Virus record (IMG/VR): IMGVR_UViG_3300048625_000070
Span: 1-44,770 of that record
Source: a virus
Reading direction: 5' to 3' (one strand)
Length of the DNA stretch: 44,770 nucleotides
Shown here: piece by piece, positions 1 through 44,770 of the stretch
How positions within the stretch are numbered: position 1 is the first letter of the stretch
Layout of the letters: every line of letters starts with the position of its first letter
The notes under the pieces: model-generated
Database searches by the model: none
Told to the model about the DNA's origin: nothing
What the model saw: only the letters and a program-made list of their open reading frames with translations
Made by a program: the position numbers and the translations under genes

Positions 1-2
1 GT

Positions 3-620
3 GAACTGAATACTACGCTATGGAACTCTGGTTCTGAAGCCAACAAAGAAATTGCACGTAAGCAAAAGCGTAAGCTGAGTTTCACTGCTAACGTCTTGGT
101 TGTGTCTGATCCAAAGCACCCAGAAAATGAAGGTAAAGTCTTCTTGTTCAAGTTCGGTAAAAAGATCTTCGACAAGATTATGGACAAAGCGCGTCCAACT
201 TTCGAGGACGAGAAGCCAGTGAACGTGTTTGATTTGTGGGAAGGTGCCAACTTCAAGATGCGTATGCGTAAGAAGGATGGTTATGCTAACTATGACGAAT
301 CTGCGTTCATGGAGCCTTCTGTTGTTACTGATGACGAAGACAAGATGTTGGCGATTGTCAATGCTCAGCACAAGCTGTCTGAATTCACTGATCGTAAGAA
401 CTTTAAGTCTTACGACGAGTTGAAGAAGAAGCTGAATGAAGTTTTGTCTGGTGATTCTTTTGCACCTAAGAGTGCAGCTGAAATTGCTGATGAACCACGT
501 TCTGCACCAGCGCCAGCATTCACTGCTAAAGCTGCACCACAACCTAAGTCTGCTGTCTCTACCCAAGACGACGATGAAGATGTGATGTCTTATTTCCAGA
601 AGATTGCCAACGACGAGTAA
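3..620 (+). CDS. 32: gp32 ssDNA-binding protein, 3' part (5' end outside window)
   Basis: C-terminal 205 residues of the T4-type single-stranded DNA-binding protein that coats replication and recombination intermediates in the cytoplasm. The frame is open from base 3; the first visible residues read ELNTTLWNSGSEANKEIARK, followed by the family-typical PENEGKVFLFKFGKKIFDKI and, further on, WEGANF and NYDES. The protein ends in an Ala/Pro/Ser-rich linker and an acidic tip (DDDEDVMSYFQ), matching the known gp32 layout in which the acidic tail binds partner replication proteins. T4 gp32 is 301 residues, so roughly a third is missing to the left. The zinc-binding region cannot be judged here. The gene is convergent with the minus-strand tail operon and is followed by a terminator hairpin. 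Confidence 0.93.
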   Translation, partial: ELNTTLWNSGSEANKEIARKQKRKLSFTANVLVVSDPKHPENEGKVFLFKFGKKIFDKIMDKARPTFEDEKPVNVFDLWEGANFKMRMRKKDGYANYDESAFMEPSVVTDDEDKMLAIVNAQHKLSEFTDRKNFKSYDELKKKLNEVLSGDSFAPKSAAEIADEPRSAPAPAFTAKAAPQPKSAVSTQDDDEDVMSYFQKIANDE

Positions 621-641
621 TCACTTCTGCGAAATGATTAA

Positions 642-665
642 AGGGAGCCTTGCGCTCCCTTTTTT
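642..665 (+). terminator. Rho-independent terminator after gene 32
   Basis: A 7-bp GC-rich stem (AGGGAGC at 642-648 pairing with GCTCCCT at 654-660), a 5-base loop and a T run at 660-665. It lies 21 bases after the gp32 stop. The stop codon of the convergent tape-measure gene (664-666) falls inside the T run. On the minus strand the stem is followed by only three Ts, so it would work less well for the opposing operon. Confidence 0.9.
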
Positions 666-2235
666 ATGCCTGTCGTAAACGACTATCAGTATACCTTGTG
701 GCTGACGAATCTTGGTTACGAATCGGAGCGCGGATATTTTGATTTTGAGTAGTGTTGTTATTAGTTGGTGCATTAACAACAGTAGTACCGCCAGCTTGAG
801 ATTGAGGAACAGCAGATGCAGCATTATCAGCAGATTTCTGATCAACTGTAGCAGCAGAAGTTGGAGCAGGTGCTTCTGGTGATTTAGAACCACCTTCACT
901 CTTGAATGGATAGAATGGACCAATAGCCACTTCTTTACCGATAACAGGAATCTTGAATTTGATTTCTGGGATACCGATATTAGAAATTAGTGCTAAGAAA
1001 CTATCTTTCATTCCAACCATAAAATCTACATATGGTTGTACAACATGTTCATTAATCCAACCAGCCATATCACCGATAACTTCTTTGATTGCGTCTTTAT
1101 CAAATAGACCGAAAGTTAAGAAGTCTACAATACCAGCTAAACCAGCAATAAGCGCCTTACCGATATCGCCAGATTCCATAAACTCATCGAAGCCATCCAT
1201 AATACCTTCGAATAAAGCACCAACGATCATACCGATGGCAAATACTTTACCCAGAGACTTTAGAATATTCTTAGGGCTAAACATAGTCTTAAGAGACTTC
1301 ATCAAACCTTCACCAAGCAAGCCAGTGATCATATCCATTAAGCCACCACCAGAAGCCTTTTCGGGTTTAACTTTCTCAGCACCACCAGTCTTACCACCAA
1401 GACCGTCTCTGATTTCTTCTAAAAGTTTAAGTTCTTTTTCTTGAACTTTGGCTGCTTCCATTTGCGTTTCTTCAGCAGCACCAGCAGATAGAGACATCAC
1501 TGGAGTTGGAGAGAACTGATTAGTTGACACATCATGAGAACCGTACTTGTCAGTCAATTCGTTGCGTTTAGCTAATAGAGCAGCACCACCTTTTGTAGTA
1601 GACATTTGCTCTTCAGACATACCAGTAGCACGTTTGAATTTATCAATTTCCTGATCATGCTTCTTAATTTCTTTGGCGGTACGATAAGCACCTTCAGCAT
1701 TAGCATCACTAGTGTCACCACCAATTAAACGTTGCTTTTCTTTGAACTCACTCTTAGCGATAGCCTTATTGAAGATACCACCAACGTTTAGCGCACCCAT
1801 CACAGTACGCCCTAACCCACCAGTCTTGAGACTTAGCTTATCTTTTAGCGCGTCTTTCTTAGCGCCGAAACTTGCTCCCATTTGCTGTAACACATTACCC
1901 TGCGTCTTCATGGCAGTGGCAAGTTCAGCGATGTTAGCAGACTCGACTCTCCACTCACGTTCGTAGTCTTCTTGTTGTTTGGCTCTGCGTTTGGTAGTCT
2001 TCAGTTGATCTTCCAGAGTGGATAGAATTCTTTCTTGGAAGTCCCCTCCACCACCAGAAGTCATCTGTCTAGTTTTTTCACTGTCCTTGGATAACTCTAA
2101 CAGCTTCTTAATAGAAGAAAGTTCTCCGAGAGAAGCCTCTTGCGCAGCAAGTAACGCACCGAATCCCTCATTAGTGGATACAGTGTTTTGTCTAATACTT
2201 GAATTGACTGAGCTGTTACCTGTTCTTTTTGGCAT
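664..2235 (-). CDS. Probable tail tape measure protein (gp29-equivalent)
   Basis: 523-residue protein, last gene of the minus-strand tail operon, directly after gp26 and gp51 in the position where tailed phages keep the tape measure. It sets tail-tube length and probably passes into the host with the DNA. The N-terminal half is charged and helical, with likely coiled coil around residues 60-120 and 200-270. A Gly/Ala-rich hydrophobic stretch (about 325-395, including KVFAIGMIVGALFEGIMDGF) looks membrane-active, as is common in tape measures. The C-terminus is low-complexity, rich in Asn, Thr and Gln. T4 gp29 is 590 residues; with about 1.5 angstrom per residue this one would suit a tail near 80 nm (inference). 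The start follows the gp51 stop by two bases, with AAGAAGAG as ribosome-binding site. The call rests on position and composition more than on sequence similarity. Confidence 0.72.
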   Translation of the reverse strand: MPKRTGNSSVNSSIRQNTVSTNEGFGALLAAQEASLGELSSIKKLLELSKDSEKTRQMTSGGGGDFQERILSTLEDQLKTTKRRAKQQEDYEREWRVESANIAELATAMKTQGNVLQQMGASFGAKKDALKDKLSLKTGGLGRTVMGALNVGGIFNKAIAKSEFKEKQRLIGGDTSDANAEGAYRTAKEIKKHDQEIDKFKRATGMSEEQMSTTKGGAALLAKRNELTDKYGSHDVSTNQFSPTPVMSLSAGAAEETQMEAAKVQEKELKLLEEIRDGLGGKTGGAEKVKPEKASGGGLMDMITGLLGEGLMKSLKTMFSPKNILKSLGKVFAIGMIVGALFEGIMDGFDEFMESGDIGKALIAGLAGIVDFLTFGLFDKDAIKEVIGDMAGWINEHVVQPYVDFMVGMKDSFLALISNIGIPEIKFKIPVIGKEVAIGPFYPFKSEGGSKSPEAPAPTSAATVDQKSADNAASAVPQSQAGGTTVVNAPTNNNTTQNQNIRAPIRNQDSSATRYTDSRLRQA

Positions 2236-2237
2236 CT

Positions 2238-2423
2238 TTATCTCTTCTTAGATTCTAATCGTTGTTTTTCTTCTTCTAGATACTGAATTAACATATGGAC
2301 ATAAATTTCACGCTCAAACGGAATCATTGTTTCCAACTCTTCCAAAGAATATTTGTGGTACTGCATCAGAGCGAAGTTCATTTTATAGAAATTTACTAAA
2401 CTCTCATGACACAGGTTTATTAA
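2238..2423 (-). CDS. 51: gp51-like baseplate hub assembly protein, probably made as a -1 frameshift extension of gp26
   Basis: 61 codons following the gp26 slippery run. The recognisable core, NFALMQYHKYSLEELETMIP then FEREIYVHMLIQYLEEE, resembles the short gp51 proteins of marine T4-like phages, which sit between gp26 and the tape measure; T4 gp51 is described as a hub assembly catalyst. The frame is open without a stop from inside gp26, through the T8 run, to the end. The first in-frame ATG (2379-2381) would give 47 residues, but the bases just before it (TTTCTATAAA) contain no ribosome-binding site. Production as a gp26-gp51 fusion of 301 residues is therefore more likely than independent initiation (inference). 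The C-terminus is a charged helix. Confidence 0.72.
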   Translation of the reverse strand, partial: LINLCHESLVNFYKMNFALMQYHKYSLEELETMIPFEREIYVHMLIQYLEEEKQRLESKKR

Positions 2424-3142
2424 AAAAAACTTTGCATGCCCTCCAGGGCTGCTGTGTGGTGTTTGCCACAAATAGGGCAATCATACTCAACCACTTTTCT
2501 AATCTTAGGCATAGTGGTAAAGAACGTTTGCAAATTCTTAAATTGCTCCGAAGTCAGATTACCCAAGAACTGGAGAATCTCTTCTTTGCTCTGTTCAGCT
2601 GCATAGTGAAGTTCATCACCCTGATAGATGATGTCAACACAATCAGCAATAACGTCGAAAATAGCATCAACGTTTTCTGTATCTAATTGTTCTAGCTTTG
2701 CCAGAACTTTCATAGAAGGATACTTCATCACAATACCAACGTCTTCGAACAGTTCGATTTTGTTAGTGTGTCCTTCTGGAACTTCAACTTCTAACTTAGA
2801 GATGTCGATAGAGATCTTTACTTTAGCCTTGTCGTTATCATTGCCATGGTCTACATCGCATGGGAACAAAAGCTCGACGATCTCACCAACAGACTTAGCG
2901 CGAATCTGAGTAAAGATGTACTCGATATCGAACATAGCCAATTTCTCTACGTCAATTTTATCAATAACACATCCCTTAATAACACCCTTCAGAGTATCGA
3001 CCATAACGTTTAGGTCTTCTGATTGTTGGGCGATAAGAAGAGCCTTCTCTTCTTTCACTAGGAATGGTCTATATTTTACATTCACTCCGCTTGATGGCAC
3101 CGTTAAGTTGTATGTCGGTGTTGCCATTACTGGTAAAGCCAT
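2420..3142 (-). CDS. 26: gp26 baseplate hub protein / possible tail assembly chaperone
   Basis: 240-residue member of the T4 baseplate gp26 family. Family-typical features are the start MALPVMATPTYNLTVPSSG, the block VKYRPFLVKEEKALLIAQ (about 22-39), MFDIEYIFTQIRAKSVGE in the middle, an EGHTNKIEL block and MKYPSM. Near the end is a small zinc-ribbon-like knuckle, CPICGKHH (C222, C225, H228, H229). T4 gp26 is 208 residues. The start has a strong AAGGAG site and follows the gp16 stop by two bases. The gene ends at a T8 run and TAATAA, which probably allows a share of ribosomes to slip into gp51. By position (before gp51 and the tape measure) it matches the tail assembly chaperone slot of other long-tailed phages. 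The family call is firm; the chaperone role is inference. Confidence 0.88.
   Translation of the reverse strand: MALPVMATPTYNLTVPSSGVNVKYRPFLVKEEKALLIAQQSEDLNVMVDTLKGVIKGCVIDKIDVEKLAMFDIEYIFTQIRAKSVGEIVELLFPCDVDHGNDNDKAKVKISIDISKLEVEVPEGHTNKIELFEDVGIVMKYPSMKVLAKLEQLDTENVDAIFDVIADCVDIIYQGDELHYAAEQSKEEILQFLGNLTSEQFKNLQTFFTTMPKIRKVVEYDCPICGKHHTAALEGMQSFF
2423..2429 (-). other. Putative -1 programmed ribosomal frameshift site joining gp26 and gp51
   Basis: Heptamer T TTT TTT in the gp26 reading frame (codons AGT TTT TTT), followed at once by the in-frame double stop TAATAA. A one-base backward slip reads TTA ATA AAC and continues for 61 codons through the gp51 core. This matches the X XXY YYZ rule and copies the lambda G/GT and P2 E/E' arrangement upstream of the tape measure. 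No obvious 3' pseudoknot was identified by eye. Confidence 0.65.
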
Positions 3143-3144
3143 AA

Positions 3145-3561
3145 TTAGTCTCCTTGCATTTTCTTGATCATTTTGTTTAATTCAGCAGTGCTACCCACGA
3201 AGATAGCATTGTTGGTCACTTTATCACCGCCTGACTTAGAAACACCCTTTGGCGCGTCTAGTTTGGCTTTTTGCTGGTGGATATCCATCAATTGTTGGTT
3301 CACATCAGCTAGTTGTTTCATTAAGTTACCCACAACCTCAAAGGCGCGTGGGTGTTCAGATTGTTTGGCTACTTCTAACGCATGCGTTAGCGCAGCTTGT
3401 CCCGTAGACAATAATTCACGAAGATTGTTTCGAGTGACATCATAGTCGTTCTCGATTTTATCATTAGACTCAGGAATTACTTCACCGTCTTTCGCAATCA
3501 CTTCAGTCTTAGACATTGGCACAACGTCGAAGATTTCTGACAAAGAATCATCAAGTTTCAT
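3145..3561 (-). CDS. 16: gp16 small terminase subunit
   Basis: 138-residue small terminase, which regulates the gp17 motor during headful packaging. The DYDVTRNNLRELLSTGQAAL region, the central helical SEHPRAFEVVGNLMKQLADV and the terminal block NNAIFVGSTAELNKMIKKMQ are typical of gp16 in marine T4-like phages; T4 gp16 is 164 residues. The protein is mostly helical, as expected for an oligomeric ring. In T4 this gene overlaps gene 17; here it is about 40 kb away on the other strand, between the holin and gp26. The start follows the holin stop by five bases with no clear ribosome-binding site, suggesting translational coupling to the holin gene. Confidence 0.85.
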   Translation of the reverse strand: MKLDDSLSEIFDVVPMSKTEVIAKDGEVIPESNDKIENDYDVTRNNLRELLSTGQAALTHALEVAKQSEHPRAFEVVGNLMKQLADVNQQLMDIHQQKAKLDAPKGVSKSGGDKVTNNAIFVGSTAELNKMIKKMQGD

Positions 3562-3566
3562 ATTGT

Positions 3567-4010
3567 TTAATCGTTTCTGGTATTTCTAGTTGGTGGGTCA
3601 CTTGGGTCGAGTGCTGCAACTGGAGTTGGGGTTGACAAAACTGGTTTTGGGATTGCGCTTGGCGCAGGTACGCTAGGTGCTGGAGAGATGCTTGGTGATC
3701 CTGTTGCTGTCGTTGCTGCACCGCCATTGTTTGCTCCTGCTAATTTTTCTTGAGTACGACCCATTGCTGCGATACCTAGTACAGCGCCCATAGCCACGTG
3801 GAACAGACCTGCTCCTTGTAGAGTTAGTGGTTGCCATTGCGTGATAGGTTGTTTCAAAATAGTCTGAGCCAGACTCCATAGAATAGGGAACAACATAAAG
3901 TCAGCTGTACAAATAGCCATGTACATCCAACCCATCATTGGACGCCACTTGGAGTTCATCCAATCTTCTTTTTTCTGTTCGCTCGCGCTTAGTTTTGTTT
4001 CTTCTGCCAT
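3567..4010 (-). CDS. Holin of the 3TM / gene-transfer-agent type
   Basis: 147-residue membrane protein beginning MAEETKLSASEQKKEDW. The block NSKWRPMMGWMYMAICTADF, then a hydrophobic segment (about 26-50), a second hydrophobic segment (about 64-84) and GRTQEK resemble the GTA_holin_3TM family, whose members form inner-membrane lesions that let endolysin reach the wall. After residue 90 there is a long Ala/Pro/Ser-rich cytoplasmic-type tail. A GTG nine bases upstream is in frame, but AAAGGTG there is better read as the ribosome-binding site for the ATG, so the shorter start is chosen. It sits in the late minus-strand operon between gp54 and gp16. No separate endolysin gene is visible in the window; the only muralytic domains seen are in gp5. 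Confidence 0.78.
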   Translation of the reverse strand: MAEETKLSASEQKKEDWMNSKWRPMMGWMYMAICTADFMLFPILWSLAQTILKQPITQWQPLTLQGAGLFHVAMGAVLGIAAMGRTQEKLAGANNGGAATTATGSPSISPAPSVPAPSAIPKPVLSTPTPVAALDPSDPPTRNTRND

Positions 4011-4021
4011 AGTGATCACCT

Positions 4022-4690
4022 TTAGAATTTTAGTTTTGAAGTGAAGCCTGAAATTTTCTTTTGCAGTGCAGGCAACTTAGTCACTGCGTAAGCACCAGCA
4101 GATCCAATAGCAAAGTTCATTAACTTATCTGTAAGTGCATTCTTTGGAATACCATCTGGTATCATATCTGGAACGTCAGTTTTAGTCTCGAACCATTTAT
4201 ATGCCATAGTCACAGACAATTTCATAACATCTTTGTTAGAATAGTCTAGTTGGATGGCACCAACGCTTTTTGGATAACACTCGTGAAGAGTCACCCAATA
4301 ATTTGTTTTATTGGCAATGTCCTGTACTTCAATTGTCATATCAGTGACATACTTATCGTAGTAATTGAAGGTTCTTGTGTTTGGATTGTAAATGTGGTTA
4401 GTCCACTCATCAAACAACTGCTTAACCTGCATATTTCTATCTACATAGAATGATACGTTGATGTGCTCGTACAATTTCTCGTATGGTGTTTCTCTGAATT
4501 CACCAAATGTTCTATTCTGTGTCGTAGAGAAATTAGTCCCTGGAATTTGAATCTGATCACAGAACATCAACGCCTTTTTGGTCACTTCGCTGTTAAACAC
4601 CATTGGGACTACGAATGAGACTGCGTAACGGTTAGATCTAGCTAATCCGTTATTCTTTACAGCTGCTGTGAATTCTTTAATAGTTGCCAT
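4022..4690 (-). CDS. 54: gp54-like tail tube initiator (T4 gp19 tube fold)
   Basis: 222-residue protein of the phage tail-tube fold. The features LFDEWTNHIYNPNTRTFNYY (middle), then VTLHECYPKSVGAIQLDYS and LSVTMAYKWFE, are the conserved strand-and-loop pattern shared by gp19 tube subunits and the gp54 tube initiator. Because it lies among hub genes, beside gp4/gp2 and divergent from gp48, rather than between gp18 and gp20, the initiator gp54 is preferred over the main tube gp19. gp54 polymerises on the gp48 cap and starts tube growth in T4. The start codon overlaps the previous stop (TAATG), implying coupled translation. A C-terminal Gly/Ala/Lys-rich extension (about 190-222) is unusual for gp19 and fits the initiator better. 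Confidence 0.72.
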   Translation of the reverse strand: MATIKEFTAAVKNNGLARSNRYAVSFVVPMVFNSEVTKKALMFCDQIQIPGTNFSTTQNRTFGEFRETPYEKLYEHINVSFYVDRNMQVKQLFDEWTNHIYNPNTRTFNYYDKYVTDMTIEVQDIANKTNYWVTLHECYPKSVGAIQLDYSNKDVMKLSVTMAYKWFETKTDVPDMIPDGIPKNALTDKLMNFAIGSAGAYAVTKLPALQKKISGFTSKLKF

Positions 4691-5292
4691 TATAGTTTTC
4701 TAATTTTTCTTCTGGATTCTTCCCAAACTTTCTGCTTGCTGGCTCCGACGAACTGTTCGACAGGTAGTAACATAGCAGTAGCCCAGTCGTTGGAATCGAC
4801 TTTTCTGAATTGGCTTCTTACGTGTCCAGTTAGATACTGTTTGACACAAGGTTGGGCTGCTTTGAATTTAGAAACACCATCAATCATACCCCATGAATAC
4901 TTTAATCTAGTGGTCTCATCTAATCTAGAGTTTGATTTGAACGCCAGAAGATTATCCAATAGCTGCATACGAAGGGCATATGGCAAGTAGTGCATATTCA
5001 AACCATAGAACCCATCAGCTGTTTTTCTGAATGGGAAAACTAGAGGGAATCTATCATAGTATGGAAGGTCTTCTTTAGTTTTTGGGTCGTAAGCGTACAT
5101 GTACAAATTCCCTGGAATCAGCGTTGTTGTCAGAGCACTTACGTCTCCTGCTAACACTTTCTTTGGGGTGTACTGCTGCTTGGTCAACTCTTGGACCTGT
5201 TTGTCGAACCAACTTCTAGATCTCTTAACAGCTGTTAGTAGATCGTACTGGTTACGTTCGAAGACGTCTTGCATTGGTGGTTTTTTAGCCAT
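4690..5292 (-). CDS. gp2-like DNA end protector (tentative)
   Basis: 200-residue basic protein (start MAKKPPMQDVFERNQYDLL). Conserved-looking parts are GNLYMYAYDPKTKEDLPYYD, FGLNMHYLPY-type sequence (here GFYGLNMHYLPYALRMQLLD) and a Lys/Arg-rich end. Proteins of this kind next to gp4 in marine T4-like phages are commonly annotated gp2, the head-completion protein that protects packaged DNA ends from host RecBCD. In T4 genes 2 and 4 are also adjacent, which supports the call, but I do not see a diagnostic motif. Start: ATG with no ribosome-binding site, but with a CCTAAATA late-promoter-like motif ending five bases before it, so a leaderless transcript is possible. Confidence 0.55.
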   Translation of the reverse strand: MAKKPPMQDVFERNQYDLLTAVKRSRSWFDKQVQELTKQQYTPKKVLAGDVSALTTTLIPGNLYMYAYDPKTKEDLPYYDRFPLVFPFRKTADGFYGLNMHYLPYALRMQLLDNLLAFKSNSRLDETTRLKYSWGMIDGVSKFKAAQPCVKQYLTGHVRSQFRKVDSNDWATAMLLPVEQFVGASKQKVWEESRRKIRKL

Positions 5293-5296
5293 AATC

Positions 5297-5743
5297 TTAT
5301 TTAGGCTTCTTCAACCCAAGTTCGTACTCAGTGATAATCTTGAATTCCCACTTACGATCAAGGCAGTACTGTTTGGCAGCAGCCCATTTGGCTTGATTTT
5401 TGATATAGGTATAGGATTCGGTGAGATACTTCTTAGTATTTCGACCTGGATACACAGGTGGTTCGCATTGCTGTGCTGGCTTAACTTCGACCAGATATGT
5501 CTTTAGAATATCGCCTGTAGTAGCAACTTGGATCTTAAAGTCGACGAAATAACGGTGCATCTTGTTGTCTGTTGGACAACGATACGGGATAACAGTCTCT
5601 TCTGAACTCCACTTGATTACTTTAGGGTTCTTATCACACCAATTTGCAAATTGAGTTTCCCACGAAGACCTCATAATGATGTTTGATGGGTCTCCAGTGT
5701 ACTTTTCTGCAAAGACTGGAACGAACTTTCTTTTATGGAACAT
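5297..5743 (-). CDS. 4: gp4 head completion protein (nuclease-like fold)
   Basis: 148-residue protein needed in T4 to make filled heads competent to join tails. Family features visible: MRSSWETQFANWCDKNP (about 24-40), WSSEETVIPYRCP, HRYFVDFKIQV and YLVEVKPAQQCEPP, then a helical NQAKWAAAKQYCLDRKWEFK and a KIITEYELG end. The pattern E (in SWE), D (in VDFK) and ExK (in VEVK) matches the catalytic layout of TnsA/restriction-type nucleases, which this family is thought to resemble. First gene of the minus-strand operon, divergent from gp48, with a late-promoter-like CTAAATAA about 33 bases upstream. No strong ribosome-binding site is visible before the ATG. Confidence 0.88.
   Translation of the reverse strand: MFHKRKFVPVFAEKYTGDPSNIIMRSSWETQFANWCDKNPKVIKWSSEETVIPYRCPTDNKMHRYFVDFKIQVATTGDILKTYLVEVKPAQQCEPPVYPGRNTKKYLTESYTYIKNQAKWAAAKQYCLDRKWEFKIITEYELGLKKPK
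5298..5305 (-). promoter_or_regulatory. Late-promoter-like CCTAAATA before the gp2-like gene
   Basis: CCTAAATA on the minus strand, overlapping the last codons of gp4. It ends five bases before the next ATG, so a T4-type start site would fall on the start codon itself. The sequence also encodes Pro-Lys-stop, so it may be a coincidence. Confidence 0.35.
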
Positions 5744-5759
5744 AAATAAGTAATTAGGG

Positions 5760-5767
5760 AATAAATA
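5760..5767 (+). promoter_or_regulatory. Late promoter for the baseplate operon (gp48 onward)
   Basis: AATAAATA, one base from the T4 late consensus TATAAATA, 24 bases before the gp48 ATG in the divergent region. A second candidate CATAAATA lies at 5741-5748. The geometry resembles the other late promoters in this window (about 24-40 bases to the start codon). Confidence 0.62.
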
Positions 5768-5776
5768 ACATCACCT

Positions 5777-5784
5777 TTATTTAG
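5777..5784 (-). promoter_or_regulatory. Late promoter for the minus-strand tail/packaging operon
   Basis: TTATTTAG on the plus strand reads CTAAATAA on the minus strand, 33 bases upstream of the gp4 ATG. It lies back to back with the plus-strand late promoter, so the two structural operons would be switched on together. Confidence 0.5.
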
Positions 5785-5791
5785 AGAAAAT

Positions 5792-6913
5792 ATGTCACTC
5801 ATCGAAGACGCAAAAGCCGCTTACAACGTTGTGAAAACAGATGTGAACGCTGCTAGAACAACAGAAAACCCAGCTAACCTCTACACAGCTAGAGGTACTG
5901 CGTCGCCATTTGAAGATGGTAAGTATGACATTAAGAACCACTCTTATCCATCAGATTTGATGGCTGCAGATGGTCGTTATGGTGGCAACTACGCTATGTT
6001 CTACATCAACGTAGCCACAGATTCCAAGCTGTTCAAAGATACAAGCGTTCAAACAGTAGAAGACTATTCTCCAAGAGATCGTGGTGATTTGATTGGGCAG
6101 AATATGTCTAGAACTGGTTTAGTTGGATCAAACACTGCTCTTAATACATTGGGAGCGACTGCTGTTGGCGCTGCGCTTGGTATACCTGGAACTACTGCAG
6201 TAGTGGCTGCAGCCGCTACAGTTGGCGTTGGTGTTGCTGCTACGATGGCTCCAGACGCTAAACGATCTCAGCGCAGACTAAAGACTGCGATCGCCCTCCA
6301 CATTCCAAATCAGCTATCTATTCGTTACGGTGTTCAGTGGTCTGAAGATGATACTTCTATGTTAGCTATGGCTAACGCTGCTGGCACAGAGGTTTTAAAG
6401 GCAGTTACGTCTGGATCTAAAGATAGTAATGTTAGTGGTGTTGCGCAAGCTGTTATCACCAATTTAGCTTTGGCTCATGGTCCAAATAAAGAAGGAAATT
6501 CTGCTGCTCTTGGTTTAGCTGCAAACCCTAAAAAAGAACAAGTGTTCAAGGGTGTTGATTTTAGAACATTCTCTTTCGAGTATCAATTCTTTCCCAGAAA
6601 CCCAACTGAATCTAAAAATGTGATGAACATTATCCAAGAGTTCAAGTATCACATGCATCCAGAATTTAAAGACGCTAATAACTTCGTTTACATCTATCCT
6701 TCAGAATTCGATATTATGTATTACGCGAATGGTAAAGAAAATAAAAACCTACACCGCCATACATCTTGCGTACTGACTGAGGTCAATGTAAACTATACAC
6801 CAAATGGAATGTTTACCACATTCGATGATGGGCAACCCACTCAAATCAACTTAACTCTTTCATTCCGCGAGTTGGCTCTGTTGACAAAAGATAAGATTAA
6901 GGACGGTCTATAA
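5792..6913 (+). CDS. 48: gp48 baseplate tail tube cap
   Basis: 373-residue protein (T4 gp48: 364) that caps the central hub and receives gp54 and the tail tube. The C-terminal half carries the family pattern: FRTFSFEYQFFPRNPTES, an IQEFKYHMHPEF helix, YIYPSEFDIMYY, then VNVNYTPNGMF and LTLSFRELALL, comparable to the T4 ending with TPNGNF and EITMREI. Residues about 115-155 form a hydrophobic Ala/Gly-rich segment (ALGIPGTTAVVAAAATVGVG) that is odd for a baseplate protein and looks like a membrane-compatible hairpin. First gene of the plus-strand baseplate operon; a weak AGAGAAA site precedes the ATG. Its partner gp54 is encoded on the opposite strand nearby. Confidence 0.85.
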   Translation: MSLIEDAKAAYNVVKTDVNAARTTENPANLYTARGTASPFEDGKYDIKNHSYPSDLMAADGRYGGNYAMFYINVATDSKLFKDTSVQTVEDYSPRDRGDLIGQNMSRTGLVGSNTALNTLGATAVGAALGIPGTTAVVAAAATVGVGVAATMAPDAKRSQRRLKTAIALHIPNQLSIRYGVQWSEDDTSMLAMANAAGTEVLKAVTSGSKDSNVSGVAQAVITNLALAHGPNKEGNSAALGLAANPKKEQVFKGVDFRTFSFEYQFFPRNPTESKNVMNIIQEFKYHMHPEFKDANNFVYIYPSEFDIMYYANGKENKNLHRHTSCVLTEVNVNYTPNGMFTTFDDGQPTQINLTLSFRELALLTKDKIKDGL

Positions 6914-6914
6914 A

Positions 6915-7418
6915 ATGTACTTTAAAGATTTTCCATCCACGTTGTATGATTTCGATATTACATCAAACAACAAGAAAGAAACCAAAGCATTCTTGATGAC
7001 TGACATCACTCGAAACATTCGTTTCCGTCGTGATATTCTTTCCCAGATTACAGTTTATGATGAGTATGATATTATCGATGGAGAGACTCCAGAGATTATC
7101 GCAGAAAAGGTTTACGGTAATGCCCAGTACCACTGGATCGTTATGTTGACCAACGACATTTATGATTACAGAGCAGACTTTCCTCTATCCCAACTCTCTT
7201 TAGATAAATTTGTAGAAGACAAATATGGAGAAGATTCTGATGCAGTACACCACTACGAAGACGTTAATGGTTATATTGTAAACTCTGATACTTCTGGTGC
7301 AGCTTCTATTTCAAACAGACAGTATGAAGAATTAGTAAATGAATCTAAACGTAGAATTAAATTGATCTCCAAGAGTTTAATTGCTACAGTATTGAAGAAC
7401 TTTAAAGATCAATTATAA
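6915..7418 (+). CDS. 53: gp53 baseplate wedge protein
   Basis: 167-residue wedge component (T4 gp53: 196) that links wedges to the hub. The family signature is TPEIIAEKVYGNAQYHWIVM followed by LTNDIYDYRADFPLS, a LysM-like segment seen across T4-like phages. The N-terminus FPSTLYDFD and the IRFRRDILSQITVYDEYDII block also fit. It starts two bases after gp48 and overlaps the next gene by one base (TAATG), so translation is probably coupled through gp48-gp53-gp27. Confidence 0.9.
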   Translation: MYFKDFPSTLYDFDITSNNKKETKAFLMTDITRNIRFRRDILSQITVYDEYDIIDGETPEIIAEKVYGNAQYHWIVMLTNDIYDYRADFPLSQLSLDKFVEDKYGEDSDAVHHYEDVNGYIVNSDTSGAASISNRQYEELVNESKRRIKLISKSLIATVLKNFKDQL

Positions 7419-8701
7419 TGCAATCGTCAGAACAAGCAGTTAGGTTTGCTGGTGATGTAAACATCAGCAAAGTCAAAATCGTAACACGAAATGGACTCGC
7501 GCAGGATATTACTGCGCAGGTTATTAACATTCAAATTTTCGAGGACTTGTTCTCTCCATTTATCACTGGCAGTTTAATCTTAAAAGAGTCATTGGACTTA
7601 ATCAACTTATTTCCATTCGCTGGCGAAGAAGAAGTTGAGATTGAAATTAGTACTCCATCTTTACAGAATGGTAACATTAGCGCTAAGTTCTACATTTATA
7701 AGATGACTGATAGAGAATTGCTTGGTGATAGAAGTATGGTTTACCAACTTCACTTTATTTCTAATGAAGCTATTGTTGATTTGAATAAAAAGATTAGCCG
7801 TGTTTATGGAGACAAGCCAGAAGTTATTATCAAGAATTTGTTAGAAGACCAAGTAAACGGTCTACAATCTACAAAGAAGTTAATTGCAGAACCAACCGCC
7901 AAGTCCGCTAAGTTTATTTCTAACTTCTGGTCGCCAGTAGAAGCCATTAACTATGTAACACAGCTCGCTGAGAATAAGAATGGTTCTCCAAGTTTCGTAT
8001 TCTATGAGAATCGTGACGGATTCTACTTCACTAGCTTAGAGTCTTTATATGACGCACAAGTCTATCAAGAATTCACAATGGACAAATACACTCGTGATGA
8101 AAAGAAGAATGGTGGAGACGCTAAGAACGTATCAGAAGATTATAAACGTATTGGAACAATAAGCATTCCAAAAGGTTTTGACTACATGGAAAGAATTCGC
8201 AGTGGTCTATTTTCTTCAAAGTTGATTTCATATGATCTAACTAAGAAGGCGTACAACGTTAAGAATTTTAATATGTTCGATGGTTTCGATTCACAGAAAC
8301 ATTTGAACAAGTTTAATGTCGCTTCTAGTAAAGCTATCTTCAGAACCAATTCTAAAATAGTCAATTATCCGAGAATGAATTCTAACTTTAGTGGTTTCAC
8401 TGATGCCACTAACTATCGAAATTCTCAGAAACGTGCGTCGCTTTTACTTGCTGCTGAAGCCAACAAAATTCAAATCACTGTTCCAGGTCGTTGCGATTAT
8501 ACTGTTGGACAGAAAGTTAAAGTCACATTAAATAAGATGGAGCCTATCTCTAAAGATGATATGGACGTAACAGACAAGATGTTCTCAGGTTACTACCTGA
8601 TTGCTGCAGTGAACCACTATATTACTCGTGATATGCACGAATGTAATATGGAACTAATTAAAGACTCATTATTGATGAGCGTTGATGGGAATACAAAATA
8701 A
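7418..8701 (+). CDS. 27: gp27-like baseplate central hub protein
   Basis: 427 residues (T4 gp27: 391). Sits immediately before gp5, with which gp27 forms the trimeric cell-puncturing device. The start resembles hub proteins, with ITAQVINIQIFEDLFSPFIT (a beta-rich tube-like domain), then DRSMVYQLHFIS, and a second tube-like domain containing ITVPGRCDYTVGQKVKVTL near residue 345-365. This alternation of two tube-fold domains and an embedded helical part is the layout of gp27/gpD-type hubs. Position between gp53 and gp5 and one-base overlaps on both sides support the call; direct sequence similarity to T4 gp27 is low. Confidence 0.78.
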   Translation: MQSSEQAVRFAGDVNISKVKIVTRNGLAQDITAQVINIQIFEDLFSPFITGSLILKESLDLINLFPFAGEEEVEIEISTPSLQNGNISAKFYIYKMTDRELLGDRSMVYQLHFISNEAIVDLNKKISRVYGDKPEVIIKNLLEDQVNGLQSTKKLIAEPTAKSAKFISNFWSPVEAINYVTQLAENKNGSPSFVFYENRDGFYFTSLESLYDAQVYQEFTMDKYTRDEKKNGGDAKNVSEDYKRIGTISIPKGFDYMERIRSGLFSSKLISYDLTKKAYNVKNFNMFDGFDSQKHLNKFNVASSKAIFRTNSKIVNYPRMNSNFSGFTDATNYRNSQKRASLLLAAEANKIQITVPGRCDYTVGQKVKVTLNKMEPISKDDMDVTDKMFSGYYLIAAVNHYITRDMHECNMELIKDSLLMSVDGNTK

Positions 8702-11700
8702 TGTTTTATACAGGCGTAGTTGAAAACAGACAAGATCCACTACAACTTGGTCGTTGCCAAGTTCGTATCGTAGGTCTTCATACACACGATAAGTCTCAGC
8801 TTCCAACTGAACAACTTCCATGGTCGACACCAGTACAACCAGTAACATCTGCTGCGATGAATGGTATTGGTATGACTCCGACTGGACCAGTTGAAGGAAC
8901 TACTGTTATTATTATGTTTGCTGATAATGCTCAGCAACAACCGATTATGCTTGGTACTATCGGTGGTATTCCAACAGTACCAAAGTCTATTGAAGATGAC
9001 GACAGTGCGACACCATTTGATGAACCAGCTAACTTAAAAGACATCGTACTACGAACAGTTACTGGTCCAACTACAGGCAAACAGTTAACATTCGTCGATA
9101 ACGAAACAGGCAGAAAAGATCTAACGAAGGGTCTAACTGCCAATATGAAGGTTGTTGGTTTTGGTCTATCTGATAACTGTGTAATCATAACTGTCGACGG
9201 TCCAGATAAAATTACAATCAATGAGATTGTTACTGGTTACGCTGAAAACATTATCACGTTCAAACCAGCAGCAACAAACTTGAGCGCGGTTAATACTAGT
9301 AAATTAGAAGGTATATTAACCAGCGCTACTGGTATGCCAGTAACTACAAGTGACGGCACTCCAGTTCGTTCTGCTGAAACACAACAAACTGCTCCTGCAC
9401 AAACGTCAACCAACGTATCAATCCCAACTATTCCACCGCCAAAAGAATCACCAGATGCTTCTAAATCATCTGCTGGTATCAAAGCACTTATTGCTGCCTG
9501 TGATAAAGTTGGCTTGACCACTAAAGAACAAAAGTGTGCGTTGTTAGGTATTGCTGGTGGTGAAACACGTTGGATTCCGCAATTAGAATCATATAATTAC
9601 TCTGCATCCCGTATGAAGCAGATCTATTCTTTTGCTACTGACGAAGATGTTGCCAAATACTCAGATGCTTCTAAAAAGGGTATCACTCGCGCTCAGTTCT
9701 TCTCATGGGCATACGGTCCAACGAAACGTGGTAAAGGTTTCTTGGGTAACGTTACTGACGACGATGGTGGTAAGTATTTCGGACGAGGCTTCATTCAACT
9801 AACTGGTAAAGCAAACTATGCTCGCTATCAGAAACTTGCTAATGAAGCAGGATTGAATATTGATATTATCAACAACCCAGATTCTCTTGATACTGATATC
9901 AACGTGTCTGCTATGGTTGCTGCTCTTTACATCAAAGATCGTGTACCAAAGGGTACTAGCCCAACTGCACATCCAGGTTATTTCTTGGCTGCTAAGAAAG
10001 CTGTTGGTGTAAACTCTCCAGACATCACTGCCAAGAAAACTGCATACTACGAATATTTCTATGGCGCTGTTGCTGGTAATGCTGTGGATAAAGATGCTGG
10101 CGCACCAGTCGCGGCACCACCTGCAAACTTTGATGGAACACCTGGACCTTCTGCTGATTCGATCAAACGTGGAACAGACAATACTGGTTTCCGCGATCCA
10201 AACAACAAGTATCCACTAAAAGAATATTTGAACGAACCAGACACTAACCGTCTCGCTCGTGGTATCATCGATGGAACAATTGTCGAAAAGAAAGATGCCA
10301 ATATCGTTAAGGGTGTACCAAAGGCAGTTGGTATGGGTTCTTGGGATCAACCAATTCCATCTTTTGGCGCTCAGTATCCGTACAACAAAGTGTTCGAAAC
10401 AGAATCTGGCCACATCCAAGAATTTGATGATACTCCAGGTCAAGAACGTATCCACACTTACCACAGAGCAGGAACATATCAAGAGATTGATCCAAATGGC
10501 TCTGTGATTAACTACATCGTTGGTGATAAGTTCACTCTGATGGAACGTAACGGATGTATCCACGTTGGTGGTGAATGTAACATCACAGTTGATGGCAACT
10601 TAAACGTATTCGCTCGCACAGACGCTAACATCGAAGTTGCTCAGAACGCGACTATCCGTGTTGGAAATAATCTAGACGTTGGAGTTGCCAACGATATGTA
10701 TTTCGCAGCTGGAGGAGATGTCCTTGTCAAAGCAGGTGGGACATTTAAAGTCCAAGCCAATGACGTATCTGTTCTTGCCGATGCTGATTTAACTATGCAG
10801 GGCACTGGTGCTGCTAGCATTAAAGGTGATACAGTTAATGTAGAATCTGCTGGTTCTATGGATCTTCTTGCAGGCGGTACTCTATCTGCAGACTATGCTG
10901 AAGGACAATTTGGTAACGGTGCAGCTGGCGCAACAGATGTATCTCCAGTTGAATTAACATCACCACCTGTTGGTGATCCAATCAATGCTGTTGTTCCATA
11001 TCTAATTCCTCCAGAACGCAAGACAGAAGAACTTGCGGCTAACGAAACACCAGAAGACTTTGACACTCCAGAAGGACGTGCTGCGTCTAACGCTGCCGTG
11101 ATTGCTGGTGTACCAAATGCTCCAGCGCCAGCTGCATCTGAAGAAGCAGGAACACCATCTGGTGGTTCTGGTAAGCAAATCCCTGTTGATTGTAAGATTA
11201 TCTACGGCACTAAAAACTTCACCAACGACTACACTCTATCTAAGAACTTTACTCTTGGTATGTGTATGGATGGTGGTGTGAACGGTAAACACAAGTTAGT
11301 AGATCAAATGCTTAAAGATGGTCCAAATTCTGCAGAGAGAATTTATACCGTTCAAGAAATTGTTTGTAACTTGGCAATGACAGCACAGAACGTTCTTGAG
11401 CCATACCTTGAAGCACTTCCAGGTGGTATCGGTGGATACAACAAACAGTGGAAGATTTCTTCTGGTTATCGCCTAAAGGGTGTTGTTCCAACAGAATCTC
11501 CATTCTCCGACCACTGTAAAGGTCACTGTTTTGACATTGCTCTAATGTTACCAGATCGTAACAACAAGACGTACATATTAGTACAGCAACTGGAAAAACT
11601 AATCACATACGATCAGATCATCCTTGAATATCGTGCTCCAGAATCTGTTTGGATTCATACAGGATATAAGCCACAAGGAAACCGTAAGATGGCGTTCACT

Positions 11701-11796
11701 ATGGTAAACGACTCTGTCTACAAACGAGACGCAAAGGGTGTTCCATCTGGATTCATTCTTCTAGACACAATTCCACCGAAAGCTAAGAAAGTATAA
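8701..11796 (+). CDS. 5: gp5-like spike with GH19-type muramidase and M15-type peptidase domains
   Basis: 1,031 residues, almost twice T4 gp5 (575). Domains in order: OB-fold about 1-95 (FYTGVVENRQDPLQLGRCQV); a linker domain to about 240; a GH19-like muralytic domain about 255-455 with catalytic-type Glu in AGGETRW, an NYSA motif and YFGRGFIQLTGKANY near 358; a beta-helix spike about 540-750 with GHIQEFDDTPGQERI followed by alternating strands; a Pro/Ala linker; and a C-terminal M15-type metallopeptidase-like domain about 825-1031 with SGYR, SDHCKGHCFDIAL (SxHxxGxxxD pattern) and WIHTGY supplying the last His. It pierces the outer membrane and opens peptidoglycan during injection. T4 gp5 instead carries a GH24 lysozyme. 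The two wall-cutting activities are inferred from motifs. Overlaps gp27 and the PAAR gene by one base each. Confidence 0.9.
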   Translation: MFYTGVVENRQDPLQLGRCQVRIVGLHTHDKSQLPTEQLPWSTPVQPVTSAAMNGIGMTPTGPVEGTTVIIMFADNAQQQPIMLGTIGGIPTVPKSIEDDDSATPFDEPANLKDIVLRTVTGPTTGKQLTFVDNETGRKDLTKGLTANMKVVGFGLSDNCVIITVDGPDKITINEIVTGYAENIITFKPAATNLSAVNTSKLEGILTSATGMPVTTSDGTPVRSAETQQTAPAQTSTNVSIPTIPPPKESPDASKSSAGIKALIAACDKVGLTTKEQKCALLGIAGGETRWIPQLESYNYSASRMKQIYSFATDEDVAKYSDASKKGITRAQFFSWAYGPTKRGKGFLGNVTDDDGGKYFGRGFIQLTGKANYARYQKLANEAGLNIDIINNPDSLDTDINVSAMVAALYIKDRVPKGTSPTAHPGYFLAAKKAVGVNSPDITAKKTAYYEYFYGAVAGNAVDKDAGAPVAAPPANFDGTPGPSADSIKRGTDNTGFRDPNNKYPLKEYLNEPDTNRLARGIIDGTIVEKKDANIVKGVPKAVGMGSWDQPIPSFGAQYPYNKVFETESGHIQEFDDTPGQERIHTYHRAGTYQEIDPNGSVINYIVGDKFTLMERNGCIHVGGECNITVDGNLNVFARTDANIEVAQNATIRVGNNLDVGVANDMYFAAGGDVLVKAGGTFKVQANDVSVLADADLTMQGTGAASIKGDTVNVESAGSMDLLAGGTLSADYAEGQFGNGAAGATDVSPVELTSPPVGDPINAVVPYLIPPERKTEELAANETPEDFDTPEGRAASNAAVIAGVPNAPAPAASEEAGTPSGGSGKQIPVDCKIIYGTKNFTNDYTLSKNFTLGMCMDGGVNGKHKLVDQMLKDGPNSAERIYTVQEIVCNLAMTAQNVLEPYLEALPGGIGGYNKQWKISSGYRLKGVVPTESPFSDHCKGHCFDIALMLPDRNNKTYILVQQLEKLITYDQIILEYRAPESVWIHTGYKPQGNRKMAFTMVNDSVYKRDAKGVPSGFILLDTIPPKAKKV

Positions 11797-12095
11797 TGGG
11801 AAGTTTAGCGTACAAAGGGATCCTCAGTAAGGGGCAGGATGGCGGACCACCAACTCCTCTTACTCACAAACTCCAGTGCACCAAAACGTTTCTTTTCGGT
11901 GGACCAGTTGGGGTTGTCGGCGACCAGTTTGAGTCCCATACAGTCAATCGAACCGTGCATCAAGACAGTCTTAGAGAGATCGTCAGCGGATCAACCAAAA
12001 CATTTTTCGAAGGCTTTGCTGCAGCAAGAACTGGGGATCCAATTGCTGATGGAGATGTAGTTGGTGACGGAGATGCAAAAACCAACGTAGGATAA
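11796..12095 (+). CDS. 5.4: PAAR-repeat spike tip protein (gp5.4-like)
   Basis: 99 residues, the size of T4 gp5.4 (97). It has the PAAR layout: scattered His/Cys for metal at the cone tip (LTHKLQCTKTF, FESHTVN, TVHQD) and Gly-rich turns, ending in RTGDPIADGDVVGDGDAK. PAAR proteins bind the blunt end of the gp5 beta-helix and sharpen it for membrane piercing. The gene is immediately downstream of gp5 with a one-base overlap, as expected. Confidence 0.88.
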   Translation: MGSLAYKGILSKGQDGGPPTPLTHKLQCTKTFLFGGPVGVVGDQFESHTVNRTVHQDSLREIVSGSTKTFFEGFAAARTGDPIADGDVVGDGDAKTNVG

Positions 12096-12103
12096 CCTAA
12101 ATA
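12096..12103 (+). promoter_or_regulatory. Late-promoter-like CCTAAATA before gp25
   Basis: CCTAAATA directly after the PAAR stop codon and six bases before the gp25 ATG. There is no ribosome-binding site between them. A T4-type start would give an almost leaderless gp25 message. The same TAACCTAAATA string recurs after the 28843 stop and inside the 30348 gene. Confidence 0.4.
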
Positions 12104-12109
12104 AAGAAT

Positions 12110-12502
12110 ATGGCAAGAAATACAAGAATTTTCTCAGATTTAGACTTTAACTTTACTGCTCATCCAGTAACGGGTGACGTATCACGCAGATTCGATGAGA
12201 ATGCTGTCAAGACTAGTCTGAAGAACTTGATTATGACTGCTAACTATGAGCGACCATTCCATAGCGAAATTGGTAGCCCGATCAAAAGATTATTATTCGA
12301 GCCAGTTACACCTATGCTCGAAGTTATGCTCCGTAGAGCAATTCTAGATACTATCGATAACTTTGAACCTAGAGTCGAAGTATTGGATGTTATTGTCGTA
12401 GTTTCAGAAGATGAATACGATGTTAGCGTAACGATAGAGTTTCAAATAACAAATACAAACCGACCACTTACTCTTGATTTAACGCTAGAGAGAACCCGAT
12501 AA
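12110..12502 (+). CDS. 25: gp25 baseplate wedge protein
   Basis: 130 residues (T4 gp25: 132). The EPR motif is present (NFEPRVEV, about residue 85), with the family pattern SEIGSPIKRLLFEP and PLTLDLTLERTR at the end. In T4 gp25 joins the gp6-gp7 core bundle and helps start sheath assembly; despite an old lysozyme label it is structural. No ribosome-binding site is visible; a CCTAAATA motif lies just upstream. The stop overlaps the gp6 start by one base. Confidence 0.94.
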   Translation: MARNTRIFSDLDFNFTAHPVTGDVSRRFDENAVKTSLKNLIMTANYERPFHSEIGSPIKRLLFEPVTPMLEVMLRRAILDTIDNFEPRVEVLDVIVVVSEDEYDVSVTIEFQITNTNRPLTLDLTLERTR

Positions 12503-14334
12503 TGGCAAACAATAAGAAAATCAATGTAACAGAGTTAGACTTCGATAATATCAAGTCTAATCTAAAGAACTTCCTAAAGGGGCAGTCAGAATTCCAAGAC
12601 TATGATTTTGAAGGTTCTGCTATGTCTGTTCTGTTGGACGTTCTAGCATACAACACTCACTATAATGCTCTGTATAATAACATGGCTGTTAATGAGATGT
12701 TCTTGGACTCTGCGCGTAAACGTAATAGCGTGGTATCTATTTCTAAGATGCTTGGTTATACACCACGTTCTGCTACTTGCGCAAAGGCTATAGTTACAGT
12801 TAACGTTTCAACTGGCACAAGTTCTCCTGCTGCTATTACAATGCCAGCATATCAGCCATTCACAACTACTGTTGATGGTACTCAGTATACGTTCTACAAT
12901 ACTGGTTCTATGACTGCTACGTTAGCTTCTGGGTTGTACTCATTCCGTGATGTGGAGATTGTAGAAGGTAAGCCACTATCATTTAAGTATAATGTTGCTG
13001 ACGGGAATCGTTATATTATCCCTAACGCTAATGTGGACATATCTTCTTTGAAAGTTAAAATCCAAGAAAATTCTACATCATCTATGTACGAGACTTGGAA
13101 CAACACAGATACTGTTGTAAATATAAATCCTACAACTAAAGCGTATTGGGTTAAAGAGATTGATGATGGTTTATATGAGATTACATTTGGTGATGGAAAC
13201 ATCGGACGTGCTTTAGAAGCAGGTAACGTAGTTCATTTGGACTATTTCGTTTCCAGTTTAACAGCTGCTAATGGCGCTCGCTCATTCACATATAACGGTG
13301 CCACTATTCTTGGTGGTTCTCAAGTTAGCGTTACTACTACTGGTGTGGCTTCTCTAGGTGCTGATAAAGAATCTAATGATTCTATTCGCTTCAACGCTCC
13401 AAAATTTTACGCTGCGCAAAATCGTTGCGTTACACCAGATGACTACAAAGCCCTAATTTATGCTAATGTTCCAGAAGCAAAATCTGTTTCTGTTTGGGGT
13501 GGTGAGGATAATAACCCTCCAGTATACGGTAAGACATTTATCTGTATCAAACCAAAAGATGCCACTAAACTGACTACTGTTCAGAAAGCTGCAATCACAT
13601 CTTCTATTCTAAGTAACCGTAATGTGGTTTCTGTTATTCCTGAGATTGTAGATCCAGAATATATTAACATCGCGCTTAATGTAACAGTCTACTACAACGA
13701 ACAAGATACAACTAAGACAGCTTCTGAAATTGCTTCTCTAGTTCGTCAGACTGTTCTTTCTTATAATGACGCTGACCTACAGACATTCGATGGTGTATTC
13801 CGTTTCTCTAAGTTAAGTAAACTTATCGACGAGACAGATCCTTCTATTTCCAATAATATTACAACAGTACTTCTTCGTCGCAAGATGACACCACGTTATA
13901 ACGTGTCTGCTCAGTATCTGTTAAATATGATTAACCCGATTTATTACTCAGGCATGCCTGAAGAATCCTTCCAGTCTACTGGTTTCTATATCGCTGGATC
14001 TGACCAGATCCATTACTTAGATGATGATGGTGTTCGATACGTGAGATTATATCGCTTGGGTGTTAACTCTACCAAGATTATCGTCAATGAACAAATTGGA
14101 ACAATTGATTATACAAAAGGTATCATTGATATTAAGAACTTAAATATCACTGCGTTGGCTGATATAGACTTTGAACTTTCTGTCACACCACAATCTAACG
14201 ACGTCGTTTCTGCTCTAACTCAGGTAGCAGAAATCGCAACAGACCACTTAACAGTTACTGCTATTGCTGATAAAACAGCATCTGGCGATCTGCGTGGTGG
14301 ATACAATTATCAGTTCACTTCTAGTCGCACATAA
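12502..14334 (+). CDS. 6: gp6 baseplate wedge protein (J-like)
   Basis: 610 residues (T4 gp6: 660). Typical N-terminus ELDFDNIKSNLKNFLKGQ, then DYDFEGSAMSVLLDVLAYN (about 33-51), NEMFLDSARKR and SKMLGYTPRS. The centre has the GDGNIGRALEAGNVV block and the conserved RFNAPKFYAAQNRCVTPDDY region. gp6 dimers form the inner ring that opens during contraction. Overlaps gp25 and gp7 by one base at each side, so wedge components are probably made in a fixed ratio by coupled translation. Confidence 0.94.
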   Translation: MANNKKINVTELDFDNIKSNLKNFLKGQSEFQDYDFEGSAMSVLLDVLAYNTHYNALYNNMAVNEMFLDSARKRNSVVSISKMLGYTPRSATCAKAIVTVNVSTGTSSPAAITMPAYQPFTTTVDGTQYTFYNTGSMTATLASGLYSFRDVEIVEGKPLSFKYNVADGNRYIIPNANVDISSLKVKIQENSTSSMYETWNNTDTVVNINPTTKAYWVKEIDDGLYEITFGDGNIGRALEAGNVVHLDYFVSSLTAANGARSFTYNGATILGGSQVSVTTTGVASLGADKESNDSIRFNAPKFYAAQNRCVTPDDYKALIYANVPEAKSVSVWGGEDNNPPVYGKTFICIKPKDATKLTTVQKAAITSSILSNRNVVSVIPEIVDPEYINIALNVTVYYNEQDTTKTASEIASLVRQTVLSYNDADLQTFDGVFRFSKLSKLIDETDPSISNNITTVLLRRKMTPRYNVSAQYLLNMINPIYYSGMPEESFQSTGFYIAGSDQIHYLDDDGVRYVRLYRLGVNSTKIIVNEQIGTIDYTKGIIDIKNLNITALADIDFELSVTPQSNDVVSALTQVAEIATDHLTVTAIADKTASGDLRGGYNYQFTSSRT

Positions 14335-16541
14335 TGCTAACAAAGCCAAAGTTATCATCTCTGGTAGCGTCACAGCTACCAGAATTCGTAAGGTCAGATT
14401 ACCCTACGTTTGTAGCATTCCTACAAGCGTACTATGACTTTCTAGAAACAACACAACAAGACTTAACAGACCTTAGAGATCTAGACAAGACTTTAGATTC
14501 TTTCATTCGTTATTTTAAAGATGAGTTGGCTTCTAAGTTACCGTACACTACGGTAGAACCACGATTCTTGATAGAACATATCAAAGACCATTATGGTGCA
14601 AAGGGTTCTGAGGCATCATTTAGATTATTGTTCCGTATTCTGTTCAACAAAGAGGTTACAGTTGACTATCCAGCCAAACAGATGCTACGCGCTTCTGATG
14701 GTAAGTGGAATCAAGACATATCATTATTTGTTAAAGTCTTAACGGGCAACCCAAACGACCCTATTGGTAAATTAGTAGATGTCGTTACACCAAATAAAAT
14801 TATTCGAGTTTTAGTTGATCGTCACCAGTACGTTGAGCTTGAAGTAGATCGTGTAGTTAAAGTTTCTGACAGCATCTACGAATATTATATTGATCGTAGA
14901 TTCTTTGGTAGCATCTCAGTTGGCGATAGACTTCGCTATCGCGATGACGCGACTGGAATTTATTTTACTGGTGAGATTTTAGCAACAACATCTCAACTAG
15001 AAGTCCAACAACCTGGAACTGGGTTTAAAGTTGGTGACCTTTACAATATTAAGAACTTCGATGGACAAGGTTCTATCATGAAGATCTCTCGTGTTGATTC
15101 CAATGGTGGAATTGCACAAGCTCAGTTTATTAAATATGGTATCGGATACACGACAGACTTTACCACTACTATCTCTGCTCAATCTGGCCAAGATGTTTCT
15201 GGAACTGCTGGTACAATTATCCAACGTGTTGACACACCGCAAGTTGGTGGACATACTCTATCAAATCTTAGCATCACAGAAAAGCTAGATGGCTTTGCGG
15301 AAGCAGGTACAATTAACACTGCAGACTATAACATGGCTGGTGCTGGCGAAACTGGTGGTCCAGCGTTCGATGGTACATATGCTGGTCTTGTGCTGCGTGA
15401 GTTTGGTATTTCTAGTGTTGACGCTACTACATCATTAACAGATCCAGCAATTATTAAATGTTCTCTTGGACCTCTTGCAAAATATCCAGGTTATTACGTT
15501 AACAATGATGGTTTCTTGGATGATGCTATTTACATTCAAGATAGTCGTTACTTCCAAGCATATTCTTACGTTATCAAGATTGATGAGGCATTAGACTCAT
15601 ATAAGACTGCAGTTAAGAACTTGATTCACCCTGCAGGTATGGCTATCTTCGGTGAGTATGATATCCGAAACGAATTTGACATTAGTACAGAATTAGAATC
15701 ACTTGTCAAAATTCTTGCGATAACTGTGTCAGATGAAATTACAAGTGGCACTCTGCTTGAAGTTAAAGACATCGGTAAATACTTTGACGACCAGACTCTC
15801 AACTTAGATGGTTTCGTTGAGGGGCAGTATGTAACAATGCAAGAAGTGGGATTGACTCTGGACGGATCCAGAACAATGCCGTATCTAACGCTGTCTAAAC
15901 CTATTGATGAGACTACTTTAAATTATGATGGTATAGCTGAACCTCAGTCTATTTCATTGTCTGATGGTGGAGACGTATTAGACTCAACCAGAACAATGCC
16001 TTACTTTACTACAGTAAAGGGATTGTCAACAAATCACGTTATCAATGATGGTACCACATTAGATTCAGAGTCTGTATTTACTACAGATACAGTTGGAACA
16101 GATAGTTCTCGTACAATGCCTTACTTTACTCAGTCTAAGGTATTGGATTCTACTCACCTGAACTATGATTTAGCCTATGATAATGAAACTATCACGCTGG
16201 TAGAACAGGCTATCGGTTATAGTGGAGGCGCAACTAGAATTGGTGCAGATATCTTTGATATCACAAAATCAATAGCTGCTGGCCACTATTTAAACGACAA
16301 CACTACCCAAGATGCTGAACAAGCTGTTATATCTGATACTGATGCGACGAGCGCGACAGACCTAAATAGAACGACACCAGCATTTGTTTACACAACCACC
16401 ATAGATCCGACTTACTATGGTGGAGACGATACCGCGACAGCAGTAGATTCTGGCGGTTTAATTGATCTTAACCCATATGGAGAGGCTGGCTTCTTCTTGA
16501 ATGATGGTGGGTTATATGTCGGAAATGCAATTACATTCTAA
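14334..16541 (+). CDS. 7: gp7-like baseplate wedge protein
   Basis: 735 residues (T4 gp7: 1,032). The N-terminal third has the family start LPEFVRSDYPTFVAFLQAYY and a block IKDHYGAKGSEASFRLLFRI (about 84-103), typical of gp7 in marine T4-like phages. The C-terminal quarter (about 490-720) is made of degenerate repeats of roughly 45 residues, each around an SRTMPYFT/STRTMPYF unit followed by an acidic LNYDG-type turn, likely a surface beta-structure not present in T4 gp7. Placed between gp6 and gp8 as in T4. The start overlaps the gp6 stop (TAATG). Confidence 0.86.
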   Translation: MLTKPKLSSLVASQLPEFVRSDYPTFVAFLQAYYDFLETTQQDLTDLRDLDKTLDSFIRYFKDELASKLPYTTVEPRFLIEHIKDHYGAKGSEASFRLLFRILFNKEVTVDYPAKQMLRASDGKWNQDISLFVKVLTGNPNDPIGKLVDVVTPNKIIRVLVDRHQYVELEVDRVVKVSDSIYEYYIDRRFFGSISVGDRLRYRDDATGIYFTGEILATTSQLEVQQPGTGFKVGDLYNIKNFDGQGSIMKISRVDSNGGIAQAQFIKYGIGYTTDFTTTISAQSGQDVSGTAGTIIQRVDTPQVGGHTLSNLSITEKLDGFAEAGTINTADYNMAGAGETGGPAFDGTYAGLVLREFGISSVDATTSLTDPAIIKCSLGPLAKYPGYYVNNDGFLDDAIYIQDSRYFQAYSYVIKIDEALDSYKTAVKNLIHPAGMAIFGEYDIRNEFDISTELESLVKILAITVSDEITSGTLLEVKDIGKYFDDQTLNLDGFVEGQYVTMQEVGLTLDGSRTMPYLTLSKPIDETTLNYDGIAEPQSISLSDGGDVLDSTRTMPYFTTVKGLSTNHVINDGTTLDSESVFTTDTVGTDSSRTMPYFTQSKVLDSTHLNYDLAYDNETITLVEQAIGYSGGATRIGADIFDITKSIAAGHYLNDNTTQDAEQAVISDTDATSATDLNRTTPAFVYTTTIDPTYYGGDDTATAVDSGGLIDLNPYGEAGFFLNDGGLYVGNAITF

Positions 16542-16553
16542 CAGGAGAATTAT

Positions 16554-17006
16554 ATGGAATTTCAACAACAAGAAGATTTGAAGGCGACTGGCGAAGTAAA
16601 AATCCAACTTTTGGATGCTGCTGGTAATATTAAAGAAGAACGTAAGGTTAAAAACCTAGTCGTAACAGCAGGTAAAACTTACATTGCTGCGCGTATGCAA
16701 GGTTCATCTATTCCTACAGTTATGGGTTTTATGGCTATCGGTACTAGCCCAACAACTCCAGCTGTTGGTCAAACAGCTCTTCAGATCGAAGCAGGGCGCG
16801 TAGCTTTGGCTTCTTTCTCATCTTCAGCTAACCAAGTTACTGCTACTGCTACTTTCCCAGCAGGCACAGGTACTGGTGCTATTACTGAAGCTGGTATTTT
16901 TAATGCCAACTCTGCTGGCACAATGCTTTGTCGCACAACTTTCCCAGTTGTTAACAAGGCAGCAGGTGACTCTATCGCTATCACTTGGGTAGTTACAGTA
17001 AGCTAA
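16554..17006 (+). CDS. Small virion/tail protein of unknown role
   Basis: 150 residues with a strong AGGAGAA ribosome-binding site. The pattern GFMAIGTSPTTPAVGQTALQ, then TATFPAGTGTGAITEAGIFN and a terminal SIAITWVVTVS is shared with small beta-sandwich proteins in many phage tail modules. Inserted between gp7 and gp8, where T4 has no gene. It has its own strong start, unlike the coupled wedge genes around it, suggesting higher copy number. A baseplate decoration or fibre-adaptor role is an inference. Confidence 0.7.
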   Translation: MEFQQQEDLKATGEVKIQLLDAAGNIKEERKVKNLVVTAGKTYIAARMQGSSIPTVMGFMAIGTSPTTPAVGQTALQIEAGRVALASFSSSANQVTATATFPAGTGTGAITEAGIFNANSAGTMLCRTTFPVVNKAAGDSIAITWVVTVS

Positions 17007-17022
17007 TTTTTAGGTAAATTCA

Positions 17023-19599
17023 ATGAGCTCATCTTCTTTACTGAAGTCTCCTCTACATAACTCTATCGCAGAGGCTTTGTACGAAGAGATCCAGAACCGA
17101 AATGCCCGTTACTATTATTTCTTAGGAAAGACTGTTAGTTGGGTGGACGACGCGACTCCTCCATATCCAATTGACAGTTTCGATTATGAGTTACAAACAC
17201 GTAATGAAATGATCACTCTAAAGGAAATTAAGAGTACAGACGTTTCGTTCGTTATTCCACGTGTAGACTGGATCACTGGTCAAATTTGGGATATGTACGA
17301 TGATCAGTACAGCGATGAAGTTCAAGGTGTTAACTTAATCTCAGGTGGATATGGTTATTCAGACCCACCTACAGTTACAATCTCTGGCGGTGGTGGTACA
17401 GGAGCAGTTGCTGTTCCAACACTTCTAGATGGTGTTATAGTTTCTATCGATATGGTCTCTCGTGGCAGAGGATATACTTCTGTTCCTACAGTTACCATTA
17501 CTGGTGGTGGTGGCGAAGGCGCTTCTGCTACAGCATCAGTTGCTATTGCATATTCTGGTGCGCGTCGATTAGAAGACATTAACTGTGTCGTTATGACTGA
17601 TGAGTATAACGTATACAAATGTCTGGATAACAACAACAATGCTGTTTCTACTTACAAGCCAATCGGTACTGTTGTAGATCCAGTTATTATGCCAGACGGT
17701 TACATGTGGAAATACTTGTACAGTATTCCAATTGCTCTACGCAACAAATTCTTGACTGACGTTTATATGCCAGTCGTTAACTCTCTTCGTTCACAGTTTT
17801 ACTCAAACGGAGAGATCTTAAACGTTGTTCTTGGCAACAACGGACAGAATTATACATTTGCTTCTATCTCTGTCGCAGGTGACGGGTATCGTGAATCAGA
17901 TCCACTTCTGTTGCAAAACGTACAGATTTCTGCAGAAGGTTCTGGTTACAGTTCTGGTGCCACTATTACTATCGACCCTCCATTCTCTGGGGCGAACTCA
18001 TGGACAAACGGTGTTGGTATTCTTCTTGGCCAAAAGGTAGAATATAATAACAATTTGTATGAAGCAACAATGTCAGGTACACTGGCTTCTCCTGCTCCAA
18101 CTCATAAATCTGGAGTTAGTTCTAATGGAACTTCCGCGCTAAAGTATATTGGTACACGAGCAACAGGTACTGTTAATGTTACTGCTGGTAAAGTAACAGG
18201 CATCGCGTTGAACGGTTCTATTTTAGAAATTAACATTACTAGTCCAGGTTCTGGATACACTTCTGCTCCAGCAGTTACTCTAACTGGTGGCGATGGATCT
18301 GGTTTTATTGGCGCTGCCGTTATGGGCGGAACTGGCGTTCAGAAAATTTATGTATCTGACGCTGGTCAATCTTACTCTTCTGTTCCAACAGTAAAATTTG
18401 GAGTACAGTGGACAGCAAATACTCCATATACGGTTGGCACTCAGATTTTCTACTCTAGTCGTTTATACACTGTAACTACTGCAGGAACGACTAACTCTAC
18501 TGCGCCTACACACATAACTGGCGCAGCTTCTAACGGTGGTGCTACCTTAACTTATGTTGGTTCTCCAGCTACTGGGACTGCGGTTCTAAAGTATGGTTCT
18601 GGTTATTCAACACTACCAAACATTCAAATCCAACCAGTCTCTGGTGGCGCTGGCGCTACTGGTTATTTTGTTGGTCTAAAATCTGATGCTAAACTAATAC
18701 CAATTATTTCTAATGGCCAGATCACTGGTGTTCAGATTGATAATGGCGGTGTTGGTTACACCTACGCTAACTTGTCAGTTCAGGGTGATGGTACAGGCGC
18801 AGTAATTACTGCTGATTTAAGTCCAGGTGACATCAACACAATGCAGGCAAATACTGAATTGTTAACACCTGATGGTCGTATCATGGCTTATCCAGTTATC
18901 TCTGGTGGTTTTGGATACGGCAGTTCTCCTACTATTACCATCGATGGTGATGGCACTGGCGCTTCTGCCCATGCTATAGTAGAAGGTGGCTCTATTAAGA
19001 AAATAATCGTTGACGGTTATGGCTTAGACTATAAGTGGGCGAACGTTACCATTTCTGGTGGTGGCTTCGGCGCGAAGGCTCGTGCTATCCGCGCCCCATA
19101 TGGTGGTCACGGAAAAGATCCAATCACAGGTATGTTTGCTAGAACTCTAATGTTCTACACTAACATCTCTAAAGACACAAATCAAGGGTTCAACGTTAAC
19201 AACGACTTCCGTCAGCTTGGTATCATTAAAAACCCTCGTCAGTTTGGACAATACGGCAACTTAAAGAGTGCTCTTGCCTCTGCTTGCTATGTTGTTACTG
19301 GAGGGGTAGATACTGCTATCTTCAAACAAGATATGTTGTTAACAGTCGGCGACAACGAGAGACGTTTCCGTATCGTTGCTTTAACTACTAATGGTATGTT
19401 GTTGCAGTCTTTGGATAATATGGCTCCGTCTGTTGGTACTGTTTTCATTAGCCCTACAGGTGCTACATTCTCAGCTACAGGTGTAACTCCTCCGACTGCC
19501 GATAAATATTCTGGTCATGTGCTGTTTATCGATAACAAACAAGCATTTACACCTACGGTTGACCAAACAGTTACGCTAAGAACTGTTATCAAATTCTAA
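17023..19599 (+). CDS. 8: gp8 baseplate wedge protein with large repeat insertions
   Basis: 858 residues against 334 in T4. The gp8 framework is recognisable: residues 1-100 (SIAEALYEEIQNRNARYYYF, then SFVIPRVDWITGQIWDMYDD), DEYNVYKCLDNNNNAVST, PDGYMWKYLYSIP near 223 and the C-terminal PYGGHGKDPITGMFART region (about 693 on). Between them are about eight copies of a Gly-rich unit of the type GRGYTSVPTVTITGGGGEGA, predicted beta-solenoid, plus two aromatic modules (about 325-375 and 461-510) of the form W-x-Y-x-x-G-x-x-V-x-Y that resemble small carbohydrate-binding (CBM5/12-like) folds. gp8 in T4 lies at the wedge periphery, so the insertions are probably exposed. No close ribosome-binding site except AGGTAA. 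Confidence 0.88.
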   Translation: MSSSSLLKSPLHNSIAEALYEEIQNRNARYYYFLGKTVSWVDDATPPYPIDSFDYELQTRNEMITLKEIKSTDVSFVIPRVDWITGQIWDMYDDQYSDEVQGVNLISGGYGYSDPPTVTISGGGGTGAVAVPTLLDGVIVSIDMVSRGRGYTSVPTVTITGGGGEGASATASVAIAYSGARRLEDINCVVMTDEYNVYKCLDNNNNAVSTYKPIGTVVDPVIMPDGYMWKYLYSIPIALRNKFLTDVYMPVVNSLRSQFYSNGEILNVVLGNNGQNYTFASISVAGDGYRESDPLLLQNVQISAEGSGYSSGATITIDPPFSGANSWTNGVGILLGQKVEYNNNLYEATMSGTLASPAPTHKSGVSSNGTSALKYIGTRATGTVNVTAGKVTGIALNGSILEINITSPGSGYTSAPAVTLTGGDGSGFIGAAVMGGTGVQKIYVSDAGQSYSSVPTVKFGVQWTANTPYTVGTQIFYSSRLYTVTTAGTTNSTAPTHITGAASNGGATLTYVGSPATGTAVLKYGSGYSTLPNIQIQPVSGGAGATGYFVGLKSDAKLIPIISNGQITGVQIDNGGVGYTYANLSVQGDGTGAVITADLSPGDINTMQANTELLTPDGRIMAYPVISGGFGYGSSPTITIDGDGTGASAHAIVEGGSIKKIIVDGYGLDYKWANVTISGGGFGAKARAIRAPYGGHGKDPITGMFARTLMFYTNISKDTNQGFNVNNDFRQLGIIKNPRQFGQYGNLKSALASACYVVTGGVDTAIFKQDMLLTVGDNERRFRIVALTTNGMLLQSLDNMAPSVGTVFISPTGATFSATGVTPPTADKYSGHVLFIDNKQAFTPTVDQTVTLRTVIKF

Positions 19600-19605
19600 T
19601 AAATA
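19598..19605 (+). promoter_or_regulatory. Late promoter before the giant DUF4815-type gene
   Basis: AATAAATA right at the gp8 stop codon, 29 bases before the ATG at 19635, with AGAAGAG as ribosome-binding site. The sequence and spacing match the candidate before gp48. Confidence 0.58.
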
Positions 19606-19634
19606 AAGAATAACATTTAAAGAAGAGTATAAGA

Positions 19635-22600
19635 ATGATCGATTTCAATACCGAACCGTATAATGATGACTACGACGAGAACAAAAAGTTCTATCGTATT
19701 CTGTATCGCCCATCGTTTGCTGTTCAGGCTCGTGAACTCACTCAAATGCAAAGTATTTTGCAGAATCAGATTTCTCGTCATGGTTCAGCAATTTTCAAAC
19801 AGGGCGCGATGGTTATCCCTGGACAGTGTTCAGTTGAGACTTCTACTCAGCCAAATCAAGGCGCTGATTATGTTAAGCTGCAAGGCATTTATAACGGTGT
19901 TGCGGTACAGACATTCCTTTCTGCCTTAGAAGGACAAACAATTGTTGGTACAAGCGGTGTTACTGCTCTTGTTGTTAAAGCACAAGACGCTGAAGGTAAT
20001 GACCCAACAACATTGTATGTTCGTTACATCAACTCTGGTACTGACACTACTACTAAAAAGTTTAGTAACAATGAAATTATCACTAGCGCGGACGGAATCT
20101 ATTCTGTTCAAGCTGCTTCTTCTAGCGCTATCGGTAAAGGTTCTTTAGCTACTATCCAACGTGGTGTATACTACGTTAATAATCACTTCTGTTTAGTTGA
20201 CGAACAAACTATCGTTCTAGACAAGTACACTAACTCACCATCTTATCGTATTGGTCTTCAAGTAACAGAAGGCGTTGTGACTCCAGAAGAAGATGAAACA
20301 TTACTGGACAACGCTCAAAACAGTTACAACTTTGCAGCACCAGGCGCGCATCGTTATTTCATTGAACTGACTTTATCTAAGAAAGATGTAGACAGCACAT
20401 CAGATTTAGATTTTATTGAATTGATTCGTGTAGATGATGGTAAGATTAAAACTATCATCGACAAGACATCATATTCTATGATCGGTGATGAGCTTGCTCG
20501 CAGAACTTATGACGAGTCTGGCAATTATACAGTTCGCGATTTTGCCATCGATGTTCGTGAACACAGAAATAACAATCGCGGACAATGGATTCAAAACACA
20601 GCCTACATGTTCGGCGATGTTGTGACCAACAATGGCAATATATACGTTGCTAAAAACACAGGTACTTCTGTAACAACTGCTCCAGTTCACTCTACTGGTT
20701 CTTCATATGATGGTCCAGGTTCTACTGGTATCAAATGGGAATGGACTGACTCTCCTGTTTACAATCGCGGTATTTATACTCCAGCACAAGGTGGCGATTC
20801 TTCTAAACTTGCTATTGGTTTAGAACCAGGAAAAGCATACGTTCGTGGATACGAGATCCAAAAGGACTCTACAACATACGTTGCTGTAGATAAAGCTAGA
20901 GACTACGAACAACAAACAGCGGCAATTATACAACCAACTGTTGGTAACTATGCATTGGTAACTAACGTTAACAACCTACCTCCAGTAGATACAATCGGTT
21001 TAGTATCTCTGCGCGATCAAGTAGCAGGAACTTCTGTTGGTACAGGCGCTGGTGCTGAAGTTGGTACTGCTCGTGTTCGTTTAATGGAATGGCATGGCGG
21101 TTCATCATACGGCGCAACTGCTGTTTACAAACTAGGTTTGTTTGATGTTCAAATGAACTCTGGTAAAGATTTCAATCGCTCTGTTAAGTCTTTCTACTAC
21201 AACGTTAGCGGTGACTCTAACTTATCATTCTCTGCAGATATTAACCCAGTGGCGACTGCGTTACTTGGTTCTATTACTGCTTCTTCTGGTGCTGTTACTG
21301 GTACAGGAACATCATTCCAGACAGATATTGTTTCTGGCGACTATGTTCTAGTTGATGGTACAATGTATCGTGTTACTGCAACTCCAAGCAACCAAAACAC
21401 TTTAGCGTTGAATACTGGTACATTCACTGGTAAAGCATATTCTCTGGCAACAACACAGTTGTTCGAGACACAAAACACTAGTCTTGTTTTCCCACTACCA
21501 AATTATTCTGTTCGTTCTAATAGATCTGCTGGTACAAGCGGTATTAACAATACAACATACATTTGCTACCAAAAATTCACACAGAATGCTTCTGGCACAT
21601 CATTGTCTCTAAGTACTTCTGGTACATTTATGCCATATTCTGGCTTGACTAACTACATCGTCGTGGACAACGATGCTGCGTCTGGTGGTGCTGTTATTCA
21701 ACCAGTAAGCATCACACCAGTTGGTTCTGCTGTAACTATTGTACTTCCATCAGCTCAATCTGGTCATTCTATGACAGTTATTGCTGCAGTTCAGCGTAAC
21801 GGTGCTGGATACGAGAAGAACAAAACACTAACTACAGTCACTGAACAATTCAACACAGCTGCGTTGGCTCAAGCAGCCTCTGTTATTTTAGACAAACCTG
21901 ACGTGTTCAGAATCACTAGCATCAAGATGGCAGCTGGAACTACATTCCAAGCAACTAATGCTACATTGAGTTCTACTCTTTACACTACTGACGTTTCTGA
22001 TCGTTACGATTTCGATAATGGTCAACGTAGCACTCACTATGATTGGGGTCGTTTGAATGTTAAGCCTTCTTACACTATCCCATCTGGTCCAGTTCAAGTA
22101 ACATACGAATACTTCGAACACAGCGTTGGTGATTACTTTGATGTGAACTCTTACAGTGGTATCAGCTACAGCGAGATTCCAGTAGTATTGCGAGACTCAC
22201 TAGACTTCCGTCCACGTGTAGCTAACAAGTCTGCTGGTTCTAAGTCATTCTCTGGAACAGGTTCTTCTGTAACAAGCATGCCAAAGCGTGGTGAAAACAT
22301 TGCGTCTGATTACAGCTACTACATGGCCAGAAAAGATAAGATTGCTGTTGACTTTAATGGTAAGTTCTTCTCTGTTCGTGGTGTTCCATCTACAAATCCA
22401 GGCGATCCACAAGATCCTTCTCTTGGTATGGTTCTGTATAGCTTGTCTTATGAGCCATACACACATGCAACTTCTTCTATTGCTGTTTCTAAAGTAGAAA
22501 ACAAACGCTACACAATGCGCGACATTGGTAAGCTAGAAGACCGCATCAACAACTTAGAATACTATACTTCTCTGTCTCTTCTAGAACAAGAAACACAGTC

Positions 22601-25600
22601 TATGAAGATTACAGATTCTAAGGGTATGGACAGAATGAAAAACGGTTTTATCGTTGATAACTTCAGCGGTAACAACATCGGTAACTCTAAGTCTGTCGAC
22701 TACTTCTGCTCTATCGATATGGAGAACAATCAGCTTCGTCCATACTACACAATGCATAACGTTAATTTGTTGGAAAAGAATTCTAACACAGCACAACGTT
22801 CTGCATCAAACTATCAGTTGAACGGCGACGTTGTAACTCTTCCAATTATCGATACTCCAGTATTGATCAAGCAAGACTTCGCTTCTAGACTAGAAAACAT
22901 TAACCCATTCGCGATCTACACGTTCTTGGGTAACGTTAGTATCAACCCACCATCTGATGACTGGTTTGAAACTAATCGTCTGCCAGATATCGTACAACAG
23001 GTTGAGGGTAACTACAGCTTAATTCGCGATCTTGCTATCCGTTCTAATATCATCGGCGAAGGTGGCTTCGGAACTATCTGGAACCCATGGCAGACAGAAT
23101 GGATCGGTAAATCAGTAACAACTGGTACTAACAGTTATGAAGCAGATCGTCGTTCTGGTGACGGTGGCGCTGCTCTTGATGCGCAATTTGGTCTAGGACC
23201 AGCAGCTTCTGGTTGGGCGCATCGTGTTGTTACAACAGAAGTTCAAGCAACACCTGTTGGTCAATCAAGAACTGGTGTTCGTTCTACTCTACAAACTAAG
23301 ACTAGCTATGAAGAAGTTTCTGACAGAGTAGTTTCTACTGCTGTTATTCCATACATCCGTTCTAGAACTGTTCTAGTTCAGGTTAAAGGATTGAAGCCAC
23401 AGACTAAGTTCTATTCTTACTTTGATGACATCGATGTTAACTCATATGTTACACCAGCTACCAAGATTGTATACACTGCAACTTCTGGCGCGTTCGATAT
23501 TTCTAGCAACGTTGGTGGTTCTGGTTCAGAAGCCAAGCGTCGTATCAGCGGAGATTCTCAAGTTTGTTTGAATCGTGGTGATGTTATCACAACATCTAAT
23601 AACTCAGGTTCTGCTGTTATCGTAGGTAAGACTATCGATCCAGATACTGGCGCGTTGTCTCTTGATGTTGTCAACATTATCGGTACAATCACTAACGGAC
23701 AGACTTTCTCTGGTTCAATTTCTGGTGCTATTGGCTCTGTAGTTAGTGTAACTACACCTACTACTCTAGTGACAAACAAGCAAGGTCAATTGAACTTCTT
23801 GTTCTATATCCCTAACACAGAAGCAGTAAGATTCCGTACTGGCGCTCGTGAACTTAAGATTTCTGATTCTTCTACATCTACTGGTCTGTGGACATCTCGT
23901 GGACGTGGTCTATACCACGCAGAAGGTATTCTAGAAACTAAACAAGCTAACGTTAATGCTGTTCGTAACGCTGAACTTGTTAAAGAAGTTATCGGTCCAA
24001 ACGACGATCCAGCAGCACGTCAGACAATTTACAATGTGTCTGAGCGTGTTATTTCTGATACAGGTTGGTATGACCCATTGGCTCAATCTTTCTTGATTCA
24101 GCAAAAGGGTGGCGCATTCCTAACTGGCGTAGATGTATTCTTCGCTACAAAAGACGATCGTATTCCAGTTACTTTGGAAATTCGTGATATGGTAAATGGA
24201 ACACCTGGAAAGAACATTCTTCCATTCAGCCGTGTTACATTAGATCCTACACAAGTATCTCTTTCTACAAACACTGTTACTATGACAGATGGATCTAATG
24301 ATCAGTATCCTTCTTACGATACTCCTACTAGATTCAACTTCCCAACACCTGTTTACGTACAAGACAATACTGAATACTGTTTCGTTCTGCAGTCAGATTC
24401 TAACAACTACAAGGTTTGGATCTCTCAAGTTGGTGATGAAATCCCAGGAACTTCTGGCAGAACAATTTCTCAACAGCCTTACGCTGGTGTATTGTTCAAG
24501 TCTCAGAACGCTTCTACTTGGACACCAGACCAGAACCAAGACATTAAGTTTACAATCTACAGAGCTAAGTTTGATACTTCTGTTGTTGGTAATGTTCAGT
24601 TCGTTAACGATGTTCTTCCATTCGATACTATCGAAGTAGACCCTATCCAGACAGCTGCTTCTAGCAACAACGTTCGTGTATGGCACTACTCTCACGGTAT
24701 GTATACTGGCTCTAGAGTTACTATTAGCGGTATCTCTTCTGCGATCAACGGCATTCCAGCTGCTGATTTGAATGGTGACCACGTTATCACTAGCATGGAC
24801 GCTAACAGCTATACATTTACTGCATCTACTAGCGCCACTGCTACTGGATATGGTGGTGGTTCTACAGTTAAGGCTTCTAAGAACATAACTTATGACTTAG
24901 TTAACCCAACTGTTCAGATCCAAACATTCTCTGACACTAAGACTAGCTTCTCTGTTAAGACTACTTCTGGTAAGTCTGTTGATGGTTCTCAAATCGCTTA
25001 TATTGCAGATACTAATTGGACTCCATGCCTGATCAATGAGAACAACACGTTCGACACACCACGTGTTATCGGCTCTGAGATCAACGAAAACACTTCAATG
25101 GGTGGAGAGAAATCTGTAACATTTACTGCTCAGATCTCTTCTACTAACGACGCGCTTTCTCCAGTTATTGATACTGTTCGTACTAGCTTGATTGCTGTAT
25201 CCAACAAACTAAACAACCCAACAGAGGCTAACACTAATATTGCTGCCCTCGATCAGAAGCAACTATTCACTGGTGCTACTGGCGCGTTTAGCTTATCTAC
25301 AACTGGTTTCTACTCTACAAACTCTTCTGTTAGAGGTTCTATGAGTGGTATCGGTATCGGTAGATATGTTGTTATTTCTGGATCTACTACTACTGCTAAC
25401 AACGGCACATTCCTAGTTACTGGTTATACAGATGACGGTACAACATCTACTGTTACTTTGAATGGATTCTCTGGAACGGCAGAATCTGCTATTACTGGAA
25501 CTACAGTTTCATTGAAGGAACAATTCTTTGACGAAATCGCTCCAGAAGGCAGTTCTTCTCTAAGCAAGTATGTGACTACACCAGTTAAACTGGCTAACCC

Positions 25601-25898
25601 TTCTACATACCTAAGAGTTAAGTTTGCTGCAAATATACCTACAGAATCTGATGTTCTAGTGTATTACAAGACTTGCACTGGCGACAGCAAGCAATTATCT
25701 GCAACTAAATACACTCTAGCATCTCCAGATTCTACTATCTCTAAAGTAGAGTTAGGCAACAAAGCATTCTCAGATGTCAATTACACTTTAACTGGTATCC
25801 CAGCTTTTGACACTATCGTCGTTAAAATTGTTATGAAATCTACTAACAGTAGCGCTGTGCCATTGATTCGTGACTTGAGAATTATTGCTTGCCCATAA
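19635..25898 (+). CDS. Giant baseplate/virion structural protein (DUF4815 type), in the gp9-gp12 position
   Basis: 2,087 residues. The N-terminus FYRILYRPSFAVQARELTQM and QNQISRHGSAIFKQGAMVIP is the hallmark of DUF4815-type virion proteins of marine T4-like phages. It follows gp8, where T4 keeps gp9, gp10, gp11 and gp12, so it probably forms the outer baseplate and fibre attachment (inference from order). Visible sub-features: a W-rich CBM5/12-like module (about 315-370); Ser/Thr/Gly-rich beta-repeat regions; GxSGAxAxV-type modules near 100 and 1310-1370; and FKSQNASTWTPDQNQDIKFT near 1625. No Cys-rich or coiled-coil trimer motif was seen. Strong codon bias and its own late promoter suggest high expression. 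The stop overlaps the next start by one base. Confidence 0.85.
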   Translation: MIDFNTEPYNDDYDENKKFYRILYRPSFAVQARELTQMQSILQNQISRHGSAIFKQGAMVIPGQCSVETSTQPNQGADYVKLQGIYNGVAVQTFLSALEGQTIVGTSGVTALVVKAQDAEGNDPTTLYVRYINSGTDTTTKKFSNNEIITSADGIYSVQAASSSAIGKGSLATIQRGVYYVNNHFCLVDEQTIVLDKYTNSPSYRIGLQVTEGVVTPEEDETLLDNAQNSYNFAAPGAHRYFIELTLSKKDVDSTSDLDFIELIRVDDGKIKTIIDKTSYSMIGDELARRTYDESGNYTVRDFAIDVREHRNNNRGQWIQNTAYMFGDVVTNNGNIYVAKNTGTSVTTAPVHSTGSSYDGPGSTGIKWEWTDSPVYNRGIYTPAQGGDSSKLAIGLEPGKAYVRGYEIQKDSTTYVAVDKARDYEQQTAAIIQPTVGNYALVTNVNNLPPVDTIGLVSLRDQVAGTSVGTGAGAEVGTARVRLMEWHGGSSYGATAVYKLGLFDVQMNSGKDFNRSVKSFYYNVSGDSNLSFSADINPVATALLGSITASSGAVTGTGTSFQTDIVSGDYVLVDGTMYRVTATPSNQNTLALNTGTFTGKAYSLATTQLFETQNTSLVFPLPNYSVRSNRSAGTSGINNTTYICYQKFTQNASGTSLSLSTSGTFMPYSGLTNYIVVDNDAASGGAVIQPVSITPVGSAVTIVLPSAQSGHSMTVIAAVQRNGAGYEKNKTLTTVTEQFNTAALAQAASVILDKPDVFRITSIKMAAGTTFQATNATLSSTLYTTDVSDRYDFDNGQRSTHYDWGRLNVKPSYTIPSGPVQVTYEYFEHSVGDYFDVNSYSGISYSEIPVVLRDSLDFRPRVANKSAGSKSFSGTGSSVTSMPKRGENIASDYSYYMARKDKIAVDFNGKFFSVRGVPSTNPGDPQDPSLGMVLYSLSYEPYTHATSSIAVSKVENKRYTMRDIGKLEDRINNLEYYTSLSLLEQETQSMKITDSKGMDRMKNGFIVDNFSGNNIGNSKSVDYFCSIDMENNQLRPYYTMHNVNLLEKNSNTAQRSASNYQLNGDVVTLPIIDTPVLIKQDFASRLENINPFAIYTFLGNVSINPPSDDWFETNRLPDIVQQVEGNYSLIRDLAIRSNIIGEGGFGTIWNPWQTEWIGKSVTTGTNSYEADRRSGDGGAALDAQFGLGPAASGWAHRVVTTEVQATPVGQSRTGVRSTLQTKTSYEEVSDRVVSTAVIPYIRSRTVLVQVKGLKPQTKFYSYFDDIDVNSYVTPATKIVYTATSGAFDISSNVGGSGSEAKRRISGDSQVCLNRGDVITTSNNSGSAVIVGKTIDPDTGALSLDVVNIIGTITNGQTFSGSISGAIGSVVSVTTPTTLVTNKQGQLNFLFYIPNTEAVRFRTGARELKISDSSTSTGLWTSRGRGLYHAEGILETKQANVNAVRNAELVKEVIGPNDDPAARQTIYNVSERVISDTGWYDPLAQSFLIQQKGGAFLTGVDVFFATKDDRIPVTLEIRDMVNGTPGKNILPFSRVTLDPTQVSLSTNTVTMTDGSNDQYPSYDTPTRFNFPTPVYVQDNTEYCFVLQSDSNNYKVWISQVGDEIPGTSGRTISQQPYAGVLFKSQNASTWTPDQNQDIKFTIYRAKFDTSVVGNVQFVNDVLPFDTIEVDPIQTAASSNNVRVWHYSHGMYTGSRVTISGISSAINGIPAADLNGDHVITSMDANSYTFTASTSATATGYGGGSTVKASKNITYDLVNPTVQIQTFSDTKTSFSVKTTSGKSVDGSQIAYIADTNWTPCLINENNTFDTPRVIGSEINENTSMGGEKSVTFTAQISSTNDALSPVIDTVRTSLIAVSNKLNNPTEANTNIAALDQKQLFTGATGAFSLSTTGFYSTNSSVRGSMSGIGIGRYVVISGSTTTANNGTFLVTGYTDDGTTSTVTLNGFSGTAESAITGTTVSLKEQFFDEIAPEGSSSLSKYVTTPVKLANPSTYLRVKFAANIPTESDVLVYYKTCTGDSKQLSATKYTLASPDSTISKVELGNKAFSDVNYTLTGIPAFDTIVVKIVMKSTNSSAVPLIRDLRIIACP

Positions 25899-26122
25899 TG
25901 GATTATCTAAAGGTTATTGGTCATGAGGCTCTCGTTAGAGATAGATCTAGCGGAGCCATCATAAACACGAATAAAGCAGAATACGAAGAGTATATGGAAA
26001 GAGTTAGGGCTGCTGAGGAAAGAGAAACTATAATTTCCAAACACTCCGAAGAGATAAATAATATAAAGAATGATTTGAGCGAGATTAAGCAATACCTCTT
26101 ACAAATCATCAACAAAGGCTGA
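25898..26122 (+). CDS. Small phage protein with coiled coil, unknown function
   Basis: 74 residues from the ATG that overlaps the preceding stop (TAATG); a TTG nine bases earlier is in frame but less likely. The start MDYLKVIGHEALVRDRSSGA followed by IINTNKAEYEEYMERV is seen in short proteins encoded beside tail genes of several T4-like phages. Residues 30-72 form a charged helix with heptad-like Ile/Leu spacing (coiled coil). It lies between the giant structural protein and a fibre, so it may be an adaptor or fibre-assembly helper; function is not known. Confidence 0.7.
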   Translation: MDYLKVIGHEALVRDRSSGAIINTNKAEYEEYMERVRAAEERETIISKHSEEINNIKNDLSEIKQYLLQIINKG

Positions 26123-26136
26123 CAAAGGATTCTTAA

Positions 26137-27315
26137 ATGCCAAACATTACAGCACCTTCACTCACACTAAGAGCGAACAAAGGTAGCCCTCTTACGAACG
26201 CAGAAGTAGATGCTAACTTCACCAATATTAGTAATGCGTTACAAACTGGTCTAACTGCAGCTTCTTATACAGCTGCTGACATTTTAGCTAAACTTCTCAC
26301 TGTTGATGGAACAGGATCTGGATTAGATGCTGATACAGTAGACGGTTATAATCAAGATACAGCTAACACTGTAAGCACTCTTGTTAGACGTGACGCATCA
26401 GGTAACTTTGCAGCTAACAACATCACAGCATCTACCTTTACTGGTACTTTCTCTGGTGTAGCTGCCATTACTAGTGGTACAATCACACTTACCACTGCGT
26501 TAGCTCTTGGTTCTGGTGGTACTGGTTCAACTACAGCTGCTGGCGCTAGAACTGCTTTAGGTCTGGTAATCGGCACTGACGTTCAGGCGTATGATGGAGA
26601 GTTGGCTGCTCTTGCGGGTCTAACATCCGCTGCAGATAAAGTTCCATACTTTACTGGCGCTGGAACTGCTTCTACATTTACATCATCTTCTTATACAAGA
26701 GGATTGCTGGGCTCAGCTGACGCTGCTACAGCTAGAACTACACTCGGGTTGGCACTAGGTACAGACGTACAAGCGTATAACTCTAACCTTACAGCTATCT
26801 CTGCTATCACTGGACCTACTGTCAAGGGTATCTACGTTAGAACTGGCGACGGTAGCGCAACTACAAGAACAATCACTGGCACTGCTAGTCGTGTTGTCGT
26901 TACAAACGGTGACGGTAGCGCTGGTAACTTCGGATTAGACTTAGGCGCAGACGTACCTTCTCTAGCTGGAAATAACACTTTCGCTGGAACTACAAACACT
27001 TTCGCTGCTGTCGTTGCTTCTACATTCACTCAGTCTTCTGACGTTAGTTTGAAAGAAAACATCCAGACCCTAAATAATGCATTAGGGATCGTTAATAACC
27101 TTAGAGGCGTTTCTTACACAAGAGATGGACAAGAAGAAATTGGTGTAATCGCCCAAGAAACAGAAGTCTTCTTACCTCAGGTAGTACGCACTGGTGAAGA
27201 TGGCTTAAAATCTGTTTCTTATACTAACATGGTCGGGTTGTTGATAGAAGCTATCAAAGAACAACAAAGAATTATTGACGATTTGACTGGTCGTCTAATT
27301 AAACTGGAGAAATAA
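26137..27315 (+). CDS. Tail fibre with C-terminal S74 self-cleaving chaperone
   Basis: 392 residues. The start PNITAPSLTLRANKGSPLTN and EVDANFTNI is a common phage-fibre N-terminus. The middle is Thr/Ala/Gly-rich with the fibre-type GSGGTGSTTAAGARTALGL unit repeated in variant form. At about residue 302 the S74 intramolecular chaperone begins (SSDVSLKENI, with Ser and Lys spaced as in the catalytic dyad), followed by GVIAQETEVFLPQVV and a trimer-forming terminal helix. After folding the last 90 or so residues are expected to cut themselves off. The AAAGGA ribosome-binding site is good. It directly precedes the Cys-rich peptide gene, two bases apart. Confidence 0.87.
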   Translation: MPNITAPSLTLRANKGSPLTNAEVDANFTNISNALQTGLTAASYTAADILAKLLTVDGTGSGLDADTVDGYNQDTANTVSTLVRRDASGNFAANNITASTFTGTFSGVAAITSGTITLTTALALGSGGTGSTTAAGARTALGLVIGTDVQAYDGELAALAGLTSAADKVPYFTGAGTASTFTSSSYTRGLLGSADAATARTTLGLALGTDVQAYNSNLTAISAITGPTVKGIYVRTGDGSATTRTITGTASRVVVTNGDGSAGNFGLDLGADVPSLAGNNTFAGTTNTFAAVVASTFTQSSDVSLKENIQTLNNALGIVNNLRGVSYTRDGQEEIGVIAQETEVFLPQVVRTGEDGLKSVSYTNMVGLLIEAIKEQQRIIDDLTGRLIKLEK

Positions 27316-27316
27316 A

Positions 27317-27670
27317 ATGGCTATTCACGGCGCAACAGGTTTTAGACGTTCTGACGGTACAGACGTTGTAAACTTATTTTGGAATTACTATGATGCAGGT
27401 AACAGAACTTATACAGAAGCCAACGGTAACTGTGCATGGAACTGTGCGTGTAACGGAGCTAACTGTAACTGCGGTAACTGCGATGCAGCCGACTTAGGTT
27501 TTGGAGCTGTAACAGACAGACGTATTAACGTATTCCACCAAAACGCGGTTTCTGAAAGTCTTAGACACGAAAACCAAGATAACACTATCGGTGGGTTCCA
27601 GTGGTATAGATCTAACTGTAACTGTAACTGTGCATGTAACTGTAACTGTAACTGTGCGTGTAACTGCTAA
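27317..27670 (+). CDS. Cys/Asn-rich protein; candidate substrate of the nearby radical SAM maturase
   Basis: 117 residues with 15 cysteines. Two clusters: C39, C43, C45, C50, C52, C55 (NCAWNCACNGANCNCGNC), and a C-terminal run of nine cysteines at every second position from 101 to 117 (NCNCNCACNCNCNCACNC). The residue between cysteines is Asn or Ala. The remainder has no Cys and includes aromatic/Gly motifs (NLFWNYYDAG, GGFQWYRS), so it is not a simple metallothionein. There is no signal peptide. A 386-codon gene separates it from a radical SAM/SPASM enzyme, the usual maturase type for Cys-rich peptides (sactipeptide or ranthipeptide thioethers). Alternatives are a metal-binding CxC protein or a disulfide-knotted fibre tip. 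The ribosome-binding site is GGAG; the gene is probably cotranscribed with the fibre before it. I do not recognise the family. Confidence 0.8.
   Translation: MAIHGATGFRRSDGTDVVNLFWNYYDAGNRTYTEANGNCAWNCACNGANCNCGNCDAADLGFGAVTDRRINVFHQNAVSESLRHENQDNTIGGFQWYRSNCNCNCACNCNCNCACNC
27614..27661 (+). repeat. Two 24-bp tandem repeats encoding NCNCNCAC
   Basis: Units at 27614-27637 and 27638-27661 differ at one base (GCA against GCG). Each is itself three AACTGT hexamers plus an Ala-Cys pair. A final AAC TGC follows, then the stop. The hexameric make-up allows Cys-number change by slippage without loss of frame. Confidence 0.93.
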
Positions 27671-27682
27671 TCGAGGATTGTA

Positions 27683-28843
27683 ATGCTAAAAATATTTAAA
27701 ACAGTAATTAGAGCGAACGAAGGTTCTGAACTTTATGAGAGAGATTCTAAGCATAGAGTTACGATGGGATATGACGATGAGACTAAAACTATTAAAGTTA
27801 GAGTTGATGAAGTTAGATCACCAAACCCCAACTTGGATGAATCACTACCAGAAAACACTCCTACTATTTTAAGAGATGTCCATACTACTGCTGACTTTGT
27901 TTTAGTTGTAGAGAGAGAGTTCACTGCAAGTGATTTCTTGATGAGAACAGATAATAACAAGTGGATCGTAGAGTATAACTCTGAAACTAAACAAATCAGC
28001 GACCCTATTGATGTTTATGAACTCTCTAAACAGTATGTTAATGGTAGCACATCCCACGAAAAAATTTATTTCAACTTAAATGAATATCGTTATCAGTCAA
28101 ATGATAAACTAACACCTCTTTTTGTAGTTGATAGTTTCTTCAAATCATTAGGTTTCGATGGTTCTACTCTACAGTTCTTTGTTGAAGACTTAGAAGTTGA
28201 TCTTTTAGATACTATTCTAGAAGTTCCAGCAGAACAAGTGACTGAAGCAACACCTAAACAATATGAGTTCTGGAACAACTATAATGTTAGAGTTGCGATA
28301 ACATTTGAAATTATAGACTCTGTTGGTAAAGTTGTCACTTCTGCTTTCCCAACACTGAAGCCTTCTGCTAAAGCTGCTAATTTTGTTACTTTAACTCAGA
28401 AGAATCCGTTTAATGTTACTAGCGGTGATGGAATCTCGATCGTTCCATTAACATCAGATATTAGTGGTAATCGTTTTTATGTTCAGCTTCCTGTACTGCC
28501 ACAGTCTGAAAATGGGCAATATGGAATTCGCATGATGTTTGGAAATAAAATTCACAATCTAGTAGACTCTCGTCCATATGCAACGTTCGACATAGAATGT
28601 GTGAACGGTATTGTTTCTAAAAATAGAGTGACTAATGAATATGATCCATCTGCACCGAATGCATATGTAACTGAGTTTATCGAAAATCACAACCATCCAG
28701 CTGATAAAATAGCATTGGCATTTGCTGGTGTTGAAGGTTTAGTTGTACAAACACTTGGCTATAAAGCTGGCGATTTCTTTAAATTGAAACTTAATGTAGG
28801 TGAATTCCTTTCTTATGCTGAACTCTGGGTTGAAATTGTCTAA
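27683..28843 (+). CDS. Unknown protein between the Cys-rich peptide and the radical SAM gene
   Basis: 386 residues; family not recognised. Composition is acidic and beta-rich with no signal peptide or membrane segment and a single Cys. The N-terminal part (about 1-110) has short alternating strands (HRVTMGYDDETKTIKVRVDE), the middle is more helical, and the C-terminal part (about 190-386) looks like two beta-sandwich units with an RPYATFDIECVNG stretch. A GAGG ribosome-binding site lies eight bases from the ATG, 12 bases after the peptide gene. It may be a virion protein, or a carrier/partner for the Cys-rich protein; location alone suggests the link. Confidence 0.75.
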   Translation: MLKIFKTVIRANEGSELYERDSKHRVTMGYDDETKTIKVRVDEVRSPNPNLDESLPENTPTILRDVHTTADFVLVVEREFTASDFLMRTDNNKWIVEYNSETKQISDPIDVYELSKQYVNGSTSHEKIYFNLNEYRYQSNDKLTPLFVVDSFFKSLGFDGSTLQFFVEDLEVDLLDTILEVPAEQVTEATPKQYEFWNNYNVRVAITFEIIDSVGKVVTSAFPTLKPSAKAANFVTLTQKNPFNVTSGDGISIVPLTSDISGNRFYVQLPVLPQSENGQYGIRMMFGNKIHNLVDSRPYATFDIECVNGIVSKNRVTNEYDPSAPNAYVTEFIENHNHPADKIALAFAGVEGLVVQTLGYKAGDFFKLKLNVGEFLSYAELWVEIV

Positions 28844-28850
28844 CCTAAAT
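28843..28850 (+). promoter_or_regulatory. Late-promoter-like CCTAAATA before the radical SAM gene
   Basis: CCTAAATA right after the preceding stop, 32 bases upstream of the ATG at 28883, which has AAGGA as ribosome-binding site. Spacing matches the stronger late promoters here, so the maturase may have its own late transcript. Confidence 0.45.
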
Positions 28851-28882
28851 ACATGATCTGTTCTACATTATAAGGATTTTTA

Positions 28883-30346
28883 ATGAGTAAATTTACACTA
28901 GTCCTGCAAGGGGCTAATGACGTGAAGGTGAATATGGTTTATGATCCAATGACATCTGAGATGTATTGGGAACACAATCATGAAAGACCCTCTCTCGATC
29001 ATATCGGAAGAGGGATTCAGTATCAAATGGATGCTAAGGTGTGGGAACCTGCAAATATTACGAACCCGCACGATCCAGCATTGCATGGTAAGAAATCAAG
29101 AAAACCAACTACACTTAAGATCACGATGGGTCTTAAGTGTAACTACGCTTGTTCATATTGTAATCAAGCGCATCAACCACACGATCCAGTTGGCGGTCCA
29201 GACGATGCTGAAGATCTGATCGAGAAGATGAAAAAGAATTTTGAATTCGGAACTTACGATAAGTTTCGTTTAGAATTCTGGGGTGGTGAACCAATGGTGT
29301 ATTGGAAAACACTGAAACCATTGGCAGAAAAAGTTAAAAAAGTATACCCGAACGCCATGTTTATGATGGTGACCAATGGTTCTCTTTTGACAAGAGAAAA
29401 GATTGACTGGTTCAATAAAATGGGCTTTTCTATCGGTATGTCTCACGATGGTCCATTACACGCACAGAATCGTGGTCCAGATCCACTAGATGAAGGTCCA
29501 GCTAAAGATGCAGTTGTATATGCACTTAAGACTATGGGAACTAATAGATTCACATTCAACTGTGTGTTGACTAGAGAAAACGTTTCCATTGCAGCAGTTA
29601 GAGATTTTATTCTAACTAAGTTAAACAAACATATCACTGGCTATGAGAATCCTGGTGTTGACCAGAGAGATATCCAAGTTACTACAGAAGAGTTGATGCT
29701 GCCATATGATGATTCTGGTATGAAGCATTCTCTGCAGACTACTGATGAGAAGAAAGAAATTCTTCATAATCTGTTCGAAGAAACGATTGACAATAAAAAT
29801 CAGTTTAGCTGGACAGTGTATCAGAAGGTTAAGTCATTCTATGAGTCTATTATGTACGGTCGTCCAGCCGAAGCACTTGGCCAAAAGTGTGGTATGGACA
29901 GCGAAGACAATATCGCGATTGACATGAAGGGTAATGTGACTACATGTCAGAACACTTCTTCTTTGACCAAGCATAATATTGGTAACATTGAAGATATGGA
30001 TAATGTTAGATTAACTAATTCATATCACTGGTCTACTCGTAAAGAATGCCCTTCTTGTCCTGTTGTCCAGCTTTGCCAAGGTGCTTGTCTATTCTTGGAA
30101 GATGAATATTGGGAACAGGCTTGTGAGAACTTATTCTGGTATAACCTAGCTATGCTTAGCGCTGGTTTGTTTAAGATGACTGACGGATTAGTGTTAACTG
30201 AGATCAAAGGTGAACGAATCAGATTCGATGGAGTTACTAGCATCCCAGTTATTGATGCCGAGTATATGAAAACTGGTGTGAAGTCTTGGAAGGTTAGAAA
30301 GCCTATCAATATTCCAATCGTGCAAGTTCCAGTAGAACCTAGATAA
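28883..30346 (+). CDS. Radical SAM / SPASM peptide maturase
   Basis: 487 residues. The radical SAM CX3CX2C motif is C86-C90-C93 (LKCNYACSYC), the GGEP SAM-binding motif is at 134-137, and an MVTNGSLLT strand follows. The SPASM domain is complete: C336-X13-G-X4-C355, then C389-X2-C392-X5-C398-X3-C402 and C414, the seven ligands for two auxiliary 4Fe-4S clusters. The layout is that of anSME-like and thioether-forming peptide maturases, which modify Cys, Ser or backbone carbons using a 5'-deoxyadenosyl radical in the cytoplasm. The natural candidate substrate is the 15-Cys protein encoded at 27317. All visible catalytic ligands are intact, so it should be active. A C-terminal extension of about 70 residues follows the SPASM domain. 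Codon use looks like that of its neighbours; recent transfer is not evident. Confidence 0.92.
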   Translation: MSKFTLVLQGANDVKVNMVYDPMTSEMYWEHNHERPSLDHIGRGIQYQMDAKVWEPANITNPHDPALHGKKSRKPTTLKITMGLKCNYACSYCNQAHQPHDPVGGPDDAEDLIEKMKKNFEFGTYDKFRLEFWGGEPMVYWKTLKPLAEKVKKVYPNAMFMMVTNGSLLTREKIDWFNKMGFSIGMSHDGPLHAQNRGPDPLDEGPAKDAVVYALKTMGTNRFTFNCVLTRENVSIAAVRDFILTKLNKHITGYENPGVDQRDIQVTTEELMLPYDDSGMKHSLQTTDEKKEILHNLFEETIDNKNQFSWTVYQKVKSFYESIMYGRPAEALGQKCGMDSEDNIAIDMKGNVTTCQNTSSLTKHNIGNIEDMDNVRLTNSYHWSTRKECPSCPVVQLCQGACLFLEDEYWEQACENLFWYNLAMLSAGLFKMTDGLVLTEIKGERIRFDGVTSIPVIDAEYMKTGVKSWKVRKPINIPIVQVPVEPR

Positions 30347-30347
30347 G

Positions 30348-30674
30348 ATGGAACCCTTTCTAAATTGTTACATTTGGGACGTGAACCGTTATCCTCGTTA
30401 TGGTGCAATAAGTTCTAACCTAAATAAGAGGACGCTATCCGACATTGTCTGGCACAATTCTTCAGAAAATAGCTTCCAAAATAATAACGTTAGCATACAA
30501 ATACCAGACTTTTTGATCAATGCAACGCAGGAGCAAAAAGATTTTGTTTATAAATATAAAGAACGAATCATAAGATTGAAGCTCCCGATTCTTTACGTAG
30601 ATGTAAAGGGTCATGAGGAAGTCTGGGGTTTAGATCTTAGGTGTGCAGAACATCTTAAGTTTTTAAGAAAATAA
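30348..30674 (+). CDS. Small unknown protein after the radical SAM gene
   Basis: 108 residues, starting one base after the radical SAM stop, without a clear ribosome-binding site, so probably translated by coupling. The family is not recognised. The N-terminal part (NRYPRYGAISSNLNKRTLSD) is faintly like the loop after the last cysteines of SPASM domains, but it lacks the cysteines (only C7 and C99). The middle is Asn/Ser-rich and the C-terminal part (YKYKERIIRLKLPILYVDVK) forms a basic helix and strand. A peptide-recognition or maturase-accessory role is possible but unproven. Two late-promoter-like strings lie inside the gene (30419-30426, 30549-30556). Confidence 0.6.
   Translation: MEPFLNCYIWDVNRYPRYGAISSNLNKRTLSDIVWHNSSENSFQNNNVSIQIPDFLINATQEQKDFVYKYKERIIRLKLPILYVDVKGHEEVWGLDLRCAEHLKFLRK
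30549..30556 (+). promoter_or_regulatory. Consensus late promoter TATAAATA inside the 108-codon gene
   Basis: An exact TATAAATA lying 130 bases before the DctP-like gene. It could give that gene its own late transcript, with the upstream codons acting as leader. It may also be chance in an AT-rich stretch encoding YKYK. Confidence 0.4.
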
Positions 30675-30686
30675 GGAGATTCCAAA

Positions 30687-31634
30687 ATGGAAAAGAAACA
30701 CGTTAAATGGGTTATCGCCCATGAGCCAATCGGTCTATTTTTAAAGGTAGCCGAACACTTCGCTAAAGAAGTAAACGAAAAAACTGGTGGTAAGTTTGAT
30801 ATTGAAGTTCTTTCTCTATCAGAGTACACTACAAAGTATAATGATGGTAAGAAAGTCTCTAAGAACGATCTAATGAACTTGATCGACACTGGTGCTATCG
30901 AAATGAGCCACATCTATACTACTTGGCTTGCTGACTACAACAAAGACCTACATGCGTTAGATCTACCATTCTTGTTTCAAGACCACGCTCATGCAGACCG
31001 TGTATTGGAAGGTCAAATCGGTACTGACTTGTTGGCTGGCGTTTCTAAGAACTCCAACATCCACGCTATGTCTTTCACTTATTCTGGTGGTTACCGTGTT
31101 GTTCCAGCTAACTTCAAAGCTGACACTGTAGACGCATGGAAAGGTCAGACTGTTCGTACTAGCCGTTCTCCAGTAGCAGTTGAGACTTTCAAGTTGCTTG
31201 GCGCTGAACCAAAAGAGCACATTGCTCTAGAAGAAATGAATGCATTCGCTGATCGCGGTGAAATCACTGCTGGTGAATCTACTTACGTTCGTATCTTCCC
31301 ATTGGATCAACATAAGTCATTCAAAGTTGTTAATGATACAGCACATAGCTTGTTCTTGACTTCTATCATCGTCAACCAAGACTTCATGAAGCAATTCGAC
31401 GAAGAAACTCAAGAAATCATGGCTACTGCTGCATTCAATGCTGCTCGTAAAGAACGTCGTGAATCTGTTGCTGATATTCCTAACATTCTAGCTGAATGCG
31501 AATCTCAAGGTGTTGAAGTTGTTCGTATGAATGCAACAGAACAACAAAAGTTCAAGGATGTTACTGCTTCTGTATACGAGAAGTTTGCTGACTACTTCAC
31601 TCCAGGTCTTGTACAAAAGATCCAGTTACAGTAA
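30687..31634 (+). CDS. TRAP transporter DctP-like substrate-binding protein without signal peptide
   Basis: 315 residues. The match to DctP-type TRAP binding proteins covers the whole length: HEPIGLFLKVAEHFAKEVNE (helix 1), LNALDLPFLF-type core (here LHALDLPFLFQ), WKGQTVRTSRSPVAVETFKL, which holds the Arg usually contacting the ligand carboxylate, and NQDFMKQFDEETQEIM. Cellular family members are secreted to the periplasm; this one begins directly at the mature-domain position, with no signal sequence, so it should stay in the cytoplasm or enter the virion. It has a strong AAGGAG ribosome-binding site and its own terminator. No TRAP membrane subunits are nearby. The ligand is unknown; its role in infection is not established. 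Confidence 0.88.
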   Translation: MEKKHVKWVIAHEPIGLFLKVAEHFAKEVNEKTGGKFDIEVLSLSEYTTKYNDGKKVSKNDLMNLIDTGAIEMSHIYTTWLADYNKDLHALDLPFLFQDHAHADRVLEGQIGTDLLAGVSKNSNIHAMSFTYSGGYRVVPANFKADTVDAWKGQTVRTSRSPVAVETFKLLGAEPKEHIALEEMNAFADRGEITAGESTYVRIFPLDQHKSFKVVNDTAHSLFLTSIIVNQDFMKQFDEETQEIMATAAFNAARKERRESVADIPNILAECESQGVEVVRMNATEQQKFKDVTASVYEKFADYFTPGLVQKIQLQ

Positions 31635-31644
31635 GTTTTGACTG

Positions 31645-31652
31645 TATAAATA
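31645..31652 (+). promoter_or_regulatory. Consensus late promoter TATAAATA, abutting a terminator
   Basis: Exact T4-type late promoter, ten bases after the DctP-like stop and 39 bases before the PP-loop gene ATG (31692, GAGGA ribosome-binding site). The predicted start site falls inside the left arm of the next hairpin. Confidence 0.7.
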
Positions 31653-31653
31653 C

Positions 31654-31675
31654 AAGGGAGCTTCGGCTCCCTTTT
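31654..31675 (+). terminator. Rho-independent terminator with TTCG loop
   Basis: An 8-bp stem (AAGGGAGC at 31654-31661 with GCTCCCTT at 31666-31673), a TTCG tetraloop known to be extra-stable, and a run of Ts to 31675. It ends the DctP-like transcript. Confidence 0.9.
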
Positions 31676-31691
31676 TCATTTTGAGGATATT

Positions 31692-32795
31692 ATGAAGCAA
31701 CTGCTATACTACAACATCGGTTTGATTAGATCTCTAGATCTCGTTAACAGCAAACAAGAACCAATAGAAGAGTTTCTTGCACCCAACGCACAAGAACTGT
31801 ATGCCTTCTTCGAGAAGCATAAAATGAACCTAAACGCAGTGTATGATAGAACAGGGCAAACTCCACACTTCTTGAATGTTAAACCTGGACTCTTGCAGAT
31901 TCCTAGCATAAACCAACCATTCAACAAGTCATTTAGAGAATGTGTAGAAGATCGTTGTAGAGAGTTAATTGCGTTAGATAAACCAATCACTGTAGTATGG
32001 AGTGGTGGTGTCGATAGCACGTTGGTGTTGTTCGCGCTTCTTAGAATGGTGAATGACCCATCACAAATCACAGTCTATGGAACTTATAGTTCTATCCTTG
32101 AGTCTGGTGCGCTGTTTGATACCAGAATTAGAAACTCTGGCGTTAAGTTTAAGTTCAAGGTATCATCAACTAGAGACTTCGATGACGGAGATCCAAATAG
32201 CATCTTTGTAACAGGATACTTCGGCAATCAGCTATTCGGACCAGTAGATGATTTCATAACTGGCACGATTAAGACTTCGGTGTCATTCTTCCATCACCAG
32301 TTTAATAACGATGATCCATTGATCGATTACACTAAGTGTATTGACGATGAACTTCACGAATTCCTGCTACCTTCTATTAAGGCTAGTCCGAAGAAAATCG
32401 AGACTCTTAGAGATTTGCGTTGGTGGTTGATTTTCAACTATGACTGGTATACAGCAGAGTATTCTAGCCGCATCGCTACTAAACAACAGGATAACCAATA
32501 CCACTTCTTTAACACTGATGATTTCCAGCGTTATGTTATGACAACAGACCAACCATTCACAAAAGATGTGGGGAAACCTCTAACACATCGTTGGGTGATG
32601 CGAGAGTTGATTGAAGATTATAGTGGAGATAGTTATTATGCTTGGAATAAACCAAAAGGGGTTTCCTCACTTGGAAACCCCCTTGCTTCTTGGTTGTTTT
32701 TGCTAGAAGACTTTTCAGTCTATCACGCAAAACAGAATACCTTACGTGATCATCAAGAAGTTTACTCTCACGTTAACCAACACATGGGTTTCTGA
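31692..32795 (+). CDS. PP-loop ATPase, asparagine-synthetase-like fold
   Basis: 367 residues. The SGGVDS PP-loop (104-109, in VVWSGGVDSTLVLFALL) binds ATP and marks an adenylating enzyme of the asparagine synthetase / N-type ATP pyrophosphatase group. There is no N-terminal glutaminase domain; the first 95 residues are of unknown type. The C-terminal half has conserved-looking Trp, Tyr and Asp (LRDLRWWLIFNYDWYT) but no family-defining motif I recognise. Enzymes of this fold form amides, e.g. in lasso peptide closure, or modify tRNA or nucleobases. Its place beside a peptide maturase makes peptide amidation a reasonable guess, not more. The last 54 bases overlap the tail of the convergent 2OG-like gene. 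Confidence 0.82.
   Translation: MKQLLYYNIGLIRSLDLVNSKQEPIEEFLAPNAQELYAFFEKHKMNLNAVYDRTGQTPHFLNVKPGLLQIPSINQPFNKSFRECVEDRCRELIALDKPITVVWSGGVDSTLVLFALLRMVNDPSQITVYGTYSSILESGALFDTRIRNSGVKFKFKVSSTRDFDDGDPNSIFVTGYFGNQLFGPVDDFITGTIKTSVSFFHHQFNNDDPLIDYTKCIDDELHEFLLPSIKASPKKIETLRDLRWWLIFNYDWYTAEYSSRIATKQQDNQYHFFNTDDFQRYVMTTDQPFTKDVGKPLTHRWVMRELIEDYSGDSYYAWNKPKGVSSLGNPLASWLFLLEDFSVYHAKQNTLRDHQEVYSHVNQHMGF
32656..32684 (-). terminator. Terminator for the minus-strand gene, placed inside the PP-loop coding region
   Basis: A GC-rich 9-bp perfect stem (GGGGTTTCC at 32658-32666 with GGAAACCCC at 32673-32681), a 6-base loop, and on the minus strand a following TTTT. It lies about 60 bases after the minus-strand stop. 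On the plus strand it encodes PKGVSSLGNP and has no clean T run. Confidence 0.62.
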
Positions 32796-33383
32796 TTCTA
32801 GGTTAGTCTCGACATAACGCTGAGCATAACCTGGAGTTACGTAGATTTCACCAAGTCTGCTCTTCATTCCAAAGTAAGTCCCGACTAAATTCTGAGAAGC
32901 CATCTTACGAATTGCCTGAACTCCACCACGTGGATCTGGGAAATAAGTCGTTGGTGTATCTGGTCCACAGTTAGCGACGAATGAGAACACTAAAGTAGAA
33001 AATTCGTAGTTATGTGGTGGGATGTGTTCGCCACGTTGTTGGAACAAAGTGTTTGAACCGACAATTACTGGTGTGCGACCACTATCATCCTTAGAAAGTT
33101 GGATACTTTCACAAATTTCATAGATGACTTCTTTTAGTCGGTTTACGGCTGGATGATCCAATTCCATAATATCCTTGCCGATGTCTTCTTCTGCTACCTC
33201 AAATCCATTAGATAGGTTGATCAAAGATGGGGCAACTTGTTCCCAATCTGTGAATTTGTAACTTGCAAATAATGTTGGGAATAGGTGTTGTTGGAATGTT
33301 TCTTCTACTGGTGAGTAGTCGAAATTGTATTCTTCTTTAGGGGCATCACCGATCACTGGTGCAGGTACTTTTTGCTCTTCCAT
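32742..33383 (-). CDS. 2OG-Fe(II)-oxygenase-like protein, possibly non-catalytic
   Basis: 213 residues. The block TLFQQRGEHIPPHNYEFSTL, then TTYFPDPRGG, then GEIYVTPGYAQRYVETN and a final VNVRVNFLM matches in order the double-stranded beta-helix of phage 2OG-Fe(II) oxygenases (HPPHxH, DPR and FPSWxxHxVxPN segments). Two expected ligand positions appear changed: the second His of the first motif is Tyr, and the distal His aligns with Gln/Arg. It may therefore bind but not oxidise a substrate, or use other residues. Such proteins are frequent next to fibre genes in marine T4-like phages. GGAGAT ribosome-binding site; two tandem late promoters upstream. Tail-to-tail overlap with the PP-loop gene. 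Confidence 0.68.
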   Translation of the reverse strand: MEEQKVPAPVIGDAPKEEYNFDYSPVEETFQQHLFPTLFASYKFTDWEQVAPSLINLSNGFEVAEEDIGKDIMELDHPAVNRLKEVIYEICESIQLSKDDSGRTPVIVGSNTLFQQRGEHIPPHNYEFSTLVFSFVANCGPDTPTTYFPDPRGGVQAIRKMASQNLVGTYFGMKSRLGEIYVTPGYAQRYVETNLESETHVLVNVRVNFLMIT

Positions 33384-33422
33384 GTTATCTCCATTAAAAA
33401 TTAAAAACGCTTCGCAGCTATG

Positions 33423-33442
33423 TATTTATACAGGTATTTATA
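33423..33442 (-). promoter_or_regulatory. Two tandem minus-strand late promoters (TATAAATA x2)
   Basis: TATTTATA on the plus strand at 33423-33430 and 33435-33442 gives two exact TATAAATA boxes 12 bases apart for the 2OG-like gene. Together with 33461-33468 they form a divergent late-promoter cluster in the largest gene-free gap of the window (33384-33498). Nothing else is seen in that gap. Confidence 0.72.
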
Positions 33443-33460
33443 AGACAAAATTCCACTACT

Positions 33461-33468
33461 TATAAATA
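33461..33468 (+). promoter_or_regulatory. Late promoter for the fibre operon
   Basis: Exact TATAAATA, 30 bases before the ATG at 33499. Confidence 0.75.
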
Positions 33469-33498
33469 AGAAGTATAAGAATAAATGGGGAATTTGGA

Positions 33499-33834
33499 AT
33501 GGCAACGGTAAGCAACCTTTTCGTCGACGCTGGCGCGAGTTACAGCAACATCATATCTGTAGCTGCATCTAATGGTCAAGCACTCGACCTTACTGGGTAC
33601 ACGGTGGCTTCTCAAATGAGAAAGTCATATAGCTCCAGCACAGCGTATAATTTTACCGCATCAGTTTATGGCACAACTACAGGTAAAGTACGCCTGCAAT
33701 TAACCCCAGAACAATCCTCACTTATTCCCGCAGGACGCTGGCTATATGACGTAGAAATAACATCCCCATCAGGCACTAAAACTAGAGTGGTTGAGGGGAT
33801 TGTAACAGTTGCTCCTCAAATAACACAGATTTAA
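33499..33834 (+). CDS. Small Ig-like virion/fibre-associated protein
   Basis: 111 residues, all beta: NLFVDAGASYSNIISVAASN, LTGYTVASQMRKS, then GKVRLQLTPEQSSLIPAGRW and LYDVEITSPSGTKTRVVEG. This pattern is common in small structural proteins near tail fibres in marine phages and resembles the N-terminal beta-sandwich of BppU-like baseplate upper proteins. First gene after the late promoter at 33461; the next gene starts one base after its stop. Probable fibre-base adaptor (inference). Confidence 0.75.
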   Translation: MATVSNLFVDAGASYSNIISVAASNGQALDLTGYTVASQMRKSYSSSTAYNFTASVYGTTTGKVRLQLTPEQSSLIPAGRWLYDVEITSPSGTKTRVVEGIVTVAPQITQI

Positions 33835-33835
33835 A

Positions 33836-34081
33836 ATGACAGATACAATCGCTATTGTACAAACAGATGAAGCACTTCAGGTCGCAGTATCTGAGGGTGT
33901 TCTTACACTTTCTTCATCAAATGTGACCAACCCTGCTGTAGTCGAATCTTTGTCTGACGTTGCAGACATTGATGCTGCAGTTAAGGTTGATGGGTCTATT
34001 TTGGTATACAAAACAACAACAAACAAGTGGACATCCACAACCACCCTCGATGCTCAGAACATGGAAGGTGGAGAATTTTAA
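33836..34081 (+). CDS. Small fibre-associated protein, unknown
   Basis: 81 residues. The unit ESLSDVADIDAAVKVDGSIL followed by VYKTTTNKWTSTTTLD is a repeat type found inside marine-phage fibre proteins, here as a stand-alone gene. No other domain seen. It starts one base after the preceding stop and is followed by a GGAG site for the long fibre gene. Probably a connector or trimmed fibre segment. Confidence 0.65.
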   Translation: MTDTIAIVQTDEALQVAVSEGVLTLSSSNVTNPAVVESLSDVADIDAAVKVDGSILVYKTTTNKWTSTTTLDAQNMEGGEF

Positions 34082-34096
34082 TGGAGAAATAAAAAG

Positions 34097-36307
34097 ATGG
34101 CATCTATTATTAGAATTAAACGTTCTAGCACATCTGGCAACCCAAGTACGCTTGGTGCTGGTGAGTTAGCTTATTCAGCCTTAACAGATAACGGATCAAA
34201 CGGTGGTGATCGCTTATACATTGGTATGGGCACAGAAACCACAGGTAACGCAGTCAACCACGTGGTTATCGGCGGTAAGTTCTTTACCGACATGTTGGAT
34301 CACAACAAGGGAACGCTAACCGCAAACTCTGCTATCATCACTGATTCTGATAGCAAGATCGACAACCTATTAGTTGATAACTTACAACTTAACGGTAATA
34401 CACTAAGCACAACTAATACCAATGGTGATTTACTAATTACACCAAACGGTACTGGTAAGACAGTTGTTAGTAACTTATACATCGGCGATAACAATACATC
34501 CCTAACTGAGTTCATCTATGACGCAGTCGGTGGCACTATCACTGCTGGTACTGGAATCACTTCTACTATAAGCGATGCTAGCAACACAACAACTCTTTCT
34601 ATCACTAATACTGGTGTTACTGCTGGTAGCTATGGTTCTGCTACTGCTATCCCAACATTCACAGTTAATGCTCAAGGGCAATTAACTGCAGCTGGTACTG
34701 CAGCATTAGCGACTACTTTAAACATTGCTGGCGATACTGGTACAGATGGCGTAGCGCTATTAAGTGACACTCTAACTTTTGCTGGTACAAACGGGCTGAG
34801 TGCAGCTGTTACAAATAACGCAGTAACAATCACGTCTAACGCCACTAACGCAAACACTGCGCTTGCCATCGTTAAGCGTGACGCTTCTGGTAACTTCTCT
34901 GCTGGTACAATTACTGCAGCGTTGGCTGGTAACGCATCAACTGCAACTACATTACAAACTGCTCGTACAATCACATTGAGCGGTGACGTAGCTGGTTCTG
35001 TATCATTCAATGGTTCTTCAGACGTAACTATCACTGCAACTATTCAAGCAGACTCAGTTGCTCTTGGAAATGATACTACTGGTAACTACATCGCTACTAT
35101 TGCAGGCACAGCTAATCAGGTTAACGTATCTGGTTCTGGAACTGAAACTGCTGCAGTAACATTAAGCCTACCACAGAACATCCACTCTGGTGCAACTCCA
35201 GCATTCGCTGGTATGTCTCTAAGTGGCAACCTAGCGATGGGTTCAAATACCATCACTGGTCTTGCAGATCCAGTTAATGCTCAAGATGCTGCCACAAAGG
35301 CTTATGTTGATGCTGCTCGTGCTGGTTTGGATGTTAAACAATCAGTTCGTGCTGCAACTACTGGTAACATTACATTAAGCAATACACAGACTATTGATGG
35401 TGTTGCTCTTGTTGTCGGTGATCGTGTTTTAGTTAAAGACCAGACAACTGGTTCTCAAAACGGTATTTACGTCGTTGCGTCTGGTGCGTGGGCTCGTTCT
35501 TCTGACGCTGATGCTCCTAATGAAGTATCTCCAGGTCTGTTCTTATTCGTTGAACAAGGTACATTAAACGGCGATAATGGTTTCGTTATCACTTCTGACG
35601 CACCTCTTGTTGTTGGTACCGATGCTATTGTATTCACACAGTTCTCTGGTGCTGGTCAGATCGTCGCGGGTAACGCTTTAACAAAAACTGGAAATACTCT
35701 TGATGTAGCAGTTGCTGCTTCTGGTGGTATTGAAATCGTTTCTGACGCACTACAATTAAAATCTGCATTGGCTGGCGCTGGTTTAGTTTATGGTTCTGGT
35801 GTTCTAGATGTTGTTGGTACTACCAACCGCATCACAGTTAACTCAGACTCTATTGATATCGCGTCAACTTATGTTGGTCAGACTTCACTAACTACACTTG
35901 GAACAATTACAACTGGTGTGTGGAATGCTACTGTTGTATCTCCAACTTATGGTGGTACTGGTGTTAATAACGGTTCTAACACACTAACTCTTGGTGGTAA
36001 CCTTACAACTGCTGGAGCATACTCAACTACGTTGACAATGACTGGTGCCACAAGCATCACATTACCAACTACTGGTACATTGGCTACTCTAGCTGGTGCG
36101 GAAACTTTAACTAATAAGACTATCATTGGAGCTGTAGTTAGCGGTGGTTCTATTAACAATACACCTATCGGCGCTTCTACTGCTAGCTCAGGTTCGTTCA
36201 CTACTGTTAATGCTTCTGGAACTATTACTGCCCAAGGTAATATTACTGGTGCTGGTGCAGGTACTTCTACTATTGATGGCTTCACCATCGACGGTGGAAC
36301 TTATTAA
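34097..36307 (+). CDS. Long tail fibre protein
   Basis: 736 residues. The start ASIIRIKRSSTSGNPSTLGA and GELAYSALTD is the N-terminus shared by fibre genes that attach to a common base. A DAQDAATKAYVDAARAG helix (about 395-411) introduces the NGIYVV domain (DGVALVVGDRVLVKDQT, then QNGIYVVASGAW), repeated in the next long fibre. The rest is Thr/Ser/Ala/Gly-rich beta-structure with the LTNKTI unit near 675. No S74 chaperone is present; the end is abrupt (FTIDGGTY), so folding probably depends on a partner. The ribosome-binding site is GGAG. Followed by a hairpin at 36330. Confidence 0.85.
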   Translation: MASIIRIKRSSTSGNPSTLGAGELAYSALTDNGSNGGDRLYIGMGTETTGNAVNHVVIGGKFFTDMLDHNKGTLTANSAIITDSDSKIDNLLVDNLQLNGNTLSTTNTNGDLLITPNGTGKTVVSNLYIGDNNTSLTEFIYDAVGGTITAGTGITSTISDASNTTTLSITNTGVTAGSYGSATAIPTFTVNAQGQLTAAGTAALATTLNIAGDTGTDGVALLSDTLTFAGTNGLSAAVTNNAVTITSNATNANTALAIVKRDASGNFSAGTITAALAGNASTATTLQTARTITLSGDVAGSVSFNGSSDVTITATIQADSVALGNDTTGNYIATIAGTANQVNVSGSGTETAAVTLSLPQNIHSGATPAFAGMSLSGNLAMGSNTITGLADPVNAQDAATKAYVDAARAGLDVKQSVRAATTGNITLSNTQTIDGVALVVGDRVLVKDQTTGSQNGIYVVASGAWARSSDADAPNEVSPGLFLFVEQGTLNGDNGFVITSDAPLVVGTDAIVFTQFSGAGQIVAGNALTKTGNTLDVAVAASGGIEIVSDALQLKSALAGAGLVYGSGVLDVVGTTNRITVNSDSIDIASTYVGQTSLTTLGTITTGVWNATVVSPTYGGTGVNNGSNTLTLGGNLTTAGAYSTTLTMTGATSITLPTTGTLATLAGAETLTNKTIIGAVVSGGSINNTPIGASTASSGSFTTVNASGTITAQGNITGAGAGTSTIDGFTIDGGTY

Positions 36308-36312
36308 ATATT

Positions 36313-36320
36313 ACTAAATA
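36313..36320 (+). promoter_or_regulatory. Late-promoter-like ACTAAATA between fibre genes
   Basis: ACTAAATA six bases after the fibre stop and just before a strong hairpin. The predicted start would lie at the foot of the hairpin, so the hairpin could be a 5' mRNA structure rather than only a terminator. Confidence 0.4.
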
Positions 36321-36328
36321 AGTGATAA

Positions 36329-36360
36329 TGGGTGGGTGAAATTCCCACCCAGTAGTTTTT
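36329..36360 (+). terminator. Hairpin with T run between fibre genes
   Basis: TGGGTGGG (36329-36336) pairs with CCCACCCA (36344-36351) around a 7-base loop, then AGTAG and five Ts. The spacing of the T run is slightly long for a classic terminator. An overlapping small palindrome AGTAG-TTTTT-ACTACT follows. Nothing else is seen up to 36399. Confidence 0.65.
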
Positions 36361-36399
36361 ACTACTTCTAGTGTTGTTCTTTTTAGAATAAAGATATTA

Positions 36400-36933
36400 A
36401 TGTCAAACAAAATCATTCTTAAAAAATCATCAGTAACTACGAAGAAACCTCTCGTAACTGATTTAGAATTCGGCGAAGTTGCGCTCAACTACGCTGATGG
36501 ATATCTTTATTTTAAAAACTCCAGCAATCAAATCGAAGCATTCGCTTCTCGTGGCTTCTCACAGCCGTCTACAAATAGTTCCGTAACTTTTCAGACAGAT
36601 AGTGGTAATAATCCAGTTCTGAACATTCAAGTCGGCGGTACTACCATTGCCACATTTGGCGGTGGACAAGTAACATTCCAAGTACCTCTTTCTATGAACG
36701 GCAACACCATCACAGGTGTTGGCGCTCCACTATCTACAACAGATGCGGTGAACAAGGCTTATGCTGACGGTGCTACATCATCAGGTTCTTATCCAAAGGG
36801 TGATTATGGTAGTTTAGACGCAGTTGCTGCGTATGACGCCTTTGGTGTTTCTATTGTTCCAATCATTACATATGATAATATGACGCCTGTTGGAATCTTT
36901 TTAACTGCAGACTTCGGGACATCTCTCGTTTAA
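36400..36933 (+). CDS. Short fibre-like structural protein
   Basis: 177 residues. Start SNKIILKKSSVTTKKPLVTD followed by LEFGEVALNYADGYLYFKNS is the typical first segment of marine T4-like fibres (seen in variants at 34097 and 36943). Middle: NGNTITGVGAPLSTTDAVNK and AYADG, the helix that often joins modules. The end is short, without receptor-binding or chaperone domain. May be a half-fibre joint or truncated fibre. No clear ribosome-binding site. Confidence 0.72.
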   Translation: MSNKIILKKSSVTTKKPLVTDLEFGEVALNYADGYLYFKNSSNQIEAFASRGFSQPSTNSSVTFQTDSGNNPVLNIQVGGTTIATFGGGQVTFQVPLSMNGNTITGVGAPLSTTDAVNKAYADGATSSGSYPKGDYGSLDAVAAYDAFGVSIVPIITYDNMTPVGIFLTADFGTSLV

Positions 36934-36942
36934 GGAATAACG

Positions 36943-39900
36943 ATGCCAACACAAATACAATTAAGACGTGGCTCATATGCACAACATCAGGCGTTTACTG
37001 GTGCTGTTGCTGAACCTACTTTTGATACATCCAACCAAGTTTTAAGAATCCATGATGGATCTTCTGCTGGTGGTATGGAACTGGTTATGGGTAACTCAAT
37101 CTATAAGGGAACCCCAGTAAAAGTTGTAACTACAACGAACGTAACGCTATATGGTACACAGACTATTGATGGTGTATCTCTATCAGCTGGCGATCGTGTT
37201 CTTGTTGCTTCTCAAACAAGTTCTTACCAAAACGGTATCTATAACGTTTCTACTACTACATGGGCACGCGCATTTGATAGCGATAAACTCTATAACTTAA
37301 ACCAACACCAATTTATCTATGTAGCTGGTGGGTCTAACTATGCGCAAAGTATCTGGAGACAGACTAGCGCTGCGCCAGCTATTATCGGTGTTGATGCCAT
37401 CACATATGAATTGTGGATGAGCGTAGAGTCACGTGGTTTAGCTCAGAATACTGTAGCTGGATTAGTGACACGTACATCTAAAGGCACATATACTGGTCGC
37501 GCTGTTACTGTTAGTGGACAGGGTATCTCAGTATCTAATGGTGACGGTGTATCTGGTAATCCACTAGTATCTTTAAACTCAACACCGAATAATACAGCCA
37601 GCACAATTATGGCTCGTGATAGCGGTGGTAACTTTACTGCTGGTAGTGCTACCCTAAACGGTTCTCTTGAAGTTAATACTGGTACTATTACAACAACTTC
37701 AACTACCGCGACTCTCCTAAACGCAAACGCGACTACTGTTAATGCGTTCGGCGCAGCGACTTCAATCTCATTGGGTTCTGCGTTTGGTACTCTAACTATC
37801 AATAATGCCAACACAGTTATTACAGGTAACTTAACTGTAAACGGTACAACAGAATATCTAAATTCTACCACAGTTCAAATCGCTGATAAAAATATTGAAC
37901 TTGGTAAAGTTACAACTCCAACAGATGCTACAGCTGATGGTGGTGGTATTACTCTTAAAGGTGCTGTTGATAAAACTATTTTGTGGGATAGCGCTAACGC
38001 TAACTGGTCTTCTTCTGAACACTGGAATATTGCTTCTGGTAAATCATTTAAGATCGCGACAATTCCTGTTTTATCTGCTACTTCTGTTTTAACTGATGCT
38101 AGTCAGTCTTCAATCAGTATCGGTACTAGCGCTACTGCCATCGGTCTTGGTGCTAACACTGGTACGTTAACAATTAACAATCCAACGATTGTTGGTTCTC
38201 AGACTACACAAAACTTGTGGAATACTGTTGCAACTACTGTAAATGCTTTCGGTGCAGCGACTACAACAAACTTAGTAACTGGCGCGACAGCTTCTGGTAA
38301 TACTAAGACAGTTAACTTAGCCACTGGTGGGTTAACTGGTTCTACTACTAATCTGAATCTTGGTTCTACTGGTGGTACACTTACTATTAATAGCCCATTG
38401 ATCACCATCGCTGGTGGTGTGATGCAGTTCACTAATCCAACTGACTCAACACTATCTTCAAACGGATCTGTTATCTTCGCTGGTGGTATTGGCGTTGCAA
38501 AGAACATCGTTTGTGATGGAACATTCTCCATCTTCGGTGACATCTCTGTTAATGGTGGTGACATTCTCACTAACCAAACCAACGTAACAGTATTCAATAC
38601 AACTGCTACTACTGCTAACATCTTCGGTGCTGTTTCTACTCTGAATATGGGTGCCAACACTGGCACGTTAATTCTCGGCAACCCAACCGTTGTTGGTACT
38701 CAAACTACTCAAAACTTATACAACACAGTAGCGACTACTCTAAACATTGGTGGTTCAGCTACTGCCATTAACTTGGGTAACGCCACTGCTGCTACTGTAA
38801 CTGTTCGTCCAGGTACTGTTGTTGGTGTTAACACTAATCAGTCTCTATATGACACTGTTGCAACTACTGTCAACGCATTCGGTGCTGCAACTACACTGAC
38901 ACTTGGTAATGCTACTGGCGCGACTGCTACAATCCGACCAGGAACTGTCCTTGGTTCTAACAGCACGCAAAACTTGTGGAACACTGTAGCTACTACAGTT
39001 AACTTTGCTGGCGCTGCGACTACTTTGAGTATCGGCGCTTCTTCTGGTACTACAACTATCAACAATAATGCAGCTATCGCAGGTACGTTGGCAGTTACTG
39101 GTACATCTAGCCATACAGGCAACTCTACGTTCGCAGGAACATTAGGTGTTACTGGTGCGACTACTTTAAGTTCTACACTATCAGTATCTGGTGTAACTAC
39201 AATCTCTAATGCTACTTCGTCTATTAATACATCTTCTGGTGCATTGGTAGTGACTGGTGGTGTTGGTATCGGCGGTACTGCTTATGTTGGTGGTGATCTA
39301 AACGTCACAGGCAACCTAAACATCTCTGGTTCTGCTACACAAATTAGCACAACTAACCTTTCTATCAGTGATCCATTGATTTACATGGCTACTGGTAACA
39401 GCGGTAATACTTCAGATATTGGTATCGTTGGTCACTTTAACCCAGGAACATACCAGCATACTGGTTTCGTTCGTTCAGCTGCTAATAATGAATGGCGTCT
39501 ATTCTCTGGTGTAACAACTGAACCAACAACTGTCATCGACTTTACTAGTGCGGTATATGATACGTTGCGTCTTGGCACTCTATATGCTACAGGTAACTTA
39601 AACGTAACTGGTACTTCTAGCTATACAGGTAATGCAACATTCTCTGGTACATTGGGTGTTACTGGCGCGACTACTCTAGGCAGCACACTAGGCGTTACTG
39701 GCGCTGCTACTCTAAGCAGTACTCTAGCAGTTTCTTCTAACACAACTGTTGGTGGAACATTGGGTGTTACTGGCGCTGCTACTCTAAGCAGTACTCTAGC
39801 AGTTTCTTCTAACACAACTGTTGGTGGAACATTGGGTGTTACTGGCGCTGCTATTTTGAGTTCTACTTTAGGTGTTACTGGCGCTGCTACTCTGTCAAGC

Positions 39901-40692
39901 ACTTTAAACGTTAGTGGTACAACTACTCTTGGCGTTGTAAATACTGGCGTTGCTTACCATACATCATTGACACTTGGTGCTGCGTTACCAATCGCTTCTG
40001 GTGGTACTGGTGCTACAACTGCACAGGCTGCTCGTACTAACTTATTACCATCACAATCTGCTGGTCAAGCTGGTTACGTTCTAACTACAAACGGAACTGA
40101 TGTAGCTTGGTCTTATCTTGGTAATGCGATGGTAACATCGTTCAATGGTAGATCTAACGCTGTAACATTAACATCGGGTGACGTTACTGGCGCTCTTGGT
40201 TTCACGCCACTATCATCTACATCTGGTACTGCTATTTCTGCTGGTTACTTAACAGGTAAAGATGCATACACAAACGGCAGTGATGGTTGGTTCCGTTCTA
40301 ACGGTAATGCTGGCTGGTATAGCGCCACATATTCTGTAGGTATCTACGCCACTCAAGCTGGTTGGGTATCAACATATAACAGCGCTCAGATGATGGCGAA
40401 CGGATTCCAAATCGCGTCTGACATAAGAATTAAAGACAACATCGTTGATTCTAAATATGGTTTGGACACAGTTCTTCAATTACGCTCTGTTGAATACGAC
40501 AGAAAGATTGATGGAAAACACGACATTGGTTTGATCGCCCAAGAAGTCGAGGAAATTATTCCTGAGTTTGTACATACAGATCCTGAAGGTATGAAATCAG
40601 TTAATTATCCGCAAATGGTTTCTGTTCTGATTAAAGCAGTTCAAGAACTAAAAGCTGAAGTTGATGATCTAAAACAACAACTAGGAAAATAA
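36943..40692 (+). CDS. Large tail fibre with S74 self-cleaving chaperone
   Basis: 1,249 residues. N-terminus PTQIQLRRGSYAQHQAFTGA; an NGIYNVST-type domain (about 60-155) like that of the fibre at 34097. The shaft holds several units of about 40 residues built on NTVATTVNAFGAATT and LGNATGATATIRPGT, then shorter LGVTGAATLSSTL units. Two 72-bp copies in this part are identical. Near residue 1157 the S74 chaperone starts (SDIRIKDNI) with HDIGLIAQEVEEIIPEFVH and a terminal helix; self-cleavage should release about 92 residues after trimerisation. The last domain before it (about 1060-1150) is the likely receptor-binding tip. It lies directly before gp13. Confidence 0.9.
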   Translation: MPTQIQLRRGSYAQHQAFTGAVAEPTFDTSNQVLRIHDGSSAGGMELVMGNSIYKGTPVKVVTTTNVTLYGTQTIDGVSLSAGDRVLVASQTSSYQNGIYNVSTTTWARAFDSDKLYNLNQHQFIYVAGGSNYAQSIWRQTSAAPAIIGVDAITYELWMSVESRGLAQNTVAGLVTRTSKGTYTGRAVTVSGQGISVSNGDGVSGNPLVSLNSTPNNTASTIMARDSGGNFTAGSATLNGSLEVNTGTITTTSTTATLLNANATTVNAFGAATSISLGSAFGTLTINNANTVITGNLTVNGTTEYLNSTTVQIADKNIELGKVTTPTDATADGGGITLKGAVDKTILWDSANANWSSSEHWNIASGKSFKIATIPVLSATSVLTDASQSSISIGTSATAIGLGANTGTLTINNPTIVGSQTTQNLWNTVATTVNAFGAATTTNLVTGATASGNTKTVNLATGGLTGSTTNLNLGSTGGTLTINSPLITIAGGVMQFTNPTDSTLSSNGSVIFAGGIGVAKNIVCDGTFSIFGDISVNGGDILTNQTNVTVFNTTATTANIFGAVSTLNMGANTGTLILGNPTVVGTQTTQNLYNTVATTLNIGGSATAINLGNATAATVTVRPGTVVGVNTNQSLYDTVATTVNAFGAATTLTLGNATGATATIRPGTVLGSNSTQNLWNTVATTVNFAGAATTLSIGASSGTTTINNNAAIAGTLAVTGTSSHTGNSTFAGTLGVTGATTLSSTLSVSGVTTISNATSSINTSSGALVVTGGVGIGGTAYVGGDLNVTGNLNISGSATQISTTNLSISDPLIYMATGNSGNTSDIGIVGHFNPGTYQHTGFVRSAANNEWRLFSGVTTEPTTVIDFTSAVYDTLRLGTLYATGNLNVTGTSSYTGNATFSGTLGVTGATTLGSTLGVTGAATLSSTLAVSSNTTVGGTLGVTGAATLSSTLAVSSNTTVGGTLGVTGAAILSSTLGVTGAATLSSTLNVSGTTTLGVVNTGVAYHTSLTLGAALPIASGGTGATTAQAARTNLLPSQSAGQAGYVLTTNGTDVAWSYLGNAMVTSFNGRSNAVTLTSGDVTGALGFTPLSSTSGTAISAGYLTGKDAYTNGSDGWFRSNGNAGWYSATYSVGIYATQAGWVSTYNSAQMMANGFQIASDIRIKDNIVDSKYGLDTVLQLRSVEYDRKIDGKHDIGLIAQEVEEIIPEFVHTDPEGMKSVNYPQMVSVLIKAVQELKAEVDDLKQQLGK
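39709..39852 (+). repeat. Perfect 72-bp tandem duplication in the fibre shaft
   Basis: 39709-39780 is repeated exactly at 39781-39852 (24 codons, TLSSTLAVSSNTTVGGTLGV plus TGAA). The 15 bases before the first copy also match the end of the unit. Lack of any difference points to a recent duplication. Confidence 0.95.
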
Positions 40693-40693
40693 A

Positions 40694-41650
40694 ATGGCTA
40701 TTCCAACATCTAGAGAAGGTCTAAAACAATACTGTCTGCGAGCACTTGGTGCTCCAGTGTTGGAAATTAACGTCGACGATGATCAGCTAGAAGATCGTAT
40801 TGATGAGTGTCTAGACTACTGGCGTCTTTATCACTACGAAGGTATCGAAGAGATCTACTTAAAGCAACAGATTCGCGCTTCTGAGATTGTTCTAACTACC
40901 CCTGTTGCTGATCAGTTTGCTCTCGAAGAACATATCACTGGAGCAACATCTGGCGCTAAAGCTACCGTAACACGTGAGTCTCAACGCACTTCTACTGGCA
41001 CTTTGTTGCTAGTAAAGAATATTGTTGGCACTTTCCAAGCTGGTGAAGCTATTCAAGGAACAACAGCTACTGCAACTACAGTTTCTATCACTCCACGTGA
41101 ATATGATAATCGCTACATCAATATTCCAGACTATGTTTATGGTATTACGGATGTCCTGTCTATTGGTCAAGCATCTTCTTCTAAGAACATCTTCGACTTA
41201 CAGTATCAGTTACGATTGAACGACTTGTATGACTTAACGTCTACATCTATCATTTACTACACTACTGTTATGCAGCATCTAGACTTACTAGACTGGACTC
41301 TTAACGGTAAAGATAACTTCAGATTCAACAGACTACAAGATCGCATGTATCTTGATATCAACTGGCAGACTGACGTAGCATTTGGTGATTACATTATTAT
41401 CAAGTGCTATCGCGCGATGGATCCTGCACAATGGTCTAAGATCTGGAATGAAGTGTGGTTGAAACGATATGTCACTGCTCAATTTAAGAAGCAATGGGCT
41501 ATCAACATTAAGAAGTTTACTGGTATCCAACTTCCAGGCGGTGTGACTCTGGATGGCGATAAGTTATATCTTGAAGCCACTACTGAGATAGCACAATTAG
41601 AAGACGAATTGCAAAACAAGTCTGCTCCACTCAACTTTATGATGGGCTAA
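40694..41650 (+). CDS. 13: gp13 neck protein
   Basis: 318 residues (T4 gp13: 309). Start SREGLKQYCLRALGAPVLEI followed by NVDDDQLEDRIDECLDYWRL is diagnostic of gp13 in marine T4-likes; IPDYVYGITDVLSI and the PAQWSKIWNEVWLKRYVTAQ helix region also fit. The gp13-gp14 neck closes the filled head and joins the tail. Residues about 80-135 form an inserted Thr/Gly/Ala-rich module (ITGATSGAKATV, then NIVGTFQAGEAIQG) not present in T4. The AGGAAA ribosome-binding site lies at the end of the fibre gene. Confidence 0.92.
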   Translation: MAIPTSREGLKQYCLRALGAPVLEINVDDDQLEDRIDECLDYWRLYHYEGIEEIYLKQQIRASEIVLTTPVADQFALEEHITGATSGAKATVTRESQRTSTGTLLLVKNIVGTFQAGEAIQGTTATATTVSITPREYDNRYINIPDYVYGITDVLSIGQASSSKNIFDLQYQLRLNDLYDLTSTSIIYYTTVMQHLDLLDWTLNGKDNFRFNRLQDRMYLDINWQTDVAFGDYIIIKCYRAMDPAQWSKIWNEVWLKRYVTAQFKKQWAINIKKFTGIQLPGGVTLDGDKLYLEATTEIAQLEDELQNKSAPLNFMMG

Positions 41651-41651
41651 G

Positions 41652-42551
41652 ATGACAACAACTAATGTTTATTTTTCTCATGGTACTCGTAATGAGCAGT
41701 ACCTTGTAGAAGATCTAATCATCGAATCATTGCGCATGTACGGCAATGAGGTTATGTACATTCCAAGAACATTAGTTTCAAAGGATAACATCCTTGGAGA
41801 AGACCGTCTAAGTGAATTTAAGTCAGCGTTTCCAATTGAGATGTACTTTGAGAATGTAGATTCTTTCGGTGGACAGGGAGCATTTATCCAGAAGTTTGGT
41901 TTAATGGTCGAACAATCTGCAACGTTAGTAGTTGCTCGTCGTCGTTGGGAACAATTCGTTGGACGTTATGGTGTAACAACAGTTCCTACCAGACCGAATG
42001 AGGGTGATTTAATTTATTTCCCTCTATCAAAAGGGTTGTTTGAGATTAAATTCGTTCAACACCAAGATCCATTCTATCAACTAGGTAAGCTATACGTGTA
42101 TAAGCTACAAGTTGAATTGTTCCAGTATGCTTCTGAATCTATTGACACTGGCATTGCTGCTATCGATACATTCGAATCACTGAAGACATTCAATACAAAT
42201 ACAACTCGCACCCCACATGGAGAAGTTATTGGAACAACAATTGTGCACGGTGGCTCTGGATACACAACTGCCTCTATCACTACTATGAGTTCTTCTGGCT
42301 ATGGAGTGGTATTAACTCCAGTTATCACCAATGGTGTTATAACTTCTATTACCATCGATAATCCAGGGACTAAGTATCAGACACCTCCATTGATTAGTAT
42401 TAGCGGAGACGGTACTGGCGCTGAAGCTATTTGTGAGATTAAAGCTAACATCGATAAGTCAGATTCATTCGGCGACAATAACAGTTTTAAACAAGAAGCA
42501 TCAACGGTTCTAAACTTTGATGATTCAAACCCTTTTGGTGAGATACAATAA
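41652..42551 (+). CDS. 14: gp14 neck protein with C-terminal repeat extension
   Basis: 299 residues (T4 gp14: 256). Family features: EQYLVEDLIIESLRMYGNEV and YIPRTLVSKDNILGEDRLSE, then FQKFGLMVEQSATLVVARRR-like sequence and WEQFVGRYG. After about residue 195 an extension holds one or two Gly-rich beta units (VHGGSGYTTASITTMSS, then TKYQTPPLISISGDGTGAEA), the same unit that expands gp8. Starts one base after gp13; its stop overlaps gp15 (TAATG). Confidence 0.9.
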   Translation: MTTTNVYFSHGTRNEQYLVEDLIIESLRMYGNEVMYIPRTLVSKDNILGEDRLSEFKSAFPIEMYFENVDSFGGQGAFIQKFGLMVEQSATLVVARRRWEQFVGRYGVTTVPTRPNEGDLIYFPLSKGLFEIKFVQHQDPFYQLGKLYVYKLQVELFQYASESIDTGIAAIDTFESLKTFNTNTTRTPHGEVIGTTIVHGGSGYTTASITTMSSSGYGVVLTPVITNGVITSITIDNPGTKYQTPPLISISGDGTGAEAICEIKANIDKSDSFGDNNSFKQEASTVLNFDDSNPFGEIQ

Positions 42552-43294
42552 TGCTTAACGGAAACGTATACTACCACGGCATCATCCGCAAGAGCATTGT
42601 TGCGTTCGGACGCTTGTTCAGCGATATCTATATCGACCGTAAAGTCGGTGACTCTGTGAATGGCACAACTGCACAGCGTTTGCAGATTCCACTGGCGTAT
42701 GCACCAAAAGAAAAGTGGATTGTTCGCTTGGACTCTGACCCAAACCTAGAGAACAATACATATACTACACTACCACGAATGTCTTTCGAAATCACTGGTT
42801 ATCGCTACGATGCCCAGCGCAAGACTAATCGTATGCAACAAATTAAATCTGGCACTGGAAATAATCAGTCTACTGTTTATACACCAGTTCCATACACTCT
42901 AGATCTTTCTTTGTATATTTTAACTAAAACACAAGAAGATGGTTTGCAGATTATCGAGCAGATACTGCCTACGTTTACTCCAGAGTACACCCTAACAATT
43001 AACACTATTCCAGATATGGGCATTCAAAGCGATGTTCCTATTATCTTAAATAGCGTGCAAGTAGATGATGAATATGATGGTTCATTCCAAGACCGTCGAT
43101 TCGTAACTCATACATTGAACTTTGAAATGAAGTTGAATTTATATGGTCCAGTTTCTGATAGAAACGTTATCACCCAAGTTAATGCGGGTGTTGGACAAAA
43201 CGAAAACTTTGCCAATCCGAATAGGGTTTATGCGGCAACTGGTGATACAACTACGGCGACAGTTTCCAGTGAAGACTGGACTAACAACTTTTAA
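42551..43294 (+). CDS. 15: gp15 tail completion / sheath terminator
   Basis: 247 residues (T4 gp15: 272). Start YYHGIIRKSIVAFGRLFSDI, then the QIPLAYAPKEKWIVRLDSD block, RMSFEITGYRYDAQRKTNRM and YTLDLSLYILTKTQEDGLQI; these are the conserved strands of gp15. A hexamer caps the finished tail and binds the neck. Overlaps both neighbours by one base. Confidence 0.92.
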   Translation: MLNGNVYYHGIIRKSIVAFGRLFSDIYIDRKVGDSVNGTTAQRLQIPLAYAPKEKWIVRLDSDPNLENNTYTTLPRMSFEITGYRYDAQRKTNRMQQIKSGTGNNQSTVYTPVPYTLDLSLYILTKTQEDGLQIIEQILPTFTPEYTLTINTIPDMGIQSDVPIILNSVQVDDEYDGSFQDRRFVTHTLNFEMKLNLYGPVSDRNVITQVNAGVGQNENFANPNRVYAATGDTTTATVSSEDWTNNF

Positions 43295-44770
43295 TGGCAG
43301 AAAATTACAACTCAAACGCAAACTTAAAGGCAGCTGGGGTTCAGGTACAATTTACACCTGAACAAGTTCAAGAGTATATCAAGTGCTCCCAAGACCCTAT
43401 CTACTTTATTGAAAATTATTGCTATATTGTTTCTCTAGATCATGGCTTGATTAAGTTCGCCCTATATGATTGTCAGAAAAACAAAATCAATGTCATCCAT
43501 AATAACCGTCGTGTTATTCTTATGGAAGGTCGTCAGCAGGGTAAGACGACAACTTCTGCTGCTTACATTCTTTGGTACACTTTATTCCAATCAAATAAGA
43601 ACGTTGCTATCTTGGCTAACAAAGCCACTGCAGCTCGTGAAGTTTTGGATCGTTATCAGACCATGTACGAGGCTCTTCCAATGTGGCTTCAGCAAGGTGT
43701 TACTACTTGGAACAAGGGTGATATTGAACTAGAAAATGGTTCTAAAGTATTCACTGCTGCAACATCTGCCTCTGGTATTCGTGGTAAGTCTGTAAACTTA
43801 TTGTACGTTGACGAAGCTGCGATTATTCCAAACACGGTTGCTGAGCAGTTCTTCACATCTGTTTATCCTACTATTTCTGCGGGTCAAACAACAAAGATTC
43901 TTCTATCTTCTACGCCACTCGGTTACAATCACTTCTGGAAGTTCTGGAATGATGCTGAGAAGGGTCGTAACGGATTCGTCCCTCTATTCATCCCTTATTG
44001 GGAAATTCCAGGTCGTGATGAAGTATGGGCAGCTGAGCAGAAAGCCATGCTTGGTGAACTCAAGTATAACCAAGAGGTTGCTTGTAAGTTCTTGGGTTCT
44101 AGCTTAACGCTGGTTAACGCCGATGTTATCGCTAGAATGTCTGTAGATCCAATCATCTATCAGAAAGATGGTCTAGACATCTACGTACGTCCATCTGCTG
44201 GGCATACATATTGTATTATTGCTGACGTTGCTAAGGGTGTTGGTGGAGACCATTCGGCTTTCCAGATTATCGACATCACAGAAGTGCCTTACCGTATTGT
44301 TGGTAAGTACAGAAATAACGAGATTAGCCCGCTGTTGTATCCTAACGTTTTATACAAGATTGGTAAGGAATACAACGAGGCTTATATCTTAATTGAAACG
44401 AACATTAGTGAACAGGTTGCGCACATCCTTTATAGTGAACTCGAATACGAGAACATTCTAATGGTGAACCGACACACAAATGGTCAAGTTATCGGTGGTG
44501 GCTTCGGTGGAGGTAAAACTCAACTGGGTGTTAACACTGATAAAAAGGTCAAACGCATTGGATGTCACAACTTCAAAGCTATGGTCGAAGAAAATAAGCT
44601 GATTGTCAACGATGCCGATACGATCTCCGAGATCTCTACTTTCATTGAGGTTAAGGGTTCATATGCAGCAGACGAAGGTTATCACGATGACTTGGTAATG
44701 CCTTTGGTTCTCTTTGGTTGGCTTACAACTAACCCGTATTTTAAAGAGCTAAATAATGTAAACCTCCGAG
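43294..44770 (+). CDS. 17: gp17 large terminase subunit, 3' end outside window
   Basis: 492 residues visible (T4 gp17: 610). ATPase domain: Walker A EGRQQGKTT (78-86) and Walker B LLYVDEAA with Asp173/Glu174; a coupling motif STPLG follows. Nuclease domain: Asp311 in IADVAKG, Glu368 in ILIETN and Asp465/466 in YHDDLV give the RNase-H-like metal site. It is the DNA packaging motor that fills the prohead and cuts the concatemer. The start overlaps the gp15 stop (TTTAATG), without the intervening gp16 gene of T4. No intein or intron interrupts the visible part. The frame is still open at the window end. Confidence 0.96.
   Translation, partial: MAENYNSNANLKAAGVQVQFTPEQVQEYIKCSQDPIYFIENYCYIVSLDHGLIKFALYDCQKNKINVIHNNRRVILMEGRQQGKTTTSAAYILWYTLFQSNKNVAILANKATAAREVLDRYQTMYEALPMWLQQGVTTWNKGDIELENGSKVFTAATSASGIRGKSVNLLYVDEAAIIPNTVAEQFFTSVYPTISAGQTTKILLSSTPLGYNHFWKFWNDAEKGRNGFVPLFIPYWEIPGRDEVWAAEQKAMLGELKYNQEVACKFLGSSLTLVNADVIARMSVDPIIYQKDGLDIYVRPSAGHTYCIIADVAKGVGGDHSAFQIIDITEVPYRIVGKYRNNEISPLLYPNVLYKIGKEYNEAYILIETNISEQVAHILYSELEYENILMVNRHTNGQVIGGGFGGGKTQLGVNTDKKVKRIGCHNFKAMVEENKLIVNDADTISEISTFIEVKGSYAADEGYHDDLVMPLVLFGWLTTNPYFKELNNVNLR

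Follow-up and report, generated by a model that had tools for sequence, protein, structure and literature searches.

A candidate fibre-tip maturation system in phages: a radical SAM/SPASM enzyme genetically linked to Asn-Cys-tailed proteins

The stretch of DNA analyzed here (the window) is a virus record of 44,770 nucleotides. It comes from a T4-like myovirus and spans baseplate, tail-fibre and tail genes, with PHROG matches to baseplate wedge, hub lysozyme, tail-fibre and sheath-stabiliser proteins. Within it, the gene for an S74 fibre is followed by a Cys-rich open reading frame (ORF), orf386, a radical SAM/SPASM enzyme gene, a short ORF, a DctP-like gene and a hairpin (Table 1). The original prediction had placed a Cys-rich ORF and a complete radical SAM/SPASM gene one gene apart and directly behind an S74 fibre. 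The sequence confirms both points: all motifs are present, and the Cys ORF starts 1 nt past the stop of the fibre ORF. The claim that the genes lie among late promoters holds in part, as plus-strand copies of the T4-type late motif (TATAAATA) occur at 30549, 31645 and 33461, but none lies just upstream of the cassette.

Table 1. Features of the Asn-Cys tail locus in the window
Feature	Position	Strand	Evidence
Tail-fibre protein with S74 endosialidase-type chaperone domain	26137..27315	+	PF13884 (Peptidase_S74), E=7.8e-11; several PHROG tail-fibre families
Asn-Cys-tailed protein, presumed radical SAM substrate, 117 aa, 15 Cys	27317..27670	+	Relatives in 24 IMG/VR loci
Alternating C-terminal tail NCNCNCACNCNCNCACNC, residues 100-117	27614..27667	+	Sequence; nine Cys columns invariant in 19 relatives
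Partner orf386, 386 aa	27683..28843	+	Iterative profile search; family beside 24 of 26 radical SAM clusters
Radical SAM/SPASM enzyme, 487 aa, presumed to mature the Asn-Cys tail	28883..30346	+	PF04055, phrog_1802, TIGR04085
108-aa protein, uncertain member	30348..30674	+	Adjoins enzyme in relatives of this T4-like group
Terminator-like hairpin after DctP gene	31654-31673

Every Cys of the 117-aa protein is preceded by Asn (12) or Ala (3), and the last nine alternate to form the terminal tail. Searches of Pfam, PHROG and NCBIfam returned no family match for this protein, and thus no PHROG tail-fibre match of its own; tblastn against GenBank phages found no relatives of it, nor of one partner protein that was tried. 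Its AlphaFold prediction (pLDDT 40.6) gave no usable model. Among the IMG/VR loci that hold relatives, the 22 closer ones keep the order S74 fibre, Cys protein, orf386 and enzyme wherever the locus reaches far enough. Because relatives occur in 24 loci and the tail Cys columns are invariant in the close ones, the Cys protein is not a chance ORF.

The enzyme has a CX3CX2C radical SAM motif (C86/C90/C93), WGGEP at residues 133-137, and seven SPASM cysteines (C336, C355, C389, C392, C398, C402 and C414) that fit the pattern CX13GX4C...CX2CX5CX3C...C. In 126 distinct relatives, WGGEP is invariant and each of the ten cluster cysteines is at least 98% conserved; these relatives share no further conserved Cys column, the next best being 37% Cys. 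The enzyme matches PF04055 above its cut-off (E=3.3e-10) and TIGR04085 for SPASM at 36.8 bits (cut-off, 27), with Pfam PF13186 below its cut-off, and it falls in PHROG 1802 (phrog_1802, E=1.5e-64), a family that includes gp030 of Achromobacter phage JWF. Its nearest curated models, including PapB, DynA and CcpM, are peptide and protein maturases, and the closest in NCBIfam is PapB (E=1.6e-22), a thioether-forming maturase. It reaches no curated NCBIfam equivalog cut-off, and all scores are far below; for the PapB/ranthipeptide maturase model NF047865, for example, it scores 80.2 bits against a cut-off of 340. The top PDB profile matches were 8vpo, 5wgg (CteB, ranked second) and 4k37 (anSME), and there was a distant match to the epimerase YydG/EpeE (8ai3, E=2.5e-7). 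With seven SPASM cysteines, auxiliary cluster I could keep a site free; the open auxiliary-cluster site of CteB binds a substrate Cys, but one of the leader sequence (PMC6231123).

Grouping the enzymes at 60% identity gave 26 clusters. By iterative profiles, whose weakest members are less certain, an orf386-like partner adjoins 24 of these. It is a conserved third part of the system, beyond the pair that the original prediction had proposed. The AlphaFold model of orf386 (pLDDT 83.7) had no PDB match at E<=1e-3 and matched seven uncharacterised phage proteins in BFVD. The family of the 108-aa protein accompanies 4 of the 26 clusters. In 15 clusters, a 2-oxoglutarate (2OG)-Fe(II) oxygenase-like gene, with PF13759 matches of mixed strength, lies within 6 kb of the enzyme, and some loci have a second, shorter radical SAM gene; where such genes are present, they count against assigning each step to a given enzyme. 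The window contains a 2OG-like gene of its own (32742-33383, minus strand), which was considered as a part of the system and rejected, as it did not join the enzyme-adjacent oxygenase family.

To go from tail to enzyme, we scanned IMG/VR for DNA encoding NCNC[NTDA]CNC, which gave at least 120 stretches. Of the 120 listed, 14 had no such ORF and 8 were internal or other cases, leaving 98 tail loci, some of them redundant, as metagenome loci partly are. Among these listed matches, the enzyme family (>150 bits) was present inside the locus in 68 of 98, and searching the whole record added 10 more, for a total of 78. Weaker SPASM-type enzymes were found in another 11 (L116, L125, L129 and eight loci with several radical SAM matches each). 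The remaining 9 listed loci had no enzyme match, and their contigs end 0.2 to 2.5 kb beyond the tail. As these nine contigs end before or near the expected start of the enzyme gene, none is an evaluable counterexample. The original prediction had proposed testing whether such tails always co-occur with the enzyme, and among the 98 IMG/VR tail loci listed, we found no Cys-tail homologue without a SPASM enzyme wherever the contig was long enough. The pairing and the fibre-tip reading thereby withstood the refutation criterion of the original prediction. In the internal class, L050 has the enzyme (250 bits) and L074, L087 and L140 have none; these three look like non-fibre or chance frames. The pattern scan of bacterial genomes returned mostly hexanucleotide-repeat noise and few real tails, and it was not used as a rate.

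In the reverse direction, an alignment search of IMG/VR with the enzyme found at least 564 relatives, of which the best 78 loci were kept; because the best-scoring loci were taken, they are not a random sample of the family. An alternating-Cys tail lay upstream on the strand of the enzyme in 51 of the 52 loci with at least 4 kb of upstream sequence, and strict tails numbered 54 on the strand of the enzyme and 0 on the opposite strand. In the exception, L300, the helicase and oxygenase genes that meet beside the enzyme at a junction are truncated, and this contig looks chimeric or rearranged. Tail and enzyme also occur together at six loci in bacterial genomes (L356, L357, L358, L362, L363 and L364), five with the partner and four with the oxygenase, that are probably prophages; L357, L363 and L364 were reached from tail matches, which leaves L356, L358 and L362 as the independent cases. 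Four further bacterial or chromosomal enzymes have no Asn-Cys tail nearby: L355 and L359, which are nested inside the phage enzyme tree and may be captured or decayed copies, and the more distant L360 and L361. Lumi, a relative of JWF, has no radical SAM match and no Asn-Cys tail in its tail region; with enzyme and tail both missing, it is a natural control that we counted in favor of the pairing.

Asn-Cys tails are found on a range of fibre-like proteins, from about 83 to more than 700 aa long, that are otherwise unrelated, their N-terminal parts falling into 8 families. The tail lies within 7 aa of the C terminus in 98 of 104 distinct proteins. Bearers include collagen-type fibres (L055 and L088; PF01391) and other PHROG tail fibres (L034 and L094), and in L095, L098, L127 and L137, each of two or three successive short ORFs (92-109 aa) ends in a tail. 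Two Achromobacter phages, JWF and 2-1, have enzymes with 33% identity to that of the window and carry the Asn-Cys run in the tail-fibre protein itself, just at the start of a Hint domain (in JWF, NCNCDCNCNCSC, followed by PF05203 at E=3e-12). Self-cleavage by Hint at the last Cys would make the tail the new C terminus. A tail followed by Hint-like sequence is also present in L282, L284, L289 and L159/L363; in a Pfam scan, L284 gave weak Hint matches and L282 gave no match. Judged by homology only, from the PHROG tail-fibre and collagen-type matches of the tail bearers, the substrate would be a tail-fibre or tail-tip component. That other phages fuse the same tail to the C terminus of recognisable fibres supports the original preference for a virion part over a secreted peptide.

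The residue before Cys is strongly biased. In the 104 distinct tail proteins, 73.5% of cysteines are preceded by Asn, and the figure is 79% ahead of the alternating run. The corresponding value is 4.6% in the remaining large ORFs of these loci and 5.3% in the enzymes, the latter being the fairer control because the large ORFs were picked with at most two Asn-Cys. A looser control of neighbor ORFs gave 11.6%, probably raised since some neighbors are themselves tail-like. Position +1 after Cys is less specific than the preceding position; together with the Asn preference, this makes Asn-Cys the probable unit, in which Ala or Asp can take the place of Asn.

We consider it reasonably probable that these genes form a phage-encoded fibre-tip maturation system, in which the radical SAM/SPASM maturase modifies, and probably thioether-cross-links, Asn-Cys tails. 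Its core would be a tail-fibre or tail-tip protein with a terminal Asn-Cys repeat (here the separate 117-aa protein), the conserved orf386-family partner and the dedicated enzyme, often with an adjacent 2OG/Fe(II) oxygenase-like gene and in some phages a second radical SAM enzyme. The parts of this reading differ in strength. Directly observed are the genetic linkage, the placement of the tails at C termini or immediately ahead of a Hint domain, and the conservation of the cluster ligands in the enzyme. The pairing very likely reflects real enzyme-substrate biology, and because the tail is the main feature common to the unrelated neighbors of the enzyme, we strongly infer that the enzyme modifies it. 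From the class of the enzyme, the chemistry is most likely cross-linking, and from the homology of the tail bearers, the product most likely sits at the virion tip. A 5'-deoxyadenosyl radical would abstract a hydrogen atom from the residue that precedes Cys, usually Asn but at times Ala or Asp. Auxiliary cluster I would hold the Cys thiolate at an open site, the enzyme having seven SPASM cysteines as CteB does, and a thioether (-2 Da each) would form between the Cys sulfur and the preceding residue or another nearby. Sactisynthases accept Asn and Ala (PMC8188230). A series of such cross-links might then stiffen the tip and make it stable to reduction and proteases, for use in adhesion or in penetration of the envelope, and the partner might present or cap the tail. 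Whether, in many phage lineages, radical cross-linking yields a novel type of covalently stitched adhesive or penetrating tip, exposed in some by Hint and involving the partner and often an oxygenase, is in our estimation evenly balanced.

Against this reading, the linkage could come from a mobile fibre cassette rather than from enzyme-substrate action. The four enzymes with no tail nearby (L355, L359, L360 and L361) also count against it, as do the low-confidence model of the Cys protein and the sub-threshold equivalog scores. An unlikely reading is that the Cys tail serves as a ligand for metal or Fe-S clusters within the fibre trimer and that the radical SAM gene co-travels without modifying it. 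Alternating ligands would suit the stacking of metal on a threefold axis, and HxH iron sites are described in T4 gp37 and marine phage fibres (PMC11705849); left unexplained are both the strong Asn preference before Cys and the presence of unrelated tail-bearing fibres nearly always beside the same enzyme family. The strict i, i+2 alternation of the tails, along with the distant match to YydG/EpeE, would also suit an enzyme that, like the PoyD-type epimerases of proteusins, inverts every second residue from L to D, so that a chain of alternating D and L residues would fold as a beta-helix or a needle resembling a pore. We regard this as quite unlikely: Asn precedes Cys outside the alternating run as well, a bond-forming enzyme is the better fit to the complete SPASM domain and to the closest curated models, and, as only the ten cluster cysteines are conserved in the 126 enzymes, there is no extra conserved Cys of the kind that serves PoyD-type enzymes as hydrogen-atom donor.

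Viewed in the window by themselves, a small Cys-rich ORF and a SPASM enzyme resemble a RiPP pair, and the original prediction had called them RiPP-like. The enzyme-substrate pairing in that description stands, but the RiPP label is a loose one: rather than a small leader-bearing precursor with a protease or exporter, the tail bearers are structural proteins, most phages carrying the same tail as the end of a large tail fibre, and no leader was seen. No protease or exporter recurs among the neighbors of the enzyme, as had been argued for the window, and the genes sit within the tail-fibre cluster. A secreted or intracellular RiPP directed against competitors or the host and unrelated to the virion is therefore very unlikely. 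Also very unlikely is an auxiliary metabolic gene, such as an AhbD-type haem synthase, that lies in the fibre island by chance. Viral SPASM genes are often called ahbD, and a Baltic survey, which in the part considered here does not mention the tail linkage, counts 261 such viral calls and terms their function speculative (PMC9301287); yet the tail linkage spans 26 sequence clusters, the curated matches are peptide and protein maturases, and no haem-pathway gene was seen among the recurrent neighbors.

The proposed maturation system has partial counterparts. Ranthipeptide and sactipeptide maturases (PapB, CteB/SCIFF, AlbA and RumMC) share the radical SAM and seven-Cys SPASM architecture and presumably a Cys-rich ribosomal substrate; here, in contrast, the substrates would be structural phage proteins that bear C-terminal Asn-Cys repeats and come without leader, protease or exporter, and the enzyme scores far below every equivalog cut-off. 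QhpD, for quinohemoprotein amine dehydrogenase, and anSME, for sulfatases, are similarly dedicated to protein maturation, and both families match the enzyme. They act on enzymes at internal sites, whereas the target here would be a terminal repeat of viral fibres. HxH iron-binding fibres of the T4 gp37 type are alike in their alternating ligand residues (PMC11705849), but these are His rather than Cys, and such fibres have no dedicated radical enzyme. PHROG 1802, annotated as 'radical SAM domain-containing protein', is the family of the enzyme itself, and the present analysis adds its connection with Asn-Cys fibre tails. In the pelagimyophage host-recognition cluster, the tail-fibre island of these T4-like marine phages includes 'radical SAM' cassettes among its variable elements (PMC7029224), an arrangement like the present one, for which the part of that report considered here gives no substrate, Cys tail or function.

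We found no earlier description of the tail-enzyme pairing in the open-access literature. No system described there, as far as we found, matures virion fibres in this way, the enzyme class itself being known. If the reading is correct, radical SAM chemistry finishes a structural part of the virion, a role for which we found no report in the same literature, and SPASM enzymes gain large substrates of a new class, modified at the C terminus. A role would also follow for PHROG 1802, and perhaps for part of the viral genes now listed as haem-synthase 'auxiliary metabolic genes', and a hardened fibre tip would be relevant to phage adsorption. The isolated phages JWF and 2-1 make this reading directly testable.

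Among loci recovered by the IMG/VR tail-pattern or enzyme searches (L-numbers), we observed one class (L045, L052, L071, L079, L096, L101, L121, L144 and L152) whose Asn-Cys tail continues into a conserved domain beginning SKI(I/V)C and whose rSAM/SPASM enzyme is encoded upstream. At the phage loci L039, L060, L091 and L119, a Cys-rich protein carries CQTCQGCQ-type repeats and ends in NCNCDCNC, and each record contains more than one SPASM-like rSAM match; these loci represent a cousin system that is more RiPP-like. Short proteins of 67-79 aa, in which HTHxFYDDY precedes a NCNCNCNC tail, occur at L046, L053, L105, L125 and L150, whose records each hold several weak rSAM matches.

At L042, L062, L294, L305, L306 and L311, the enzyme is immediately preceded by a conserved 69-aa protein, possibly a small partner; a family search with one representative returned no match. 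We also looked for an Asn-Cys tail near the enzyme relatives L355, L359, L360 and L361 in bacterial genomes and found none nearby.

Bacterial enzyme relatives and window genes behind the cassette
Feature	Location	Strand	Remarks
Enzyme relative, bacterial genome	L355:8968-10329		
Enzyme relative, bacterial genome	L359:6259-7659		
Enzyme relatives, bacterial genomes	L360, L361		
DctP-type TRAP solute-binding protein gene	window 30687-31634	+	directly 3' of cassette
PP-loop protein gene	window 31692-32795	+	weak asparagine-synthase similarity, SGGVDSTL motif

The DctP-type gene is retained in related phages at 75-91% identity, and inspection of its product by eye revealed no obvious signal peptide. 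The PP-loop gene, ahead of which lies a T4-type late motif (TATAAATA, at 31645), keeps its synteny in T4-like relatives.
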